Part shown: piece after piece, positions 1 through 64,000 of the stretch | Position numbering within the stretch: position 1 is the first letter of the stretch | Layout: each line of letters starts with the position of its first letter | Origin: Clostridiales bacterium | GTDB lineage: Bacteria; Bacillota; Clostridia; Christensenellales; Aristaeellaceae | DNA length: 64,000 bases | Assembly (NCBI GenBank): GCA_015056085.1 | Contig: SVHA01000008.1 | Coordinates: 1-64,000, forward strand | Direction of reading: 5' to 3' | The notes under the pieces: generated by a model | Seen by the model: only the letters and a program-made list of their open reading frames with translations | Databases searched by the model: none | What the model was told of the DNA's origin: nothing | Position numbers and translations under genes: made by a program

Positions 1-220
1 GTTTGTCAAAATCCGCATCCTCATCCACGCAGTGCAGGAAGCCAAAGTCCACATAATCCGTGCCCAGCGTTTCCAGTTCCCACAGGAAGGTTTTCTTGAT
101 CGTCTCAAAATCGCGGCACCAGCCGTACTCACCGTTTTCGTCATATATCGCACCGAAATGGCACTGCAAAAAGACCTGCTCGGGTAGCTTCCAATAAGAC
201 AGTATGAAAACTACTGACAT
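1..220 (-). pseudogene. Aldo/keto reductase fragment, 5'-truncated and cut by the window edge
   Basis: Reading the minus strand from an ATG at 218-220 gives about 73 residues. After a short unrelated N-terminus (MSVVFILSYW) they match the middle of an aldo/keto reductase: EQVFLQCHFGAIYDENG and then TDYVDFGFLHCVDED, the usual LxTDYVDxxxxH strand. The first ~60 residues of the family barrel, including the NADPH-side strand and the catalytic Asp/Tyr region, are missing, and no ribosome binding site precedes the ATG. An 8-bp repeat GGGTAGCT occurs at 182-189 and 222-229, just where homology begins, so the break may be a small insertion or deletion scar. The 3' part lies outside the window. Confidence 0.6.
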
Positions 221-254
221 AGGGTAGCTGCCAAACAGGGTGCAACAACAAAAG

Positions 255-296
255 AATGCGTGATACTTCAGTCCCATGGGCTGGGTATCACGCATT
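255..296 (-). terminator. Intrinsic terminator after the GNAT gene
   Basis: A 12-bp perfect stem (255-266 with 285-296) closes over an 18-nt loop. It is T-rich on both outer sides (TTCTTTTG on the minus strand, TTTTTTATTTT on the plus strand), so it can act in both directions. It lies 8 nt past the GNAT stop. Confidence 0.75.
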
Positions 297-303
297 TTTT
301 ATT

Positions 304-810
304 TTAGATCGCGAAGAAGTATTTGCAGATTCTGTGCTCCTCACCCTGATAGGGGCCGATGCCTTCAAATTCCTTGATAAAGCCGCAGCGCTCCATAACC
401 TTGACGGAAGCCTTATTATCCACAAGGCAAATACCGGCGATTTTGGAGAGTCCCAGCTTGGGCATGATGACAGGTAGGAATGCCTTGACCGCCTCAGTTG
501 CATAGCCTTTCTTGGTGTAGTTTGCGCCGATGTGGTAGCCCACCTCCCAGGTGCCGTCGTCGAAGGGAACGGCTTGGACATAGCCGATGTAGGTGCCATC
601 CTTCAGTAGCACCGGGTACACCAGCGGGCCGTCGCCATTTTCATAGACACCCATCAGGAATCCCACGGTATCTGCCGCTTCTTCCACGGTTTCAAACACT
701 TCATCGGGGACGAATCGGCGGTTGTCCTCGTCCAGAGAATTCAGATGAACAGCTTCCGCCATGTCCATGGTGAACTCGGTAATGATCAGTCGTTCGGTTT
801 CGATTCTCAT
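304..810 (-). CDS. GNAT-family N-acetyltransferase (RimJ/RimL-like)
   Basis: Protein of 168 aa that probably moves an acetyl group from acetyl-CoA to an amine; the substrate is not readable. The opening METERLI-type strand (MRIETERLIITEF), the central VGYHIGANYTKKGYATEA segment (R/QxxGxG/A loop region) and the NxxSxxVMERCGF strand (residues ~133-146) are typical of RimJ/RimL-like acetyltransferases. The length is normal. The ATG at 808-810 follows GGAGGACAAT. It lies 41 nt downstream of the XRE regulator gene on the same strand, so the two may be cotranscribed, and a terminator closes the unit at 255-296. It sits in the AT-richer accessory part of the window. Confidence 0.8.
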   Translation of the reverse strand: MRIETERLIITEFTMDMAEAVHLNSLDEDNRRFVPDEVFETVEEAADTVGFLMGVYENGDGPLVYPVLLKDGTYIGYVQAVPFDDGTWEVGYHIGANYTKKGYATEAVKAFLPVIMPKLGLSKIAGICLVDNKASVKVMERCGFIKEFEGIGPYQGEEHRICKYFFAI

Positions 811-851
811 ATTGTCCTCCGCAATTGTATTATTTTGTAAATTTTGGTGCC

Positions 852-1580
852 TTAATCGTGGAGCAGACGGTACAGGTTTTGCCCGAACTCATGCCACATC
901 TCGGTCCAGGGTAGGAAAATGGCACCAATCAAGATGAGCAAAAGCAGAAGCATTCCGACCTTTTTTACTTTTTCATACAGTCCTGATGAAGCCTGCACAT
1001 TGTAAGCGCATTTGATAAACTTCCAGTTGCCAATTTCAAACTTGTCGCCCGTGACCGGTTTTGAAAGCTGCCGGGTCTCGATGAATTCGTCCGTTACGGT
1101 TACAAACAGCTGTTTTCCGTCCTTCTCCACCAAGTAAAATTCTTTGTCCAGGTTCTTGATGCCGTTGATCAATCCCGGGATACCAAAAGGGGCATCCGTC
1201 AGGAAGCCCAGGGCATTGTCTACGACCTTTTCTCCCTTTGTCAGCTTCAGCTCTCCCAGAAGCGTATGGATCTGCGCATCGGGGAATCTCTCCAGAATCA
1301 GGCGGTCCTTCTTCTGCTTTTTGCCGCCTTTTCCATAGTCGGAAAGGTTATAAACCTGCCGGATCACCTGCACATCAACCGCGCCGCCATCGTCCAGAAG
1401 ATAGTCCACGCTGACATTCAGAAGCCGTGCCAATGCTTTCAGATTTTCTACATCGGGGATGCCCTTATCCGTTTCCCACTTGGCAATGGCAGATCGGGAT
1501 ACCGTCATCTTTTCCGCAAGCTGTTCCTGGGACAGGCCGCACTGCTTTCTTGCCTCTTTGATCTTTTCGCCTAATGTCAT
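852..1580 (-). CDS. XRE-family transcriptional regulator with C-terminal membrane anchor
   Basis: Protein of 242 aa. Residues 1-65 form a Cro/C1 helix-turn-helix (LGEKIKEARKQCGLSQEQLA, then AIAKWETDKGIPDVENLKAL and LLNVSVDYLL). The middle (~80-200) looks like a PH-like/SHOCT-type globular domain, and residues ~208-228 (VGMLLLLLILIGAIFLPW) make one membrane helix, so the regulator is probably membrane-tethered. The ATG at 1578-1580 follows GGAGGTAACGGAA. The promoter at 1613-1641 carries an inverted repeat, which suggests autoregulation. Membrane-anchored XRE proteins of this layout are common in Clostridia; the signal sensed is unknown. Confidence 0.8.
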   Translation of the reverse strand: MTLGEKIKEARKQCGLSQEQLAEKMTVSRSAIAKWETDKGIPDVENLKALARLLNVSVDYLLDDGGAVDVQVIRQVYNLSDYGKGGKKQKKDRLILERFPDAQIHTLLGELKLTKGEKVVDNALGFLTDAPFGIPGLINGIKNLDKEFYLVEKDGKQLFVTVTDEFIETRQLSKPVTGDKFEIGNWKFIKCAYNVQASSGLYEKVKKVGMLLLLLILIGAIFLPWTEMWHEFGQNLYRLLHD

Positions 1581-1612
1581 TTCCGTTACCTCCGACAGTT
1601 TATCTTGGTTTC

Positions 1613-1641
1613 ATTGTACAGAGAAGTGTGTCTGTACGCAA
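1613..1641 (-). promoter_or_regulatory. Promoter and inverted-repeat operator of the XRE gene
   Basis: On the minus strand: -35 TTGCGT (1636-1641), 17-nt spacer, -10 TACAAT (1613-1618). A 7-bp inverted repeat GTACAGA/TCTGTAC (1616-1622 and 1631-1637, 8-nt gap) fills the spacer. This is a typical place for an HTH repressor to bind, probably the XRE protein itself. Confidence 0.6.
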
Positions 1642-1688
1642 GAAACTGCCTGTGACAGGGTTGTTACGCTTCGTGACAATGGCGATTC

Positions 1689-1898
1689 TCAGTCCTTTTG
1701 ATACTCCAGAATATCTCCCGCTTCGCAGTCCAGGGCCTCGCAGATCGCCGCGAGCGTGGTGAACCGGACAGCAGTAACTTTGTTGTTTTTGATCTTGGAC
1801 AGGTTTACATTGGAAATGCCCACCCGCTCGGCAAGCTCGTTCAGGGACATTTTCCGCTCCACCATCATCCGATCCAGTCGAAGAACGATTTTTCCCAT
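1689..1898 (-). CDS. Small XRE/Cro-type DNA-binding protein (YozG-like)
   Basis: A 69-aa stand-alone helix-turn-helix protein (MGKIVLRLDRMMVERKMSLN, then LAERVGISNVNLSKIKNNK, ending in LDCEAGDILEYQ). I chose the ATG at 1896-1898 because AGAGG lies 8 nt before it; the GTG at 1905-1907 would overlap that site. Its start is 12 nt past the stop of the DUF2975 gene. This DUF2975 + short HTH pair is widespread in Bacillota (YoaS/YozG in B. subtilis) and has no firm function. It probably regulates the pair from the shared promoter upstream of the DUF2975 gene. Confidence 0.8.
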   Translation of the reverse strand: MGKIVLRLDRMMVERKMSLNELAERVGISNVNLSKIKNNKVTAVRFTTLAAICEALDCEAGDILEYQKD

Positions 1899-1910
1899 AC
1901 CCCGCACCTC

Positions 1911-2480
1911 TTACAGCAGACCATCCACATCTTTTTCAAGTTCTATGCCGTGGGCGAAGAACTGCGTAATGCAAAGAACAACGATGCCGATGACAAAGCC
2001 TTCAAAGCTATTGGAGATTTCCGCAACTTCAACACCGATAAAGATTCTTGCAATAACACTCATAACAAAGCCAACAACGGGAACTGCGATGGAAAAGATT
2101 CCGATTTCACGGAACATCCGCACATTGTCCGGTTGGAAAGGCGTTGTTCCCTCGGATTTCTTGATAATCAAATGCAGATTTCTGAAAATCATAGCCATAA
2201 GTGCGAGGATCAGTGTTGCGCCGATGCCGAACAGGAAAAGTGCCGTCATATCAATTTGTCCGTTTGTGACAGCAGCTTGAATCTCAAAACCGTAAACAGA
2301 CAGATCTGCACCGCAGCATTCCTTGGCATCGTAGCCGATGAAGTAGCCGACCCAATCAGGATTGACCAATGCGCAGACCGTTGCAACCAACATTAAACCT
2401 GATCCAACCCACTGGAATACCTCCACGATCTTCGTAACGATTTTCGCCATATTGCCAATAAATTTGCTGAAGTTTTTCAT
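1911..2480 (-). CDS. DUF2975 family four-helix membrane protein
   Basis: Protein of 189 aa with four predicted membrane helices: residues ~23-46 (from WVGSGLMLVATVCALV), ~90-110 (MTALFLFGIGATLILALMAM), ~137-160 (IGIFSIAVPVVGFVMSVIAR) and ~168-190. It matches the DUF2975 layout, whose members usually sit next to a short HTH gene, as here. The ATG at 2478-2480 has GGAGG 8 nt upstream; an earlier in-frame ATG at 2520-2522 lacks a good site. The function is unknown. The gene is divergent from the nitroreductase gene and shares a 150-bp AT-rich control region with it. Confidence 0.75.
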   Translation of the reverse strand: MKNFSKFIGNMAKIVTKIVEVFQWVGSGLMLVATVCALVNPDWVGYFIGYDAKECCGADLSVYGFEIQAAVTNGQIDMTALFLFGIGATLILALMAMIFRNLHLIIKKSEGTTPFQPDNVRMFREIGIFSIAVPVVGFVMSVIARIFIGVEVAEISNSFEGFVIGIVVLCITQFFAHGIELEKDVDGLL

Positions 2481-2512
2481 TGTACATACCTCCAAAGGTT
2501 TTTGATAGATAA

Positions 2513-2541
2513 AGCATAGCACTATTCTTAATGTTTGTCAA
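2513..2541 (-). promoter_or_regulatory. Promoter of the DUF2975-HTH operon
   Basis: Minus strand -35 TTGACA (2536-2541), 17-nt spacer, -10 TATGCT (2513-2518). CATTAA-containing repeats surround it (see the finding on the divergent control region). Confidence 0.6.
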
Positions 2542-2576
2542 TCTATTTTTAATGTTCTGCATTAAATATAATGCGT

Positions 2577-2605
2577 TTGACATTAAAAATATTTCGCGTT
2601 ATAAT
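2577..2605 (+). promoter_or_regulatory. Promoter of the nitroreductase gene
   Basis: Perfect consensus -35 TTGACA (2577-2582), 17-nt spacer and -10 TATAAT (2600-2605), 28 nt before the start codon. Confidence 0.8.
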
Positions 2606-2632
2606 AATGAAAACAGCAAGGGAGGGTTTGTC

Positions 2633-3391
2633 ATGAATGAAATGGAGTATCAAATGATCTTCAAACGAAAGTCCTTTCATTTATTCAAGGACATCGGGCA
2701 TCTATCGGATATGGAACTGGCTCAGATTGAAGAAACCTTTCATTCCTGCCGACCACTGTTCCCGCAAATCAAAGTAGATATGAAGATCGTTCCAGCAAAT
2801 CAGACCACCTGCAAGCGGGGACAGGAATACTGCATCTTGCTCTACAGCGAAAAGAAGGAGGGGTATCTCCCCAATATCGGATACATTGGGGAGCAGTTGG
2901 ATCTGTATCTTGCTTCTCGGAATATCGGTGCCTTGTGGTTTGGGATCGGCAAAACAGAGGAACAGTCCCATAACGGTCTGGATTTTGTTATCATGATCGC
3001 CATTGCGGAAATGCCCCAGGACAAGTTCCGAAAGAATATGTTCAAGAGTAAGCGGAAATCGCTGGATGAAGTGTGGCATGGCGAGTATTACAACAATATC
3101 GGCAATATCGCCCGGTTCGCTCCCAGCGCCTGCAATACACAGCCATGGATCGTTGAAGCGACGCAGACAGGGCTGTCTGTTTACAGATACAAGAAGCTCG
3201 GAAAGCGGGGCATCATGCCTGCCGCAATGGTGACGCACTATAACAGGATCGATATCGGCATCTTTCTGCTGTTCCTGGAATTATGCCTGAAGCACGAGGG
3301 GATCGGCTTTGAAAGGACCCTGATGTCCGATACCGGCGATGAAGAAAAGACCGTGATTGCAATATATCAGCTCCAAGATCCCAAATGTTAA
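2633..3391 (+). CDS. Nitroreductase family protein (TM1586-type)
   Basis: Protein of 252 aa resembling the TM1586-like nitroreductases: fused half-domains with RKSFHLFK near the N-terminus, the LDLYLASRNIGALWFGIGKT segment (~85-110) and the ARFAPSACNTQPWIVEA flavin-binding segment (~155-172; compare the PSaxNxQPW motif). It probably binds FMN and reduces small electrophiles; the substrate is unknown. The ATG at 2633 has GGAGGG 6 nt upstream. The gene has a strong promoter and is divergent from the DUF2975-HTH pair, which may regulate it. The ORF is open further upstream, but no other start has a binding site. Confidence 0.75.
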   Translation: MNEMEYQMIFKRKSFHLFKDIGHLSDMELAQIEETFHSCRPLFPQIKVDMKIVPANQTTCKRGQEYCILLYSEKKEGYLPNIGYIGEQLDLYLASRNIGALWFGIGKTEEQSHNGLDFVIMIAIAEMPQDKFRKNMFKSKRKSLDEVWHGEYYNNIGNIARFAPSACNTQPWIVEATQTGLSVYRYKKLGKRGIMPAAMVTHYNRIDIGIFLLFLELCLKHEGIGFERTLMSDTGDEEKTVIAIYQLQDPKC

Positions 3392-3523
3392 TTTCCGTTG
3401 CGGAATTGCAAGGTGAAATCGGTAGACTATATGCCCACTTCCCGCTATGTTTTCTGAACTACTTGGTTAATTTCTTTATTCACTCTGATTCTACCTTATC
3501 CACCAATAATTGCGCAGAATTTT

Positions 3524-3579
3524 CTATTGTGGACGATAACTGGGCTATTGTGGACGATTGCAGTAAACGTCCACAATAG
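3524..3579. repeat. Three-copy CTATTGTGGACGAT motif with hairpin
   Basis: CTATTGTGGACGAT occurs at 3524-3537 and again at 3545-3558, exactly 21 bp apart. The inverse CGTCCACAATAG at 3568-3579 pairs with the second copy as a 12-bp perfect stem. It may be a protein-binding site or a recombination site; nothing fixes its role. The rest of 3392-3640 shows no convincing gene. Confidence 0.6.
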
Positions 3580-3642
3580 GGAGGGTTTTAAGGAAAAAAG
3601 TAGAATTTTAGCAGAAAAAGTTCCCCAGATAAAGAGAAAAAA

Positions 3643-3671
3643 GGCCGGACAGGGTCAATCCCTATCCGGCC
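3643..3671 (-). terminator. Intrinsic terminator-like hairpin
   Basis: A 12-bp stem with one mismatch (3643-3654 with 3660-3671). It is followed on the minus strand by TTTTTTCTC. It could end transcription coming leftwards from tRNA-Trp, or be a leftover of lost genes. Confidence 0.6.
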
Positions 3672-3767
3672 AAATGACGCCGTATATTCGATTTCTTGCG
3701 CCATAAGGGTTACTTTTGTCGCTATAGCCCTATATTCTGACGCTTTATCAGTCTATAAGTGCAAAAA

Positions 3768-3804
3768 TAATCACCCATGCTTTGTATCAAAACATGAGTG
3801 ATTA
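3768..3804 (-). terminator. Original terminator of tRNA-Trp, now displaced
   Basis: Stem of 3768-3778 with 3794-3804 (one mismatch) followed on the minus strand by ATTTTTGC. It directly abuts the displaced tRNA-Trp 3' repeat (3807-3859). Before the element inserted, this would have been the tRNA terminator. Confidence 0.65.
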
Positions 3805-3806
3805 GG

Positions 3807-3859
3807 TGGCAGGGGCAGAAGGACTCGAACCCTCAACAAAGGTTTTGGAGACCCACGTG
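3807..3859 (-). repeat. Left attachment repeat (displaced 3' part of tRNA-Trp)
   Basis: These 53 bp are identical to 5085-5137, the 3' part of the intact tRNA-Trp gene from the anticodon arm to the CCA end. After one mismatch a further TACC also matches, then the sequences diverge. This is the typical scar of tyrosine-recombinase integration into a tRNA gene. Confidence 0.9.
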
Positions 3860-3874
3860 GTACCGCTTGAAATA

Positions 3875-3903
3875 TTGACACAGTTTGTGTGTTGGTGTAT
3901 ACT
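3875..3903 (+). promoter_or_regulatory. Promoter of the chimeric recombinase gene
   Basis: -35 TTGACA (3875-3880), 17-nt spacer, -10 TATACT (3898-3903), starting 15 bp inside the left attachment repeat. It would transcribe the signal-peptide/integrase fusion. Confidence 0.75.
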
Positions 3904-3982
3904 CTTCAAAGAAAAAACCTTGAGATTGTGGATAATATGTTCAATGAAGTTGTACAGCAATTTGAGAAAGGAAGGAATTGGT

Positions 3983-5044
3983 ATGAAGAAGGTGTTTGCA
4001 TTTTTGCTGGCTGTGATGCTACTGACAAGCGTTGCCTGCGCATGGGCAGAGGGAACGACCGAAGAAGCGGTTGAAATTACCTTTCAGGGTATTCCGTGGG
4101 GCAGCAGCATAGAAGAAGTAACAAGCTGGGCAAAAGAGAATGGATTTCAGAGCGTTTATATTGGGTCGACCTTCTCAACTGCATCATTTCTGGATGACAG
4201 GCTGATTACATCCATCAAGGCTCTGAAAGGGTTTGAAATCGCTTCTATGCCTATTGATGCGATAACTGCTGTGGATATTCAAAGGTATGTAAATGACCTT
4301 GCAAAGCGCGGATATGGGCTGTCTACGATCAAGAAGCAAATGCGGATCGTAACTGCACCGCTGAAACAGGCGGCTGCTCTGCACCTGATCCCGGCGAATC
4401 CGGCAGTCGGAATCCGTCTCCCGGCACGAAGTAACATTCGCCAGACAAACCAGAGCGCGGAAGCCTATTCGCCGGACGAACAGCACGCCTTGAATGAAGT
4501 GCTTGCCACGATGGAACGGAAAGGCTATGCCGCAATTTCACTGATGCTTGAAACGGGTTTGCGTGCCGGAGAAGTGCTCGCGCTGCGCTGGAGGGATATT
4601 CAGCTATCGCGGCGGAGGCTCATTGTTCGCGCAACGGTTGTGAGATTGGCAAACAAAAAACAGTCCTATGTGCAGGACTGTGCGAAAAGTGAAAGCAGCA
4701 ACCGAACAATACCGTTAACGCCTGCGGCTGTTTCGCTCTTGGCTGGATTACAGGAACGGCAGCAGAGCGAATGGGTCTTTGTGGGGGATGACGGCCAACG
4801 GCTTTCCTATGAAGCCTTACGCTATCAAACGCAATGCTTGTGCAGGGAGGCAAACGTGGAATACCGGGGCGAACACGTCTTTCGGCACACCTTTGCGACG
4901 AACTGCTATTACAAGGGCATAGATATTAAAATTTTATCAAATTTGCTCGGTCACGCCGATGTGAACATAACATACAACATTTATGTGCATTTATACGGCG
5001 ACGGCTTTGAAGCAATGTACGATGCTCTTGTGAGAAATACATAA
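3983..5044 (+). CDS. Chimeric protein: secreted-protein N-terminus fused in frame to a tyrosine recombinase
   Basis: Protein of 353 aa with two unrelated parts. Residues 1-~25 are a signal peptide (MKKVFAFLLAVMLLTSVACA, then WAEG) and ~26-85 continue as a small secreted-type domain (ITFQGIPWGSSIEEVTSW). From ~95 (PIDAITAVDIQRYVNDLA) to the end it is a phage-type integrase: the core-binding domain without its first part, then the catalytic domain with Arg (TGLRAGEVLALRW), HxxR (HVFRHTFATN), His (LLGHADVNIT) and the Tyr nucleophile (YNIYVHL), all present. The AP2-like arm-binding domain is missing. The ATG at 3983 follows AAGGAAGG. It is the only gene between the tRNA-Trp repeats, so a deletion probably joined an element cargo gene to int. 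Whether the protein is exported, inactive or still a recombinase is unknown. Confidence 0.8.
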   Translation: MKKVFAFLLAVMLLTSVACAWAEGTTEEAVEITFQGIPWGSSIEEVTSWAKENGFQSVYIGSTFSTASFLDDRLITSIKALKGFEIASMPIDAITAVDIQRYVNDLAKRGYGLSTIKKQMRIVTAPLKQAAALHLIPANPAVGIRLPARSNIRQTNQSAEAYSPDEQHALNEVLATMERKGYAAISLMLETGLRAGEVLALRWRDIQLSRRRLIVRATVVRLANKKQSYVQDCAKSESSNRTIPLTPAAVSLLAGLQERQQSEWVFVGDDGQRLSYEALRYQTQCLCREANVEYRGEHVFRHTFATNCYYKGIDIKILSNLLGHADVNITYNIYVHLYGDGFEAMYDALVRNT

Positions 5045-5047
5045 AAA

Positions 5048-5078
5048 GAGAAGCAATTCTTTGTCAGAACTGCTTCTC
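5048..5078 (-). terminator. Terminator shared by recombinase gene and tRNA-Trp
   Basis: An 8-bp perfect stem GAGAAGCA/TGCTTCTC (5048-5055, 5071-5078), with TTTTTATG on the minus strand. It lies 6 nt before the tRNA-Trp 3' end in the direction of tRNA transcription and directly after the recombinase stop. The element thus brought a replacement terminator for the tRNA it split. Confidence 0.8.
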
Positions 5079-5084
5079 TCGCTT

Positions 5085-5158
5085 TGGCAGGGGCAGAAGG
5101 ACTCGAACCCTCAACAAAGGTTTTGGAGACCCACGTGTTACCATTACACCATGCCCCT
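5085..5158 (-). tRNA. tRNA-Trp (anticodon CCA), CCA end encoded
   Basis: Read on the minus strand: acceptor AGGGGCA pairs with TGCCCCT, discriminator G, and the CCA end is encoded (5085-5087). The D-arm GTGTAATGGTAACAC, anticodon loop with CCA in GTCTCCAAAAC, and T-arm GGGTTCGAGTCC are all present. Bases 5085-5137 are duplicated at 3807-3859 as the other half of the integration scar, so the intact tRNA gene now has its 3' half from the element. Its promoter is at 5180-5208. Confidence 0.95.
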
Positions 5159-5179
5159 TTGTTCTTGCGAACATGAGGT

Positions 5180-5208
5180 ATTATACTGCACAAACGGCGG
5201 ATTGTCAA
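5180..5208 (-). promoter_or_regulatory. Promoter of tRNA-Trp
   Basis: Minus strand -35 TTGACA (5203-5208), 17-nt spacer, -10 TATAAT (5180-5185), a perfect consensus. Confidence 0.85.
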
Positions 5209-5336
5209 GGGGGATTTGCGCATTTTAGTGCGATTGCGGAAAAATCAGCGGAAAAATGGGAAAGGCGGGCCTGTTTTCCGGATTTCATGAAGGCAGCGGA
5301 TTTTTTGCGGAATGGCCCCCCTTTCCGGGAAAAATG

Positions 5337-5345
5337 TGGTATACT
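5337..5345 (+). promoter_or_regulatory. Extended -10 promoter of the oxidoreductase gene
   Basis: TGGTATACT fits the extended -10 form, 37 nt before the start codon. No good -35 is visible. Confidence 0.45.
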
Positions 5346-5382
5346 GGGGGCATCAGGATTCATCCGCAGAAGGAGAAGCGCC

Positions 5383-6360
5383 ATGATTCGCTTTGCGACC
5401 ATCGGAACCAATCAGATTGTGGACAAGCTGCTGGCTGCGGCGGCCCACTGCCCTGCCCTCGTTCATTCGGCGGTGTATTCCCGCCGGGAGGACACCGGCG
5501 CCGCTTTTGCCTTAAAGCACGGCTGCAGCCGGGTTTTCACCAGCCTGGAGGCCCTCGCCAGTGACCCGGACATCGATGCGGTGTACATCGCCAGCCCCAA
5601 CCTGTGCCACAAGGAGCAGGCTCTGCTGATGCTGCAGGCGGACAAGCACGTTCTGTGCGAAAAACCTATCGCCCTGACGGCGGCAGACTTTGAGGAGATG
5701 CTTTCTGCCGCCAGGGAGCATCACGTCGTGCTGATGGAGGCCATGCGGCCGCTCCATGCGCCGGGTCTGCAGACCGTGCAGGAACTGCTGCCCCGGCTGG
5801 GGAAAATCCGCCGGGCGACGCTGCAGTTCTGCCAGTATTCCAGCCGGTATGACAAGTTCCGGGCAGGCATTGTGGAAAACGCCTTCGACCCCTCGCTGGG
5901 CAACGGTGCGCTGATGGACATCGGCATTTACCCCCTGCAGGTGATGGAGGCGCTGTTCGGCCTGCCCCGGCAAATGACGGGCGCATCGGTGTTTCTGCCC
6001 ACCGGGGTGGACGGCGAAGGAACGCTGCTGGCGGCCTATGATGAGATGCTGTGCGAGGTGGTGTACAGCAAAATCACCCAAGGGCAGACGCCCAGCCAGA
6101 TTCAGGGGGAAGACGGCGTGCTGCTGATCAGCGGCGTGAACTGCATTACGGAAGTGACCCACCTCCCCCGCCGGGGTGAAAAGACGGTTTATCAGGTTGA
6201 TTTGCCCAATGGCGGCGACATGGTGTGCGAACTGGAATCCTTTGTGCGGCAGATTGAAAACGGCGGCATGGAGGAAGAGTGGATCGCCCACAGCCGGAAT
6301 GTGATGGCGCTGCTGGACGACGCAAGGAAAATGATGGGGATTGATTTTGTGAGGAAGTGA
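5383..6360 (+). CDS. Gfo/Idh/MocA family NAD(P)-dependent oxidoreductase
   Basis: Protein of 325 aa with an N-terminal Rossmann fold (MIRFATIGTNQIVDKLLAA; the glycine loop is GTNQI rather than GxGxxG) and the family dinucleotide-binding segment HVLCEKPIALTAADFEEML (~89-107), where EKP carries the catalytic-site Lys. The C-terminal half (NGALMDIGIYPLQVMEALFG, ~185-204) is the usual substrate-binding sheet. Substrates of the family are sugars, inositols and related polyols; the specific one cannot be told. The ATG at 5383 follows AGGAGAAGCGCC; the upstream extension of the reading frame reads into the tRNA promoter and is not real. A second member of the family lies at 13919-14899. Confidence 0.85.
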   Translation: MIRFATIGTNQIVDKLLAAAAHCPALVHSAVYSRREDTGAAFALKHGCSRVFTSLEALASDPDIDAVYIASPNLCHKEQALLMLQADKHVLCEKPIALTAADFEEMLSAAREHHVVLMEAMRPLHAPGLQTVQELLPRLGKIRRATLQFCQYSSRYDKFRAGIVENAFDPSLGNGALMDIGIYPLQVMEALFGLPRQMTGASVFLPTGVDGEGTLLAAYDEMLCEVVYSKITQGQTPSQIQGEDGVLLISGVNCITEVTHLPRRGEKTVYQVDLPNGGDMVCELESFVRQIENGGMEEEWIAHSRNVMALLDDARKMMGIDFVRK

Positions 6361-7125
6361 CCAAAGGGCTTCGCCCTTTGGAATCCCTATGCGGGGCTTT
6401 GCCCCGCACCCCAGCAGGGGCTCTGCCCCTGCACCCCGGTCGGGGGCGCTGCCCCCGACACCCCCGCAAGGGCCATTGGCCCTTGACCCATTACCCCAAG
6501 CCCAGATGGGCTTGGGGGATTTTTATTGAGGGGGATTTTCCTTTGCTTATTGTTCGGACAACTATCATCAGAGGGGACTCCGAAGGGGTCCAGGGGGAGA
6601 TCGGAAAGCCCCCTGGTTGCTGCGGGGAAAACGTGCAACAGGTATCGGATTAGAAACGGATCATCCTATATCCAAGGTGGGGTTTCGCCCTCATGGGTGA
6701 CCAAAGAGCTTTCCGATCGCCCGACTCCGCTTCGCTCCGGAAACTCGCCTTCGGCGACTGCCCACTGGGCAGTTCGTTTCCTTTGGAAACCTTCGGGTCC
6801 CCTTCGGATGAAGGGACTTTAGCGTGCTTGTTGAGGAAACGGTTTTCGTAGTTCCGGCAAAAACTACTCACAAGGATGCAGGCCGAAGGGGTCCAGGGGG
6901 CGATCGGAAAGCCCCCTGGTTGCTCCGGCAAATATAAGTCGATTCCATAAGACTACCCAAAAACAAAACCACCCCGGAAATCCTTCAGGATTTCCGGGTG
7001 AAGGGTCAAGGGCCAATGGCCCTTGCGGGGTGCAGGGGCGGCGCCCCTGCGGGGGGTCCAGGGGGCATAGCCCCCTGGTGGGGTATCGGGGACGAAGTCC
7101 CTGACCAGGGGCGGAGCCCCTGCCA
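6361..7125. repeat. Non-coding block of stacked hairpins and dispersed repeat modules
   Basis: No gene is supported in these 765 bp. From 6361 to 6515 perfect short palindromes follow one another (around GGGCTTCGCCC, GGGGCTTTGCCCC, GGGGCTCTGCCCC, GGGGGCGCTGCCCCC, GGGCCATTGGCCC, AAGCCCAGATGGGCTT). Bases 6494-6625 recur in inverted orientation at 19571-19706. The module GAAGGGGTCCAGGGGG ... AGCCCCCTGGTTGC appears at 6583-6623 and 6885-6925 and again three times in 19.7-20.1 kb. Hairpins at 7010-7125 run up to the dnaK stop codon and could help end its transcription. Reading frames through the block encode only repeat-derived Pro/Gly/Arg-rich peptides. Confidence 0.8.
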
Positions 7126-8889
7126 TCAGGTATCCATCCCCCGCAGATGCTCGCTGCTCAGGCGCAGGGTTTCTGCGGCACGCTTGAGGGCTTCGAAGTC
7201 GGCGTCGCTCATCTTTTCTGGCTTGGCCTTGTAGACAATTTTGGTCAGCAGGGCCATATCAGCCTTGATGCGCTTCTTCTCTTCCTTGTCCAGCTGCTTG
7301 CCGTGGCGGTTGAGGGCGTCCTGGGTGACATTGAGCAGGCGCTGGGCCTCGTTGATGGTGGTCATCTTGTCCCGCTGGGCACCGTCCTGGGAAGCATACT
7401 GCTCTGCATCCCGGATGGCCTGCTGGATTTCCGCCTCGGACATCTTTTCATTGGCGGTGATGGTGATGGACTGGGCCATGCCGGTGTCCTTGTCCCGGGC
7501 AGAGACGGTGAGGATGCCGTTGGTATCAATGTCGAAGGTCACTTCGATCTGGGGCACGCCCGCAGCGGCTCGCTTGATGCCCTTCAGGCGGAACTTGCCG
7601 ATGGTCTTGTTATCCCTTGCCATGGGGCGCTCGCCCTGCAGGACGTGAATTTCCACACTGGACTGGAAGGCCGCAGCGGTGGTGAAAATCTGCGAATAGT
7701 GGATGGGCAGGGTGGTGTTTCTTTCCACCACACGGGTGGCCACGCCGCCCACGGTTTCAATAGCCAGTGACAGGGGCGTGACGTCCAGCAGCAGAATGCC
7801 CGTGCTGGCGGTGAGGGCCGTGGAGCCGGAGAGGGTTTCACCCTGCATGGCGGCACCCTGGGCAACGCATTCGTCGGGGTTGATGTTCCGGCTGGGCTCC
7901 TTGCCGGTGATGCGCCGCACCATCTCCTGCACGGCAGGAATGCGGGTGGAGCCGCCCACCAGCAGCACACGCCCCAGTTCAGAGGCGGCAATGCCGGCGT
8001 CATTGAGGGCGCTACGGACAGGGCCTTCCGTCCTTTCCACCAGATCACGGGTCAGTTCATTGAACTTGGCACGGGTCAGGGTGGCTTCAAAATGCACGGG
8101 CTGACCGGCGTGCTGGGTGATGAAGGGCAGGCTGATGGTGGCCGCCTCCGTGGCAGAAAGTTCCTTCTTGGCCTGCTCGGCGGCTTCCTTCAGGCGCACC
8201 ATGGCGGTGGTGTCACGGGTCAGATCCACCCGCTGGCGCTGGCGGCATTCCGCCACCAGATGGTTGACGATGCGCTCGTCAAAGTCATCGCCGCCCAGGT
8301 GGTTATCGCCCGCCGTAGCCAGCACTTCGATGACGCTGTCGCCGATTTCGATAATGGACACGTCAAAGGTGCCGCCGCCCAGGTCATACACCATAATCTT
8401 CTGGGCAGCGCCGTTGTTGAGGCCATAGGCCAGCGCAGCGCTGGTGGGCTCGTTGATAATACGCAGCACGTTCAGTCCGGCAATGCGCCCGGCGTCCTTG
8501 GTGGCCTGACGCTGAATGTCATTGAAATACGCCGGCACGGTGATCACCGCATCGGTGATCGTTTCCCCCAGATAATTCTGGGCGTCCTCCCGCAGTTTGC
8601 GAAGAATCATGGCACTGATTTCCTGGGGGGAATACATCTTGCCGCCCAGATTCTTGCGCCAGTCGGTGCCCATGTGGCGCTTGATGGAGGCCACCGTGCG
8701 CTCGGGATTCACCGCTGCCTGACGCCTGGCAGCGCTGCCCACAAGGCGCTCGCCGCTCTCTGTAAAGGCAATCACGCTGGGGGTGGTGCGCTCCCCCTTT
8801 TCATTGGGGATAATCACTGGCACGCCGCCCTCCACCACTGCTACGCAGCTGTTGGTGGTGCCCAGGTCAATTCCGATCACTTTGCTCAT
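7126..8889 (-). CDS. dnaK: Hsp70 chaperone DnaK (short-tailed)
   Basis: Protein of 587 aa. The ATPase domain shows [17 protein letters not shown] (~5-21), [17 protein letters not shown] and [16 protein letters not shown]; the substrate-binding domain starts near [16 protein letters not shown] (~360). The lid is present but the protein ends at [10 protein letters not shown], without the acidic tail of the usual 610-640-residue DnaK. The ATG at 8887-8889 follows AAAGGAATCAGACC. It ends the operon zinc-ribbon protein, DUF5685 protein, J-protein, DnaK. No hrcA, grpE or canonical dnaJ is nearby, so this may be a second, specialised Hsp70 rather than the heat-shock one; other copies lie outside the window if they exist. 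Confidence 0.92.
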
Positions 8890-8931
8890 GGTCTGATTCC
8901 TTTCTTTCACATCAGGGGATAGGCTGCCTTA

Positions 8932-9660
8932 TCAGCAGCACCGGCAGCAGAACTGCAGCCAGCACAGGAGCATACACAGTTTGCTGGGGTCAAAACTCCG
9001 CATATCGAATCCCCGTCCGTTTTCAGAATACGTCTGCCCCGCCTGACGATACCGGCGCAGCAGCAGCTGATACGTCTGATTATTGGGCTCCATCTGCACG
9101 GCGCGGGTGATCTGCTCAATGGCCTGCAGCTGATTGCCCAGCCCATAATGGGCCACGGCGGAAAGATAATACCACCGGGCGTTTCTTCCGGTGCTGGGGA
9201 TGTCCTGCAGGCGGGTGACGGCTTCCTGATAGCGGCCCGCCCGGATGTCTGCAATCACCAGACGGATGCGGGCGTCATCCCCCGGCTGCTCCGTGGGCAT
9301 CTGCACATTGCCGGCGCCCGGGCCAAAGCCGAAGCCGAAGAAATCGCCAAAGTCGCCGAAATCACCATAGCCGCCGTAAGTCTGCTGGCCATAGGGATTG
9401 CCCTGCTGACCATAGGGGTTGCCATACCCCTGCTGATAGGTCTGCCTTGCCTGTTCCTGGGCACGGCGCTTAGCATATTTATCGGGGTTGATGAGCATAT
9501 CGTACGCCTCATTGACCTCGTTCATCCGCCGGGCGGCATCAGGATCATTGGGGTGCAGGTCAGGATGGCACTCCTTGGCCTTGGCACGGTATGCCCGCTT
9601 GATTTCGTCCTGGGTCGCTCCTTCAGAGACGCCCAGAACCTTATAAGGGTCAGCCACCAT
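8932..9660 (-). CDS. J-domain co-chaperone with TPR-like region and cysteine-rich tail
   Basis: Protein of 242 aa. Residues 5-66 are a J-domain with the HPD motif (AKECHPDLHPNDP), needed to stimulate DnaK. Then comes a Gly/Phe/Tyr/Gln-rich linker (~75-120, repeats of NPYGQQ and GDFGDF), and two helical TPR-like repeats (~128-200, AVAHYGLGNQLQAIEQITRA). The last ~15 residues are hydrophobic with five cysteines (LCMLLCWLQFCCRCC). It lacks the DnaJ zinc-finger and C-terminal domains, so it is a class C J-protein. It overlaps the DUF5685 stop by 11 nt and precedes dnaK by 42 nt, which makes that DnaK its probable partner. The Cys tail could bind metal or be lipid-modified; this is inference. Confidence 0.85.
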   Translation of the reverse strand: MVADPYKVLGVSEGATQDEIKRAYRAKAKECHPDLHPNDPDAARRMNEVNEAYDMLINPDKYAKRRAQEQARQTYQQGYGNPYGQQGNPYGQQTYGGYGDFGDFGDFFGFGFGPGAGNVQMPTEQPGDDARIRLVIADIRAGRYQEAVTRLQDIPSTGRNARWYYLSAVAHYGLGNQLQAIEQITRAVQMEPNNQTYQLLLRRYRQAGQTYSENGRGFDMRSFDPSKLCMLLCWLQFCCRCC

Positions 9661-10507
9661 TGCCTCCCCCTCCTTCCGTTTGCGTGGTTGCGCCCTGCTG
9701 GCGCTTGCTCATGGCCGCATTGTAATGCTGCCAGACGCCGGAGTACAGGATGTTCCGCAGCAGATGATCATCCTGCACCAGAGGCAGCGCCTCAAAGGCC
9801 GCTGACGCCCCGCCCAGCAGGTGCATGAGCATCTCCCGCATATCCTCAGGCTGCTTTTCCATGAGGATCACTGGGTTATAGCTGCCTTTTTTCATGTCCT
9901 TGTCGTAGTCGCAGGCGGCGTCGGACATATACACAAACCGGCCCAGGCCTTCCCCGAAGGTACGCAGTGCCTGATGCCAGTAGTCATTCTTCATCAGGAA
10001 CAGGCTGCCCATCAGCCTGCCGAAGCAGTTGGCAGCGGCGTCCGGCGAAGGATCCCGCCTCTCTTCGATGGCGGAAAGTTCCTTCAGGCTTTCTTCCATG
10101 CAGGTGATCTGCCTAGGGTATTCCGCCGCCGCTTTCATGTATCCCTTTTTCAGCAGGGCCGCATAGCCTTTGGCGATCATGTTTTTGTCATCCTGCCAGT
10201 CATCCCGGCACTTGTGATACATCAGCGCCACGGTCATATCCGCCGCATAGTCCATCACAGGGCTGTGAATCCAGGTGTGGTGCTTGACGGGATGGGTGAC
10301 GCAGCGGCTGACGGAGGAGACTTCCTCCGGCTCATAGAGGGAGGAAAGAAACAGCGCCAGAAAGGTCATGTCAAAGGACAGAGCCATGCGCCCGGGAAGG
10401 CCGTGGCGCTTTTTCAGCGCATGGCACAGTCCACAGTAAAACGCCCGGTAGCGGCGCTTTTCTTCATCAGACAGATCAGCGAGATTCGCCTGCACATATC
10501 CAAACAA
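9650..10507 (-). CDS. DUF5685 family protein
   Basis: Protein of 285 aa that I recognise as DUF5685, mostly helical, with no known function. Visible features are FYCGLCHALKKRHG (~29-42, CxxCH), conserved HHTWIHSPVMDYAADM (~89-104) and SDAACDYDKDMKKGSYNPV (~193-211), an Asp-rich segment faintly like those of all-helical prenyltransferase folds. The start is TTG at 10505-10507, with GGAGG 7 nt upstream; no better start is available. It lies between the zinc-ribbon gene and the J-protein gene, and the arrangement DUF5685-DnaJ-DnaK recurs in Clostridia, so it may be a client or regulator of this chaperone pair. Confidence 0.8.
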   Translation of the reverse strand: MFGYVQANLADLSDEEKRRYRAFYCGLCHALKKRHGLPGRMALSFDMTFLALFLSSLYEPEEVSSVSRCVTHPVKHHTWIHSPVMDYAADMTVALMYHKCRDDWQDDKNMIAKGYAALLKKGYMKAAAEYPRQITCMEESLKELSAIEERRDPSPDAAANCFGRLMGSLFLMKNDYWHQALRTFGEGLGRFVYMSDAACDYDKDMKKGSYNPVILMEKQPEDMREMLMHLLGGASAAFEALPLVQDDHLLRNILYSGVWQHYNAAMSKRQQGATTQTEGGGGNGG

Positions 10508-10543
10508 AGCGCTTCCTCCCCTCTTGTGATGATGCTTTTCCCC

Positions 10544-10957
10544 TTACGCCTTCTGCCGGAACTGATGGCGGCATTTGGGGCAGGTGACGGTCTTTTCGCC
10601 GCAGCCCCTGGTCAGCCTGAGATGCACCCGGCAGGAGGGGCAGCGAAAATACTTGTACTGCTTGCTGTTCTTCAGCCGCAGCCACGCCTGCTTGATTTTG
10701 GTGGTCCACTGGCTGGTGGCCTGCACATACCGCTGATTTTCCGCCTGCCGCTTGGGCACGTTGCGGCTCATCAGCCGGAAGAGAGAATAAATGTACAGCG
10801 CCGTGCCCAGCATGGAGAGCAGGCCCGTGCCCAGGAACAGGTCCACCACCGTCAGCACAAGGCCGGTGATCAGGGCGTTGTGCCCCAGATTGTCCAGACC
10901 GTTGCGGCCCTGCATCATCCGGGCCATCCACATCTGCAGTTTACCGAAAAAATTCAT
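10544..10957 (-). CDS. Membrane protein with C-terminal zinc ribbon
   Basis: Protein of 137 aa. Two membrane helices lie at ~29-62 (ALITGLVLTVVDLFLGTG and MLGTALYIYSLFRLM). They are followed by a basic helical stretch and a C-terminal zinc ribbon with CPSC (~111-114) and CPKC (~127-130). The ATG at 10955-10957 follows AAGGAGACGCCCC; the 19 residues upstream in frame are not supported. First gene of the chaperone operon; a TGGTATGAT extended -10 lies about 50 nt upstream. The function is unknown. Confidence 0.7.
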   Translation of the reverse strand: MNFFGKLQMWMARMMQGRNGLDNLGHNALITGLVLTVVDLFLGTGLLSMLGTALYIYSLFRLMSRNVPKRQAENQRYVQATSQWTTKIKQAWLRLKNSKQYKYFRCPSCRVHLRLTRGCGEKTVTCPKCRHQFRQKA

Positions 10958-11094
10958 GGGGCGTCTCCTTTTTTTCAGAGGAATTGACCTTAACAGATAT
11001 ATCATACCACACAATTATGAACTGTGTATCAACACTTTTCCCATTTCCCAGGATTTTTCTTAGGATTTTTGGGGAACATTCGCCGCTCAGACTG

Positions 11095-11128
11095 AAAAAA
11101 CCGCCGCAGCACATCCATGCCGCGGCGG
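11095..11128 (-). terminator. Terminator after the first purC
   Basis: 7-bp GC stem CCGCCGC/GCGGCGG (11101-11107, 11122-11128) followed on the minus strand by TTTTTT. Confidence 0.85.
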
Positions 11129-11140
11129 TAAATCATGCAA

Positions 11141-11824
11141 TCAGCGGTTGAGAATCAGCTTGGTCAGTTCCACGGGGTCCACAATGACGCCGTCCTTGTA
11201 GACGCGCATATTGCCGGAGGCGATCTCGTCAATGAGGATGACTTCGTCGTTGTTGTAGCCAAACTCGAACTTGATGTCCCACAGATCCAGGCCGATGGTC
11301 TTGAGGTCATCAGCGACGATCTTGGTGATCTTGAGGGTCTGCTCCTTCATGCTTTCGAACATGGCGGGAGTCATCACACCCAGGGCAGCCAGGCCTTCGC
11401 CGGTCACCAGGGGATCACCCTTGGCATCGTTCTTGAAGGTGCACTCCACATAGCCGCCGGGCAGGGGGGTGCCGTCCTTGATGTACTCGCCATAGCGGCG
11501 GATGAAGCTGCCGGTGGCCACCAGGCGGCAGATGACTTCCAGGCCCTGGCCGAACACCTTGCCGGGCAGCACTTCCATGGTGGCGTCTTCCACGTTGGCG
11601 CTCACATAGTGGGTCTTGATGCCGGCCTGCTTGAGCAGTTCGAAATAGTACACGGAGGTCTGCAGGTTCGCCTTGCCGATGCCTTCGATGGTCAGGCCAA
11701 CGGTATTCTCGCCGGGGTCGAACACGCCGTCCTTGCCGGTGCAGTCATCCTTGAATTTGAGCATCACATTGCCATTGTCCAGGCTGTAAACATTCTTGGT
11801 CTTGCCTTCGTAAACCAGCTTCAT
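11141..11824 (-). CDS. purC: Phosphoribosylaminoimidazole-succinocarboxamide synthase (SAICAR synthetase), copy 1
   Basis: Protein of 227 aa, ATP-dependent, joins CAIR and aspartate in purine biosynthesis. Family marks are [19 protein letters not shown] (~2-20), [35 protein letters not shown] (~93-109), [20 protein letters not shown] (~176-195) and [12 protein letters not shown]. The usual SPDxxR motif of the family is ASGNMRVY here, so this copy is the diverged type. The ATG at 11822-11824 follows AAGGAGAGGTGCAC. The gene stands alone between its promoter (11871-11898) and terminator. A second, more canonical purC is at 55249-56004; the two share only the family core. Confidence 0.9.
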
Positions 11825-11870
11825 GTGCACCTCTCCTTTGCTTGACAAACCATAGTCAAAAACCGAATTT

Positions 11871-11898
11871 ATTGTACCACAAATTCAGCATTTGTCCA
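11871..11898 (-). promoter_or_regulatory. Promoter of purC copy 1
   Basis: Minus strand -35 TGGACA (11893-11898), 16-nt spacer, -10 TACAAT (11871-11876). No purine riboswitch is visible in the short leader. Confidence 0.6.
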
Positions 11899-12020
11899 GT
11901 GATTTTCCGAAATTTTTCTGACTCTTCGGGGCAAATGTTCGCACCCATGTCCGTCTCAGGCGGAAATTGACCATGGAAAACATCCCAATTTCATCAAAAG
12001 GCGAATGAAGGACGCAAAAA

Positions 12021-12045
12021 GGCATCGGATGCCCGGCGCCCGATG
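12021..12045 (-). terminator. Terminator after the M18 aminopeptidase gene
   Basis: 6-bp stem CATCGG/CCGATG (12023-12028, 12040-12045), then CCTTTTTGC on the minus strand. Confidence 0.65.
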
Positions 12046-12049
12046 AATT

Positions 12050-13438
12050 TTACTTCCCTGCTTCCTTCAGGAAGGCGCAATACGCCTTGTACTCCTGCCA
12101 CAGGTCCACCTTGCTGATGACTTCCCACGGGGCGTGCATACTCAGCACGGCCACGCCGCAGTCGATGACGTTCATGCCATACTTGGCGCAGATGTAGGCA
12201 ATGGTTCCGCCGCCGCCGGCGTCCACACGGCCCAGTTCCGCCGTCTGCCAGGCCACGCCCGCATCATCCATGATGCGCCTAAGCTGGGCGATGAATTCGG
12301 GGTTGGCGTCGTTGGAGCCAGACTTGCCTCTGCTGCCGGTATACTTGTTGAAGCAGACGCCCTTACCCAGGAAGGCAGTGTTCTTGCGCTCAAACACGCT
12401 GGGATAGTTGGGGTCAAAGCCGGCAGAGACGTCGCTGGAGAGCATCAGGGAATTCGCCAGTGCACGGCGCAGAGACAGTTCGCTGCCCTCGCCCGCCAGG
12501 GCCATCAGTTCCGCCATGGTGTTCTCAAAGAAGTAGGCATTCATGCCCGTGGCGCCCACGGAGCCGATCTCTTCCTTGTCGCACAAAACGGCGCACAGCG
12601 TACGCTCCGGCACGCCTTCATAATTAAGCACCGCCGCCATGGAGGGATAGGCGCAGACACGGTCATCATGGCCGTAGCCCAGAATCATGCTGCGGTCCAG
12701 GCCCAGGTCGCGGGAGGCGCCGGCGGGCACGATCTCCAGTTCAGCGGAGATGAAGTCTTCTTCCTCCACGCCATACTTTTCGGTGAGCAGGCGCATCAGG
12801 CCGGTCTTGATGGCGTCCTTCTCTTCGCCGGTGGCGGGGCGGGAGCCGATGATCAGGTTGAGCTGTTCGCCCTCGATGACCTTGGCAGCAGTCTGGCTCA
12901 TCTGATCGGCAGAGAGGTGAATCAGCAGGTCAGAGAAGCAGAACACCGGGTCATCCGCCGCTTCGCCGATGCGCACGTTGACGATTTCGCCGGACTTTTT
13001 CACCATCACGCCATGGATAGCCATGGGCGTGGTGACCCACTGGTACTTCTTGATGCCGCCGTAATAATGGGTGTCCAGATAGCCGAAGCCTTCGTCCTCA
13101 TACAGGGGATTCTGCTTCACGTCCACCCGGGGGGAGTCGATATGGGCGCCCAGAATGTTCATGCCCTGCTCGATGGGCTTTTCGCCGATGACAAAGAGCA
13201 TGATGCTCTTGCCCATCCAGTTGCAGTACAGGCGATCGCCCTTGCCGATTTTGCGGCCTTCCTTCACGGCCTTCGCCAGATCAACAAAGCCCTTTTCCTC
13301 CGCCTGACGCACCGCTTCGGTGACGCACTCACGCTCGGTCTTGCCAGCGTCCAGGAAGCGGCGATACGCAATAGCGAACTGCTCCATCTGCTGATTTTCC
13401 TCCGCCGGGAGGGATTCCCACGCATTTTTGCGATACAT
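12050..13438 (-). CDS. M18 family zinc aminopeptidase
   Basis: Protein of 462 aa, a two-domain M18 metallopeptidase that removes N-terminal (typically acidic or neutral) residues from peptides in the cytoplasm. Visible metal and catalytic segments are LGAHIDSPRVDVKQ (His ligand, ~84-97), CDKEEIGSVGATGM (catalytic Glu and Glu ligand), SSDVSAGFDPNYPS (Asp ligand) and AVLSMHAPWEVISK (C-terminal His). The ATG at 13436-13438 follows GAAGGAGACAAACATT; the longer in-frame start would run into the promoter region. Monocistronic, with a TGGTATCAT extended -10 at about 13475. Confidence 0.9.
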   Translation of the reverse strand: MYRKNAWESLPAEENQQMEQFAIAYRRFLDAGKTERECVTEAVRQAEEKGFVDLAKAVKEGRKIGKGDRLYCNWMGKSIMLFVIGEKPIEQGMNILGAHIDSPRVDVKQNPLYEDEGFGYLDTHYYGGIKKYQWVTTPMAIHGVMVKKSGEIVNVRIGEAADDPVFCFSDLLIHLSADQMSQTAAKVIEGEQLNLIIGSRPATGEEKDAIKTGLMRLLTEKYGVEEEDFISAELEIVPAGASRDLGLDRSMILGYGHDDRVCAYPSMAAVLNYEGVPERTLCAVLCDKEEIGSVGATGMNAYFFENTMAELMALAGEGSELSLRRALANSLMLSSDVSAGFDPNYPSVFERKNTAFLGKGVCFNKYTGSRGKSGSNDANPEFIAQLRRIMDDAGVAWQTAELGRVDAGGGGTIAYICAKYGMNVIDCGVAVLSMHAPWEVISKVDLWQEYKAYCAFLKEAGK

Positions 13439-13587
13439 AATGTTTGTCTCCTTCCTGAGATCAATTTCTGACCCCATGATACCAGTTTTGCCCCTGATTT
13501 GCAAGGCGGAAAGGCCCCAAGGAGGCCCTGCCAGGCAGAAAGTGCAGGAAGAATACAATCGAATGGAGAAAAATCTGGAAAAGAAAA

Positions 13588-13615
13588 AGGCGTCGAAGCG
13601 ATTGCTTCAACACCT
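13588..13615 (-). terminator. Terminator of tRNA-Arg
   Basis: 12-bp stem with two mismatches (13588-13599 with 13604-13615), then CCTTTTTCTTTTC on the minus strand, 5 nt past the tRNA. Confidence 0.75.
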
Positions 13616-13620
13616 TTGCG

Positions 13621-13694
13621 TGAGCCCGGCAGGACTCGAACCTGCGACCTTTTGATTCGTAGTCAAACACTCTATCCAGCTGAGCTACGAGCCC
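13621..13694 (-). tRNA. tRNA-Arg (anticodon ACG)
   Basis: 74 nt on the minus strand: acceptor GGGCTCG with CGGGCTC, D-arm GCTCAGCTGGATAGAGT, anticodon stem TTTGA/TCAAA with loop CTACGAA (anticodon ACG, read as ICG after deamination), T-arm CAGGTTCGAGTCCTG, discriminator A. CCA is not encoded. Confidence 0.95.
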
Positions 13695-13740
13695 ATGTGC
13701 TTACCGGGTTTGCCTTTCGGCTCGCCCTGACAGCTATTTG

Positions 13741-13769
13741 ATAATATCACACCTCCACCCGTTTGTCAA
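13741..13769 (-). promoter_or_regulatory. Promoter of tRNA-Arg
   Basis: Minus strand -35 TTGACA (13764-13769), 17-nt spacer, -10 TATTAT (13741-13746). Confidence 0.85.
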
Positions 13770-13844
13770 CACTTTTTTTCACATTTTTCCCGGTTTTTTA
13801 GGGGGTGAAAGGCAGTGTTTTCCCCTTGACCCCTTCATTCAGGG

Positions 13845-13880
13845 AAAAAATCTTCCCGCGGAGGAAAAATCCGCCGCGGG
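13845..13880 (-). terminator. Terminator of the aroA-aroC-oxidoreductase operon
   Basis: 7-bp stem CCCGCGG/CCGCGGG (13855-13861, 13874-13880), then AAGATTTTTTCCC on the minus strand. Confidence 0.75.
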
Positions 13881-13918
13881 TTTGCGTTTTGGGGGATTGA
13901 TTCTCTCCCCTGCTCTGT

Positions 13919-14899
13919 TCAGTCAAAGGGATACCTGACGCCCCACTGGCTGCGCAGGTCGTCCATGGTTTCCATGATGCGCAAAATCTCTGTGTGGGGC
14001 ATTTCCGGCACTTCCGTCTGCCCGGCGGCAATCGCCCGCAGGCAGGCTTCCACCTCGTACTCATAGCCGGTGAGCTGCTCCGGAGCCGCCACCGTGCGGA
14101 TGTGGGTATCCCACAGGTCATACAGGTTCATCACCCTGGGATTGACCACATTGTCCAGCGTCAAATACCCCTTGGAGCCGTAGATCACCGCCCGGCGGTC
14201 GCTGTGATAGGTGGCGTCGGCAATCAGGTGCGCCCGGCGGTCATCCGCATAGGTCAGGGTGATGTTTTCGCCGGCGTCCACGCCTGTGTCCGTCAAAACC
14301 ACATGGCCCTGCGCCTGCGTCCAGTCGCTGCCCAGTGTCATCGCCGCCAGATTCAGCACATACACGCCCAAATCCAGCAGTGCGCCGCCCGCCAGTTCCG
14401 GCAGATGCAGCCGAGGACGGTCAATGATGTCATAGCACAGGGAAGCCGTCACCGTGCGGACTTCACCGATCTCGCCGGAAGCGAGAATGTCCGAGATGAT
14501 CTGCCGGGAAGGCATATACCGGGTCCAGATGGCTTCTGCCGCCAGCACGCCCTTTTCCCGGGCCATGGTGAGCACCCGGCGGGCCTGATGAGCATTGCCG
14601 GTGAAGGCCTTTTCGCACAGGACGTGCTTGCCATGAGCGATGCACATTTCCATGTGCTGCCCATGATGGCTGTGGGGCGTGGCGACATACACCAGGTCCA
14701 CCTGCGGGTCCGCCAGCATCTCCTCATAGGAGCCATACGCCTTCTGATACCCATGTTCCCGGGCGAAGTCCTGCGCCTTTTCCAAGTTGCGGGAGGCTGC
14801 CGCATACAGGGTGACGTCGGCGCCCTTTTCCGCCATCAGCCGCAATGTGCGGGACATTTTCCCCGCAATGTGACCGGCGCCCAGCACTGCAATGTTCAT
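13919..14899 (-). CDS. Gfo/Idh/MocA family oxidoreductase
   Basis: Protein of 326 aa with a classical Rossmann start (MNIAVLGAGHIAGKMSRTL, GxGxxA type), the HGKHVLCEKAFTGNAHQA segment (~90-107, catalytic-site Lys in EKA) and the ELAGGALLDLGVYVLNLAAM segment (~157-176). It probably oxidises or reduces a sugar- or polyol-like substrate with NAD(P); related proteins are annotated as trans-1,2-dihydrobenzene-1,2-diol dehydrogenases. The ATG (14897-14899) overlaps the aroC stop as ATGA, so it is translationally coupled to two shikimate genes. That coupling is odd for this family and may hint at a substrate linked to aromatic metabolism. Confidence 0.85.
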   Translation of the reverse strand: MNIAVLGAGHIAGKMSRTLRLMAEKGADVTLYAAASRNLEKAQDFAREHGYQKAYGSYEEMLADPQVDLVYVATPHSHHGQHMEMCIAHGKHVLCEKAFTGNAHQARRVLTMAREKGVLAAEAIWTRYMPSRQIISDILASGEIGEVRTVTASLCYDIIDRPRLHLPELAGGALLDLGVYVLNLAAMTLGSDWTQAQGHVVLTDTGVDAGENITLTYADDRRAHLIADATYHSDRRAVIYGSKGYLTLDNVVNPRVMNLYDLWDTHIRTVAAPEQLTGYEYEVEACLRAIAAGQTEVPEMPHTEILRIMETMDDLRSQWGVRYPFD

Positions 14900-16005
14900 G
14901 CTTTTTCTCCTGTCTGCATCCCTTCCTGCCCTGCCCGCTCCTGCCACAGGGACATCACGCCGATGGCCGCCATGGCTTCCACCACGGGAAGGGCCCGGGG
15001 AAGAATGCAGGGATCATGGCGGCCCTGAACGGCCACGGGAGCATTCTCCTTGCGGGAGAGGGACACGGACTGCTGCTCCATGGCGATGGAAGGCGTGGCT
15101 CTCACGGCACACTGGAACACCACGGGCATCCCGTTGGTGATTCCGCCCTGCACGCCGCCGGAGTGATTCGTTTGGAAGGTGATATTGTCGCCTTGCATCC
15201 GCAATGCGTCATTGGCCTGACTGCCCGCCAAACGGGCAAAACCAAACCCTTCGCCGAAGGAAACGCCCTTGACGGCGGGAATGGAGAACATCAAATGACT
15301 CAGCACGCTCTCCACACTGTCAAAGAAGGGCGCACCCAGCCCCGCCGGAAGGCCATCCACCCGGCACTCAATGGTTCCGCCCACGGAATCGCCCTGTTCC
15401 CGGGCTTTTCTGATGGTTTCTTCCATTTTCGGCACAAGATCTGCCCGCAGGACGGGCAGGGACATTTCCGCCAGGCGGTCTGCGTTTTCCATGGTCAGCA
15501 GGGGCAGGAAGGAATCGTCCTGCACATCCCCCAGACGGAGGATATGGGCAGTTATCGTCACGCCCCGGCTTTTCAGGTACTGCCCGCACAGCGCCCCGGC
15601 AAACACCACAGGCGCCGTCAGCCGACCGGAGAAATGTCCGCCGCCCCGGTAGTCCTCATGGCCGAAGTAATGCACATGACCGGTGTAATCCGCATGGCCG
15701 GGCCGGGGAACATCCATGTCAGGATAGTCCTCAGGCCTTGCGTCCTGATTGCGGAAGATGACCGTCAGCGGCTGCCCGGTGGTGACGCCCTTCCACACGC
15801 CGGAGAGGATTTCCGGCACGTCGTCTTCCTGGCGGGAGGAGGTGAATTCTCCCCTGCCCGGCGCACGGCGCAGGAGCATCTGCCGGATGTGCGCCATGTC
15901 CAGCGTCACGCCTGCCGGAAAGCCGTCCAGCGTCATACCGATGGCCTCGCCGTGGCTCTGCCCGAACAGGGACAACTTGATCGCCCCTGAAAAGATGCTG
16001 CTCAC
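14896..16005 (-). CDS. aroC: Chorismate synthase
   Basis: Protein of 369 aa, converts 5-enolpyruvylshikimate-3-phosphate to chorismate with reduced FMN. Family signatures are SLFGQSHGEAIGMTLDGFPA (~12-31), the PRPGHADYTGHVHYFGHEDY segment (~99-118) and GRHDPCILPRALPVVEAM (~326-343). The length is normal. The start is GTG (16003-16005), overlapping the aroA stop as GTGA; its own stop overlaps the next gene. The three genes form one operon with tight coupling. Confidence 0.95.
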   Translation of the reverse strand: MSSIFSGAIKLSLFGQSHGEAIGMTLDGFPAGVTLDMAHIRQMLLRRAPGRGEFTSSRQEDDVPEILSGVWKGVTTGQPLTVIFRNQDARPEDYPDMDVPRPGHADYTGHVHYFGHEDYRGGGHFSGRLTAPVVFAGALCGQYLKSRGVTITAHILRLGDVQDDSFLPLLTMENADRLAEMSLPVLRADLVPKMEETIRKAREQGDSVGGTIECRVDGLPAGLGAPFFDSVESVLSHLMFSIPAVKGVSFGEGFGFARLAGSQANDALRMQGDNITFQTNHSGGVQGGITNGMPVVFQCAVRATPSIAMEQQSVSLSRKENAPVAVQGRHDPCILPRALPVVEAMAAIGVMSLWQERAGQEGMQTGEKA

Positions 16006-17276
16006 CCTTCCACCGCCTTTCCGCCCAGTGCGGCAAAGGCCGCCAGATATTCGGGCCAGGATTTGTTCAGCGCCTCGGCGTCGGACACCGTCACTGGCTG
16101 CTGCGCCACCGTGGCAGCAATGCTTGCCAGCATCACCATGCGGTGATCGTGATACGCTTTGAGGGTCACGCCGCCCTGCAGGCGCTCCACACCCCGGATG
16201 ACCAGGTCATCCCCGTCCACACGGGCATTGCCGCCCAGGCTATTAAGGATTTCCGCCGTGGCGGCGAGGCGGTCACATTCCTTCAGGCGCAGTCTGCCGC
16301 AGTCCTTCAGGCGGCTTTCGCCCTTGGCTAACTGGCACACCAGCGCCAGCATGGGAACGATGTCCGGGCAATGATCCATGGAAAAATCAGCCCCATGAAG
16401 ATTTCCGCCGGAGACGCTCACCGTGTCGCCCTGCCGGGTGACGTCGGCGCCCAGCTGTTCCAGCATGGTCAGGATGGCCCGGTCTCCCTGGGTGGTTTCC
16501 TCCTGCAGGCCCGTGACGGTCACGTTTCCGCCCAGCGCCCCTGCGCTGAGCAGCACCGCCGCCTGGGAATAATCCCCCGACAGGGCGGCATTTTGGGCCT
16601 GATATTGCTGATTTCCGGGAATCCGCCAGGAGAAGGGGGCGATTTCTTCAATCTCGATGCCGCTCATACGCAGCGCTTCCACCGTCATGCAGATGTAGCC
16701 CACGCTGGACACCGGCGGCAGCACCGTGAGGGTGGACTCCTCTTCCAGCAGCGGCAGGGCGAACATCAGCCCCGACACAAACTGGCTGGACACATTGCCG
16801 GGGAAGGCATAATCGCCGGGCTGCAGTTCGCCCCGGACATGGAGTTCCGCAGCGCCGTCCGGGCCCACGCCCATGCGCCACTTGACACCCTGAGGAACAA
16901 ACAGGTCCCGATACACATCCATAGGGCGGGCGCCCAGCCGTCCGTGCATACGGAACAGGCCGCCGCCGGAAAGGGCCAGCGCCAGCGGCACAAAAAACCG
17001 CAGCGTGGAGCCGCTTTCTCCGCAATCCAGCACCGGGAAATGGGTCGGCTTTTCGATGCCCTGTACCGTCAGTTGTGCATCTTCCCGCTGAAGGGTGGCC
17101 CCCAGCGCTCGCAGACACCGGCGAGTGGCCTTCATGTCCTGAGAATCATCATAATGGGTCAGAATGGTTTCATGGCAGGTCAGCCCGGCGCAGATCATCC
17201 TGCGATGGGCCTCTGATTTGGAGGCAGGCGCCGGCACTGTTCCCGCCAACACCTGGGGTGAAAAAGTCACTTTCAT
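16002..17276 (-). CDS. aroA: 3-phosphoshikimate 1-carboxyvinyltransferase (EPSP synthase)
   Basis: Protein of 424 aa, transfers enolpyruvate from PEP to shikimate-3-phosphate. Active-site segments are ASKSEAHRRMICAGL (~17-31, Lys/Ser/Arg), DCGESGSTLRFFVPLALAL (~80-98), GNVSSQFVSGLMFALPLLEE (S3P loop), SMDHCPDIVPMLALVCQL (Asp) and KECDRLAATAEIL, HDHRMVMLASIAA. The ATG at 17274-17276 has AAAGGAG 10 nt upstream; the 16 residues before it in frame are not supported. First gene of aroA-aroC-oxidoreductase. An extended -10 (17313-17321) is the likely promoter. Confidence 0.95.
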   Translation of the reverse strand: MKVTFSPQVLAGTVPAPASKSEAHRRMICAGLTCHETILTHYDDSQDMKATRRCLRALGATLQREDAQLTVQGIEKPTHFPVLDCGESGSTLRFFVPLALALSGGGLFRMHGRLGARPMDVYRDLFVPQGVKWRMGVGPDGAAELHVRGELQPGDYAFPGNVSSQFVSGLMFALPLLEEESTLTVLPPVSSVGYICMTVEALRMSGIEIEEIAPFSWRIPGNQQYQAQNAALSGDYSQAAVLLSAGALGGNVTVTGLQEETTQGDRAILTMLEQLGADVTRQGDTVSVSGGNLHGADFSMDHCPDIVPMLALVCQLAKGESRLKDCGRLRLKECDRLAATAEILNSLGGNARVDGDDLVIRGVERLQGGVTLKAYHDHRMVMLASIAATVAQQPVTVSDAEALNKSWPEYLAAFAALGGKAVEG

Positions 17277-17312
17277 TTTAAGCAGACTCCTTTGATGGGT
17301 TTTTCCCGATTC

Positions 17313-17321
17313 ATCATACCA
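17313..17321 (-). promoter_or_regulatory. Extended -10 promoter of the aro operon
   Basis: TGGTATGAT on the minus strand, 37 nt before the aroA start. The -35 is poor. Confidence 0.4.
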
Positions 17322-17425
17322 CATTCCGCAGAAAAATGTTGTTTCTGTTCTGTTTTTTACCGATTAGGAACAGGGAAAATACAATCCAAGACGTTTTCGC
17401 CCCCTTGCCAATTTTTCCCTGCCCC

Positions 17426-17454
17426 TTGACACGGCGATGGTTTCTGCCTATAAT
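17426..17454 (+). promoter_or_regulatory. Promoter of dinB
   Basis: -35 TTGACA (17426-17431), 17-nt spacer, -10 TATAAT (17449-17454): full consensus, overlapped downstream by the LexA box. Confidence 0.9.
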
Positions 17455-17460
17455 ACAAGA

Positions 17461-17472
17461 GAACGAATGTTC
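17461..17472 (+). promoter_or_regulatory. LexA (DinR) box
   Basis: GAACGAATGTTC matches the Firmicutes SOS box GAACnnnnGTTC exactly. It covers the expected transcription start of dinB. Confidence 0.85.
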
Positions 17473-17491
17473 TTATTTGTGAGGTGAGGGC

Positions 17492-18739
17492 ATGGAGCGG
17501 GTGATTCTGCACGTGGACGCCAACAGTTTTTATGCGTCGGTGGAATGTCTGTACACGCCCTCCATCCGGGAAAAGCCGGTGGCGGTGGCGGGCAGCACGG
17601 AGGAGCGCCACGGCATCATCCTGACGAAAAATCAGGTGGCGAAGAAGTTCGGCGTCAGCACCGGCGAGGCCATCTGGCAGGCGCGGCAGAAATGCCCGGA
17701 TCTTGTGTGCGTGCCGCCGGATTATCCGCTGTACATCCGATTCAGCGCCCGGATGCGCAAACTCTACGAGCAGTATTCCGACCGGGTGGAATCCTTCGGG
17801 CTGGACGAGGCGTGGATTGACGTGAGCAACCCCGGCGTGACCATCTCAGAGGGCGAAAAAATCGCCCACGAAATCCGTGAGCGGGTGAAAAGCGAGCTGG
17901 GCATCACCGTGTCCGTGGGGGTGGCTGACAACAAAATCCACGCCAAACTGGGCAGCGACATGAAAAAACCCGACGCCGTCACGGTGATTCCCCCTGACCG
18001 TTTTCGGGAGATCACCTGGCCGCTGCCGGTGGGCGATCTGCTGTATGTAGGGCCTGCCACCCAGCGCAAACTGCGCTTGATGAACGTGCTGACCATCGGC
18101 GATCTGGCACAGGTCAATCCGCTGTTGATTGCCCGCAAGTTGGGCAAAAACGGTCTTTTGGTGCAGGCCTACGCCAATGGTCAGGACCGCTCGCCGGTGA
18201 TGCCGGTGGACTGGCGGATGGCAATCAAGTCCGTGGGCAACAGCACCACGCCACCCCACGATCTGGAGACGATGGACGACGTGCGCTGCCTGTGCTATCT
18301 GCTGGCGGAATCCGTTTCCGCCCGGATGCGGGAGGAAGGGCTGCGGGGCAAGTGCGTGAGCATCAGCGCCCGCACAACGGGGCTGGAGACCTTCTCCCGG
18401 CAAAAGACGCTCCCCCGCCCCACCAATCTCACAGAAGAAATCGCCGGCGCCGCTCTTGCGCTGTTTGAGCAGCATTTCAGGGGGAAGTTCCCCTACCGCA
18501 GCATGGGGATAAGTTGCTCGGCGCTGTGCCCCGAAGACAACCCGATTCAGCTGGATTTCATGGGGGACGAGGCCCATCGCATGAAGTGCGAGCAGATGGA
18601 GCAGGCTATTGACGGCCTGCGCCGCCGTTTTGGGCATCAGGTGCTGCAGCGCTGCGTGGTGATGACGGACAGGCAGTTTGCCGACATCAACCCTGTGGAT
18701 GACCACACCGTTCACCCGGTGCCATTCTTTGCCGGATAG
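17492..18739 (+). CDS. dinB: DNA polymerase IV (Y-family translesion polymerase)
   Basis: Protein of 415 aa, error-prone lesion-bypass polymerase of the SOS response. The palm carries the catalytic carboxylates in ILHVDANSFYASVE (Asp9) and ESFGLDEAWIDVS (Asp/Glu ~108-109). Fingers follow (GIILTKNQVAKKFGV), then the HhH thumb (VGPATQRKLRLMNVLTIGDL, ~190-209) and the little-finger domain (~240-355). The C-terminus lacks an obvious QLxLF-type clamp motif, though NPIQLDF (~348) could serve. The start ATG follows GAGGTGAGGGC. Transcription from a consensus promoter is under a LexA box; a small conserved gene follows 14 nt downstream. Confidence 0.93.
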   Translation: MERVILHVDANSFYASVECLYTPSIREKPVAVAGSTEERHGIILTKNQVAKKFGVSTGEAIWQARQKCPDLVCVPPDYPLYIRFSARMRKLYEQYSDRVESFGLDEAWIDVSNPGVTISEGEKIAHEIRERVKSELGITVSVGVADNKIHAKLGSDMKKPDAVTVIPPDRFREITWPLPVGDLLYVGPATQRKLRLMNVLTIGDLAQVNPLLIARKLGKNGLLVQAYANGQDRSPVMPVDWRMAIKSVGNSTTPPHDLETMDDVRCLCYLLAESVSARMREEGLRGKCVSISARTTGLETFSRQKTLPRPTNLTEEIAGAALALFEQHFRGKFPYRSMGISCSALCPEDNPIQLDFMGDEAHRMKCEQMEQAIDGLRRRFGHQVLQRCVVMTDRQFADINPVDDHTVHPVPFFAG

Positions 18740-18753
18740 GAGGGATTTGACTG

Positions 18754-19023
18754 ATGGAAATGCATAAGCGCCGCCCGGAGAATCCCTGCAAGCGGTATGT
18801 GAAGGTACGGGCTGATTTTGATTTTGATGGCTCTGTGCGCCCGCTGCTCTTTCGGGAGGAAGACGGCCCCGCCTGCCGGATTGACCGCATTCTGGATGTG
18901 CGGCAGGCAGCGTCGCTGAAGGCCGGCGGGCAGGGGGTGAGGTATCTTTGTGAGGCCGAGGGGCAGACCATTGTGCTGTTTAACGATGAGCCGTATTGGT
19001 TTATCGAGTGCGAGGATGAGTGA
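18754..19023 (+). CDS. Small conserved protein of the dinB operon, function unknown
   Basis: Protein of 89 aa, start ATG after GGAGGGATTTGACTG. No motif of known function; the sequence has an N-terminal YVKVRADFDFDGSVRPL strand, then RIDRILDVRQAASLKAGGQG (~45-64) and ends FNDEPYWFIECED, suggesting a small beta-rich fold. Similar short proteins follow dinB in other Clostridia as far as I recall. As it is 14 nt from dinB with no terminator between, it should be SOS-induced. It could be a polymerase accessory factor; this is inference from position only. Confidence 0.65.
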   Translation: MEMHKRRPENPCKRYVKVRADFDFDGSVRPLLFREEDGPACRIDRILDVRQAASLKAGGQGVRYLCEAEGQTIVLFNDEPYWFIECEDE

Positions 19024-19120
19024 AGGGAAATACGGTGCCTCGGCTCTCCCCTTATGAGAATTAACACGGGTTCAGTCCAGAGAGAAGATTGTGCCTTTGC
19101 GGCATTCTGCAATGATAGGT

Positions 19121-19349
19121 GTTCTTTCTCAGGTCTGAGAAAACCCTTGCGACATTTCGGTAATGATTAGCGTTCTTTCTCAGGCCTGAGAAAACCCTTT
19201 GCGGCATTTCGGTAATGATTAGCGTTCTTTCTCAGGCCTGAGAAAACCCTTGCGGCAGTCTGTAATGATTCGTGTTCTTTCTCAGGCCTGAGAAAACCCT
19301 TGCGGCAGTCTGTAATGATTCGTGTTCTTTCTCAGGCCTGAGAAAGAAC
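19121..19349. repeat. Tandem array of five ~51-bp units with palindromic core
   Basis: Units begin at 19121, 19172, 19224, 19274 and 19324 (period 50-52 bp). Each holds the palindrome TTTCTCAGGCCTGAGAAA (the first has one change); in the last unit it widens to a perfect 26-bp palindrome (19324-19349). The bases between palindromes are also conserved, so this is a tandem repeat and not a CRISPR array. The stretch 19024-19120 before it shows a partial, decayed unit and no gene. Confidence 0.9.
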
Positions 19350-19358
19350 CAAAGAGGG

Positions 19359-19405
19359 CCAGAGGGGGTGTCTCAATTCATCCCACCCGGAGACACCCCC
19401 TCTGG
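19359..19405. repeat. Strong 16-bp hairpin
   Basis: Perfect 16-bp inverted repeat (19359-19374 with 19390-19405) around a 15-nt loop, immediately after the palindrome array. C-rich sequence follows and there is no T-run, so it is not a standard terminator. Confidence 0.8.
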
Positions 19406-19570
19406 ACTCCCCCCTTTCCCCCGGTCTTGTGAGAGTTATTGAGTAGACTTACCCTCAAACGCCTCGCAGGGGCGGCCCGTTTCGGGGTCGCTCCGATGAA
19501 GTCCGTGTGCGGCGACGGAGCGCCGCACGCCGGAACTGTTGTGGTGATTCTTGACTGATGCCTGTTTCAC

Positions 19571-19706
19571 GGCCTTGCCGATACAACCAAGGGGCTTTCC
19601 GGTCGCCCCCTGGACCCCTTCGGAGTCCCCTCCGATGATAGTTGACCGAGCAATAAACAAAGGAAAATCACACTAATAGAAAATCCCCCAAGCCCATCAG
19701 GGCTTG
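19571..19706 (-). repeat. Inverted copy of the dispersed repeat at 6494-6625
   Basis: Read on the minus strand, these ~135 bp match 6494-6625 at roughly 85-90 percent by eye: the AAGCCC...GGGCTT hairpin, a T/G-rich spacer, ATTTTCCTTTG, CAACTATCATC, GGAGGGGACTCCGAAGGGG and TCCAGGGGG...AAAGCCCC occur in the same order. Bases 19406-19570 between this and the hairpin show nothing I can name. Confidence 0.8.
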
Positions 19707-19713
19707 GGGTGAT

Positions 19714-20160
19714 GGGTCAAGGGCCAAATAAGACGACTTGCATCCGAAGGGGTCCAGGGGGCGATCGGAAAGCCCCCTGGTTGCCCCGGCAAAGACCCGT
19801 CAGATGCACAAAACTTCTCCAAAAAGAACACCCCGGAAATCCATCAGGATTTCGGGGTAATGGGTCAAGGGCCAAATAAGACGACTTGCATCCGAAGGGG
19901 TCCAGGGGGGCGATCGGAAAGCCCCCTGGTTGCTGCGGCAAAGACAAGTCAGATGTACAAGACTTCTCCAAATAAGAACACCCCGGAAATCCTTCGGGAT
20001 TTCCGGGTGATGGGTCAAGGGCCAAATAAGACGACTTGCATCCGAAGGGGTCCAGGGGGCGATCGGAAAGCCCCCTGGTTGCCCCGGCAAAGACCAGTCA
20101 GATGCACAAGACTTCTCCAAAAAAGAACACCCCGGAAATCCATCAGGATTTCCGGGTAAT
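19714..20160. repeat. Three tandem copies of a 148-150-bp unit
   Basis: Units start at 19714, 19862 and 20012. Each runs: GGGTCAAGGGCC, AAATAAGACGACTTGCATCC, the module GAAGGGGTCCAGGGGG with AGCCCCCTGG, a variable stretch with TCAGATGCAC or TCAGATGTAC, and a closing hairpin built on CCCCGGAAATCC. One diverged copy lies at 6873-7008. Open frames through the units are repeat artefacts. Confidence 0.9.
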
Positions 20161-20309
20161 GGGTCAAGGGCCAATGGCCCTTGCGGGAGTCCAGAGGGCA
20201 GAGCCCTCTGGTGGGGTGTGGGGCAAAGCCCCACAAAAGGGGTGTGGGGCAAAGCCCCACACAGGGGTGTCGGGGACGAAGTCCCTGACCAGGGGGCATA
20301 GCCCCCTGG
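20161..20309. repeat. Hairpin cluster abutting the dehydrogenase stop
   Basis: A run of short GC palindromes (around GGGCCATTGGCCC, GAGGGCAGAGCCCTC, GTGGGGCAAAGCCCCAC twice, GGGGACGAAGTCCC, GGGGGCATAGCCCCC) ends at the stop codon of the dehydrogenase gene. The same kind of cluster ends at the dnaK stop (7010-7125), so the clusters may serve as 3' stabilising or terminating structures. Confidence 0.75.
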
Positions 20310-21251
20310 TCACAGGCCGTTGACAATATTGACCGGGCGCTTGCCCGCCAGGGCATCCAGAATCTGCCGGGAGCAGGCACGGGCCATTTCACATCGGTCA
20401 TCGTAGGTGTTGGAGCCGGAATGGGGCATCAGCACCACATTGTCCATGGACAGGAAACGCTCGGGAATCTGCGGCTCCTGGGGATAGACGTCCAGCCCGG
20501 CGGCAAAGAGATGTCCGCTTTCCAGGGCATCCGCCAGGGCGTCATTGTCCACCACAGCGCCACGAGCGGTGTTAATCAGCATAGCGCCCTTCTTCATGCG
20601 GAAGATCACATCCCGGCTGATGACGCCCCGGGTTTCGTCCGTCAGGGGGCAGTGCAGGGACAGAACGTCGCTGCGGGCGATCAGTTCATCAAAGCTCACC
20701 GGCTCAGCCACCTTGGGATCGCAGCCGCTGCGGCAGTAGCCGATCACGTGCATTCCCAGCACCTTGGCAATTTCCGCCACCCGGCCGCCAATGCGTCCGC
20801 AGCCGAAAATGCCCAGCGTCTTGCCCCGGAGGGTCACGCCCATGTTCTTGCCCATGCCAAAAAGTTCCGGGGGATTCACCCGGCGCAGGCGGTTGTTGAG
20901 TTCACCCACCCGGCGGCTGACCGCCAGCATCAGCGCCACGGCCAGTTCAGCGGTGACGTCCGTGACGGCTTCTGGGATGTTGGTGACAGGAATGCCGCAG
21001 CGGGCGGCAGCCTTCACATCCACCTTGTCGTATCCGGCGCCATAATTGGCGATGATTTTGAGATTCTTTCCGGCCTCAATCACTTCATCCGGCATGGCGC
21101 TGCCAGCCACCACCGCATCCGCTGTGGGAATCATCTCCATCAGCTGCTCCTTGGTGAAAGCCGTCAGAAAGGGCGGGATGATCACATCATGTTCATGGAG
21201 CAGGTCAAAGCCCTCTGCGGGCAGGCCGTGAGTCACGATAATCTTTGCCAT
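20310..21251 (-). CDS. D-2-hydroxyacid dehydrogenase (NAD-dependent)
   Basis: Protein of 313 aa of the D-isomer 2-hydroxyacid dehydrogenase family. The NAD-binding domain has LGIFGCGRIGGRVAEIAKVL (~146-165). Catalytic residues are visible as Arg in NTARGAVVD (~229-237), Glu in YPQEPQIP and His in LMPHSGSNTYDDR (~279). Likely substrates are hydroxypyruvate/glycerate or glyoxylate; phosphoglycerate dehydrogenase activity in serine synthesis is possible, but the C-terminal ACT domain is absent. The ATG at 21249-21251 follows AGGAGGCTTTTTC. It is divergent from the FAD/Rieske gene with only 74 bp between. Confidence 0.88.
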   Translation of the reverse strand: MAKIIVTHGLPAEGFDLLHEHDVIIPPFLTAFTKEQLMEMIPTADAVVAGSAMPDEVIEAGKNLKIIANYGAGYDKVDVKAAARCGIPVTNIPEAVTDVTAELAVALMLAVSRRVGELNNRLRRVNPPELFGMGKNMGVTLRGKTLGIFGCGRIGGRVAEIAKVLGMHVIGYCRSGCDPKVAEPVSFDELIARSDVLSLHCPLTDETRGVISRDVIFRMKKGAMLINTARGAVVDNDALADALESGHLFAAGLDVYPQEPQIPERFLSMDNVVLMPHSGSNTYDDRCEMARACSRQILDALAGKRPVNIVNGL

Positions 21252-21325
21252 GAAAAAGCCTCCTGTGGGGATATTTCAGAAAAATTGCGTCACGCTATGG
21301 AAAAAGCCGCTGGGAGGAATCGCCC

Positions 21326-22651
21326 ATGAACAGCCTCTGGCCCGACTGGCCCCGGGAGGAGCATCCGCCTTTGCGGGGATTTCACCTGACGGAGGTCGCC
21401 ATTGTGGGCGGCGGGTTGACAGGACTATTCTGCGCCGTGATCCTCGCCCGGGCGGGGCTGAAGGTAATGGTGCTGGAAGCCCGGCGCATGGGCCAGGGCG
21501 CCACGATAGCCTGCACCGGCGGGCTTTCGCCTGTGTTTTCTTCAGCATATCAGACAAGCACCGCTTCTGTCAATCCCCCGGCGGCGTTGGCCCATTGGGA
21601 ACTGCTCTCCGGCGCCTTTCGCGACCTGCCGGCCTTCCTGAAGGAGTGCGCTATTGCAGCGGATTTCACCCCCATGGACGCCTCCTGCTATGCCTATTCC
21701 CCCCGGACAGCGGAGCGTCTGGATGCCCTTGCCAAACGGCTGCAGGAAGCCAAAATCCCGGTGGAAAGGAGCACGTCCGGCTGCCTTTTCCCGGTGGATG
21801 AAGCGCTCCTTGCCCGGCAGCAGGGGCGCATCCGCACGCCGGCGCTGGTGGAAGGGTTGATGCGGGCCGCCCGGGAAAGCGGGTGCATCCTTTGTGAAAA
21901 CAGCCCTGTGCGGGATATTTCCGGCACCACGTTGCGCACCGATACGGGGCAAATAGGGTTTTCTGCGGCGATTCTGGCCACAGGCGTGCCCATCACTCTG
22001 CGGGACAGGCGGGTGCTGTCCCTGTTGCGGCCGGTGGGGAAAATCGCCGCCCGGATGTCCCCCATGCACGGAGACACGCTGATGGTCCCCGTCAGCCCCG
22101 ACGGGCTGATGGTGACGCCCTTTCCCGACGCATGGATGACCGGCTGGCAGATGGGGCCGCCGGGGCGGGATCACACGCCGGAGATGGCCCGGTTTGAGCG
22201 GATTCTCCACGCACGCCTGCCGGAACACACCCGGGAAGGGAGCATCCTGCGGCAGGACGTCCACACGGCGGACGGTTTGCCGCTGATCGGCCCTCTCTCC
22301 CACCGGGATTCTCACCTGCTGATGGCCAGCGGGTACAACGGCAGCGGCATCCTCCACGCCTTCGCCGCCGCCCGGATGCTCCGGCGGTATCTGCTGGACA
22401 AGCCGCTGCCAGAGGATGCCTTCTTTCATCCGCTGTGGCGAAGAGCAGCCCCTTCCCCGGAGAATTTGCTCCTCCGTGCAGGGCGGAGGATGTTCTCTGC
22501 AGGGTCTGCGCCCCGGTGTACTCACATGGGCTGCCGCCTGAAGTGGGATGATGCTGCCGGGCGGTGGGAATGCCCCTGCCACGGCTCGTCCTTTACAAGA
22601 CAGGGGGAGGTCATCACCGGCCCGGCAACGCAGGACATCCGGCGCATATAA
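21326..22651 (+). CDS. FAD-dependent oxidoreductase with C-terminal Rieske [2Fe-2S] domain
   Basis: Protein of 441 aa. The N-terminal DAO-type flavoprotein begins with the dinucleotide motif EVAIVGGGLTGLFCAVILAR (~24-43) and has a flavin-side segment PLIGPLSHRDSHLLMASGYN (~317-336) followed by GSGILHAFAAARML. Residues ~392-435 form a Rieske cluster site with CTHMGC and CPCHGSSF. The fusion suggests electron flow between the FAD and the iron-sulphur cluster during oxidation of an amine or hydroxyacid; the substrate is unknown. ATG at 21326 after GGGAGGAATCGCCC. Similar fusions exist in Bacillota (YhfW-like). A serine- or glycerate-related role with its divergent neighbour is only a guess. Confidence 0.85.
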   Translation: MNSLWPDWPREEHPPLRGFHLTEVAIVGGGLTGLFCAVILARAGLKVMVLEARRMGQGATIACTGGLSPVFSSAYQTSTASVNPPAALAHWELLSGAFRDLPAFLKECAIAADFTPMDASCYAYSPRTAERLDALAKRLQEAKIPVERSTSGCLFPVDEALLARQQGRIRTPALVEGLMRAARESGCILCENSPVRDISGTTLRTDTGQIGFSAAILATGVPITLRDRRVLSLLRPVGKIAARMSPMHGDTLMVPVSPDGLMVTPFPDAWMTGWQMGPPGRDHTPEMARFERILHARLPEHTREGSILRQDVHTADGLPLIGPLSHRDSHLLMASGYNGSGILHAFAAARMLRRYLLDKPLPEDAFFHPLWRRAAPSPENLLLRAGRRMFSAGSAPRCTHMGCRLKWDDAAGRWECPCHGSSFTRQGEVITGPATQDIRRI

Positions 22652-22655
22652 AAAA

Positions 22656-22673
22656 GCGGACATGGCTGTCCGC
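22656..22673 (-). terminator. Terminator of the ribU-tsaE-tsaB-rimI operon
   Basis: 7-bp perfect stem GCGGACA/TGTCCGC with a 4-nt loop, then TTTTTTATA on the minus strand. It lies between convergent genes. A second 11-bp perfect hairpin (22730-22753, GTCAGGGCTGC/GCAGCCCTGAC) lies closer to rimI. Confidence 0.7.
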
Positions 22674-22785
22674 ATGAGCGTTTCGCAAAAGTGCTGAAGG
22701 TACTTTTTCGAGTTTTGCACTCCGTCACTGTCAGGGCTGCAAGCAGCCCTGACGGCCGTTTCTCCGTGTCATGAAATTCATTCGG

Positions 22786-23289
22786 TTATTCCGTCACCGT
22801 TTCTTCTTCCTCGAAATCTTCCTGCGCCTCGGGCAGATGGTCGCACACCATGATGATGGCGTCCTCCTGATTGTCCTCATAGTAGCGCTTTCTCACGCCC
22901 AGTTTCACAAAGCCCAGGGAGACATACAGGCTTTGGGCCACCTCGTTGGATTTACGCACTTCCAGCGTGGCATAGGCCGCACCGAGGTTGGACAGATACT
23001 GCAGGAGTGCCTGTGTCAGCGCCCTGCCCATGCCCAGACCACGGTATTCTTTGAGGATGGCAATGTTCGTGATGTGGCTTTCGTCCAGAATCACCCATGC
23101 GCCGCCAAAACCCACCACCTTGCCGTCTACTTCCGCCACCAGATACCGGGCGGCCACGTTCTTCATTTCCGACACGAAGGCGTCCCGGCTCCAGGGCGTG
23201 GGGAAAGTGGCGGCTTCCACCGCCGCCACGCCGTCCACATCCGCCATGGTCATGCGGCGGATGATGCAGTTCACATCACTTTTGTTCAC
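22786..23289 (-). CDS. rimI: Ribosomal protein S18 alanine N-acetyltransferase
   Basis: Protein of 167 aa, a GNAT acetyltransferase that usually acetylates the N-terminus of ribosomal protein S18. The acetyl-CoA loop is EYRGLGMGRALTQALLQYL (~84-102, RGLGMG), and VRKSNEVAQSLYVSLGF (~115-131) is the RimI signature. The acidic C-terminus (EAQEDFEEEETVTE) is longer than usual. The start is GTG (23287-23289) with GGAGG 6 nt upstream, overlapping tsaB by 14 nt. The gene order tsaE-tsaB-rimI is widely conserved in Bacillota and supports this identity. Confidence 0.9.
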   Translation of the reverse strand: MNKSDVNCIIRRMTMADVDGVAAVEAATFPTPWSRDAFVSEMKNVAARYLVAEVDGKVVGFGGAWVILDESHITNIAILKEYRGLGMGRALTQALLQYLSNLGAAYATLEVRKSNEVAQSLYVSLGFVKLGVRKRYYEDNQEDAIIMVCDHLPEAQEDFEEEETVTE

Positions 23290-23983
23290 GGGCGGCCTCC
23301 GTCAGTTTCTTGTTGCGCTCGGCATTGGGCGCCCGCAGATACATGGGCATCAATTCCCGGTAATCCACCGTTTTTTCTTCCAGCGAGGCCAGATAAGCAG
23401 CGCTGTCTGGCTGCAGATACGCCAGATGGGGCGGCGCAAACACAGCCTGATCTCCCAGCAGCGCTTCCAGCCGGGCACGATGCACCGGCATACCATCCCC
23501 CAGGAAGAGGTATTCGTCCGCCATGGGGCGGATTTTCTCCACAAACTCCTCCAGTTTGAGGGGGGTATCCTCCATCAGGCGCTGGGGGCGCTTGACGCCC
23601 GGCAGGAACGCTGCGCCGTACACCTGACCCGCCCGGGCGTCCTGAATGGGGCAGATGACGCCGGAAAACTCCCCTGCCCCGGCAGCCATGGCTTCCAGGG
23701 CGTCCACCGCCACGCAGGGCTTGTTTGCGCCGTGGGCCAGGCCCTTGACGGTGCTCACACCAATGCGCACGCCGGTGAAGGAGCCGGGGCCCGTCACCAC
23801 CGCCAGACGGTCCATATCGTCGATGGTCAGTCCGGTGGAAGCAAAGGCAGCGTCAATCATGGGCAGAAGGTTGACGGAATGGGTCATTTTGTTGGTCACG
23901 GCGCAGGAATAGCGCACGGCGGCGCCATCGAGGATCGCCACGCCGCACACCGGCCCAGAGGTATCCACCAGCAGCAGTTTCAT
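23276..23983 (-). CDS. tsaB: tRNA threonylcarbamoyladenosine biosynthesis protein TsaB
   Basis: Protein of 235 aa, an ASKHA-fold partner of TsaD in making t6A37 in ANN-decoding tRNAs. The N-terminus has the first strand-turn LLLVDTSGPVCGVAILDG (~3-20) and the conserved VVTGPGSFTGVRIGVSTVKG (~64-83). The length is normal. ATG (23981-23983) overlaps the tsaE stop by one base. tsaD is not in the window. Confidence 0.92.
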   Translation of the reverse strand: MKLLLVDTSGPVCGVAILDGAAVRYSCAVTNKMTHSVNLLPMIDAAFASTGLTIDDMDRLAVVTGPGSFTGVRIGVSTVKGLAHGANKPCVAVDALEAMAAGAGEFSGVICPIQDARAGQVYGAAFLPGVKRPQRLMEDTPLKLEEFVEKIRPMADEYLFLGDGMPVHRARLEALLGDQAVFAPPHLAYLQPDSAAYLASLEEKTVDYRELMPMYLRAPNAERNKKLTEAAREQK

Positions 23984-24441
23984 CAGGCATTTTCCTCCTT
24001 CAGGGCGTCCTCGCTGATTTCCCGGAAATCTCCGCAGGGCGTCAAGGTGATGTCCCGCTGGGTGTCGCTGATGGGCGTCAGCGTCACGGCGAGATACGTT
24101 TCCGGCACGGCGTCAGGGCACACGCTGGGCCATTCCACCACAGCCACACCGTCGCCGCCCAGGTATTCCTCCATGCCCATTTCATAGAGTTCCTCGGAAC
24201 TTTCCAGTCGATACCAGTCGAAATGGTACAGGGGGACCCTCCCCTCCTCATACACGTTGAGGATGGTGAAACTGGGGCTGGTGACGGCGCAGGTCACGCC
24301 CAGCCCCTGGGCGATCCCCCGGGTGAATTCGCTCTTCCCGGCGCCCAGATCACCCTGCATCAGCAGCACGTCGCCTGCCTGCAAGTGTGCAGCCAGACGC
24401 CGCCCTGCCAGGCGGGTTTCCTCGGGAGAATTGGTCAGCAT
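23983..24441 (-). CDS. tsaE: tRNA threonylcarbamoyladenosine biosynthesis ATPase TsaE
   Basis: Protein of 152 aa, the ATPase that recycles the TsaBD complex. Walker A is GDLGAGKSEFTRGIAQGLG (~30-48); HFDWYRLESSEELYEMGMEE (~82-101) and the conserved VVEWPSVCPD follow. I take the ATG at 24439-24441, preceded by GAGGAAT, rather than the in-frame start 78 nt upstream, which would overlap ribU. Third-position gene of the ribU operon, 19 nt after ribU. Confidence 0.92.
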   Translation of the reverse strand: MLTNSPEETRLAGRRLAAHLQAGDVLLMQGDLGAGKSEFTRGIAQGLGVTCAVTSPSFTILNVYEEGRVPLYHFDWYRLESSEELYEMGMEEYLGGDGVAVVEWPSVCPDAVPETYLAVTLTPISDTQRDITLTPCGDFREISEDALKEENA

Positions 24442-24460
24442 AACGATTCCTCGTTTCTCC

Positions 24461-25003
24461 TCAGCGCCTTCCGTGCAGCACGGGAGACAGGGGTTTGTAC
24501 ACAAAGTAGGTGATGGCACTGATCACCACTGCCTTCAGAACGTTGAAAGGCACCGTGGCGGTGATGATGAATTCCAGCGTAGGCACTTCCCCGGTCAGCA
24601 GGGGGAACAGCAGGAAGGCATTCACCAGGGCAGATACCACGATCATCGCACCAGAGCCCACCGCAAGGCTGATCAGAGCGCCCTTGCGGGTCTTGTTGCG
24701 GCGATACACCAGCACGGCGGGAATCAGCATGGCGCAGGTCATGATGAAGTCCGCCAGTTCGCCCACGCCGGCGGTGCCGCTGTGGGTCAGGCCGATCAGA
24801 TCCTTGATGGCAACGATGAGCACGCCGGGGGCAATGCCCATGGAGAAGGCGCCCAGCATGGTGGGCAGCGTGCTCAGGTCCAGTTTGTAAAAGGGCGGAA
24901 TGATGGTGATTTCCGGCCACATGAACAGCACCGAGGCAATGGCGCCAAGGATGGCGATGCGGGTCATGTTCTGGGGAGTAAGTACGCGCTGTTTCTTCTG
25001 CAT
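24461..25003 (-). CDS. ribU: Riboflavin ECF transporter substrate-binding subunit RibU
   Basis: Protein of 180 aa with five to six membrane helices, starting ILGAIASVLFMWPEI (~19-33) and including the ECF S-component pattern FYKLDLSTLPTMLGAFSMG (~40-58). It captures riboflavin for the energy-coupling-factor transporter; the EcfA/T parts are elsewhere. The assignment rests on the S-component fold together with the FMN riboswitch directly upstream (25100-25216). ATG at 25001-25003 follows AAGGAGGATACCTCA; upstream in-frame residues lie inside the riboswitch. The linked tsaE-tsaB-rimI genes would then also come under FMN control, unless they have their own promoter. Confidence 0.92.
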   Translation of the reverse strand: MQKKQRVLTPQNMTRIAILGAIASVLFMWPEITIIPPFYKLDLSTLPTMLGAFSMGIAPGVLIVAIKDLIGLTHSGTAGVGELADFIMTCAMLIPAVLVYRRNKTRKGALISLAVGSGAMIVVSALVNAFLLFPLLTGEVPTLEFIITATVPFNVLKAVVISAITYFVYKPLSPVLHGRR

Positions 25004-25028
25004 TGAGGTATCCTCCTTAAAATACGCA

Positions 25029-25062
25029 CCGCCCCTGAAGCAATTTCGCTTTTCAGGGGCGG
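25029..25062 (-). terminator. Expression-platform hairpin of the FMN riboswitch
   Basis: 11-bp perfect stem CCGCCCCTGAA/TTCAGGGGCGG (25029-25039, 25052-25062), then TGCGTATTTT, between the aptamer and the ribU ribosome binding site. It is probably the regulated terminator. Confidence 0.75.
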
Positions 25063-25099
25063 AAACATGGCGCATGGAGGCGCACAATATCATTTCCGG

Positions 25100-25216
25100 C
25101 TTCCATCTCTCATCCAGACTATACTGTCGGCATCGGAATTCCACCGATTCGGCCAGCAAAAAATGCCGGTTCGCGGGCTATACCGCCGGTAGGGATTTTC
25201 ACCCTGCCCCGAAGAA
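25100..25216 (-). ncRNA. FMN riboswitch (RFN element)
   Basis: Read on the minus strand the RFN consensus is clear: CTTCGGGGCAGGGTG, AAATCCCTACCGGCGGTAT, AGCCCGCGA, a variable arm, TCGGTGGAATTCCGATGCC, GACAGTATAGTCTGGATG and a closing GGAAG that pairs with the 5' CTTC. It binds FMN and shuts off ribU when flavin is plentiful. Confidence 0.97.
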
Positions 25217-25249
25217 GCTCCAATTGGCTGTGCTGAAATATTCACAGGC

Positions 25250-25291
25250 AAAAACCCTCGCCTGTCAGCATCATGATAGCACAGGCGAGGG
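25250..25291 (-). terminator. Terminator of galK
   Basis: 11-bp perfect stem CCCTCGCCTGT/ACAGGCGAGGG (25255-25265, 25281-25291), then TTTTTG on the minus strand. Confidence 0.9.
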
Positions 25292-25335
25292 CTGATGTCA
25301 ATATTCACCTGAACTTGCAGGGGGATTTCCTTTCC

Positions 25336-26619
25336 TTACAGGCGGATGACGGCGGGGCCTTCGGGGCGGATGTCCAGCACATGGCAGCAGCGCTCGCCAA
25401 AGGCGCCTTCCATCATTTCCACAAAGGATTCCAGTTCCTCCTGGGGCACGAAGTTCAGCGTGGTGCCGGCAAATCCGCCGCCATGGATGCGCCAGGCGCC
25501 CTTGCCGGAGAGTTTGCCTTCCGCCAGAGCCAGGGCAAGCGCCAGGCTCTCGTCCTTGACGTTGGCGTAGACGTTCTGCAGGTACATATAGGAGGAGCGG
25601 CCGGAGGAGATGATCTCCTGCAGGAAGGCAGGCACCTGATCCTTGTCAAGAGCCGCCACCTGACGGGTCACACGGGCGTTTTCCTGATAGAAGTGCATGG
25701 CGCGCAGGATGGCGCGATCGGAGATCTTCTCCTTGCGCAGAGCGGGCAGCTCCTGCAGGAACTCCTCGTGCCGGATGCGGCGCAGGTGGCTCTCACCGAA
25801 GTGGGCGGCGACCTGCTTCATTTCAGCGGGAATGGCGGCGTAGTCATCGGTCAGGTCGGCATGGGAGCCGCCGGTGGCCACCACCACCAGTGCATATCCC
25901 TTGGCGGCGAAATCGTAGCTCAGGGGGCGCACATCGGGGTCGTCGTTCTTGAAGTCGATGGTCACCAGACCGCCGGCGGAGGAAGCCATCTGATCCAGCA
26001 GGCCGGAGGGCTTGCCGAAGTAGACGTTCTCCGCATACTGGCTGATCTGGGCACGGAGCTTGTAATCAATGGTGAAGCCATTGTACAGGGCGTCCAGAAT
26101 GGCGCAGACCATCACCTCAAAGGCGGCGGAACTGCTCAGGCCGGAGCCGGAAGCCACAGAGGAGGTGGCGCAGGCGTCAAAGCCGCCGATTTTGTATCCC
26201 AGTTCCTTCATGCGGGCGGCCACGCCACGAATCAGCGCCGCCGTGGTGCCCTTTTCCCGGGGACGCACAGACAGGTCGCTCAGGTCCACCACCAGAGGCC
26301 TGTAGCCTTCGGAGTGGAGGTGCACTTCCATGTCCTTGCGGGCGGAAACAGCCGCCAGGGTGTCCAGGTTCACCGCTGCCGCCAGCACCTTGCCACGGTT
26401 GTGGTCGGTGTGGTTGCCGCCGATTTCCGTGCGGCCGGGTGCGCTGACCAGAAGTACCTCGCTGTCAGCATGAAACAGGTCTTCATGACGCTTGAGCATC
26501 ATGGTATATCGGGTCGTCTGCTCCACCAGCATCCCGTCCCGGTTGCCGTAGAGGTGGCTGAGACGATCCACCACTTCGGGGGACTTGAGGTTGCGAAGCA
26601 TACGGGCGTAGTCGATCAT
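25336..26619 (-). CDS. galK: Galactokinase
   Basis: Protein of 427 aa of the GHMP kinase superfamily; phosphorylates galactose at C1 in the Leloir pathway. Motifs are the sugar-binding APGRTEIGGNHTDHNRGKVL (~58-77; the clostridial form of GRVNxIGEHTDY), the ATP loop ASGSGLSSSAAFEVMVCAIL (~155-174) and the C-terminal HGGGFAGTTLNFV (~388-400). The ATG at 26617-26619 follows GGAAGGATGTGCCATAC; the ORF extends 64 codons further upstream without a binding site. It is alone, with its own terminator; galT and galE are not adjacent. Confidence 0.92.
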   Translation of the reverse strand: MIDYARMLRNLKSPEVVDRLSHLYGNRDGMLVEQTTRYTMMLKRHEDLFHADSEVLLVSAPGRTEIGGNHTDHNRGKVLAAAVNLDTLAAVSARKDMEVHLHSEGYRPLVVDLSDLSVRPREKGTTAALIRGVAARMKELGYKIGGFDACATSSVASGSGLSSSAAFEVMVCAILDALYNGFTIDYKLRAQISQYAENVYFGKPSGLLDQMASSAGGLVTIDFKNDDPDVRPLSYDFAAKGYALVVVATGGSHADLTDDYAAIPAEMKQVAAHFGESHLRRIRHEEFLQELPALRKEKISDRAILRAMHFYQENARVTRQVAALDKDQVPAFLQEIISSGRSSYMYLQNVYANVKDESLALALALAEGKLSGKGAWRIHGGGFAGTTLNFVPQEELESFVEMMEGAFGERCCHVLDIRPEGPAVIRL

Positions 26620-26890
26620 GTATGGCACATCCTTCCGTTGTCGGGGAAAAAGCAATGCAAAGCCGGATGAATCCGAGCGGACTGCCCCGTGAAAAATCTC
26701 CGCAGCAGACCGTTCACCATTATATATCAACTTTTGGAAATGCGCCAGTGGTTTTTCGCAATTCATGCTGGTTTTTTCTGCCTTTTTGGCAGGGATTCCA
26801 TCTTCCGCCATGGATTAACGACAAATTTGCGCTTCTTCCCGGACATTCTATCAAGAGAAACGGCGCATAAAGCGCACAGGAGGAATGGAC

Positions 26891-29287
26891 ATGATGGCAA
26901 AAAAGCGGCGCCTGAGGATGATCGTGCTCCTGTGCGCTCTTTTGGTGGCGGCGGGAGGCATTTTCGTCGCATGGGAGGCGCTGGGGGTGAGCCAGTGGCA
27001 GCAGCTGGACGAAGACAAACTCCTCAACCTGGCCCAGACGGGCGCCATCTATGACAAAAACGGCGCATACATGACCACGCTGGTGGGGCGGGAAAACCGC
27101 ACCGTCATCGATACCTCCCGGCTGCCGGATCATGTGGTGGACGCCTTTCTGGCGGCGGAGGACCTACGGTTTTACAAGCATCCCGGCTTTGACATCGTCA
27201 GGATTCTGGGGGCGGTGGTGACAAACCTCCGCAGCGGCGAATACGCCCAGGGCGCCAGCACCATCACCCAGCAGCTGGTGAAACTGTCCCACCTGTCCAG
27301 CCAGAAGACCATCGCCCGCAAACTGGAGGAAATCCACCTGGCCATTCAGATGGAAAAGCGCTTCACCAAGGACGAAATTCTGGATATGTACCTCAATTTC
27401 ATCTATTTCGGGCAGGGCGCTTACGGCGTGCAGGCGGCGGCTGAAGTCACCTTCGGCGTGGACGCTGCTGAATTATCCCCCGCCCAGGCGGCCAGCCTCG
27501 CTGCGGCCATCAAGGCGCCGTCCATCTACAGCCTGCAGGCGGACGCTGAAGCCAACCGACAAAGGCGGGAGTACATCCTGTCGGTGATGCTTGAGGAGGA
27601 AATGCTGACCCAGGAGGAGTACGATCAGGCCATCCAGGAGGACCTCACAGCGCTGAAGGGCGCCTCTGCCGCCACGGAGTACGGCTGGTTTGTGGATGCG
27701 GTGCTGGACGAGGCGGAACTGCAATTGGATGTGACTGCCGAGATGCTGCTGGCCGGGGGATACGAGATTTACACCACGCTGGACCCGGAAATGCAGCAGA
27801 TCCTGGACAAACAGTTCACCAGCAATGTCTTCCCCGCCAATGCCTCCGACGGCACCCAGGTACAGGGAGCCGCTGCCTGCGTGGAGAACGCCTCCGGGGC
27901 GGTGCGGGCCATTGTGGGCGGGCGGGAATATCTCACAAGGCGGGGGCTCAACCGGGCCACCCACTTGCGGCGTCAGCCCGGCTCGGCCCTCAAGCCGCTG
28001 GCGGTGTATGCCCCTGCCATCGCCTATTCCGGCTGGACCTGCGCCAGTGTGATTCTGGACGAGCCCACGGCCTTTGGCACCTACAAGCCCCGCAACGCCG
28101 GCAATGCCTATTACGGCAACGTCACCCTGCGTACGGCGCTGAAAAACAGCCTGAACATCCCGGCGGTGAAACTGCTGGAGGCCATCGGCGTCGGCAATGG
28201 GCGCAAATACCTCGCTGCGGTGGGCATTCCGCTGGATGACCGGGACAGCAACCTGTCTCTGGCCCTGGGCAGCATGACCTACGGCGCATCGCCGGTGCAG
28301 ATGGCGGCGGCCTACTCCCCCTTTGCCAACGGCGGCATCTTTTATTCGCCCTACTTCATCGAGGAAATCCGGGACCGCAGCGGCGCGGTGGTCTACCGTC
28401 ATCAGGACAGCGGCACGAGGGTATTATCCACCCAGAACGCCTACCTGATGACCAGCCTCCTCAAGAGCGTCACGTCCTCCGGCACAGGCTCCCGGCTGTC
28501 CTCTGCCGGCACGCCTGTGGCCGGCAAAACCGGCACCGTGAATATGACCGGCGGCGGAAACCGGGACGTGTGGATGAACGCCTACACCCCGGCGCTGTCG
28601 GTGTGCGTGTGGATGGGCTACGACGAGCCGGACGCCAATCATCGTCTGGCCAACAGCGTGTCCGGCGGCACGAATCCCGCTTCTCTGGCAAGAAACTTCT
28701 TCAAGGCGTACTACGCCGGGCGAAGCAACCCTGACTTCACCCGCCCCGACGGACTGGTAAACGTCACCATCGACAAAAAAGCGGTGCAATGGCGGGGCGA
28801 GCCCATGCTGGCCACCTCCCTGACGCCGGACAGTTACCGCATCAACGAGGTGTTCATCAAGGGCACGGAGCCCACCAAAAAGAGCGACGTGTGGAATCCT
28901 CCGGCGGCGGTGAAATCCTTCTACGTCACCCACAATGGGGAAGGCTATCCGCAATTGGTGATTGAGCCTTCTGAATCCGCCGTGTACAGGATTCAGCGGG
29001 ATTCCGCCGGAGAATCCATCATTCTGGCGGAACTGCGGGGCGGCAAAGGCGAAACGCTGTATTACACCGATGCCAAGGCCCGACCAGGCGTCACCTACAC
29101 CTACCGGGTGATTCCCGTGCATCAGGAATTGCTGGACAACGGCATCCTGCTGGAAGGCGTGCAGGCGGTGCAGATTGCCCGGGTGGAACAGTCAGAAAGC
29201 GGCCTGACCCGCTGGCTGAAGGACCTCTTCGGCGCATCGGAGAAAAATCAAACCGGCGGGGAATTTGCCGTTTCAGCAGTGCCGTGA
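26891..29287 (+). CDS. Class A penicillin-binding protein 1A (bifunctional glycosyltransferase/transpeptidase)
   Basis: Protein of 798 aa. After one membrane helix (~9-31) comes the GT51 glycosyltransferase (EDLRFYKHPGFDIVRILG, ~93-110; QGASTITQQLVKLSHLSSQ, ~122-140). The transpeptidase has SxxK as RQPGSALKPLAVYAP (~364-378), SxN as LKNSLNIPAVKLL (~417-429) and KTGT in VAGKTGTVNMTGGGN (~539). A fibronectin-III-like C-terminal domain (~670-775) follows. AGGAGG is 6-7 nt before the ATG at 26891 (or 9 before 26894), so the ATG at 26885 is unlikely. A weak promoter TTGCGC/16/TATCAA is at 26827-26854. Divergent from galK. Confidence 0.93.
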   Translation: MMAKKRRLRMIVLLCALLVAAGGIFVAWEALGVSQWQQLDEDKLLNLAQTGAIYDKNGAYMTTLVGRENRTVIDTSRLPDHVVDAFLAAEDLRFYKHPGFDIVRILGAVVTNLRSGEYAQGASTITQQLVKLSHLSSQKTIARKLEEIHLAIQMEKRFTKDEILDMYLNFIYFGQGAYGVQAAAEVTFGVDAAELSPAQAASLAAAIKAPSIYSLQADAEANRQRREYILSVMLEEEMLTQEEYDQAIQEDLTALKGASAATEYGWFVDAVLDEAELQLDVTAEMLLAGGYEIYTTLDPEMQQILDKQFTSNVFPANASDGTQVQGAAACVENASGAVRAIVGGREYLTRRGLNRATHLRRQPGSALKPLAVYAPAIAYSGWTCASVILDEPTAFGTYKPRNAGNAYYGNVTLRTALKNSLNIPAVKLLEAIGVGNGRKYLAAVGIPLDDRDSNLSLALGSMTYGASPVQMAAAYSPFANGGIFYSPYFIEEIRDRSGAVVYRHQDSGTRVLSTQNAYLMTSLLKSVTSSGTGSRLSSAGTPVAGKTGTVNMTGGGNRDVWMNAYTPALSVCVWMGYDEPDANHRLANSVSGGTNPASLARNFFKAYYAGRSNPDFTRPDGLVNVTIDKKAVQWRGEPMLATSLTPDSYRINEVFIKGTEPTKKSDVWNPPAAVKSFYVTHNGEGYPQLVIEPSESAVYRIQRDSAGESIILAELRGGKGETLYYTDAKARPGVTYTYRVIPVHQELLDNGILLEGVQAVQIARVEQSESGLTRWLKDLFGASEKNQTGGEFAVSAVP

Positions 29288-29302
29288 GAAAAATCGGTAT
29301 AA

Positions 29303-29335
29303 AAAACCGGGAACTTTCCAGCGTGGGAAGTTCCC
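29303..29335. terminator. Bidirectional terminator between PBP1A and ftsZ
   Basis: 11-bp perfect stem ACCGGGAACTT/AAGTTCCCGGT, with GATGTTTTT on the plus side and TTTTTTATACC on the minus side. It ends both converging genes. Confidence 0.88.
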
Positions 29336-29351
29336 GGTGATGTTTTTGGTC

Positions 29352-30755
<1,404 letters not shown>

Positions 30756-30820
30756 GTTTCATCCCCCTGACTCATATAGGCAAAGCCTGAAATCTTATCG
30801 TTACAATGGTTTGTTATCAA

Positions 30821-32017
30821 TCAGCCGCCCAGCAGGCTGCGGAAGAAGTCCTTCACTGCGCCGCCGAAGCCGGTGGAAGGCGCATGCTGCTGTTCCATGG
30901 TTTCGATGATCAGGTCCATCAGGCCCATGGTGCTGGAATAAGCGTGGCTGTTCATCTTCACGGTGCGCTTGGGCGTCTCCCGGACGGTAGCCTGGAGCTT
31001 GCTGCCCAGGTATTCCTTGCCGCCACGGTTGAAGGACAAGCCGCCGCCGGTGAGATAATAATGGGACCAGCTGCCCATCTTCAGGCCGCTTTCGTCGATG
31101 GCCTTCTTGATTTCCTCCGCCAGTTCATCCACCCTGCGGTTGATGATGGCGCTGACCTGCTCACGGGTGAAGCTGCGGGCAGGTTCGCCGTCGGTGGCGG
31201 GGATATCATAGGTGTCATCGGGCGAGCCGAAGTTGTAGATGTAGTTGTGCTTGATCTTCTCCTCTGCGGCCCGCAGGGGGATATCCAGCTCCATGGACAG
31301 ATCAGCGGAGATGTTGCCGCCGCCGATGTCGATGCACTTGTGGAAGATCAGCGCATCGCCTTCCACCGCCATGACCTCGGTGTTGAGGTAGCCCACATCG
31401 ATGAGCACGGCCATGTGGTCACGGTCTTCCTCGGGGAGGTAGAGCATGGCCTCACCGGCGGGGGTGGAATAGAAGCCGCCGGCAACGTAGCCCAGGTTGT
31501 TCAGGCGGGCGTTGACGTCGTCCACAAAATACTTGTTGGCCACCACGACGCTGACCATAGCGGTCAGTTCACGGCCCTTCATGCCCACAGGCTCCAGGGT
31601 CTTCTTGCCGCCGTCAACCATAAACCAGGCGGGGCTGGCATGAATCTTGATGCCCGCCAGAGTACCCAGGTTCTTTTCCGCTTCCTCGAACACATGGCGC
31701 ACATCTGTGGCCGTGACCCGGGGATCGGGGCCGGAGAGCTGCACACGCACCTCGGTGGCATAAACATTGGTGAATGCACCAGGCACGCCCACATTGATTT
31801 CACGGATTTTGCGATGGCACTGCCGCTCGGCGTCCTCCACGGAAGCACGGATCTTCTCGTCGATTTCACCGGGATCATTCCAGCCGGCGTCCAGGAAACC
31901 ATTGTAGCTGGCAATGCCGGCGCCCACAATGTCGCAGCGCTGAGCGCCGCTGTTTTCCGCCACCAGGGTCACAATTTTGCTCGTGCCGAAATCAATCGCA
32001 GCAACCACTGTCTTCAT
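30821..32017 (-). CDS. ftsA: Cell division protein FtsA
   Basis: Protein of 398 aa, an actin-like ATPase that anchors FtsZ to the membrane. The phosphate-1 motif is AAIDFGTSKIVTLVAE (~6-21), the second ATPase motif MAVLIDVGYLNTEVMAVEGD (~208-227), and the C-terminus is an amphipathic membrane-targeting helix (AVKDFFRSLLGG). It differs from classical FtsA in the 1C region, but its place just before ftsZ and the end helix support the call. ATG 32015-32017 after GGGGGTAAGAAAGACCT. It has its own promoter (32133-32161). Confidence 0.9.
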   Translation of the reverse strand: MKTVVAAIDFGTSKIVTLVAENSGAQRCDIVGAGIASYNGFLDAGWNDPGEIDEKIRASVEDAERQCHRKIREINVGVPGAFTNVYATEVRVQLSGPDPRVTATDVRHVFEEAEKNLGTLAGIKIHASPAWFMVDGGKKTLEPVGMKGRELTAMVSVVVANKYFVDDVNARLNNLGYVAGGFYSTPAGEAMLYLPEEDRDHMAVLIDVGYLNTEVMAVEGDALIFHKCIDIGGGNISADLSMELDIPLRAAEEKIKHNYIYNFGSPDDTYDIPATDGEPARSFTREQVSAIINRRVDELAEEIKKAIDESGLKMGSWSHYYLTGGGLSFNRGGKEYLGSKLQATVRETPKRTVKMNSHAYSSTMGLMDLIIETMEQQHAPSTGFGGAVKDFFRSLLGG

Positions 32018-32132
32018 AGGTCTTTCTTACCCCCTGTGTCCGCAATCGCTTGGAGCGGGAAGGCTCGTCCATCCCGGAGGGCCGTATCGCTCAGATTCGC
32101 CGGAAATATAACTATCCATTAAATCACTATAC

Positions 32133-32161
32133 ATTATAGCGTTTTTTTGCCCGGATTGCAA
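32133..32161 (-). promoter_or_regulatory. Promoter of ftsA-ftsZ
   Basis: Minus strand -35 TTGCAA (32156-32161), 17-nt spacer, perfect -10 TATAAT (32133-32138). It leaves a leader of about 110 nt. The gap 32018-32249 holds no gene. Confidence 0.82.
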
Positions 32162-32249
32162 GTGTTTTCCAGCGTTTCCAGTCTTTCCCGGAAAGATTTT
32201 ACGTTTTTGTCGACCATTTTTCCTGATTTTTTTTGCGCCCTGTGTTTTC

Positions 32250-33350
32250 TCAGAGCAAATCATCAGGAATATAGGTGGGATACACCGGCGCAGACACGTC
32301 CACTGTGCCGGCGCCATGGCCCATGGAATAGAGCATATCCAGCGTCAGAAGCATGGAGCGGATCTTCTGGTGAATCTCCCTGCCGTCGCCCAGACGCACG
32401 GAATAACCGTCATGGGTCGCAAGGTATATGCTGTCCATGTTATTCATGTCCAATTCGCTGATTTTCCCAAGGGCGCCCATCACCTTGAGTTCCACGAGGA
32501 TCTCGTTGTAGACATACAGCTGCTGGGGATTGTTCAGCGTCACCACCCGGCCCACGTCGCAGCGGCGCAAATCAAGGCCCTTGACGTGGATGAGATTGGC
32601 GTTGCCTTCCGGCTGATGCAGGTATTCCTCCAGCACCATGCCCCGGTTGTCCAGATAATACACCAGACCGTTATGTTCCATCACCGTGGCCGCCTGACGC
32701 TCCCGCACCCTGATGACCACCGTCCACAAGTCGGGGGAATGGATGCGCTCGCAGGTCAGATAGCGGTTGGTTTCGATGTTTTGTGCCGCTTTGGCCGTAT
32801 CGATGAAGAAATAGTTGGTGCCCACATCGATGCCCGCCAGATCCTTGATCTGCTCGGCGGTGAAGAGGCTGTTGCCTTCCACCTGCACCGTGCGGACGAT
32901 GGGCACGGTGGAGAAGAGAATCAGCGTCACCGCCGCCAGCACGCCCACCGCCATAAGGATGTACTTGATGACATTCCTGCCGGGAAAGCGCTTTTTGGGC
33001 AGATACCGCTTGTCCTCCCGGAACACTTCCTCATGGGTGAAGTAGTGTTCCCGGCGGGGTTTGCCCCGCATGGTTTCCTGCGGGTCGGGCATCTGCTGCC
33101 AGAAGGCGGAATCCCGGTGATACACGTTGTCGGAGCGCTCCATACGCAGTTCCGGCGCATAGCCCGTGTCTTCCACCGAGCCAGAGGGCGGCACAGGCAT
33201 GGTGTTGGGGTTGACCACAGGCTGGGTGCCGGTGACAGGCGGAGGGGTATAAAGGCCCGGAGCGGGCGGATAGCCGGGATTCACGGGGTACCCTCCGCCC
33301 GTTCCCTGCGTATTGTACCGGGGATCCTGCCCCGGATAATTCGGCTGCAT
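32250..33350 (-). CDS. ftsQ: Cell division protein FtsQ/DivIB
   Basis: Protein of 366 aa. An unusually long Pro/Gly/Tyr/Asn-rich cytoplasmic N-terminus (~1-125) is followed by one membrane helix (~133-152, YILMAVGVLAAVTLILFSTV), an external POTRA domain (VRTVQVEGNSLFTAEQIKDL, ~155-174) and the FtsQ beta domain (VVIRVRERQAATVMEHNGLV). It links the divisome inside and outside. ATG 33348-33350 after AAAGGAGCAGCCC. Its place between murA and ftsA is that of ftsQ in dcw clusters. Confidence 0.88.
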   Translation of the reverse strand: MQPNYPGQDPRYNTQGTGGGYPVNPGYPPAPGLYTPPPVTGTQPVVNPNTMPVPPSGSVEDTGYAPELRMERSDNVYHRDSAFWQQMPDPQETMRGKPRREHYFTHEEVFREDKRYLPKKRFPGRNVIKYILMAVGVLAAVTLILFSTVPIVRTVQVEGNSLFTAEQIKDLAGIDVGTNYFFIDTAKAAQNIETNRYLTCERIHSPDLWTVVIRVRERQAATVMEHNGLVYYLDNRGMVLEEYLHQPEGNANLIHVKGLDLRRCDVGRVVTLNNPQQLYVYNEILVELKVMGALGKISELDMNNMDSIYLATHDGYSVRLGDGREIHQKIRSMLLTLDMLYSMGHGAGTVDVSAPVYPTYIPDDLL

Positions 33351-33410
33351 GGGCTGCTCCTTTCCTGCGCTGCGGCAGATTCTTTCAAAGTGTATCGGGG
33401 TGTATCGGTA

Positions 33411-34673
33411 TCATTCGCCGGATGAGATGCGGCGGATGTCTGCGCCCAGGGCGCTGAGTTTGTCTTCGATGGCATCGTAGCCTCTGTCCACCAGATCGGC
33501 CCGGGCGACGCGGGTCTCCCCTGCTGCCTTGAGGCCTAACAGAATCAGCGCTGCACCGCCCCGCAGGTCCCTTGCTGTGACTGGCGCGCCCCAGAGGGTC
33601 TCCACACCCCGCACCACGGCCGTTCTGCCGCTGAGGAGGATGGATGCGCCCATGCGGCTCATTTCCCCGGCATGGGTGAAGCGGTTTTCAAACACGTTTT
33701 CCACAATCACGCCGGTGCCTCTGGCGCAAGTGAGAAGCGCCAGCATCTGCACCTGCATATCCGTGGGAAAACCGGGATAGGGGCTGGTCTGCAGCTTGGA
33801 AAAGGCCGTCAGCCGCCGGGGTGCGGACAGCATCACCCGGTGCTTTTCCTCCCGGATGCGGCAGCCCATTTCCCTGAGCTTTGCATCAATGGCTGTCAGG
33901 GAGGACACCGGCGCCCGCTTCAGGTCGATTTCTCCGCCGGTGATAGCGGCGGCGCAGAGCATGGTGCCCGCCACAATTCTGTCGGGCATGGGCGTGTATT
34001 CCACGCCGTGAAGGGCCGGCCGGCCTTCCACCTCGATGGTGTGTCCTCCTGCCCCTCTCACGCAGCCGCCCATGGCATTGAGGAATCCCTGCAGATCAGA
34101 GATCTCCGGCTCTCTGGCGGCATTGTGGATGCGGGTCACGCCCGGCAGGCAGGCGCTGGCCATCATGACGTTTTCCGTGGCGCCCACGCTGGGATAATCA
34201 AAATGCACTTCGCCGCTGTGCATTTTGGCGCCGTCGCAGTGGATCATGCCGCCTTCTTCCCGGATGTCCACACCCAGGGCCCGCAAACCTGTCAGGTGCA
34301 GGTCGATAGGACGAAGGCCGATCTCGCATCCGCCGGGGTAGGTCACCGTGGCCCGGCGGAACCTGGACAGGATGGGGCCCAGCAGGAAGATCGAGGAGCG
34401 GATCTGCTTGGAAAGGCGATCCGGCATTTCGTATGTATGCAGGTCATCTGCCCGCACGGTGACGGTGGAGCCGTCTCTTACGACAGAACACCCCAGGGTG
34501 CGCAGGATCTGCCCCATGTTCTCCCCGTCGGTGATCAGGGGCACCTGATGCAGATGCACCGTTTCCCGGGTCAGCACGCAGGCCGCCAGAATCGGCAGCA
34601 CGGCATTCTTGGCGCCGTCCACCTGCAGGGAACCTTCCAGGCGTCTTCCGCCCCTCACCACAAATTCGTCCAC
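33411..34673 (-). CDS. murA: UDP-N-acetylglucosamine 1-carboxyvinyltransferase
   Basis: Protein of 420 aa, first committed step of peptidoglycan synthesis (PEP + UDP-GlcNAc). Signatures are VDGAKNAVLPILAACVL (~15-31, catalytic Lys) and YPGGCEIGLRPIDLHLTGLR (~110-129) with the PEP-binding Cys that fosfomycin attacks. GTG at 34671-34673 has GGAGG 8 nt upstream; an earlier GTG at 34680-34682 overlaps that site. Sits between ftsW and ftsQ, where murG/murB would often be found. Confidence 0.94.
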   Translation of the reverse strand: MDEFVVRGGRRLEGSLQVDGAKNAVLPILAACVLTRETVHLHQVPLITDGENMGQILRTLGCSVVRDGSTVTVRADDLHTYEMPDRLSKQIRSSIFLLGPILSRFRRATVTYPGGCEIGLRPIDLHLTGLRALGVDIREEGGMIHCDGAKMHSGEVHFDYPSVGATENVMMASACLPGVTRIHNAAREPEISDLQGFLNAMGGCVRGAGGHTIEVEGRPALHGVEYTPMPDRIVAGTMLCAAAITGGEIDLKRAPVSSLTAIDAKLREMGCRIREEKHRVMLSAPRRLTAFSKLQTSPYPGFPTDMQVQMLALLTCARGTGVIVENVFENRFTHAGEMSRMGASILLSGRTAVVRGVETLWGAPVTARDLRGGAALILLGLKAAGETRVARADLVDRGYDAIEDKLSALGADIRRISSGE

Positions 34674-34733
34674 CTTGCCCACCTCCGTTATGCTTCAGGC
34701 TATGACGGAGAGGGAAAAGGGTGCGAAAAGGCG

Positions 34734-35891
34734 TCAGGCATCCACCACGCCGCCTGTGCGGGAGACATTGAGCACAATGCCCACCGCCGCCATGGTGATG
34801 GAGATGGACGTTCCGCCGGCGCTGAAAAAGGGCAGCGGCAGCCCTGTGGTAGGCAGAATGCCGATGACCACACCCATGTTGAGGAAAGCCTGCACGGTGA
34901 TGCTGGCGGTGATACCGGCGCTGAGCAGCATTCCGAACTTATCCCGGCAGGAAACGGCAATGCGCATTCCCGCCAGCAGGAAGGCCACAAACAGGGCGAT
35001 CACCACGAGACACCCCGCCAGACCGAAGTCTTCCCCCACGATGGCGAAGATGAAGTCGCTTTCGGGGTACGGCAGGTAGGCGTACTTCTGCCGGCCCATG
35101 CCCAGCCCCATGCCGAAGAGCCCGCCGGAGCCAAAGGCAATCAGCGACTGGGACAACTGGTATCCCTCGTCGCTCATCATGGCGAAAGGGTCCCGGAAGG
35201 ACATCATTCTCCTGCGGCGATAGGGCTCTGCCCAGGCGTAAAAGGCGCCCAGGGACAGCCCGCCTGCCGTCATCAGCAGGATGTGCCGCCATTTCGCCCC
35301 GGCGATAATGATCATCACCAGCGACACGATGAGGATGCTGCCGGCGGTGGACAGGTTGGGCTGCTGGAGAATCAGCAGGAACACAATGCCCGGCACCAGC
35401 AGCACCGGCACGATGCCCCGGAAGAGGCTGCGGATGTTCCTGCCCCGATAGCACAGGGTTGTGGCCAGGAACATGACCACCGAGAACTTGGCCAGTTCGC
35501 TGGGCTGAAAGGACAGCCCGCCCAGGCTGAGCCATCTGCGGGAGCCGTTGATGTACACGCCCACGCCGGGGATAATCACCAGCGTCAGCAGCACGGCTGA
35601 CAAAATCAGCAGGCCCACCACCACCCAGGTATCCTTCCAGAAGCGGTAGGGAATCCGGCTGGTGACAAAGCAGGCCACGGCCCCCAGGGCAATGCCCAGC
35701 AGTTGGCTCCTGACCTCCCTGAGGGGATCGCCGGCGTCCTGGGCGGTATAGTAGGTGGCGGAGAACAGCACCAGCAGCCCCGACGACAGGAGCAGCAGCA
35801 TCACCGTGAGCAGCATTTTGTCCACTGGCTGCCTTTTGTACCTTGAAAGCAACGGGGCCCTTGTCTTTTGTGCGCTGCTGGTTCCCAGCAT
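34734..35891 (-). CDS. ftsW: Lipid II polymerase / cell division protein FtsW
   Basis: Protein of 385 aa of the SEDS family with ten or so membrane helices; polymerises lipid II at the septum with its partner class B PBP. The signature ESDFIFAIVGEDFGLAGCLV (~263-282) and the LSFQPSELAKFSVVMFLAT segment (~129-147, with the catalytic-loop Asp region further on) are clear. ATG after CCGGAGGTGCGCC. It follows murD by 55 nt; no murG follows. Confidence 0.94.
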   Translation of the reverse strand: MLGTSSAQKTRAPLLSRYKRQPVDKMLLTVMLLLLSSGLLVLFSATYYTAQDAGDPLREVRSQLLGIALGAVACFVTSRIPYRFWKDTWVVVGLLILSAVLLTLVIIPGVGVYINGSRRWLSLGGLSFQPSELAKFSVVMFLATTLCYRGRNIRSLFRGIVPVLLVPGIVFLLILQQPNLSTAGSILIVSLVMIIIAGAKWRHILLMTAGGLSLGAFYAWAEPYRRRRMMSFRDPFAMMSDEGYQLSQSLIAFGSGGLFGMGLGMGRQKYAYLPYPESDFIFAIVGEDFGLAGCLVVIALFVAFLLAGMRIAVSCRDKFGMLLSAGITASITVQAFLNMGVVIGILPTTGLPLPFFSAGGTSISITMAAVGIVLNVSRTGGVVDA

Positions 35892-35946
35892 GGCGCACCT
35901 CCGGCACGGATCAAATCCGCCCCTGATGGGGGCAGGATGGGGTCAA

Positions 35947-37320
35947 TCAGGAAAGGCTAAAGACGATCTCCTTGAAGACGCGGCCTCTGGCTTCGTAGTC
36001 CTCGAACATATCAAAGGAGGCACAGGCCGGGGACAGGAGCACGTTCCAGCCGGCCTCGGCGGCTTCCCGGCACAGGGCCACAGCCTCTTTCAGCGTGGAT
36101 GCCCGGCGAATCGCATCAAAGCCGTTTTCCCGGCAGGTGCGCTCGATCTGGTCTGCCGTGGCGCCGATGAGCACCGCCTGTCTGATGTAGGGCGACAGCA
36201 CCATTTCCTTCACCATGGGGGTGAAATCGCAGTGCTTGTCGTATCCGCCCAGAATGATGGCGGTGGGGCGCTGCATGGTCTGCACCGCCTTGATGGTGGA
36301 GTCCACATTGGTGCCCTTGCTGTCGTTGATGTACCTGACGCCCTCCAGTTCCCGCACGAATTCAATGCGGTGCTCCACGCCCGTGAAGGTACGCAGAGCC
36401 TGGGCAATCACAGGGATTTCAACGCCCATCGCTGCCGCCATGCAGGCAGCTGCCAGGGCGTTTTCCAGATTGTGGGGGCCGGGGATGTAAATCTCCTCCG
36501 CCGGGCACACCGCTTCTTCTTTGCCGGAAATGTTCAGCATCACCATGCCGTCCCGGACAAAAGCGCCATGGGGCACTTCCTTCTGGCGGGAGAAGGTCAT
36601 CACCCGGCTGTGTACCTCACGCATCAGGGGCGCAAGGGCGGGGTCATCGGCGTTGAACACAGCCGCATCGCCTTCGCCCTGCCGGGCAAAGAGGCGCATT
36701 TTGGTGGCGGTGTAGTTTTCCATGGTGCCATGGCGGTTGAGGTGGTCTTCGGTGATGTTCAGCAGTGCGCCCACATGGGGATGGAAGGTGTCCGCCGTTT
36801 CCATCTGGAAGGAACTGACCTCACACACGAAAATATCCTCCGGAGCCGATTCCATGGCGGCTGCGGAGAAGGGATAGCCGATATTGCCCACCACATGGGT
36901 GCGCTTGCCCGCCAGGCGGAAAATTTCGCCCAGCAGGGAAACGGTGGTGGTTTTGCCGTTGGTGCCGGTAAGGGCCACCAGCGTGCCCTCCGCCAGTTGG
37001 GAGGCCAGTTCCAGTTCGCCGGTGACTTCGATGCCCATGGTTTTCGCCTTGAGGACAAAGGCCGCCGTGTCCGGGATGCCGGGGCTGATCACCAGCACGT
37101 CGACGCCATCGAGGCACTCCCCTGCCGGGCAGCCCAGCGCCCATTCCACAGGGAGGCCCTGCAGAGGGACAATGGCGTCGCCCAGCTGCTCCGCCGTTTT
37201 GGAGTCGTTGACAACCACCTTTGCGCCGGCTTTGAGGAGCATCTGCGCCGCCGCTACGCCGCTGCGGGCCATGCCGACCACCAAAACCCGGCGGCCGGCA
37301 TATCTTTCACAGTTTCGCAT
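35947..37320 (-). CDS. murD: UDP-N-acetylmuramoylalanine-D-glutamate ligase
   Basis: Protein of 457 aa, adds D-Glu to UDP-MurNAc-L-Ala. N-terminal Rossmann-like domain (RRVLVVGMARSGVAAAQMLL, ~9-28), ATP loop ALTGTNGKTTTVSLLGEIF (~114-132), central ligase segment NITEDHLNRHGTMENYTATK (~181-200) and C-terminal EFVRELEGVRYINDSKGTNV. The length is normal. ATG 37318-37320 after GGAGAGAACTGT, 15 nt past the mraY stop. Confidence 0.95.
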   Translation of the reverse strand: MRNCERYAGRRVLVVGMARSGVAAAQMLLKAGAKVVVNDSKTAEQLGDAIVPLQGLPVEWALGCPAGECLDGVDVLVISPGIPDTAAFVLKAKTMGIEVTGELELASQLAEGTLVALTGTNGKTTTVSLLGEIFRLAGKRTHVVGNIGYPFSAAAMESAPEDIFVCEVSSFQMETADTFHPHVGALLNITEDHLNRHGTMENYTATKMRLFARQGEGDAAVFNADDPALAPLMREVHSRVMTFSRQKEVPHGAFVRDGMVMLNISGKEEAVCPAEEIYIPGPHNLENALAAACMAAAMGVEIPVIAQALRTFTGVEHRIEFVRELEGVRYINDSKGTNVDSTIKAVQTMQRPTAIILGGYDKHCDFTPMVKEMVLSPYIRQAVLIGATADQIERTCRENGFDAIRRASTLKEAVALCREAAEAGWNVLLSPACASFDMFEDYEARGRVFKEIVFSLS

Positions 37321-37335
37321 ACAGTTCTCTCCGAT

Positions 37336-38379
37336 TTACAGGATTTTGGCGCCGCTGACGCCCCAGATGGCAATCAGGGACAGCACTGCCGTGACGATGG
37401 CGTACATCAGCACCACTTTGGTTTCCTTCATGCCGGAAAGTTCAAAGTGATGGTGGATGGGCGTCATCTTGAACAGGCGGCGGGGCTCGCCGTAAATCTT
37501 GCGGGTCGCCTTGTAATAATACCGCTGGATGATGACGCTCACGGAGGAAGCCACCATAGTGAAGGCAATCAGCAAAAGCAGGAAAGGCTGGCGGGTCAGG
37601 AAAGCCAGACCCACCGTGGCGCCGCCGATGAGCATGGAGCCGGTATCGCCCATGAACACCTTGGCGGGATAGTGATTAAACCGCAGGAAGCCAATGCAGG
37701 CGCCCACCAGCGCAAAGGCGAACACCGCCAGCGTGTGATGATTCGCTTCCGGCAGGGTGAAAGCGCCGGCAGCGTAGGCCTGAGAGATCATCAGCGCCAG
37801 CACGCCCCAGGCCAGAGAGCCCACTGCCGTGACGGAGGACAGGATGCCGTCCAGGCCATCCTGCAGGTTGGCGGAATTGACGATGAAAATGACCGTCAGG
37901 GCGCACAGAGGAATGTAGAAAATGCCCAGGTCCCACTCAATGTTCACAAAGGGCACCCAGACCTTGCTGCCCACCATGGGATGCAGATAGCAATACACAG
38001 CAAAGGCCACAGCCACAAACACCTGACCGAAAATCTTCTGCCAGGGAGTCAGGCCCAGAGAGCGCTTCTTGACCACCTTGATCCAGTCATCCGCAAAGCC
38101 GACAGCCATGGAGCCCAGGGTGACAAAGAGCATCGGCCAGAGGAAATCCTGAGCGCCGTTCCACTGGGCGGGATGGCACACCAAAACAGCCGCCGTCAGG
38201 GCGATGGTGGTCATGATGCCGCCCATGGTGGGCGTGCCCTGCTTCTGCTTATGGGACTGGGGGCCCAACTCGTAAATGGTCTGGCCGAACTTCAGTTTGC
38301 GCAGCCAGGCGATCCATTTCGGGCCTGTCACCAGCACCACCAAAGCTGCAAACACCATGGCAATAAGCATCCTTAGCAT
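37336..38379 (-). CDS. mraY: Phospho-N-acetylmuramoyl-pentapeptide transferase
   Basis: Protein of 347 aa with about ten membrane helices; makes lipid I on undecaprenyl phosphate. Visible are QKQGTPTMGGIMTTIALT (~46-63), the Asp-rich VGFADDWIKVVKKRSLGLT (~93-111), NLQDGLDGILSSVTAVGSLA (Mg site) and the HHHFE-type motif MTPIHHHFELSGM (~310-322). I chose the second ATG (38377-38379), preceded by GGAGAAGGAT; the first (38389-38391) lies one base from GGAAGG. Follows murE directly; murF, normally between them, is absent. Confidence 0.94.
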   Translation of the reverse strand: MLRMLIAMVFAALVVLVTGPKWIAWLRKLKFGQTIYELGPQSHKQKQGTPTMGGIMTTIALTAAVLVCHPAQWNGAQDFLWPMLFVTLGSMAVGFADDWIKVVKKRSLGLTPWQKIFGQVFVAVAFAVYCYLHPMVGSKVWVPFVNIEWDLGIFYIPLCALTVIFIVNSANLQDGLDGILSSVTAVGSLAWGVLALMISQAYAAGAFTLPEANHHTLAVFAFALVGACIGFLRFNHYPAKVFMGDTGSMLIGGATVGLAFLTRQPFLLLLIAFTMVASSVSVIIQRYYYKATRKIYGEPRRLFKMTPIHHHFELSGMKETKVVLMYAIVTAVLSLIAIWGVSGAKIL

Positions 38380-38409
38380 ATCCTTCTCCATTCCTTCCGG
38401 TGAAAGATT

Positions 38410-39885
38410 TTACATGGGGGATGATTCCCCGTCCTGCATCTCCATAAGGAGTTCCTGAACGACCACCTTTTCATCAAAGGGGTGCTTGACGCCCTTGATT
38501 TCCTGATAGGTCTCATGGCCCTTGCCGCACAGCACCACAATATCTCCTTCCCGGGCGATGGTCATGGCGTGGCGGATGGCCTCCCGGCGGTCTTCAATGA
38601 CCACATAGGGCTTGCCCGTGGGGCGGATGCCGCTCTCGATGGCGGCGAGGATTTCGAGGGGGTCTTCGCTGCGGGGATTGTCCGAAGTCAGCACGCACAA
38701 ATCCGCCAGCTGGCCGCCGATTTCGCCCATGATGGGGCGTTTGCCCTTGTCTCTGTCACCGCCGCAGCCAAACAGGGCGATGATGCGCCCCTGGGCGAAT
38801 TCACGGACAGTGTTGAGGATGTTGGTGAGGGCGTCGGGGCTGTGGGAGTAGTCCAGAATGACCTTGTAGGGCGTCTGGGTGGGCAGCATCTCGATGCGGC
38901 CCGGCACGGAGGTGATCTTTTCCAGACCTGCCACCACATCCTGCATGGGAATGCCCAGCGTCAGGGCGCAGGAAGCAGCGGACAGGGCATTGTACACGTT
39001 GAACATACCCGTCATGTGCAGTTTGAGGGACATCTGGCAGGTGCGGTGCAGCTGCATTTCAAAACTGACGCCTTCCTCGGTGATTTCAATGTCCCGGGCA
39101 TACAGGTCCGCATTGGCGGCGATGCCGTAGGTCATGGCAGGAATGGTGATATCCTTCAACACCTGAGCAGAGGTTTCCTCATCGGCGTTGAAGGTGGCGT
39201 TTCGCACCATGCCGGAAGTGAAGAAGCGCTTCTTGGTTTCAAAATACGCCTGCATGGTGTGGAAATAATCCAGATGATCCTGGCTGAAGTTGGTGTAGCT
39301 GCCCACATCGAAAACAAGGCCGTCCAGGCGGTGCATATCGATGGCATGGGCGGAGACTTCCATGATCACCACCTGCACGCCGGCGTCCGCCATTTTGCGA
39401 AGGTCCCGGTGCAGTTCGATGGGGTCGGGCGTGGTGTAGTTGGAGGGAATGCGCTGCTGGCCGATCATGTTGCCGGTGGTGCCGATCAGGCCACAGAGGA
39501 AGCCTGCCTGCTCGAAGATGGCCTTGATCATATAGCTGGTGGTAGTCTTGCCCTTGGTGCCCGTCACGCCTACCAGGCGCATCGAGTTTGCGGGATGACC
39601 ATAAAACGCCGCCGCCATGCGGGCCATGGCCGCCCGGACGTTGGACACCTTCACCTGAGGCACATGGAGGGGGAGGAAATGATCCACCACCAGCGCCGTG
39701 CAGCCGTTTTTCACGGCTTCCTCAGCGAAATCATGGGCGTCAAACCGGGCGCCGGGAACGCAGAAGAACAGACCTCCGTCGGCCTGTTGCCGGCTGGACG
39801 CCGACAGGCTGCGGATGTCCATTTCGATGTCTCCCTGATGTGCCACATAGTAGGGCGTCTGTTCCATCAGCTTACGAAGCAGCAT
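38410..39885 (-). CDS. murE: UDP-N-acetylmuramyl-tripeptide synthetase (meso-diaminopimelate type)
   Basis: Protein of 491 aa, adds the third residue to the peptidoglycan stem. ATP loop VGVTGTKGKTTTSYMIKAIF (~107-126), TTPDPIELHRDL, HLDYFHTMQAYFETKKRFF and the amino-acid selector TSDNPRSEDPLEILA (~405-419): DNPR is the form that selects meso-DAP in characterised MurE enzymes. The ATG at 39883-39885 follows AAGGAGACAGAAT; the extra 33 codons upstream overlap the PBP gene. Between PBP and mraY. Confidence 0.94.
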   Translation of the reverse strand: MLLRKLMEQTPYYVAHQGDIEMDIRSLSASSRQQADGGLFFCVPGARFDAHDFAEEAVKNGCTALVVDHFLPLHVPQVKVSNVRAAMARMAAAFYGHPANSMRLVGVTGTKGKTTTSYMIKAIFEQAGFLCGLIGTTGNMIGQQRIPSNYTTPDPIELHRDLRKMADAGVQVVIMEVSAHAIDMHRLDGLVFDVGSYTNFSQDHLDYFHTMQAYFETKKRFFTSGMVRNATFNADEETSAQVLKDITIPAMTYGIAANADLYARDIEITEEGVSFEMQLHRTCQMSLKLHMTGMFNVYNALSAASCALTLGIPMQDVVAGLEKITSVPGRIEMLPTQTPYKVILDYSHSPDALTNILNTVREFAQGRIIALFGCGGDRDKGKRPIMGEIGGQLADLCVLTSDNPRSEDPLEILAAIESGIRPTGKPYVVIEDRREAIRHAMTIAREGDIVVLCGKGHETYQEIKGVKHPFDEKVVVQELLMEMQDGESSPM

Positions 39886-39928
39886 ATTCTGTCTCCTTAT
39901 CAGACAAAGATGTTTTATCCTGTGTATT

Positions 39929-42052
39929 CTATGGTGCATCCTCCATGGAGAGGACAAGGTGCACCGTGGTTCCGGGGGCCACATACGCCCCCGCAGCCGG
40001 CGTTTGCTTCACGCACAGCCCGCTGCCTGTCATGGCAACCGCCAGCAGCCGCTGGCGCAGCAGGCGGGCGCAATCCACATCGCTCTGGCCCAGTAAATCC
40101 GGCACGCATACCAGCGTTTCCGGCGTGACGTCGTTGGTTTTGTCGGTATAGGCCATCACCCGGCCGCCTTCCACCAGTTCAGCACCGGCGGGCGGCAGCT
40201 GATCCAGCACCACATCCGCAGCGCCGTCTGTCACCATTTCATATCCCGACAAATTCAGTTTACGCCTTGCCTCGCTCACTGTCAAGCCCACAATGTCGGG
40301 AACGGTGGCGATTTGCCTCTCCTGACCCGCATTTTGGGGCACCTGCAGGTATTGCAGGGCGTCGCGGAGGATCTGCCCGGCAAAGGGCGCAGCGGTGGCG
40401 GAGCCGTAATCCACCGGAACATGGGCTTCATTGACGATGACCAGCACCGACAGGATGGGGTCCTCCACCGGCGCAAAGCCGTAAAAGGAGCCGATGTGCA
40501 CATCGCTGACGATCTTGCCTTCCTTGTACACCTGGGCGGTGCCCGTTTTGCCGCCCACCCGGTATCCCGGCACAGCGGCATTCTTTCCGCCGCCCTTTTC
40601 CACCACCAGTGCCAGCAGTTCCCGCATGGTGTCGCTGGTTTGATGGGTGATGGGCGTGGAAACCACCTGCGGCAGGAAGGTTTGCAGCACTTCCCCGTCG
40701 CCAGTGCGGATGTCCTTGACCAAAAGGGGTTTCATCAGTTTGCCGCCGTTGACCACCGAATTGGCAGCCATGAGCATCTGCAGGGGCGTCACTGCCACGG
40801 ACTGACCAAAACCGATGCGGGCCAGATCCACCTGCTTGACATAGCGGCTGTTGATGAGAATGCCGCTGCTTTCCCCCGGCAGGGTGATGCCGGTGAGTTT
40901 GCCCAGGCCAAAGGCGGACAGATACCTGTAAAACCGCTCCGTGCCCAGCCGCAGGGCCAGTTCCACAAAGGCGGGATTGCAGCTGTTTTGCAGCGTTTCC
41001 GCCATGGTTTGGGCGCCGTGTGCCCTGCCCCAGCAGCGGATGGTATCGCCATCCACTTTGACTTTGGCGGAACAGTAGAAGGAATCCTCCGGGTGCGTCA
41101 CGCCGGCGTCCAGCGCAGCGGCAGCGGTGAGGATCTTGAAGGTGGAGCCGGGCTCGTAGGCGTCGGAGATGGCGGTGATGCGCATCTGCTTTGTCAGCGC
41201 CTCCACATCGTCCCGGGGCGGGTCGTTGGGGTCGTAGTCCGGCTTCATACACATCGCCAGCAGTTCGCCCGTGCGCACGTCGCTCACCAGACAGATCACC
41301 GAGGCTGCCTCATTCACCGCCAGACACTCCCGCATCGCCTTTTCGCAGATGCCCTGAATGGTGGCGTCCACCGTCAATGTCAGGGTGTCCCCCTGGGTGG
41401 AGGGAATATACCACCCTTCACTCCCGGCCAGGATGCGATTCTTCGCATCCACCTGCCGCAGATAGCTGCCCTCCACGCCGCTGAGCACCTCGTCGAACTG
41501 CCATTCCAAGCCCGACTGGCCCTGGGCGTCGATGTTGGTCAGCCCCAGCACCTGAGAAAGCAGCTCGCCATAGGGGTAATAGCGCACGGAGTCCTCGTCA
41601 AAGGCCACGGCGGACAAACCCGCTTCCTCCGGGGCTTCCTGCTGCAGGCGGCGGATGTCATCCACCTGACTGCGGCTGATTTGCCGGGAGAGAATCACCG
41701 AGCCCTTTGTGTTGTCCCGGAGCTTTTTCAGCGCCGCTTCCCGGTTCAGGGGAACGACTTCCTCCACGGCATCCACAAAGGCTTCCGGGTTCGTCACCAG
41801 ACGAGGGTCTGCCGTGAGGATGTAAGAAGTGGCAGACATCGCCAGCACTTGGCCGTTTCTGTCCGTCACTTCTCCCCTTCGGGCGGTTACGACGCCCGTC
41901 TTTGTCCATTGTCTGATGCCCCGCTGGGTCAGGTCTTCTGAATCCCGTATTGTCAGGCAGCCGATGCGCCAGACAGCCAGCAGGAAGCAGGCAGTCAGCA
42001 GCAGCGTCATCAGCAGCGTTCTTTTGCGAAGAAGCAGTTCAGGATGCATCAT
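39929..42052 (-). CDS. Class B penicillin-binding protein with two PASTA domains (FtsI/SpoVD type)
   Basis: Protein of 707 aa, transpeptidase of the division or sporulation septum. One membrane anchor (~13-31), a PBP dimer domain (~55-215), then the transpeptidase with SxxK in EPGSTFKILTAAAAL (~306), SxN in LQNSCNPAFVE (~361) and KTGT in VGGKTGTAQVYKEG (~502). Two PASTA domains end the protein (VPDIVGLTVSEARRKLNLSG and VPDLLGQSDVDCARLLRQRL). ATG after GGAGGTCGGG. As the only PBP of the dcw cluster it may serve vegetative division; a second spoVD/ftsI copy, common in Clostridia, is not here. Confidence 0.92.
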   Translation of the reverse strand: MMHPELLLRKRTLLMTLLLTACFLLAVWRIGCLTIRDSEDLTQRGIRQWTKTGVVTARRGEVTDRNGQVLAMSATSYILTADPRLVTNPEAFVDAVEEVVPLNREAALKKLRDNTKGSVILSRQISRSQVDDIRRLQQEAPEEAGLSAVAFDEDSVRYYPYGELLSQVLGLTNIDAQGQSGLEWQFDEVLSGVEGSYLRQVDAKNRILAGSEGWYIPSTQGDTLTLTVDATIQGICEKAMRECLAVNEAASVICLVSDVRTGELLAMCMKPDYDPNDPPRDDVEALTKQMRITAISDAYEPGSTFKILTAAAALDAGVTHPEDSFYCSAKVKVDGDTIRCWGRAHGAQTMAETLQNSCNPAFVELALRLGTERFYRYLSAFGLGKLTGITLPGESSGILINSRYVKQVDLARIGFGQSVAVTPLQMLMAANSVVNGGKLMKPLLVKDIRTGDGEVLQTFLPQVVSTPITHQTSDTMRELLALVVEKGGGKNAAVPGYRVGGKTGTAQVYKEGKIVSDVHIGSFYGFAPVEDPILSVLVIVNEAHVPVDYGSATAAPFAGQILRDALQYLQVPQNAGQERQIATVPDIVGLTVSEARRKLNLSGYEMVTDGAADVVLDQLPPAGAELVEGGRVMAYTDKTNDVTPETLVCVPDLLGQSDVDCARLLRQRLLAVAMTGSGLCVKQTPAAGAYVAPGTTVHLVLSMEDAP

Positions 42053-42097
42053 CCCGACCTCCTGTCTCGCAATATGCCAAACAGGAGACTGAACGTG

Positions 42098-42712
42098 TCA
42101 GTCTCCCTGATTGGTGGCCCGGTATTCCCCGTAGAGGATACTGTCTGCAGGGACGGTGTAGGTGGCGCCCTCCGGTGCGCTGAGGTAGATGACATCCACC
42201 CCTCGGGAGGAGATCATGCCCATGTCGATGGCACTGGTGGCGATGTTAATTTCAGAGACGCACTGGGCGATTTCCAGTTCAGCCTCTTCGCAATTGCGCT
42301 CCACCAAACGCACGGCGCTCATGTTGGCGCTGGTCTGCTTGGCAGCGTCGGAGATATTCACATGATAGCCCAGCTTGATGCCGCCGAACACCAGTGCCAG
42401 CAGCACCAGCATCGTCAGGATGGCGGGAAGCTTGACACCGTCACGGCTCACCGTGGGCACCCGACCGGTGTCCATGCTGGTGATGGCGCGGCTGGTGGGC
42501 ACGGGAGAGGTGGAGGAGCAGCGTACCCGGTCGGCCACATAGACGGGCGAGGTGCGGGCAGAATCGGCGAAGGCGCCTTCCTGCTCTCCACGGACGGAGA
42601 AGGTCATCACGGAGGACACCGTCTTATAGCGGGGCGTGCGGTTGCGGCGCTTATCCGCAAAACGGGCAGGCTTCGTATACATACGCTCCTGAGAAAGCAT
42701 ATTGTACAGCAT
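42098..42712 (-). CDS. FtsL-like divisome membrane protein (by position and layout)
   Basis: Protein of 204 aa: basic, low-complexity cytoplasmic N-terminus (~1-95), one membrane helix (~96-117, PAILTMLVLLALVFGGI), then ~85 external residues with heptad-like helices (AAKQTSANMSAVRLVERNCE, ~125-144). FtsL proteins have this single-pass layout and sit between rsmH and the class B PBP. Here the gene lies directly between mraZ and the PBP. It is larger than the usual ~100-130 aa and ends in an extended tail (GVDVIYLSAPEGATYTVPAD). The ATG at 42710-42712 has GGAGGG 8 nt upstream. The call is inference; sequence similarity alone is too weak. Confidence 0.6.
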   Translation of the reverse strand: MLYNMLSQERMYTKPARFADKRRNRTPRYKTVSSVMTFSVRGEQEGAFADSARTSPVYVADRVRCSSTSPVPTSRAITSMDTGRVPTVSRDGVKLPAILTMLVLLALVFGGIKLGYHVNISDAAKQTSANMSAVRLVERNCEEAELEIAQCVSEINIATSAIDMGMISSRGVDVIYLSAPEGATYTVPADSILYGEYRATNQGD

Positions 42713-42762
42713 AGCTTATTCCCTCCGTTTCGTGGTTATGACTGAGATTGCTTTGCTCTCCC

Positions 42763-43320
42763 TCACTCCATGCTCAGGGAGCCGATGAGGTTAAGCGTGC
42801 CGGGAAGGCGGTTGATGAAGTCCTGCAGTTTATCATCCCCTGCAGGCCTGGGCAGGATGTTGACATGATCGCCGCCGCCGGTGATGTTGACGTCCTTCTC
42901 CTCGGAGAGGACCACCTGACGGATGCGGGCGGGCAGCAGCACACGGCCCTGACCGTCGCACTCCTGATCCCGGTAGGACAGGGCATCCAGGTTCTGCAGA
43001 TACTCCTGCAGTTCCGGCAGGCGGTGCTTTTTCAGCATCCTGTCGTAGCTTTCTCGCATCCGGGCGTATTCGATTTCGGGATACACCGCAATGGCGGAAA
43101 AATCAAAAGACGGGGTGATGCAGAACTTTTCGCCCAGCATCTCGCGGAAAGCCAGGGGCATCACCATGCGGCCCTTGCTGTCCAGCGTATGGGAATAGGA
43201 GCCAATGAACGTGCGGCGATGCTTGCGGATGAGCGCTTCGTCCTCTTCGGAGAGCACTTCAGGGGTGGCAACAGAGGTGGCGTCCAGCGTCACTTCGGTC
43301 TCCATGTTTTCATTTTCCAT
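42763..43320 (-). CDS. mraZ: Transcriptional regulator MraZ, with N-terminal extension
   Basis: Protein of 185 aa (ATG at 43318-43320). It carries the two AbrB-like repeats of MraZ: SYSHTLDSKGRMVMPLAFRE (~41-60) and CDGQGRVLLPARIRQVVL (~119-136), DxKGR and DxQGR cores. A Glu/Ser-rich extension of ~36 residues precedes the usual start and the C-terminus is also longer than the normal ~143-aa protein. MraZ binds repeats in its own promoter and represses the dcw operon in other bacteria; matching GTGG repeats are at 43326-43353. A GTG at 43330-43332 is an alternative start; neither has a strong binding site. Confidence 0.9.
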   Translation of the reverse strand: MENENMETEVTLDATSVATPEVLSEEDEALIRKHRRTFIGSYSHTLDSKGRMVMPLAFREMLGEKFCITPSFDFSAIAVYPEIEYARMRESYDRMLKKHRLPELQEYLQNLDALSYRDQECDGQGRVLLPARIRQVVLSEEKDVNITGGGDHVNILPRPAGDDKLQDFINRLPGTLNLIGSLSME

Positions 43321-43325
43321 GTCTG

Positions 43326-43353
43326 CCACCACAAATCACCACTCAATCGCCAC
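43326..43353 (-). promoter_or_regulatory. Probable MraZ operator (GTGG direct repeats)
   Basis: On the minus strand GTGG occurs at 43350-43353, 43339-43342, 43329-43332 and 43326-43329. The main repeats are spaced 11 and 10 bp, as in known MraZ boxes (repeats of TGGG or GTGG about one helical turn apart). They lie between the transcription start and the start codon. Confidence 0.6.
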
Positions 43354-43372
43354 TTTTTTGTTCGTCAGACAC

Positions 43373-43401
43373 ATTATATCCCACTTTTTAGCGCCTTGCA
43401 A
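43373..43401 (-). promoter_or_regulatory. Promoter of the dcw operon (mraZ)
   Basis: Minus strand -35 TTGCAA (43396-43401), 17-nt spacer, perfect -10 TATAAT (43373-43378). A further GTGG touches the -10. Confidence 0.8.
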
Positions 43402-43542
43402 GGGGGAAACACGATTTCTTTTCGCTTTTCCTGAAAAATCATTCGCAAAATTTTCAAGTCATTTTCGTCACATTTTCGTCACAATTCATTCCGTATTATG
43501 TGCATCAAACATTCGTTCCCCCCACATAGAGAGCACAAAAAA

Positions 43543-43567
43543 AGCACCCGAATGCAAGTCGGATGCT
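43543..43567 (-). terminator. Terminator of the phosphoesterase unit
   Basis: 9-bp stem with one mismatch (43543-43551 with 43559-43567), then TTTTTTTGTGC on the minus strand. The region 43402-43542 is AT-rich with no gene seen. Confidence 0.8.
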
Positions 43568-43635
43568 TATGCGAAACCATGTTCGCTTAACGGCGGGGTG
43601 TTCCCCTGATATTGTAACAAAAATGTAGGAATTTT

Positions 43636-44337
43636 TTATGCCAGCGGAATTTCCGCTAACGTGAATCCGAGGCTGTCACAGGAGGTCAGGCGGTAGGCAA
43701 TGCCGTTCCACACGCCGTTGAATCCCACCCGGATGCCGGCGCCGTGGAGGTGCCCATACACCACCGTATGCACCGGATATTTTTCCAGCAGGCGGGTAAA
43801 ATCCGTATCCCTGAGGGCATCATATAAGGGCGGGTAGTGCATCATCACCACCAGAGGACGACCGTCGAGCATTTTCACAGCGGCTTCCAGCGCCATTTCC
43901 AGGCGGATCAGTTCCCGGTTGTAGATTTTCTGGTCCTCGGGAGACAGGGGGGCATCCTGCGTGGGAAGCACCCAGCCTCTGGTGCCGCAGACGACGGCGT
44001 CGCCGATGTCCACCGCATTGTGCTGCACCGCTTCCATCCCTTCAGGCAGCGCAGACCTGACCTGGGTGAGAGAATTCCACCAGTAGTCGTGGTTGCCCTT
44101 GAGGATGATCTTCCTGCCGGGAAGCTGGCCCAGCGCCTGCAAATCCGCCTTGGCGGCCTGCATCTGCATGGCCCAGGAGATGTCCCCGGGAATCAGCACC
44201 GTGTCCTCATCCCCCACCCTGCTCATCCAGTCCTCCCGGATGCGCGCGAAGTGGTCCTCCCAGTGGTCGCCGAAGATGTTCATGGGCTTTTCGTCGCCGC
44301 CGGGCAAATGCAGATCACCGATGGCAAACAGCCGCAT
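43636..44337 (-). CDS. Calcineurin-like metallophosphoesterase
   Basis: Protein of 233 aa with the full dimetal set: FAIGDLHL (Asp-x-His, ~5-12), LIPGDISWA (GDxxW, ~47-55), LKGNHDYWWNS (GNHD, ~80-90), VVMMHYPPLYD (His) and YGHLHG (GHxH, ~196-201). The substrate is unknown; this subgroup of Clostridial YmdB/MPPE-like proteins has no settled role. The ATG at 44335-44337 has GGAGG 6 nt upstream, so the ATG at 44341-44343 is excluded. 46 nt downstream of the zinc-ribbon gene. Confidence 0.88.
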   Translation of the reverse strand: MRLFAIGDLHLPGGDEKPMNIFGDHWEDHFARIREDWMSRVGDEDTVLIPGDISWAMQMQAAKADLQALGQLPGRKIILKGNHDYWWNSLTQVRSALPEGMEAVQHNAVDIGDAVVCGTRGWVLPTQDAPLSPEDQKIYNRELIRLEMALEAAVKMLDGRPLVVMMHYPPLYDALRDTDFTRLLEKYPVHTVVYGHLHGAGIRVGFNGVWNGIAYRLTSCDSLGFTLAEIPLA

Positions 44338-44383
44338 AACCATCCTCCTTCATTGAGAAATCATCAGACATCAGACAATGCGG

Positions 44384-44785
44384 TTACTCCTCCGCATCCT
44401 CCGCGTCATCATCGACTTCTTCTTCCTGCATACTCTCCAGGGACAGGGCATTCTGGATATCGCCGTACTCGCCGGAGGACATATCCTCGTCGATTTCGGG
44501 GATTTCATCCATGGCGCTGACGTCTTCCATATCGCTCAGGGAATTGGCGCTGACGGACTCATCGCCATCCTGGATGTCATCATTGCCGCCCTGGCCGTTC
44601 ATCTCCTTGAGGCAGAACAGGCACACATCCCTGCCGGGAAGCGCCGGTGCTTCGTTGCACACGCTGCACAGCTCCACCTCGTCCTGGTCGTCATCGCCCT
44701 TCATTTCCCGCAGGCAGACCTTGCAGAACCGCTCGCTTTCGGTCATGTAATTCAGTTCGCAGCGGGGGCATTTGACAAACTTCAT
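44384..44785 (-). CDS. Zinc-ribbon protein with acidic tail, function unknown
   Basis: Protein of 133 aa. Two adjacent treble-clef-like zinc sites: CPRC...CKVC (~6-9, 21-24) and CSVC...CLFC (~40-43, 55-58). After that comes a strongly acidic, disordered C-terminus (~66-133, rich in Asp/Glu/Ser/Met). ATG 44783-44785 after GAGGAGGAAACTG. Possibly an adapter that binds nucleic acid or a protein partner; the sequence does not say more. Probably cotranscribed with the phosphoesterase, divergent from the CAP gene. Confidence 0.7.
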   Translation of the reverse strand: MKFVKCPRCELNYMTESERFCKVCLREMKGDDDQDEVELCSVCNEAPALPGRDVCLFCLKEMNGQGGNDDIQDGDESVSANSLSDMEDVSAMDEIPEIDEDMSSGEYGDIQNALSLESMQEEEVDDDAEDAEE

Positions 44786-44965
44786 GCAGTTTCCTCCTCT
44801 TGGTTTCCGGGGGTGAGCCGGAAACGCCTTCAATGGCTTGGTTGATATTCCCATGGCAGGGGCCTGGCAGTTTCATTGACGGGCCGCCTGTCTTTGTATT
44901 ACGATATGCCCACGGCCTTTCCCTGGCACAACCAGGCAGGCCGAAGAAATACGGAGGTGAACGTA

Positions 44966-45703
44966 ATGTTCAAGAAGTACACCCTACTCCTCACGGCGGT
45001 GATTGCCGCGACCTCGCTCACGGGCGCCCGGGCAGAATGGCCCGCTTCCCAGTTTGGATTCAAAGGCTGGCCCATGCGGAAGCCTTCTGTATGTGAGCCT
45101 GCGCCGGAAAATCCGGTGAAACCCACTTTTCATCCCGGCGCAGGAGAGAACCTCCCCACGGATGCCCCGCAGGTGGGTGTGACTGCCACTCCCGCTCCCA
45201 TTGCGCCCACGCAGGCGCCCTCCCAGGCGCCTTCAAGGACGCCCGCCGCCACACCGGCTCCCACGCCCACGGCAGCGGTGACCGATGTTCCTTCTACGGA
45301 TGATGATTATACTACGCAATCCGCTGTGATGCAAGAGGCAATGATGGTGAATTTGCTCAATTATGACAGGAATCAGAACGGACTGCCCTCCCTGACGGTG
45401 GATCCGGCCCTGACGAGCATCGCCCGCTTCAAAAGTCAGGACATGAAGGACAACCATTACTTCGCCCACGAGTCGCCCACTTATGGTCGTGTGAGCGATC
45501 TGCTGAAGCGTTTCGGCTACTCTTTTTCCGCAGCCGGCGAGAACATCGCCCACCACGCCACGGCAGAAAAGGCCCATGCGGCCTTCATGTCCTCCGACGG
45601 ACATCGCCGCAACATCCTTTCCTCCGCCTGGGAGAAGGTGGGGATCGGCGTTGTCTATGACAACAACGGTTTTATTTACGCCACGCAGATTTTCACCCGC
45701 TGA
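44966..45703 (+). CDS. Secreted CAP/SCP domain protein (YkwD-like)
   Basis: Protein of 245 aa. Signal peptide ~1-24 (MFKKYTLLLTAVIAATSLTG), a Pro/Thr/Ala-rich wall-spanning linker (~60-112, repeats of PTQAPSQAPS), then a CAP domain with MVNLLNYDRNQNGLPSLTVD (~128-147), the KDNHYFAHESPTYGRVSDLL segment (His, ~165-184) and GENIAHHATAEKAHAAFMSS (~196-215). Bacterial members are exported and linked to sporulation or the cell surface; the catalytic role is unclear. ATG 44966 after GGAGGTGAACGTA. Its leader contains a nested hairpin (44917-44945) of unknown meaning. Confidence 0.88.
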   Translation: MFKKYTLLLTAVIAATSLTGARAEWPASQFGFKGWPMRKPSVCEPAPENPVKPTFHPGAGENLPTDAPQVGVTATPAPIAPTQAPSQAPSRTPAATPAPTPTAAVTDVPSTDDDYTTQSAVMQEAMMVNLLNYDRNQNGLPSLTVDPALTSIARFKSQDMKDNHYFAHESPTYGRVSDLLKRFGYSFSAAGENIAHHATAEKAHAAFMSSDGHRRNILSSAWEKVGIGVVYDNNGFIYATQIFTR

Positions 45704-45713
45704 TGCGCAATTT

Positions 45714-45735
45714 GCTCCCCGGATCACCGGGGAGC
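45714..45735 (+). terminator. Terminator of the CAP gene
   Basis: 9-bp perfect stem GCTCCCCGG/CCGGGGAGC with 4-nt loop, then ATTTTGC. Confidence 0.8.
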
Positions 45736-45762
45736 ATTTTGCTGCAAAATCAGCGTATGCGC

Positions 45763-46404
45763 TTATGCTTCTTCCTGTTCCTGGGGGACGGTTTCCGCCA
45801 TGGACTGACCAAAGTCATTTTCCTGGGCCAGCACCTTCTCCAGCAGGTCGCACAGTTCCTTTTTCCCCGTGCCGTCCTCGCTGGACCAGCAGATCACTTC
45901 CCAGGGCTGCACCAGCAGCGCCCGGCAGATGGGCGCCAGCTGCTTCTGGCGGGCGCCGCGGCTGATTTTATCCGCCTTGGTGGCCACCACCGTGAAGGGG
46001 ATGCCCATCTGGCGCAGGAACAGGTTCATCTGCTTGTCGTCCTCGGTGGGCTCATGGCGGATGTCCACCAGGCACAGCACGTGGCGCAGCTCCCCTGCCG
46101 TTTCAAAGTAATCCTGCATCATTTTGCCCCAGCGCTGCTTCTCCTGCTTGTCCACCCGGGCAAAGCCATAGCCGGGCAGGTCAATCAGATGAAAGGCCTT
46201 GTTGAGCAAAAAGACGTTGATCAGCCGTGTCTTGCCGGGGGTGGCAGAAGTGCGGGCGAGCTTATTGCGGTTGCAGAGCTTGTTGATGAGGCTGCTCTTG
46301 CCCACGTTGGACTTGCCGGCCACGGCGATCTGGTCAAGGCCCCTGCCGGCAAAATTGCCGTAGGCGGCCATGGAAGTGACGAATTCAGCCTGCTTGATTT
46401 CCAC
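45763..46404 (-). CDS. engB: Ribosome biogenesis GTPase EngB (YsxC/YihA)
   Basis: Protein of 213 aa, GTPase needed for large-subunit assembly. G1 is [18 protein letters not shown] (~27-44), the G2 Thr lies in [15 protein letters not shown]3 is [12 protein letters not shown] (~72-83) and G4 VATKADKI (~138-145). GTG start (46402-46404) with GGAG 7 nt upstream; overlaps the lon stop by 20 nt. lon-engB is a conserved pair. C-terminal ~20 residues are Gln/Glu-rich. Confidence 0.93.
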
Positions 46405-48739
46405 TGTGCTGCTCCTTGCCCGGCATGGTGACCAGGGCGGTCGAAAGTACGGTGTCGATGGTTTCCGCCGTCACAATTCTGAACTGGCTCAGGACATGGG
46501 GCGGAATTTCTTCCAGGTCCTTGACATTTTCCTTGGGAATCACCAGCGTAGTGATACCCGCCCGGAAGGCAGCCAGGGTCTTTTCCTTCAGGCCGCCGAT
46601 GGGCAGCACACGGCCCCGCAGGGTGATTTCACCCGTCATGGCCACATCCTGCCTGACAGGAATGCCGCTGAGCACGCTCACCAGCGCCGTGGTCATGGTG
46701 ACGCCGGCAGAGGGGCCGTCCTTGGGGATGGCGCCTTCGGGCACATGAATGTGGATGTCCCGATCTTTATAGAAGTCATCCGTCAGGCCCAGTTCGGCAG
46801 AATGGGCCCGCACCCAGGTGAAGGCCGCCTCAGCGGATTCCTTCATCACGTCGCCCAGCTGACCCGTCAGGCGCAGGGCGCCCTTGCCGGGCATGGTGGC
46901 GCATTCTACCTCCAGCAGTTCGCCGCCCACGGTGGTATAGGCAAGGCCGTTGACCACGCCAATGCGGGGCTGCTTTTCAGGCATCTCACGGGTATACCGG
47001 GCAGCGCCCAGGTATTCCTTGAGCACAGCAGGGGTGACGTTGATTTCCCGCACGTCCGTGTCCAGCATGGTGACAGCGGACTTGCGCACCACCTTGGCCA
47101 CGGTGCGCTCCAGCGTGCGCACGCCGGCTTCCCGTGTGTAGCCTTCGATGAGCTGGCGCATCACCTTGTCCGTCATCTTCACAGACTTGGCGGGCAGACC
47201 ATGGGCCTCCGTCTGCTTGGGCAGCAGATGGCGGCGGGCGATTTGCAGTTTTTCCTCCTCGGTGTAGGAGGGCACTTCGATGATTTCCATGCGGTCCAGC
47301 AGCGGGCCGGGAATGGTATCCACACTGTTGGCGGTGGTGATGAACATCACCTTGCTCAGGTCGAAGGGCAGTTCCAGATAATGATCCCGGAAGGCGGAAT
47401 TCTGCTCGCCGTCCAGCACTTCCAGCAGGCAGCTGGCAGGATCGCCCCGGTGATCGTGGCTGAGCTTGTCGATTTCGTCAAACAGGAACACGGGATTCAT
47501 GGTGCCTGCCTGCTTGATGCCGGAAATGATGCGTCCGGGAATGGCGCCCAGATACGTCCGGCGATGACCGCGGATTTCCGCTTCATCCCGCACGCCGCCC
47601 AGGGACATCTGCACAAACTTGCGGCCCACCGCCTTGGCGATGGCCCGGACGATGGAGGTCTTGCCCACGCCGGGAGGGCCCACAAAGCACAGGATGGGAC
47701 CCTTCATATCCTCCTTCATGCGAAGGACAGCCAGGTATTCAATGATGCGCTCCTTGACCTTTTCCAGACCGTAGTGGTCCTTTGCCAGCATCTTGCGGGC
47801 ACGGCGCAGGTCAAGGTTATCCGGGGTGGTTTTGCCCCAGGGCAGGTCCAGAATCCACTCGATGTAGGTGCGGGCCATGCCCACCTCGGGCGTGCCGGGA
47901 GCCATACGGGACAGGCGCTCGATTTCCTTCTGGCAGCGCTGACGGGCTTCCTCATTAAGCTGGGTTTTCTCCATGCGCTGGCGCAGGTCGTCCACATCGG
48001 TGGCTTCGCTGTCGCCCAGTTCCGTCTGGATGGCCTTGATCTGCTCCCGGAGATAATAATCCTTCTGATTTTTCTCGATTTGCTTCTTGATGCGGGCCTG
48101 CACCTGTTTTTCCACGCCCGCCAGTTCCGTTTCCCTGACCAGAATGCCGCACAGGGTTTCCAGACGGCTGGCCACGTCGCCTTCCTCCAGAATGGCCTGG
48201 CGGTCTTCCAGATGGTTGAGCACGTTGGCAGCGATGACGTCCGCCACCTGGGCAGGGTCTTCCACATCACGGATGGACGCCACCGTTTCCGGGGACACCC
48301 GCTGGCTGATTTTGGCGTATTCCTCAAAGGCTTCATGGGTCACCCGCACCAGCGCCATCAGCTCGGTGTCATCCTTGCCGGTAATATCCGGCAGGGCCGC
48401 CACATTGCCCTCCATGAAGGGCTCTTCCTGATTCAGGGACACCAGTTTACCGCGGCTGACGCCTTCCACCAGCACCCGCAGGTTGTCGCCGGGGAGATTC
48501 ATCACCTGCTTGACGCTGGCGATGGTGCCCACGGGGCACAGATCCTCCACGCCGGGGTCTTCCACCTCGGCGTCCTGCTGGCAGACAAGGAACACCTGCT
48601 GGTCGGCCATCATCGCCGTTTCCAGCGCAGCAACGGACCGGGCACGGCCCACATCAAAGTGCAATACCATGTGGGGGAAAACCATCAGCCCTCTGAGCGG
48701 AATCACCGGCAGGGCGACAGTCGATTTTCTTCTGGCCAT
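46385..48739 (-). CDS. lon: ATP-dependent protease LonA
   Basis: Protein of 784 aa: N-terminal LAN domain ([20 protein letters not shown], ~9-28), coiled linker (~190-290), AAA+ domain with Walker [21 protein letters not shown] (~353-372) and Walker [14 protein letters not shown], then the protease domain with Ser in [16 protein letters not shown] (~676) and Lys in [10 protein letters not shown] (~719). Degrades misfolded and regulatory proteins in the cytosol. ATG 48737-48739 after AGGAGGAAAAC. Promoter at 48862-48890; engB follows in the same operon. Confidence 0.96.
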
Positions 48740-48861
48740 GTTTTCCTCCTGTAAGATCCAAGGGGATCGATTTGTCATTCTTTGCCCTGAAAGACTGATT
48801 CTTCCGGGGCTTTTTCAGGTGCCGGTGCGCGTGATTCACGGCATAAAACCGGCAAGTGTAT

Positions 48862-48890
48862 AGTATACAGGGAAGCGGGCTGAATTGCAA
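48862..48890 (-). promoter_or_regulatory. Promoter of lon-engB
   Basis: Minus strand -35 TTGCAA (48885-48890), 17-nt spacer, -10 TATACT (48862-48867). No CIRCE or CtsR heptad repeat is visible beside it. Confidence 0.78.
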
Positions 48891-48914
48891 GGGTGAACGT
48901 TGTGAAATTTCCCG

Positions 48915-50567
48915 TTAATTGCCATGGACGGGGATAATCTCCTCTTCCAGGGGAACTTCCTGCACCGATGTGTCGGGCAAAAGCACGCTTTGCAGCACCT
49001 CCTGCACCCGGGAAACGGGGCGAAGCACGATTCCCTGCAGATGGGCGGCTTCCGGCAGATTCTCCTCAGGCAGATAGACTTCCCGGATGCCGGCACGACG
49101 AGCGGCTTCCACCTTTTCCGGCACGCCGCCCACCGGGCGCACCTTGCCCTGCACGCCGATTTCCCCGGTGATGGCCACGGAGCCGTCCACCATCTGCCCC
49201 GTCATGGCGCTGACCGCCGCCACGCACATGGCCACCCCCGCCGAGGGGCCGTCCACCGGCATCCCGCCGGGAAAATTGATGTGCAGATTGCGCTGCCCCA
49301 GGGGAAATCCCAGGCAGGAAAGGAGCGTCTGCATATTTTCTGCAGCGCCTCTTGCCGTGGACTTACGGCGCAGCTTGTGCCCCTGCTGGCCCAGTTCTTC
49401 TTCCTCCACGATGCCCGTCACCGTCACCTCGCCGTCCCCGGCGGTCACCACGGCTTCGATGTCCATCAGCCTTCCCTGCCCTGTGCCGTCCACCGCCAGA
49501 CCATGCACGCAGCCCACCCGGGGCGTTTCATCCGCCTGATCATTCAGGTGGATGGCATATCTGCCGGAATGCACCACCCAACTCACGTCATCGGCGGTGA
49601 TGTTGCAACGGTTTTCCAACTGGGCCAGCCCGGCGCACATCTGCACGATGTTCACCGCATCCCGCCCGCAGGCAGCGTATTGCCCGATGACCTCCGCCTG
49701 CTGATCCTCCAGTTTGACACCCGCCCTTTCCGCAGCGCCTGAAGCAATCTGCGCCACTTCAGAGGGCGTCAGCGCCCGGAAGAAAATCTCCATGCAACGG
49801 GAACGCAAAGCGGGACTGATTTCCTCCGGGCGGCGTGTGGTGGCCCCTACCAGACGGAAATCCGCCGGAAGGCCCCGCTTGAAAATTTCGTGGATGTAGC
49901 GGGGGATGGCCGTGTCCTCCGGGGAATAGTAGGCGCTTTCCAGCATGACCTTGCGGTCCTCCAGCACCTTGAGGAGTTTGTTCATCTGGATGGGGTGCAT
50001 CTCGCCAATTTCATCCAGGAACAGGATGCCGCCGTGAGCCTTGGTGACCGCCCCGGGCTTGGGCTGGGGCACACCCTGGGCGCCCAGCGGCCCGGCGCCC
50101 TGATAGATGGGGTCATGGACGCTGCCGATGAGCGGGTCGGCAATGGAGCGCTCATCAAAGCGCACGCAGGTAGCGTCCACCTCCACAAAGGGAGCATTGG
50201 CCAGAAAAGGCGTGCCGGGGGATTTCTTCGCCGCTTCCATCACCAGCCGGGCAGCGCAGGTCTTGCCCACGCCGGGCGGGCCGTAAATCAGCACGTGCTG
50301 AGGATTGGCCCCGCAGAGAATGGCCTGCAGGGACTTGACGCCGTCCTCCTGGCCGATGATGTCCCCGAATGTCTCCGGGCGCACCCGCTCCGACAGCGGC
50401 TCCGACAGACGGATGGCCCGCTGCTTTGTCAGTTTTTCCATTTCCCGGTTGCTTTCCCTGCGTTTGGCCGGCGGCGGCGTTTTCTCCCGGCGCAATTGCC
50501 GCAGGAAATACACGCCCATGATGACTGTCACCGCCAGTTGAATCAGCATCAAAACCCAGTTGATCAT
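48915..50567 (-). CDS. lonB: Membrane-anchored Lon-type protease LonB
   Basis: Protein of 550 aa. An N-terminal membrane helix (~1-22, INWVLMLIQLAVTVIMGVYF), AAA+ domain with Walker [21 protein letters not shown] (~92-111) and LFLDEIGEMHPIQMNKLLKV (Walker B), and Lon protease domain with Ser in GMPVDGPSAGVAMCVAA (~443) and Lys in GGVPEKVEAARRAG (~484). Bacterial LonB in Bacillota is made in the forespore (sigma-F) in B. subtilis. ATG 50565-50567 with GGGAAG upstream; the ORF upstream of it is not supported. Between clpX and lon, the normal place. Confidence 0.92.
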   Translation of the reverse strand: MINWVLMLIQLAVTVIMGVYFLRQLRREKTPPPAKRRESNREMEKLTKQRAIRLSEPLSERVRPETFGDIIGQEDGVKSLQAILCGANPQHVLIYGPPGVGKTCAARLVMEAAKKSPGTPFLANAPFVEVDATCVRFDERSIADPLIGSVHDPIYQGAGPLGAQGVPQPKPGAVTKAHGGILFLDEIGEMHPIQMNKLLKVLEDRKVMLESAYYSPEDTAIPRYIHEIFKRGLPADFRLVGATTRRPEEISPALRSRCMEIFFRALTPSEVAQIASGAAERAGVKLEDQQAEVIGQYAACGRDAVNIVQMCAGLAQLENRCNITADDVSWVVHSGRYAIHLNDQADETPRVGCVHGLAVDGTGQGRLMDIEAVVTAGDGEVTVTGIVEEEELGQQGHKLRRKSTARGAAENMQTLLSCLGFPLGQRNLHINFPGGMPVDGPSAGVAMCVAAVSAMTGQMVDGSVAITGEIGVQGKVRPVGGVPEKVEAARRAGIREVYLPEENLPEAAHLQGIVLRPVSRVQEVLQSVLLPDTSVQEVPLEEEIIPVHGN

Positions 50568-50739
50568 CCTCTTCTTCCCTCCAATTCTGATGGATAGTAT
50601 GGAAGGCGGGGATGAGATTGATACCACGGAAAATTTCCTGACTGACGATGTCATGGCAAAATCCCGAAACATTACACGAATGACCAGTGAACGATTGCAA
50701 AACCGGCAAAGTGCCGAAAGCGCTTTGCCGAACAAAAAA

Positions 50740-50761
50740 ATCCGCACCATCAGATGCGGAT
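50740..50761 (-). terminator. Terminator of clpX
   Basis: 7-bp stem ATCCGCA/TGCGGAT (50740-50746, 50755-50761), then TTTTTTTG on the minus strand. A second 8-bp hairpin (CGGCAAAG/CTTTGCCG, about 50704-50730) follows with GTTTTGC. Confidence 0.85.
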
Positions 50762-50771
50762 TTATTTGCTG

Positions 50772-52082
<1,311 letters not shown>

Positions 52083-52136
52083 GGTGATACCTCACAACTT
52101 CCGCCGCAGCAGGTTTCTGCGGCTGCTCAGGAGAGA

Positions 52137-52727
52137 TCAGGCCTGCTTGCGCCGGTCGTAAATCTCGTCGATGATGCCGTATTCCAGGGCGTCCTGTGCA
52201 GACATGAAGCAGTCGCGTTCCACGTCCACCCGCACCTTTTCTTCAGGCTGCCCGGTCATTTCCGCCTTCATGCGGATCATCTTTTCCTTGGTCTTGATGA
52301 GCCATTCAGCACGGATGGCCACATCCGTCGCCTGGCCCTGTGCGCCGCCCAGGGGCTGGTGAATCATCACTTCGGCGTTGGGCAGGGCCATACGCTTGCC
52401 CTTCTCGCCCGCCATCAGCAGGAAGGCGCCCATGGAGGCCGCCATGCCGATGCACACCGTGCGCACGGGGCACTTGACATACTGCATGGTGTCATAAATC
52501 GCCATGCCCGCCGTCACAGAGCCGCCGGGGCTGTTGATGTACAGGCAGATTTCCGCCTCGGGGTCTTCCATTTCCAGGAAGAGCAACTGCGCCACAACGG
52601 TGTTGGCAACATTATCGTCGATCTCGCCGCCCAGGAAGATGATCCTGTCCTTGAGCAGACGGGAATAGATATCGTAGGAGCGTTCACCACGGCTGGTTTG
52701 CTCCACCACATAGGGAATCAGGGTCAT
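52137..52727 (-). CDS. clpP: ATP-dependent Clp protease proteolytic subunit ClpP
   Basis: Protein of 196 aa; serine protease forming the 14-mer chamber. N-terminus [20 protein letters not shown], nucleophile Ser in [19 protein letters not shown] (~98), His in [20 protein letters not shown] (~123) and Asp in [17 protein letters not shown] (~172). Normal length. ATG 52725-52727 after GAGGAAATGCGCT. Between tig and clpX, as in most Bacillota. Confidence 0.97.
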
Positions 52728-52902
52728 AGCGCATTTCCTCCTTTGTTGCAGGCGCCTCAGGCACCAGGGATATGATATGCGGCCTGTGGGAAAATGATGC
52801 CGCTAATGGCAGATTTTCCATCAGGCCCGGTGATAAAAAGCGGGAGTCCGCCCCGGCAGGGCATCAGCCTCCACCTGTGACGACCTCCCGCATCAGTTTG
52901 AA

Positions 52903-54222
52903 TTACTCGGCGTCCTCAGCCTTGGCTTCTTCCTTGGCCACCACGGTCACGCCTTCCTTGAGGAAATTGACGACCTTCTGGATGGCGGCAGTGTCCACCA
53001 GGTAGGAGCGCTGCTCATCGGTCAGAGACTTTTCGAAGGTCTCGACCTCCTGACCCATCTGCTCAGCCTGCTTGGCGATCTGCTCGGCCACTTCTTCCTC
53101 GGTGGGCTCGATGGCTTCGGCCTTGCGGATGGCTTCCATGGTCAGTTCCACGCGGGCACGCTGTTCGGCCTCGCCGTAGTAGCTTTCAGCCAGCTGCTCA
53201 CGGGTCTGACCGGTGTACTTGAGGTAGTCTTCCATGCGCAGGCCCTGATACATCATGCGGATTTCCATGTCCCGCAGGATGTAGTTGGCCTGGTCCTCGA
53301 TCATGGCCTTGGGCATATCGATGGTGGCGTTGGCAGTGGCCTTTTCCACCAGAGCGTTCTCCACGGAGATCTCGTAGTTGCGCTCGACACGGTCACTCAG
53401 TTCCTTGACGATGCTGGCACGATAGTCTTCGAAGGTGTCGAAGTTGTTGTCCTGGGCGAAGTCATCGTCCAGTTCGGGCAGCTCGGTCTTGGTGATGGCA
53501 TTGACCTTGACATGGAACACAGCGTCCTTGCCAGCCAAGTCTTCCGCATGATACTGCTCGGGGAACTGGACATTCAGGTCCTTCTCCTCGCCGATGGCCA
53601 TGCCCACCATCTGCTCCTCAAAGCCGGGGATGAACTGGTGGCTGCCGATGGTCAGGGTCTGGCCCTGAGCAGTGCCGCCCTGGAAGGCCACGCCGTCCAC
53701 AGAGCCGGCATAGTCCAGGTTCACGGTGTCGCCGTCTTCCACAGCACGGTCGGTCACTTCCACGGTGCGGGCGCCCTTATTCTGATCCTGGGCGATGCGG
53801 GCGTTGATTTCTTCTTCGGTCACTTCGTGCTTGGGGGCCACTTCCACCGTCAGGGCCTTGTAGTCACCCAGCTCCACGTCGGGGCGCACGAACACTTCCA
53901 CCGTGAACTCCAGGTCCTGACCGGCGCCGATCTGCTTCACATCCACTTCGGGACGATCCACGGGCTTGAGGTCGAACTCCTTCACGGCAGCCTCATAGGC
54001 TTCGGGGAAAACGGCTTCGATGGCGTCATCATAGAAGATGGCCTCGCCGTACATATTCTCGATCATCTTGCGGGGCGCCTTGCCCTTGCGGAAACCGGGG
54101 ATGGTGACCTGGTTGCGGGTCTTAAGGTAAGCCTTGTGCATGGCCTCGTCGAACTTCTCGGCAGAAACAACGATGGTCAGCTTGGCCTTGTTGCTGGACA
54201 GCTTCTCATAGGTATGGCTCAT
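52903..54222 (-). CDS. tig: Trigger factor
   Basis: Protein of 439 aa, the ribosome-bound chaperone. The ribosome-binding domain has VTIPGFRKGKAPRKMIENMY (~38-57). The FKBP-type prolyl isomerase domain is at ~155-240 (DTVNLDYAGSVDGVAFQGGT, then FIPGFEEQMVGMAIGEEKDL), and the C-terminal chaperone domain is helical to the end, closing with KEEAKAEDAE. ATG 54220-54222 after GGAGGGAATCAATCA. First gene of tig-clpP-clpX; promoter at 54301-54329. Confidence 0.96.
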   Translation of the reverse strand: MSHTYEKLSSNKAKLTIVVSAEKFDEAMHKAYLKTRNQVTIPGFRKGKAPRKMIENMYGEAIFYDDAIEAVFPEAYEAAVKEFDLKPVDRPEVDVKQIGAGQDLEFTVEVFVRPDVELGDYKALTVEVAPKHEVTEEEINARIAQDQNKGARTVEVTDRAVEDGDTVNLDYAGSVDGVAFQGGTAQGQTLTIGSHQFIPGFEEQMVGMAIGEEKDLNVQFPEQYHAEDLAGKDAVFHVKVNAITKTELPELDDDFAQDNNFDTFEDYRASIVKELSDRVERNYEISVENALVEKATANATIDMPKAMIEDQANYILRDMEIRMMYQGLRMEDYLKYTGQTREQLAESYYGEAEQRARVELTMEAIRKAEAIEPTEEEVAEQIAKQAEQMGQEVETFEKSLTDEQRSYLVDTAAIQKVVNFLKEGVTVVAKEEAKAEDAE

Positions 54223-54300
54223 TGATTGATTCCCTCCTGCGATCTCGTCGGGCTCATGCCCGTCCGTGCGCTGAAACGCTTTTCATCACGCACGGGGTAC

Positions 54301-54329
54301 ATTGTAACACACTTTTACCTCAGATGCAA
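54301..54329 (-). promoter_or_regulatory. Promoter of tig-clpP-clpX
   Basis: Minus strand -35 TTGCAT (54324-54329), 17-nt spacer, -10 TACAAT (54301-54306). Confidence 0.75.
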
Positions 54330-54382
54330 GATTTTCACCCCGTCCGGGGCGAAAAATCCGCACAATTTCCGGGAAAAAACCG

Positions 54383-55249
54383 TTATTCTTCTTCGTATTG
54401 ATGGAAAATGTACCAGTCCGTCCCGTCTGTTTCCAGAAGAATCTGGCCTTCGCCGCTGAACAGGGTGATCACGCCTTCGTATTTCTTCATGTTATTCTTG
54501 ATTTTCGGGGCGTCCTTTTCCTTGTTGTTGACCATCACCACGGCGGGGGAAACGGCCTGCATGAATTCTTCAGGCATGGTAGCCAGCCCGTGATGGGGCG
54601 CCTTGACCACCTGGGCCTGCAGCACTTCGGCGGGATACTTTTCCGCAAAATGATACATGGTGCGGTTGTCGATGTCGCCGGTGAGAAGGATGGCGCAGTC
54701 CCCGAAGGTGACCCGGCAGCAGGCGCTGCGGGCGTTGTGGCCCCATCCTTCCATACAGCGCAGCACTTCGATGGTGGCGTCGCCCAGCGTGAGGATCTCC
54801 CGGTCCTCCACGATGTGGTAGGGAATCCCCAGCCGCTGAATGGTCTCCACCGTGGGCTGATGATACCCGCCCTGATCCACGTAGGTTTCCTTCACCGGGG
54901 AGGTGAACATCCCCACGTCATATTTTTCCAGCATCATCAGATACTTCAGACCCTGGATATGATCTTCGTCCGAATGAGTAGAAAAGAGATACTTCAGTTC
55001 CGTAATGCCGTAGCGGTCCAGAGTTTCTTCCAGCACGGGCACATACTTTTTCGTGGAGCCGTCCACCAGCATGGCCTCGCCGCCCGCCATCAGCAGCATG
55101 GCGTCGGTGCGGTCGGTGTCCATCATCACGATGGTCATCACGGTGCGCTCCGTCCAGTCTTCCGGCAACGCTACATTATAGAAGACCTCTGCACAGGCGC
55201 CGCTCATCATCAGCATCAGCGCCAGCAAGGCCATCAGCAGCCTCTTCAT
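54383..55249 (-). CDS. Exported MBL-fold metallohydrolase (ComEC-type domain)
   Basis: Protein of 288 aa. Signal peptide ~1-21 (MKRLLMALLALMLMMSGACA), then a metallo-beta-lactamase fold with the metal motif STHSDEDHIQGLKYL (HxDxDH, ~95-109), a second ligand Asp in ILLTGDIDNRTMYHF (~195) and APHHGLA (His, ~218-224). It resembles the stand-alone hydrolase domains related to the ComEC C-terminus and acts outside the membrane; the substrate is unknown. The ATG (55247-55249) shares one base with the purC stop and has GAGGAGGAAC upstream, so it is coupled to purC copy 2. Confidence 0.85.
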   Translation of the reverse strand: MKRLLMALLALMLMMSGACAEVFYNVALPEDWTERTVMTIVMMDTDRTDAMLLMAGGEAMLVDGSTKKYVPVLEETLDRYGITELKYLFSTHSDEDHIQGLKYLMMLEKYDVGMFTSPVKETYVDQGGYHQPTVETIQRLGIPYHIVEDREILTLGDATIEVLRCMEGWGHNARSACCRVTFGDCAILLTGDIDNRTMYHFAEKYPAEVLQAQVVKAPHHGLATMPEEFMQAVSPAVVMVNNKEKDAPKIKNNMKKYEGVITLFSGEGQILLETDGTDWYIFHQYEEE

Positions 55250-56004
55250 CAAAGTTCCTCCTCTTGGTCATCGTCGGGCAGGTTTTCCGCCGCATCCAGG
55301 CCCATCATGCGCTGCAGCACATCCTGATACGCCTGTTCCACGTTGCCCAGGTTCTGCCGGAAGCGGTCAATATCCAGCGGCTCATGGGTCTTGGAATCCC
55401 AGAAGCGGGCGGTGTCCGGGGAGATTTCATCCGCCAGAATGATCTTGTCGCCATCCCGGCCGAATTCCAGCTTGAAGTCAATCAGTTCAATGTCCACCGC
55501 CGCCAGATGCTCGGTGAGAATCTCGTTAATCTTCAGCGCCGTGGCGGTGATGAAGTCGATTTCCTGAAGCGTCGCCAGGCGCAGCGCCCTGATGTGGCTG
55601 GAGTTGATCAGGGTGTTGTCCAGTTCCTCATCCTTGAGGACAAACTCCACCACCGGGGGATACAGGAAAGACCCCACCGTCAGGGGCAGGCGGCCCACCA
55701 GGCTGCCGGCAACACGGTTGCGCACCTTCACCGCAAAGGGGATGATCTCCAGCCGCCTGACGAGGCTCCGGCGGTCATCCAGCCGGCGGATGAAGTGATT
55801 CTCAATGCCACGGCGCTTCAGCAGCAGGAAAATATGACGGCACACCTCGTTGTTGACTTCGCCCTTGCCCATAATGCTGCCCCGTTTCAGGCCGTGGAAC
55901 GCCATGGCTTCATCCTTGAAATACACGATGGCCGTCCGGGGGTCATCCGTGGCATAGACCCGCTTGCCTTTGCCTTCCGTGAGCAGTTCCCGCTCTTCCA
56001 ACAT
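55249..56004 (-). CDS. purC: Phosphoribosylaminoimidazole-succinocarboxamide synthase (SAICAR synthetase), copy 2
   Basis: Protein of 251 aa of the canonical bacterial PurC type: LLTEGKGKRVYATDDPRTAI (~7-26), KGEVNNEVCRHIFLLLKRRG, KVRNRVAGSLVGRL (~95-108), the substrate signature LIDFKLEFGRDGDKIILADE (~175-194) and EISPDTARFWDSKTHE (SPDxxR-like). ATG after GGAGGAACTTTC. It lies between thiN and the MBL hydrolase, not in a pur operon. Copy 1 (11141-11824) is clearly different in sequence, so the two are old paralogues or one was acquired; which is the main enzyme is unknown. Confidence 0.93.
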   Translation of the reverse strand: MLEERELLTEGKGKRVYATDDPRTAIVYFKDEAMAFHGLKRGSIMGKGEVNNEVCRHIFLLLKRRGIENHFIRRLDDRRSLVRRLEIIPFAVKVRNRVAGSLVGRLPLTVGSFLYPPVVEFVLKDEELDNTLINSSHIRALRLATLQEIDFITATALKINEILTEHLAAVDIELIDFKLEFGRDGDKIILADEISPDTARFWDSKTHEPLDIDRFRQNLGNVEQAYQDVLQRMMGLDAAENLPDDDQEEEL

Positions 56005-56095
56005 GAAAGTTCCTCCGCTTGTACTTCTGCTGAGACCTCATTGTACCATGAATTTTCCCGGTTCTCAATATCAAAGCCCCGGAAAATCCGCCATT

Positions 56096-56755
56096 TTACA
56101 ACACGGTCACACTTTCCGGCCCGTCAGGCAGGGCGTCCCGGCTCAGCGCCACCAGCAGCAGCCCTTCCGAAAAGGAAAGGCGGGCTTCGTCTGCGATGAT
56201 CTCATTGCTGCAGCCCAGAGGATACCGGGGCGACAAATCCCGACCATCCAGCGGCCAGAGGGTACCGGTGAGGGTCACTTGTTTGACCTCCCCTGCCCAG
56301 GCCAGCAGGGAGAATTTCCGGCCTTCCATGCGGGGGAAAACGTACTCCCCCGGAGAGAGCACCGTGACCCGGTTGAGCCCGTCCACCAGCCACGCCCTTT
56401 CACCCCGCAGGGCGCAATCCGCCAGGCACTGCACGTTGGCAATGGCATGGTCAAACCGCCCGCCCAGGGCGCCGGCGATCAGAAAAGTATGATACCCCCG
56501 CTCGCGGCCCTCCTGCAGGCAGACCACCATGTCGGTGTCGTCCTTGTGCACGGGCAGTTCGACCACCGGCACATCCCCCACCATGTTCCGGGGCATGGAA
56601 TCAAAATCCCCCACCACCAGATCCGGCGTGACGCCGCAGGCTTTGGCGGCCCGGTAGCCGCCGTCGGCACAGAGGATGCAGTCGCCCTCCCGGCGGGCAA
56701 GGAGTGCGGCTTCCTCGCCTGCATACATAGGGCCGATGATAATGCACCTGGGCAC
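56096..56755 (-). CDS. thiN: Thiamine pyrophosphokinase
   Basis: Protein of 219 aa, makes thiamine diphosphate from thiamine. Visible: CADGGYRAAKACGVTPDLVV (~29-48), GDFDSMPRN (~49-57), the KDDTDMVVCLQEG segment (~71-83) and AGALGGRFDHAIANVQCL (~94-111), all conserved in the family. GGAGG lies 7 nt before the GTG at 56753-56755 but only 1 nt before the ATG at 56759-56761, so GTG is preferred. Bacillus-type neighbours of thiN (rpe, rsgA, rpmB) are not here. Confidence 0.88.
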   Translation of the reverse strand: MPRCIIIGPMYAGEEAALLARREGDCILCADGGYRAAKACGVTPDLVVGDFDSMPRNMVGDVPVVELPVHKDDTDMVVCLQEGRERGYHTFLIAGALGGRFDHAIANVQCLADCALRGERAWLVDGLNRVTVLSPGEYVFPRMEGRKFSLLAWAGEVKQVTLTGTLWPLDGRDLSPRYPLGCSNEIIADEARLSFSEGLLLVALSRDALPDGPESVTVL

Positions 56756-56797
56756 GGTCATTCCTCCTTTATCCGGGAAGCAACCCGGAAACAAAAC

Positions 56798-56824
56798 AGG
56801 AGGCAAGCCAGCGGCTTACCTCCT
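56798..56824 (-). terminator. Terminator of ispH-rpsA
   Basis: 12-bp stem with one mismatch (56798-56809 with 56813-56824) and a 3-nt loop, followed on the minus strand by GTTTTGTTT. Confidence 0.8.
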
Positions 56825-56845
56825 GATGCATGACAATCCAGCGGA

Positions 56846-58873
56846 TTATTCCTCGGTGGTCACTTCTTCAGCGGCCACTTCTTCAGCGGTCACTTCTTCG
56901 GCGGCCAGTTCCATTTCGGGCTCGGCAGCGTCGTCACCGAAGGCTTCGTCTTCCATGACCTGCTTGATGGACAGGGAGATGCGCTTGGCCTCGGTATCCA
57001 CCTTCAGCACCTTCACGCGCACGGTTTCGCCCACCTTCACGGCGTCTTCCACCTTGGCCACGTGATTCAGGGCACACTGGGAAATGTGCACCAGGCCGTC
57101 CAGGCCAACCTGCAGCTCCACGAAGGCGCCGAAGTCAGTGATGCGGACAACCTTGCCTTCCACGATGGAGCCCTCGGGATACTTCTCGGCAGCGTTGTCC
57201 CAGGGACGGGGCTGCAGGGACTTGTAATCCAGAGCGATGCGTTCCTTTTCGCGGTCCAGGCTCTTGATCTTCACGTCGATTTCCTGGTTGGGCTTGACAA
57301 CCTCAGAGGGATGCTTGATGCGGCCCCAGGACAGGTCGGTGATGTGGATCAGGCCATCCACGCCGCCCACGTCAACGAAAGCGCCGAAGTCGGTCAGGCG
57401 ACGGACGACGCCGTGGATGACCACGCCTTCTTCCAGGTTCTCCCAGGCTTCCTTCTTCTTGGCAGCGGCTTCTTCGGTCATGACAGCCTTGCGGGAAGCG
57501 ACGATGCGCTTCTTCTGGGTGTCAACCTCGATAATCTTGAGTTTCATTTCCTTGCCCACGAAATCGCCGATCTTCTCGACATAACGGGGGGACAGGTGAG
57601 AAGCGGGCACGAAGGCGCGCACGCCTTCCACGTCGGCAATCAGGCCGCCCTTGACGGCTTCCTTGCCCACGCCGTCCACATATTCGCCGGCGTCATACTT
57701 GGCCATGAGGGCTTCCCAGGCCTTCTTGTTGACGATGTTGCGCTGAGACAGAACAACATTGCCTTCGCCGTCGTTCACCTTGACGACTTCGGCTTCGATT
57801 TCGTCGTTCTCCTGCACTTCGCCCTGGGTCAGCTCGGAGCGCTTGATCACGCCTTCGGACTTATAGCCGAAGTTGACGAACACTTCGTCAGCGGTGATCT
57901 GCACAACGGTGCCGGTCACGGTCTGGCCGGGACGGATGCGCACCATGGAAGCAGCGATGGCGTCCATGTTGAAGTCAACGGAGTCAGTGGCTTGAACCTG
58001 GTTTTCAATGTCGGTCATGGATAGTACAACCTCCTCTAATGCGGCCGCTGGTGTTGAAGCACCGGCGGTTATTCCTATGAATTCGGAATAAATATTTGCA
58101 AAGGCAGGCGGAAGTTCCGCCGCGCACTCTACCAGAATACTGCGCTCGCAATGCTTTTTGCAGGTTGCGAACAATTTTTGGGTGTTGGCGCTGTTGCGCC
58201 CGCCCACCACAATCATGGCGTCTGCCCGGGAAGCCAGCTCGGCGGCTTCCTTTTGCCTGACCTCGGTGGCGTTGCAGATGGTGCAATGCTCCCGCAGGTT
58301 GGTCACTCTCGTTTTCAGAGCCGTGACCACTTCCTCCCAGCGGCTGGGGGGATAGGTCGTCTGTGCGGCCACCACCGCATCCTTCATGGGTGGCAGGGCC
58401 AGCGCTTCATCAGGCGTGGCCACCACGAAGACCTCGCCGCAGGCCCATCCGGCCGTGCCGATGACTTCGGGGTGTTCCTTCTCCCCCACCAGAATGACAG
58501 GGCATTCCGGGGAGGATTCCTCCCTGACGATGCGATGCAGCTTGTCCACAAAGGGACAGGTCAGATCCAGCACCTGACAGCCTGCATCTTTAAGTTCCGC
58601 AATCACCTCCGGCGAAACGCCGTGGCTGCGGATGAGCACCTGACGGCCGGCGGCTTCCTGCGCCGATGAAACCGGCGGAACGCCCCTGTCAGCGAGCATC
58701 CTGACCACCTGAGGATTATGGATCAGCTCACCCAGGGTGCAGGAGGAAACATCAGCGTCAGCCACCGCCATGGCGGCCTCCACCGCGCGGCGCACGCCCA
58801 TGCAGAAACCTGCGTGAGCAGCCACCTCAATGCCGGTGCGCTTGTGTGTTTCATTCCCCTTCGGATGGCTCAT
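56846..58873 (-). CDS. Fusion of 4-hydroxy-3-methylbut-2-enyl diphosphate reductase (IspH) and ribosomal protein S1
   Basis: Protein of 675 aa. Residues ~14-295 are IspH, last step of the MEP isoprenoid pathway, with the three [4Fe-4S] cysteines in AHAGFCMGVRRAVEA (Cys24), LDLTCPFVDKLHRI (~Cys106) and EHCTICNATEVRQKEA. Residues ~320-650 hold four S1 RNA-binding domains (GTVVQITADEVFVNFGYKSE, GGLIADVEGVRAFVPASHL, VVRRLTDFGAFVDVGGVDGL, VVRITDFGAFVELQVGLDGL). The tail repeats Glu/Val/Ala (AAEEVTAEEVAAEE). No stop or frameshift separates the parts. This fusion is known in Clostridia. ATG 58871-58873 after GGGAGAGTCGC. Confidence 0.95.
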   Translation of the reverse strand: MSHPKGNETHKRTGIEVAAHAGFCMGVRRAVEAAMAVADADVSSCTLGELIHNPQVVRMLADRGVPPVSSAQEAAGRQVLIRSHGVSPEVIAELKDAGCQVLDLTCPFVDKLHRIVREESSPECPVILVGEKEHPEVIGTAGWACGEVFVVATPDEALALPPMKDAVVAAQTTYPPSRWEEVVTALKTRVTNLREHCTICNATEVRQKEAAELASRADAMIVVGGRNSANTQKLFATCKKHCERSILVECAAELPPAFANIYSEFIGITAGASTPAAALEEVVLSMTDIENQVQATDSVDFNMDAIAASMVRIRPGQTVTGTVVQITADEVFVNFGYKSEGVIKRSELTQGEVQENDEIEAEVVKVNDGEGNVVLSQRNIVNKKAWEALMAKYDAGEYVDGVGKEAVKGGLIADVEGVRAFVPASHLSPRYVEKIGDFVGKEMKLKIIEVDTQKKRIVASRKAVMTEEAAAKKKEAWENLEEGVVIHGVVRRLTDFGAFVDVGGVDGLIHITDLSWGRIKHPSEVVKPNQEIDVKIKSLDREKERIALDYKSLQPRPWDNAAEKYPEGSIVEGKVVRITDFGAFVELQVGLDGLVHISQCALNHVAKVEDAVKVGETVRVKVLKVDTEAKRISLSIKQVMEDEAFGDDAAEPEMELAAEEVTAEEVAAEEVTTEE

Positions 58874-59027
58874 GCGACTCTCCCATCAGGCTGATTTCGG
58901 AGCATATCCAAAGATTGCTCTTTATACTTTTCTATGTCTTTTCCTGAACTCCTGCCTGTTTTGAAAAAAAAGCAGCAAATTTTTCAAAAAAACAGTGCAA
59001 AATCAGCGGCAAAACGCCCCTGCCCCA

Positions 59028-59663
59028 TCAGGCCTTCTTCGTCTGACGACTCTTAGCAAATTCCTTGTACATCACCCGGATGCGATTCACCAGTTCCTGG
59101 CAGGTTTCGTTGTTCACGCCCGCCTGACGCAGGTCGTCCATTTCCACCGGTTCGCCAAAGACCACATCCAGGGGGCGGAACAGGCCGATTTTCCCGGTGA
59201 TGTACACCGGCACAACCGGCACTTTGGAGCGCAGGGCCATCAGCGCCACGCCGGATTCGATGTGTTCCATGGTGCCGCCATGGCTGCGGGTGCCTTCGGG
59301 GAAGATGCCCAGCACGCCGCCGTCCCGCAGGGTCTTCATGCAGGCCCGCATGGCCTCCATGTCGGAAGCGTGGCGATCCACGAAAATCGGGTGCAGCAGC
59401 CGCAAAAAGGCGCCCACAACGGGAATGCGGGACAGTTCCTTCTTGGACAGGAAAGTAACCTGCCTCTTTTTCATGGGCACAGCCATCAGCACCGGGTCCA
59501 CCATGGACAGGTGGTTGCCGATGAGGATGAAAGGCCCTTCCCTATTCAGGTTTTCCAGCCCCGAATACCTCACGGGCAGGATGGTCTTCAGCAGAAAGGC
59601 AATGATGGGAATCAGCACCGCATAGGTTCGGCTGTAGGGCAATCCGGCGTCATTCTTTTTCAC
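59028..59663 (-). CDS. plsC: 1-acyl-sn-glycerol-3-phosphate acyltransferase
   Basis: Protein of 211 aa, makes phosphatidic acid from lysophosphatidic acid at the membrane. Acyltransferase block I is IGNHLSMVDPVLMAVPMKKR (NHX4D, ~51-70), block III GIFPEGTRSHGGTMEH (~118-133), block IV VPVVPVYITGK (~148-158). A hydrophobic N-terminal stretch (~9-28) can anchor it. The start is GTG (59661-59663), GGAGG 9 nt upstream, overlapping cmk by 14 nt. cmk-plsC-ispH/rpsA is a conserved clostridial order. Confidence 0.92.
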   Translation of the reverse strand: MKKNDAGLPYSRTYAVLIPIIAFLLKTILPVRYSGLENLNREGPFILIGNHLSMVDPVLMAVPMKKRQVTFLSKKELSRIPVVGAFLRLLHPIFVDRHASDMEAMRACMKTLRDGGVLGIFPEGTRSHGGTMEHIESGVALMALRSKVPVVPVYITGKIGLFRPLDVVFGEPVEMDDLRQAGVNNETCQELVNRIRVMYKEFAKSRQTKKA

Positions 59664-60336
59664 GGATGCGCTCCTCCACCAGCATCAAAATCCGCTCCAC
59701 GGTCTGCTCAAAGGTGCAGTCGGTGGAATCCACCACCACGGCGTCCTCGGCCACCCGCAGGGGATCGGTCTTGCGATTCATGTCCTGATCGTCCCGGCGC
59801 CTGAGGTCTTCCAGCACCTGCTCGAAGGTGTCGCTGGCGCCTGCTTCCTGCAATTGCACATAGCGGCGGCGGGCCCGCTCTTCCGCCTGAGCGGTGAGGA
59901 AAATTTTGATGGTGGCGTCAGGCAGCACGCGGGTGCCGATGTCCCGGCCATCCACCAGCATGGAGGTCGTCTTGGCCAGCCGCTGCTGGATGGCCACCAT
60001 TTCAGCACGCACGCCGGGATAGGTCGCCACCCGGGAAGCCGCCATGCTCACTTCTTCCGTGCGCAGGCTGCCGGTGACATCCCGACCGTCCACCAAAGTG
60101 TGCTGGCCGTCTGCGTGGTGCTCCACCGTCAGGGTGATTTCCTTGCACAGGGCGCTGACGGCTTCTTCATCATTGACGGACACGCCCCGGCTGATAGCCG
60201 TCAGGCCCACCGCACGGTACATGGCGCCCGTGTCCAGATGCAGGATGTTCAGGCGATCCGCCACCGCCCGGGCAATGCTGGATTTTCCGGCGCCCACAGG
60301 GCCGTCCATGGCAATGTTGATAATCTTGTCCATCAT
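59650..60336 (-). CDS. cmk: Cytidylate kinase
   Basis: Protein of 228 aa, phosphorylates CMP/dCMP. P-loop IAMDGPVGAGKSSIARAVAD (~7-26), LDTGAMYRAVGLTAI (~34-48), the DGRDVTGSLRTEEVSMAASR segment (NMP-binding insert) and LVDGRDIGTRVLPDA (~143-157). Normal length. ATG 60334-60336 with AGGAG 7 nt upstream. First gene of the operon; promoter at 60444-60472. Confidence 0.95.
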   Translation of the reverse strand: MMDKIINIAMDGPVGAGKSSIARAVADRLNILHLDTGAMYRAVGLTAISRGVSVNDEEAVSALCKEITLTVEHHADGQHTLVDGRDVTGSLRTEEVSMAASRVATYPGVRAEMVAIQQRLAKTTSMLVDGRDIGTRVLPDATIKIFLTAQAEERARRRYVQLQEAGASDTFEQVLEDLRRRDDQDMNRKTDPLRVAEDAVVVDSTDCTFEQTVERILMLVEERIREKE

Positions 60337-60443
60337 CGTGATGCTCCTTTTCCTGCAGGGAAATCAGCAGGTTTTTCTGATTTGGCACTTCGCAGCACGG
60401 CAATGCCCGGGCAGCTTCCCGGAAAGCATCGCATACTCTCTTT

Positions 60444-60472
60444 ATTATACAACGCATCCGCCTTCCCTGCAA
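60444..60472 (-). promoter_or_regulatory. Promoter of cmk-plsC
   Basis: Minus strand -35 TTGCAG (60467-60472), 17-nt spacer, perfect -10 TATAAT (60444-60449). The -35 lies in an 8-bp hairpin (CCCTGCAA/TTGCAGGG, 60465-60486) between spmB and cmk. Confidence 0.8.
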
Positions 60473-60502
60473 GGGTTTTTGCAGGGAAATCCTCCAAAAG
60501 GG

Positions 60503-61006
60503 CTATACCACCGCCGCTGCCACCAGCACGCTCACCCCATAGGCCATCAGGGACACCCACATCGCATCCGGCACCCGCTTCACCCCGGCGGCCCCCAGAT
60601 ACACCGTCATGGTGTAAAGAATGGTTTCCGACGAACCCATCAAAACCGACGCCAGACGACCCGTCCGGCTGTCGGGGCCGCACCTGATGAAAATATCCTC
60701 CAGCACCGTCAGGCTCCCGGCGCCGGAGAGGGGCCGCATCAGCAAAAGCGGCGCTGCCTCCGGGGGCAGATTGATGGCCCGGAGCAAGGGGGAAATCAGC
60801 CGTGTCAGCAGCGTTTCCAGCCCGGAGGACTGAAGCAGGGCCAGCAGAAGCATCATGGCGCACAGCCCCGGCGTAAGGGACACTGCCGTGTGTAACCCCG
60901 CCTTTGCGCCGGAGAGAAAGGCGTCATACCGATCGATGCGCCTGCCCCTAATAAGAATGACAAAGATCACCAGCAGCACCATCAGGGAGGAAAAATCGGC
61001 CTTCAT
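60503..61006 (-). CDS. spmB: Spore maturation protein B
   Basis: Protein of 167 aa with four to five membrane helices of the nucleoside-recognition (Gate) family. SpmB features are DAFLSGAKAGLHTAVSLTPG (~28-47), MRPLSGAGSLTVLEDIF and MGSSETILYTMTVYLGAAGV (~113-132). With SpmA it helps dehydrate the spore core in B. subtilis. The ATG (61004-61006) overlaps the spmA stop as ATGA, so the pair is translationally coupled. Good evidence that the organism sporulates. Confidence 0.92.
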   Translation of the reverse strand: MKADFSSLMVLLVIFVILIRGRRIDRYDAFLSGAKAGLHTAVSLTPGLCAMMLLLALLQSSGLETLLTRLISPLLRAINLPPEAAPLLLMRPLSGAGSLTVLEDIFIRCGPDSRTGRLASVLMGSSETILYTMTVYLGAAGVKRVPDAMWVSLMAYGVSVLVAAAVV

Positions 61007-61566
61007 GCCCTGCGCCTCCCCCTCCACGCCATCAGCGCCAGCGCCGTGAGGGTGGCAGCGCCGGAGGAAAGCAGCGTGGGCCCCCAGATGCTTCCCGGCT
61101 GGGCAGACCCCGCTGCCGCCCGCAGGGTGATGACAGTGGTGGGCATCACTTCCAGGCAGGAATGATTCAGCGCCAGCAGCAGTGCCAGCCCCCGCAGGCC
61201 AGCCTCCCCCTGGGTCGCCAACCGCTGTGCCGCCTGAATCCCCGCCGGGGTGGCGGCATTGCCCAGCCCCAGAATGTTCGCCGCCAGATTGGCGCCCATC
61301 AGGTTCCAGCTTTCCTCGTCCGTCAGTCCAGGCAAAAACGGACGCAGCCACCGCCTCAGCACCCGCCCCAGCCGGGTCATGTCCCCCGCCCTAAAGAGGA
61401 TCTCCATCAGCCCCGACCACAGCGCCATGGCCCCCGCCAGACGCAGCATCAGCGTCACTGCCTGCCCGCCGCTTTCCAACACACTTTGCGCCGCCAGAGG
61501 GGCATTTCCACCCAAAATGGCCCACAAAAGAGACGCCGTCATCAGCCCTGTCCAGATTTTTCCCAT
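61003..61566 (-). CDS. spmA: Spore maturation protein A
   Basis: Protein of 187 aa, membrane protein with helices at ~5-25, ~38-58, ~120-165. The conserved GANLAANILGLGNAATPAGI (~92-111) and LALNHSCLEVMPTTVITLRA (~131-150) mark SpmA. ATG at 61564-61566 after GGAGGCGGCC. First gene of spmA-spmB; divergent from the AbrB-type regulator, which may therefore be near its control region. Confidence 0.92.
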   Translation of the reverse strand: MGKIWTGLMTASLLWAILGGNAPLAAQSVLESGGQAVTLMLRLAGAMALWSGLMEILFRAGDMTRLGRVLRRWLRPFLPGLTDEESWNLMGANLAANILGLGNAATPAGIQAAQRLATQGEAGLRGLALLLALNHSCLEVMPTTVITLRAAAGSAQPGSIWGPTLLSSGAATLTALALMAWRGRRRA

Positions 61567-61617
61567 GGCCGCCTCCGTTTTTTTACTGTTTTTCTTTGCT
61601 AATAAATCAAAATCGTC

Positions 61618-61646
61618 TTGACAATTTGATTCTTTTTTTGTAAAGT
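61618..61646 (+). promoter_or_regulatory. Promoter of the AbrB-type gene
   Basis: -35 TTGACA (61618-61623), 17-nt T-rich spacer, -10 TAAAGT (61641-61646). Confidence 0.65.
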
Positions 61647-61723
61647 AGAGGGGAATCGTCTTTTGGAGACACCTTTACCGGGCCTCACTGAAGATGAATC
61701 TTTCCGCATTGGAGGAGATACCA

Positions 61724-61975
61724 ATGAAATCTACGGGAGTTGTACGCCAGCTGGATACCCTGGGCCGCATCGTGCTGCCCATCGAACTTCGCCGTACCAT
61801 GGGCATTGACGTCAAGGATATGCTGGAAATCTTCGTGGATAACGATTCCATCGTCCTGAAGAAGTACCATCCCTGCTGCGTCTTCTGCAACGACGCCCGC
61901 GACGTGGTGGCCTACAAGAACAAGCTGGTATGCCGCAAGTGCCTTGCGGAATTGACCAACAGCGCCGAGAAGTGA
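61724..61975 (+). CDS. AbrB/SpoVT-type transition-state regulator with C-terminal zinc site
   Basis: Protein of 83 aa. Residues 1-47 are an AbrB swapped-hairpin DNA-binding domain (GVVRQLDTLGRIVLPIELRR, then GIDVKDMLEIFVDNDSI). Residues 53-73 have CxxC pairs (CCVFC and CRKC) that probably bind zinc, replacing the usual AbrB C-terminal dimer domain. ATG 61724 after GGAGGAGATACCA. The family controls growth-phase and sporulation genes. It is divergent from spmA-spmB and followed by a strong terminator. Confidence 0.88.
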   Translation: MKSTGVVRQLDTLGRIVLPIELRRTMGIDVKDMLEIFVDNDSIVLKKYHPCCVFCNDARDVVAYKNKLVCRKCLAELTNSAEK

Positions 61976-62076
61976 TGCCTGTTTCCCCCTTGAGCCCTCC
62001 CCGCCCGTTCATCCGGCCGAGGACTCTTTTCGTGGAAACCATATGCAAAATTTCCTGAATTTTCCATTGTGATATC

Positions 62077-62100
62077 AGCGCAGGTTGACTGCGCTTTTTT
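62077..62100 (+). terminator. Terminator of the AbrB-type gene
   Basis: 7-bp perfect stem AGCGCAG/CTGCGCT with 5-nt loop, then TTTTT. Confidence 0.85.
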
Positions 62101-62134
62101 GATGGTAAAATCTGGGGGGCGCAAAAAATCGCCC

Positions 62135-62163
62135 TTGCAGTTCCCCGGGAAATGGCTTATAAT
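62135..62163 (+). promoter_or_regulatory. Promoter of the thioesterase gene
   Basis: -35 TTGCAG (62135-62140), 17-nt spacer, perfect -10 TATAAT (62158-62163). Confidence 0.8.
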
Positions 62164-62233
62164 GGCTCTATGCATCCCCCGCCCCGGGGCGTTGGTGGAT
62201 GGTATGCACATTCGCTAAAAAGGATGAATCGTC

Positions 62234-62986
62234 ATGCAGAAAACATACACTGAAACATTCCGCATCACCTCCACCATGACAGACCTCTCCAACCAGTGGA
62301 AGCCTTCTTCCATCCTGGAAAAGATGCAGGACGTGGCCACCATGCACGCCGACATCCTCAACGTCGGCCGCAGCGACCTGATTCAGAAGAACATCGTCTG
62401 GGTGCTGACCCGTGTGGAAGTGGAGATTGACCGCTACCCCAACTGCAACGATACCGTCTCCCTGCAAACCTTCCCCATGGCCCATCGCCGGTGGTTCTTC
62501 CCCCGCTATTTTATCTTCCGGGATGCTGAGGGCAAGGAATTCGGCCGTGCCTCCACCCTGTGGGTGCTGCTGGACTTCACCACCCGCCAACTGACCAAGC
62601 TGGAGGATATGCCCGCCATGCCCGACAACTCCGACATGACGGCCCCCATGGGCTTCCCGGCGCCGGTGGCCCGGCTGGCAGTGGAGCCTGTTTCCAGCCT
62701 GCTCACGCCCCAATACTCCGACGTGGACGTGAATCTCCACGTCAACAACACCAAGTATCTGGACTGGTGCTGCAACGCCCTGGGCATTGAAACCATGAAG
62801 ACCCACTGCATGAGCCACTTCATGCTCAATTATGACAAGGAAGTGCGCCCCGACCAGCAGATGAACATCGACCTGCGCCGCCTGGGAGACGATTTCGCTT
62901 TCAGCGGCTCCTTCGAGGGCAAGCGCCACTTCGATGTGGGCGGCACGCTGAGTCTGCGGGACCCGCACAAAGCGCTGAATCAGTAA
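62234..62986 (+). CDS. Acyl-ACP thioesterase
   Basis: Protein of 250 aa with two hot-dog folds of the plant-FatA/FatB-like bacterial family; releases fatty acids from acyl-ACP. The first fold has ILEKMQDVATMHADILNVGR (~28-47) and WVLTRVEVEIDRYP; the second has the catalytic stretch SDVDVNLHVNNTKYLDWCCN (~158-177, NxHVNNxxYxxW). ATG 62234 follows AAAAAGGATGAATCGTC, a weak site. Monocistronic with its own promoter and terminator. In anaerobic Clostridia such enzymes shape membrane or free fatty-acid pools. Confidence 0.9.
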   Translation: MQKTYTETFRITSTMTDLSNQWKPSSILEKMQDVATMHADILNVGRSDLIQKNIVWVLTRVEVEIDRYPNCNDTVSLQTFPMAHRRWFFPRYFIFRDAEGKEFGRASTLWVLLDFTTRQLTKLEDMPAMPDNSDMTAPMGFPAPVARLAVEPVSSLLTPQYSDVDVNLHVNNTKYLDWCCNALGIETMKTHCMSHFMLNYDKEVRPDQQMNIDLRRLGDDFAFSGSFEGKRHFDVGGTLSLRDPHKALNQ

Positions 62987-63002
62987 GCCAAAAGCAAACA
63001 AC

Positions 63003-63046
63003 AACACCGCCGTGTAACCACGAAGGGACGCACGGCGGTGTTTTTT
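63003..63046 (+). terminator. Terminator of the thioesterase gene
   Basis: 12-bp perfect stem AACACCGCCGTG/CACGGCGGTGTT (63003-63014, 63031-63042), then TTTT. It also sits at the end of mutY and may serve both. Confidence 0.88.
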
Positions 63047-63064
63047 GTTTCATCTGATGTTCTG

Positions 63065-64000
63065 TTACGGCGCAAGGGTTTGCAGCGCCAGCGCATGGGC
63101 CGCCTTCATGGCCGCAGGGATGGCCAGGGCGGACATTTCCTGCGCCGTCACAAAGCGGAAGCCATCGGGGGCGGCGTTTTCAGCGCAGGTCATGGTAAAG
63201 AGTTTCATGTTCCAAATTTGATGGGTGAAAACGTGGCGGGCGTCGCCTTCGTGGCGGACGTCCCGGACGGAAAGGCCTGTCCTGCGCCGGATAGCCGGCG
63301 GCAGCCTGGAGACGGACAGGGCGCCCTCCACCATGGGGAAGACCCACAGGCCGCCCAGCAGCTTTTCGGTGCGCTGATGCATCAGCACACGGTCGCCGGA
63401 GAGAATCAGGCACACGGCATAATGAAGGGGCTTGGGCGGATTTTTCCCCGGCAGGTCGGGGATATCCTCAGCGTCGCCTTCCGCAAAGGCGTCGCAGGTG
63501 TCCTGCAAGGGACACAGGTCGCAGGAGGGCGTGCCGGGCACGCACACCGTGGCGCCCAGGTCCATCAGCGCCTGATTGAAATCCCCCGGACGGACGGCTG
63601 GTACCTGCTGGGCCGCCAGACGCTCCACTTCCCGGCGCACGGAGGGAATGCCCACGTTCTCCCTCACGCCATGATACCGGCAGGTCACGCGAATGACGTT
63701 GCCATCCACCGCAGGGACGGGCTGATCATAGGCAATGGAGGCAATCGCCCCGGCGGTGTAGGGGCCGATGCCGTGGATTTTCAGCAGTTGCGGCACTTCT
63801 TTGGGCAATACGCCGCCGAATTCTGCCATCACCTGTTGGGCGCCCCTGTGAAGGTTCCTCGCCCGGCTGTAATACCCCAGGCCCTCCCACTGTTTCAGCA
63901 CATCATCCAGCGGGGCCGCCGCCAGATCAGCCAGGGTGGGAAACCGTTCAAGAAACCGGAAATAATAGCCCCGCACCGTTTCCACCCGGGTCTGCTGAAG
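63065..64000 (-). CDS. mutY: A/G-specific adenine DNA glycosylase, N-terminus cut by the window edge
   Basis: At least 311 residues, open at the right edge; the first visible residues are LQQTRVETVRGYYFRF, the usual MutY start after about 25-30 residues, so little is missing. It removes A opposite 8-oxoG. HhH segment VPQLLKIHGIGPYTAGAIAS (~70-90 of the visible part), AVDGNVIRVTCRYHGV, then the [4Fe-4S] ligands C-x6-C-x2-C-x5-C in CVPGTPSCDLCPLQDTC. The C-terminal Nudix-like 8-oxoG domain is present (CLILSGDRVLMHQRTEKLLG). Convergent with the thioesterase gene. Confidence 0.93.
   Translation of the reverse strand, partial: LQQTRVETVRGYYFRFLERFPTLADLAAAPLDDVLKQWEGLGYYSRARNLHRGAQQVMAEFGGVLPKEVPQLLKIHGIGPYTAGAIASIAYDQPVPAVDGNVIRVTCRYHGVRENVGIPSVRREVERLAAQQVPAVRPGDFNQALMDLGATVCVPGTPSCDLCPLQDTCDAFAEGDAEDIPDLPGKNPPKPLHYAVCLILSGDRVLMHQRTEKLLGGLWVFPMVEGALSVSRLPPAIRRRTGLSVRDVRHEGDARHVFTHQIWNMKLFTMTCAENAAPDGFRFVTAQEMSALAIPAAMKAAHALALQTLAP

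Follow-up and report, generated by a model that had tools for sequence, protein, structure and literature searches.

A lone recombinase gene beside a clostridial tRNA-Trp: probable remnant of a phage- or satellite-type integrating element in a wider tRNA-Trp system

The small unit adjoining the tRNA-Trp gene in the window, by which we mean the whole 64,000-nucleotide stretch of contig SVHA01000008.1 (a Clostridiales bacterium of the Aristaeellaceae) that was analyzed, is very probably the internally deleted remnant of a phage- or satellite-type integrating element, most likely not mobile by itself and part of a wider system at tRNA-Trp. A sequence-only reading of this DNA had offered two choices, a deletion remnant or a minimal self-contained unit; our analysis favors the former and speaks against the latter, given that the recombinase lacks its N-terminus and has a signal peptide in its place, and that a further member of its family was not found in the genome.

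The unit is bounded by exact direct repeats of 53 bp at a spacing of 1278 bp (Table 1), and a repeat search and ARAGORN agreed with the earlier reading on their positions and on the placement of one copy within an intact tRNA-Trp gene. Similarity extends beyond the exact repeats to 58 nt at 98% identity (3807–3864 and 5085–5142), and in 200 shuffles of positions 3000–6500, our measure of chance, exact direct repeats reached at most 15 nt. The tRNA-Trp gene scores 60.7 bits with Rfam, and an Rfam scan gave no match above threshold besides the tRNA. A near-consensus promoter, one long open reading frame (ORF), and a hairpin terminator lie between the repeats; these are the parts that had been read from the sequence, but the ORF reads as a fusion and the hairpin, given that its T-run is on the minus strand, is first of all the terminator of tRNA-Trp. 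Hairpins occupy the equivalent position at related loci. Just left of the flank, and not in the element as far as seen, lies a TM1586-type nitroreductase gene (2531–3391), which genes for HTH and DUF2975-like proteins adjoin near the contig end.

Table 1. Features of the tRNA-Trp locus in the window (positions are those of the window)
Feature	Position	Strand	Basis or remark
Noncoding left flank beyond the edge of the element, including a tRNA-type hairpin terminator at 3768–3804 (T-run on the minus strand)	3443–3806	.	
Left att site, displaced 3' fragment of tRNA-Trp	3807–3859	-	Identical to right copy over 53 bp
Promoter-like TTGACA-N17-TATACT	3875–3903	+	11/12 positions; consensus match only
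5' part of a secreted-protein gene: signal peptide and about 50 residues including ITFQGIPWGSS	3983–4189	+	
Tyrosine recombinase without its first ~26–28 residues, in frame with the preceding part	4190–5041	+	Stop codon 5042–5044
Hairpin terminator of 15 pairs, counterpart of the hairpin ending related units	5046–5080	-	T-run on the minus strand
Right att site, 3' part of the intact tRNA-Trp gene	5085–5137	-	Repeat comparison
Intact tRNA-Trp (CCA), anchor of the locus	5085–5158	-	ARAGORN, Rfam

The ORF starts with an ATG at 3983 and encodes 353 residues. By sequence comparison, a signal peptide and some 50 residues from a secreted protein are joined in frame to an N-terminally truncated tyrosine recombinase. 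Residues 1–48 are 48% identical over 48 residues to a paralog elsewhere in the window's own genome (G000:C21), with a match at the DNA level too, and the first 47 residues are 49% identical to the product of a secreted-protein gene directly upstream of an intact integrase gene at locus L045. The recombinase part is 69% identical to residues 27–308 of a 310-residue integrase from a congener (G009), and in five relatives the DNA alignment to the window integrase gene begins only at 4194. The G009 protein matches the Pfam core-binding domain with 28.8 bits (profile positions 2–92 of 98) versus 17.3 bits (27–95) for the window protein, the latter falling below the cut-off of 22.3 bits. An AlphaFold model based on 24 sequences has low confidence for residues 1–70 and high confidence for most of the recombinase, in whose alignment the active-site R, K, HxxR, H, and Y are all present. 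Given the open frame and these catalytic residues, residual function of the fused product is possible. The unit holds no transfer genes.

The intact integrase gene at L045 lies directly behind the secreted-protein gene on the same strand, and two secreted-protein genes lie upstream of the integrase gene at L047; based on this gene order, a deletion between adjacent genes would be the simplest origin of the fusion. Such an internal deletion would have taken the rest of the element and joined the first ~70 codons of the secreted-protein gene, in frame, to about codon 28 of the integrase gene, and both att sites would have outlasted it. A unit arising in this way is most likely not self-mobile, and it is probably immobile given that the sole copy of the integrase in the genome is damaged: no second close copy of this integrase family turned up in the genome (94.8% complete), so that excision now would require an incoming enzyme. 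The earlier suggestion that the intact repeats could still allow excision is thus retained in part, in that both att sites look complete but would probably depend on an outside enzyme.

Members of this integrase family are found in rumen phages, in satellite-like elements of 5–7 kb, and in decayed units. Relatives occur in 18 genome contigs, all from Clostridia MAGs and, for those with a stated source, from animal gut. They also occur in 39 viral contigs, of which 24 encode proteins with 42–56% identity over most of their length. Behind the integrase gene of the viral contigs there is usually a hairpin, and with it a tRNA 3' half that breaks off in the anticodon region. The tRNA is tRNA-Cys in most of them and tRNA-Trp in phage contigs L073 and L075, where the half has the end GGTTTTGGAGA; the att sites of the family end in the anticodon loop of one or the other tRNA. 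L075 also encodes a 2,315-residue protein of tape-measure size, a tested piece of which had no PHROG match. Intact integrases have ~302–310 residues and no arm-binding domain. Judged on the G009 protein, in which a core-binding match from residue 7 is followed by a catalytic match, the family has the composition of simple tyrosine recombinases (core-binding and catalytic domains, no arm-binding domain; PMC8138268), a class in which the same study identified no associated excision factor (PMC8138268); enzymes of this kind would suit short att sites. The nearest integrases of named phages are those of Streptococcus satellite phages (31% identity), and no relative at 60% identity or more was found in named phages and plasmids.

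Comparison of related tRNA-Trp loci, which the sequence-only reading had proposed as a check, revealed both empty sites and larger versions. The predicted empty site, consisting of the window flanks joined at the repeat, has unbroken matches in two other genera (L112, 93.1% over 317 bp; L117, 92.1% over 165 bp), which fit the repeat edges. In G009, the window's left flank recurs (94% over 411 bp) and is separated from tRNA-Trp by a 5.1-kb element (L027) encoding an integrase, a DEAD-type helicase, a serine resolvase, and CopG-type and small DNA-binding proteins, in which no packaging or helper-interference genes were recognized; on the far side of tRNA-Trp the G009 sequence has no match to the window, so that the two species are not collinear there. 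A 7.4-kb version of the element is present at L047. An unfused parent at the exact window locus was not found in any close relative, and the matches of L057 (84% over 401 bp) and L060 (94% over 204 bp) are limited to the 3' part of the integrase gene. The empty sites, the larger version on the same flank, and the phage att sites together support the proposal that a tyrosine recombinase integrated at tRNA-Trp.

Given the empty sites, we take the left repeat to be the correct edge of the element. We discarded the view that this repeat is a plain chromosome edge, as the flank (3443–3806) proved to be a family-wide sequence, found just outside the left repeat here and immediately downstream of numerous tRNA genes across the family. 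Its relatives reach 92% identity in other genera and occur in 14 of the 50 genera of the family, where the adjoining genes are mostly those of tRNA Ser, Lys, Val, Arg, Asn, and Trp and apparently tmRNA. The flank comprises a hairpin terminator and inverted repeats (CTATTGTGGACG...) and may constitute an independent mobile element linked to terminators.

Several relatives have more than one tRNA fragment downstream of tRNA-Trp, each beside a hairpin, and the space between fragments is filled by integrase remnants or by one gene. Tandem tRNA-Trp fragments with integrase remnants are present at L051, L056, L058, and L061, and stacked single-gene units of 0.4–1.6 kb each end in a hairpin and a tRNA-Trp fragment. 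A survey of 78 further tRNA-Trp loci of the family, of which 64 have 2 kb or more of downstream sequence, identified displaced fragments in 12 and an integrase match in 13, and its reverse-complement control gave zero fragments and zero integrase matches. No tandem fragments on one contig were found for tRNA-Cys among 90 genomes. The sample consists of one genome per species, all or nearly all drafts, in which excision within a strain is not visible. Fragments vary in length between almost 60 nt and a few nucleotides and, in those found, keep the tRNA 3' end, a one-sided shortening that is partly a matter of detection because the search required this end; a unit that lost the anticodon side would become fixed at its position. 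We posit that a new unit inserts beside the tRNA, restoring the 3' half of the gene and displacing older units outwards, and that units shrink through deletions.

Other arrangements at these loci merit description. Two complete tRNA-Trp genes lie 2.4–4.6 kb apart at L045, L129, and L132, as would result if integration regenerated an entire second tRNA. The outermost fragment at L031 (genome G014) is followed by CTTGGAAACACAATATATAGTGG, which resembles the attP arm of phages L073 and L075, and based on this likeness the array may be separated from tRNA-Trp by a prophage of the integrase family; the G014 genome showed no intact tRNA-Trp gene. Units of 145–162 bp next to tRNA-Trp (L051, L061, L171, L181, L195, L245, L248, and L156) contain a tRNA fragment interrupted by a palindrome of ~90 bp (GGACTC...CTCTGACGTGCCACTGGCACGTCATTCACT...GAGTCC), an insert that looks like a MITE-like repeat inside tRNA fragments.

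Some single-gene units, designated A, B, C, D, E, and SEC-C, recur in differing combinations and orders across genera and are cut within tRNA sequence. Unit A, which encodes a 159-residue protein with BspA-type repeats, is found at 82% identity or more in seven genomes of four genera: it adjoins tRNA-Trp in G099 and G244, stands behind other units in G003, G255, G300, and G084, and in G030 is located away from tRNA-Trp with degraded fragments. Each of the arrays of G003 and G255 is broken at contig ends, being spread across two contigs whose overlap falls in unit A. The DNA of unit A is 99.1% identical over 339 bp between G003 (g1) and G084 (g30) and 98.7% identical between G255 and G084, compared with 76.6% and 84.6%, respectively, for RecA, the host yardstick for unit A pairs; DnaK was set aside because of paralogs. 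The alignable sequence begins within the left fragment, in its anticodon loop, and the hairpin to the left belongs to the neighboring unit and differs between loci. Between G010 (g1) and G061 (g45), the SEC-C unit has 97.3% identity over 810 bp, ending with the tRNA; its neighbors are a lipoprotein unit in one genome and an integrase in the other. In G010, ~1.2 kb comprising the SEC-C and lipoprotein units lies between tRNA-Trp and unit E and is absent in the congener G002. A Pfam scan of ten unit proteins gave no match for six. Small units at L030, L031, L037, and L228 encode peptides with a NELNEEQLDEVTGG-type leader that are similar to bacteriocin precursors (weak CTB family match), and the L031 array contains several versions of this leader peptide. 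Integrase-less single-gene units have thus moved from one genus to another, and we hypothesize that they did so as circles on which same-family integrases acted in trans. The gene of the window unit points towards the tRNA, as integrase genes do, and the genes of units A–E and SEC-C point away; given this opposite orientation, the window unit is not a proven cassette.

The shared units may instead have moved by ordinary homologous recombination at the tRNA-Trp repeats, the integrase not being involved. This process has tens of base pairs of tRNA common to donor and recipient borders to act upon and is expected to leave sharp edges too, but we consider it unlikely: some borders are too short for homology (the left border of SEC-C retains only TGGCAG), albeit old borders may have eroded; the borders of unit A lie in the anticodon loop, as do phage attP sites; and family integrases and their remnants are found within the same arrays.

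The window unit itself could be explained in three other ways. Its complete att sites, promoter, open frame, and catalytic residues are compatible with a minimal self-contained unit, that is, one active recombinase gene between two att sites; in our judgment this is improbable, and we rejected it on account of the truncated and fused integrase, in which a signal peptide and a secreted-protein segment stand in place of ~26–28 N-terminal core-binding residues, with low model confidence over that stretch, and because intact relatives are larger elements with full-length integrases. The fusion would be an artifact if the draft assembly were chimeric, and the genomes are mostly drafts in which tRNA repeats disturb assembly, as the broken arrays of G003 and G255 illustrate. 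Such a chimera is very improbable for a join at ~4190 that lies outside any repeat, keeps the frame, and has flanks that both agree with relatives, and another genome likewise has an N-truncated integrase beside a cargo gene (L228). Least credible, to the point of being nearly negligible, is the view that a piece of the tRNA was simply duplicated, with no connection to integration: such fragments occur often at tRNA-Trp in the family, but this explanation is contradicted by the empty sites, by the integrase-bearing larger version on the same flank, and by phage attP sites with the same core. The sequence-only reading had named a general tRNA-fragment duplication, or empty sites at odds with the repeat edges, as what would speak against it; the empty sites of two genera fit those edges.

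Internally deleted remnants of this type invite comparison with cis-mobilizable elements of the CIME class, whose classical members measure 1.2–13 kb and whose gene-free microCIMEs measure 130–220 bp (PMC7563491; Pavlovic et al. 2004 via PMC3146451). As in the CIMEs of S. salivarius, decayed att-bounded elements without complete mobility genes are stacked at one target with integrase-bearing elements, the 145–162-bp units are similar in size to microCIMEs, and the flanks are att sites of one integrase type (the 53-bp repeats, with an empty site in two genera). However, CIMEs by definition derive from ICEs or IMEs, whereas the integrase family here is that of phages and satellite-like elements and the sole hint of mobilization in the 5.1-kb relative is a small CopG/NikA-like protein; in addition, the units here are mostly single genes and cross genus borders. 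Given that its nearest relatives are phage and satellite-like, we regard the window unit as CIME-like and not as a CIME. The ssrA islands of Dehalococcoides, 15 of which have no integration module (PMC3146451), likewise form tandem series with 3' pieces of a small RNA gene at their borders, but involve a serine recombinase, a tmRNA target, and many-gene islands (PMC3146451). The additive flexible genomic islands of Ca. Methylopumilus range from 330 bp or one gene upwards and encode mostly unknown proteins; they occupy another tRNA in another phylum, and the accessible part of the source describes no exchange of single-gene units between genera (PMC10872708).

As in integrons, single-gene units are exchanged as modules beside a simple tyrosine recombinase, and cassettes in variable order are a feature of the relatives (units A, B, C, D, E, and SEC-C). 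Unlike in integrons, there is no attI or attC, the site being a tRNA-gene 3' half (tRNA-Trp 3' fragments at the unit borders) with a terminator hairpin; the units seem to carry their own promoters; and the integrase is not of the IntI type (TIGR02249, 57 bits versus a cut-off of 265). The Javan Streptococcus satellite phages have the closest named-phage integrases, use tRNA targets, and compare with the 5–7-kb satellite-like parents, but the packaging and helper-interference genes of phage satellites were not recognized in the 5.1-kb element. Tycheposons, described as 4–200 kb, also use tRNA targets. On sequence grounds, the wider array appears to work like an integron without being one, and seems closest to CIME accretion and to additive genomic islands, its integrases being of phage type and not of ICE type; we found no description of exactly such a tRNA-Trp arrangement in the open-access literature.

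The window unit is itself a remnant, and its importance lies mainly in the locus to which it pointed. It is quite possible, although we stop short of calling it probable, that tRNA-Trp in this Clostridia family is an integron-like platform at which integrase-less single-gene cassettes are carried within and between genera by a simple tyrosine recombinase of phage origin, with the tRNA 3' half and terminator as att site. The locus passes single genes, for the most part functionally uncharacterized, with sharp tRNA borders between genera of gut Clostridia, including those for BspA-like repeats, bacteriocin-like leaders, SEC-C proteins, and lipoproteins. If phage or satellite integrases act on these units in trans, this would add a second and simpler way of exchanging genes in integron fashion, and the locus would be a place to seek recently useful genes of ruminant gut bacteria.
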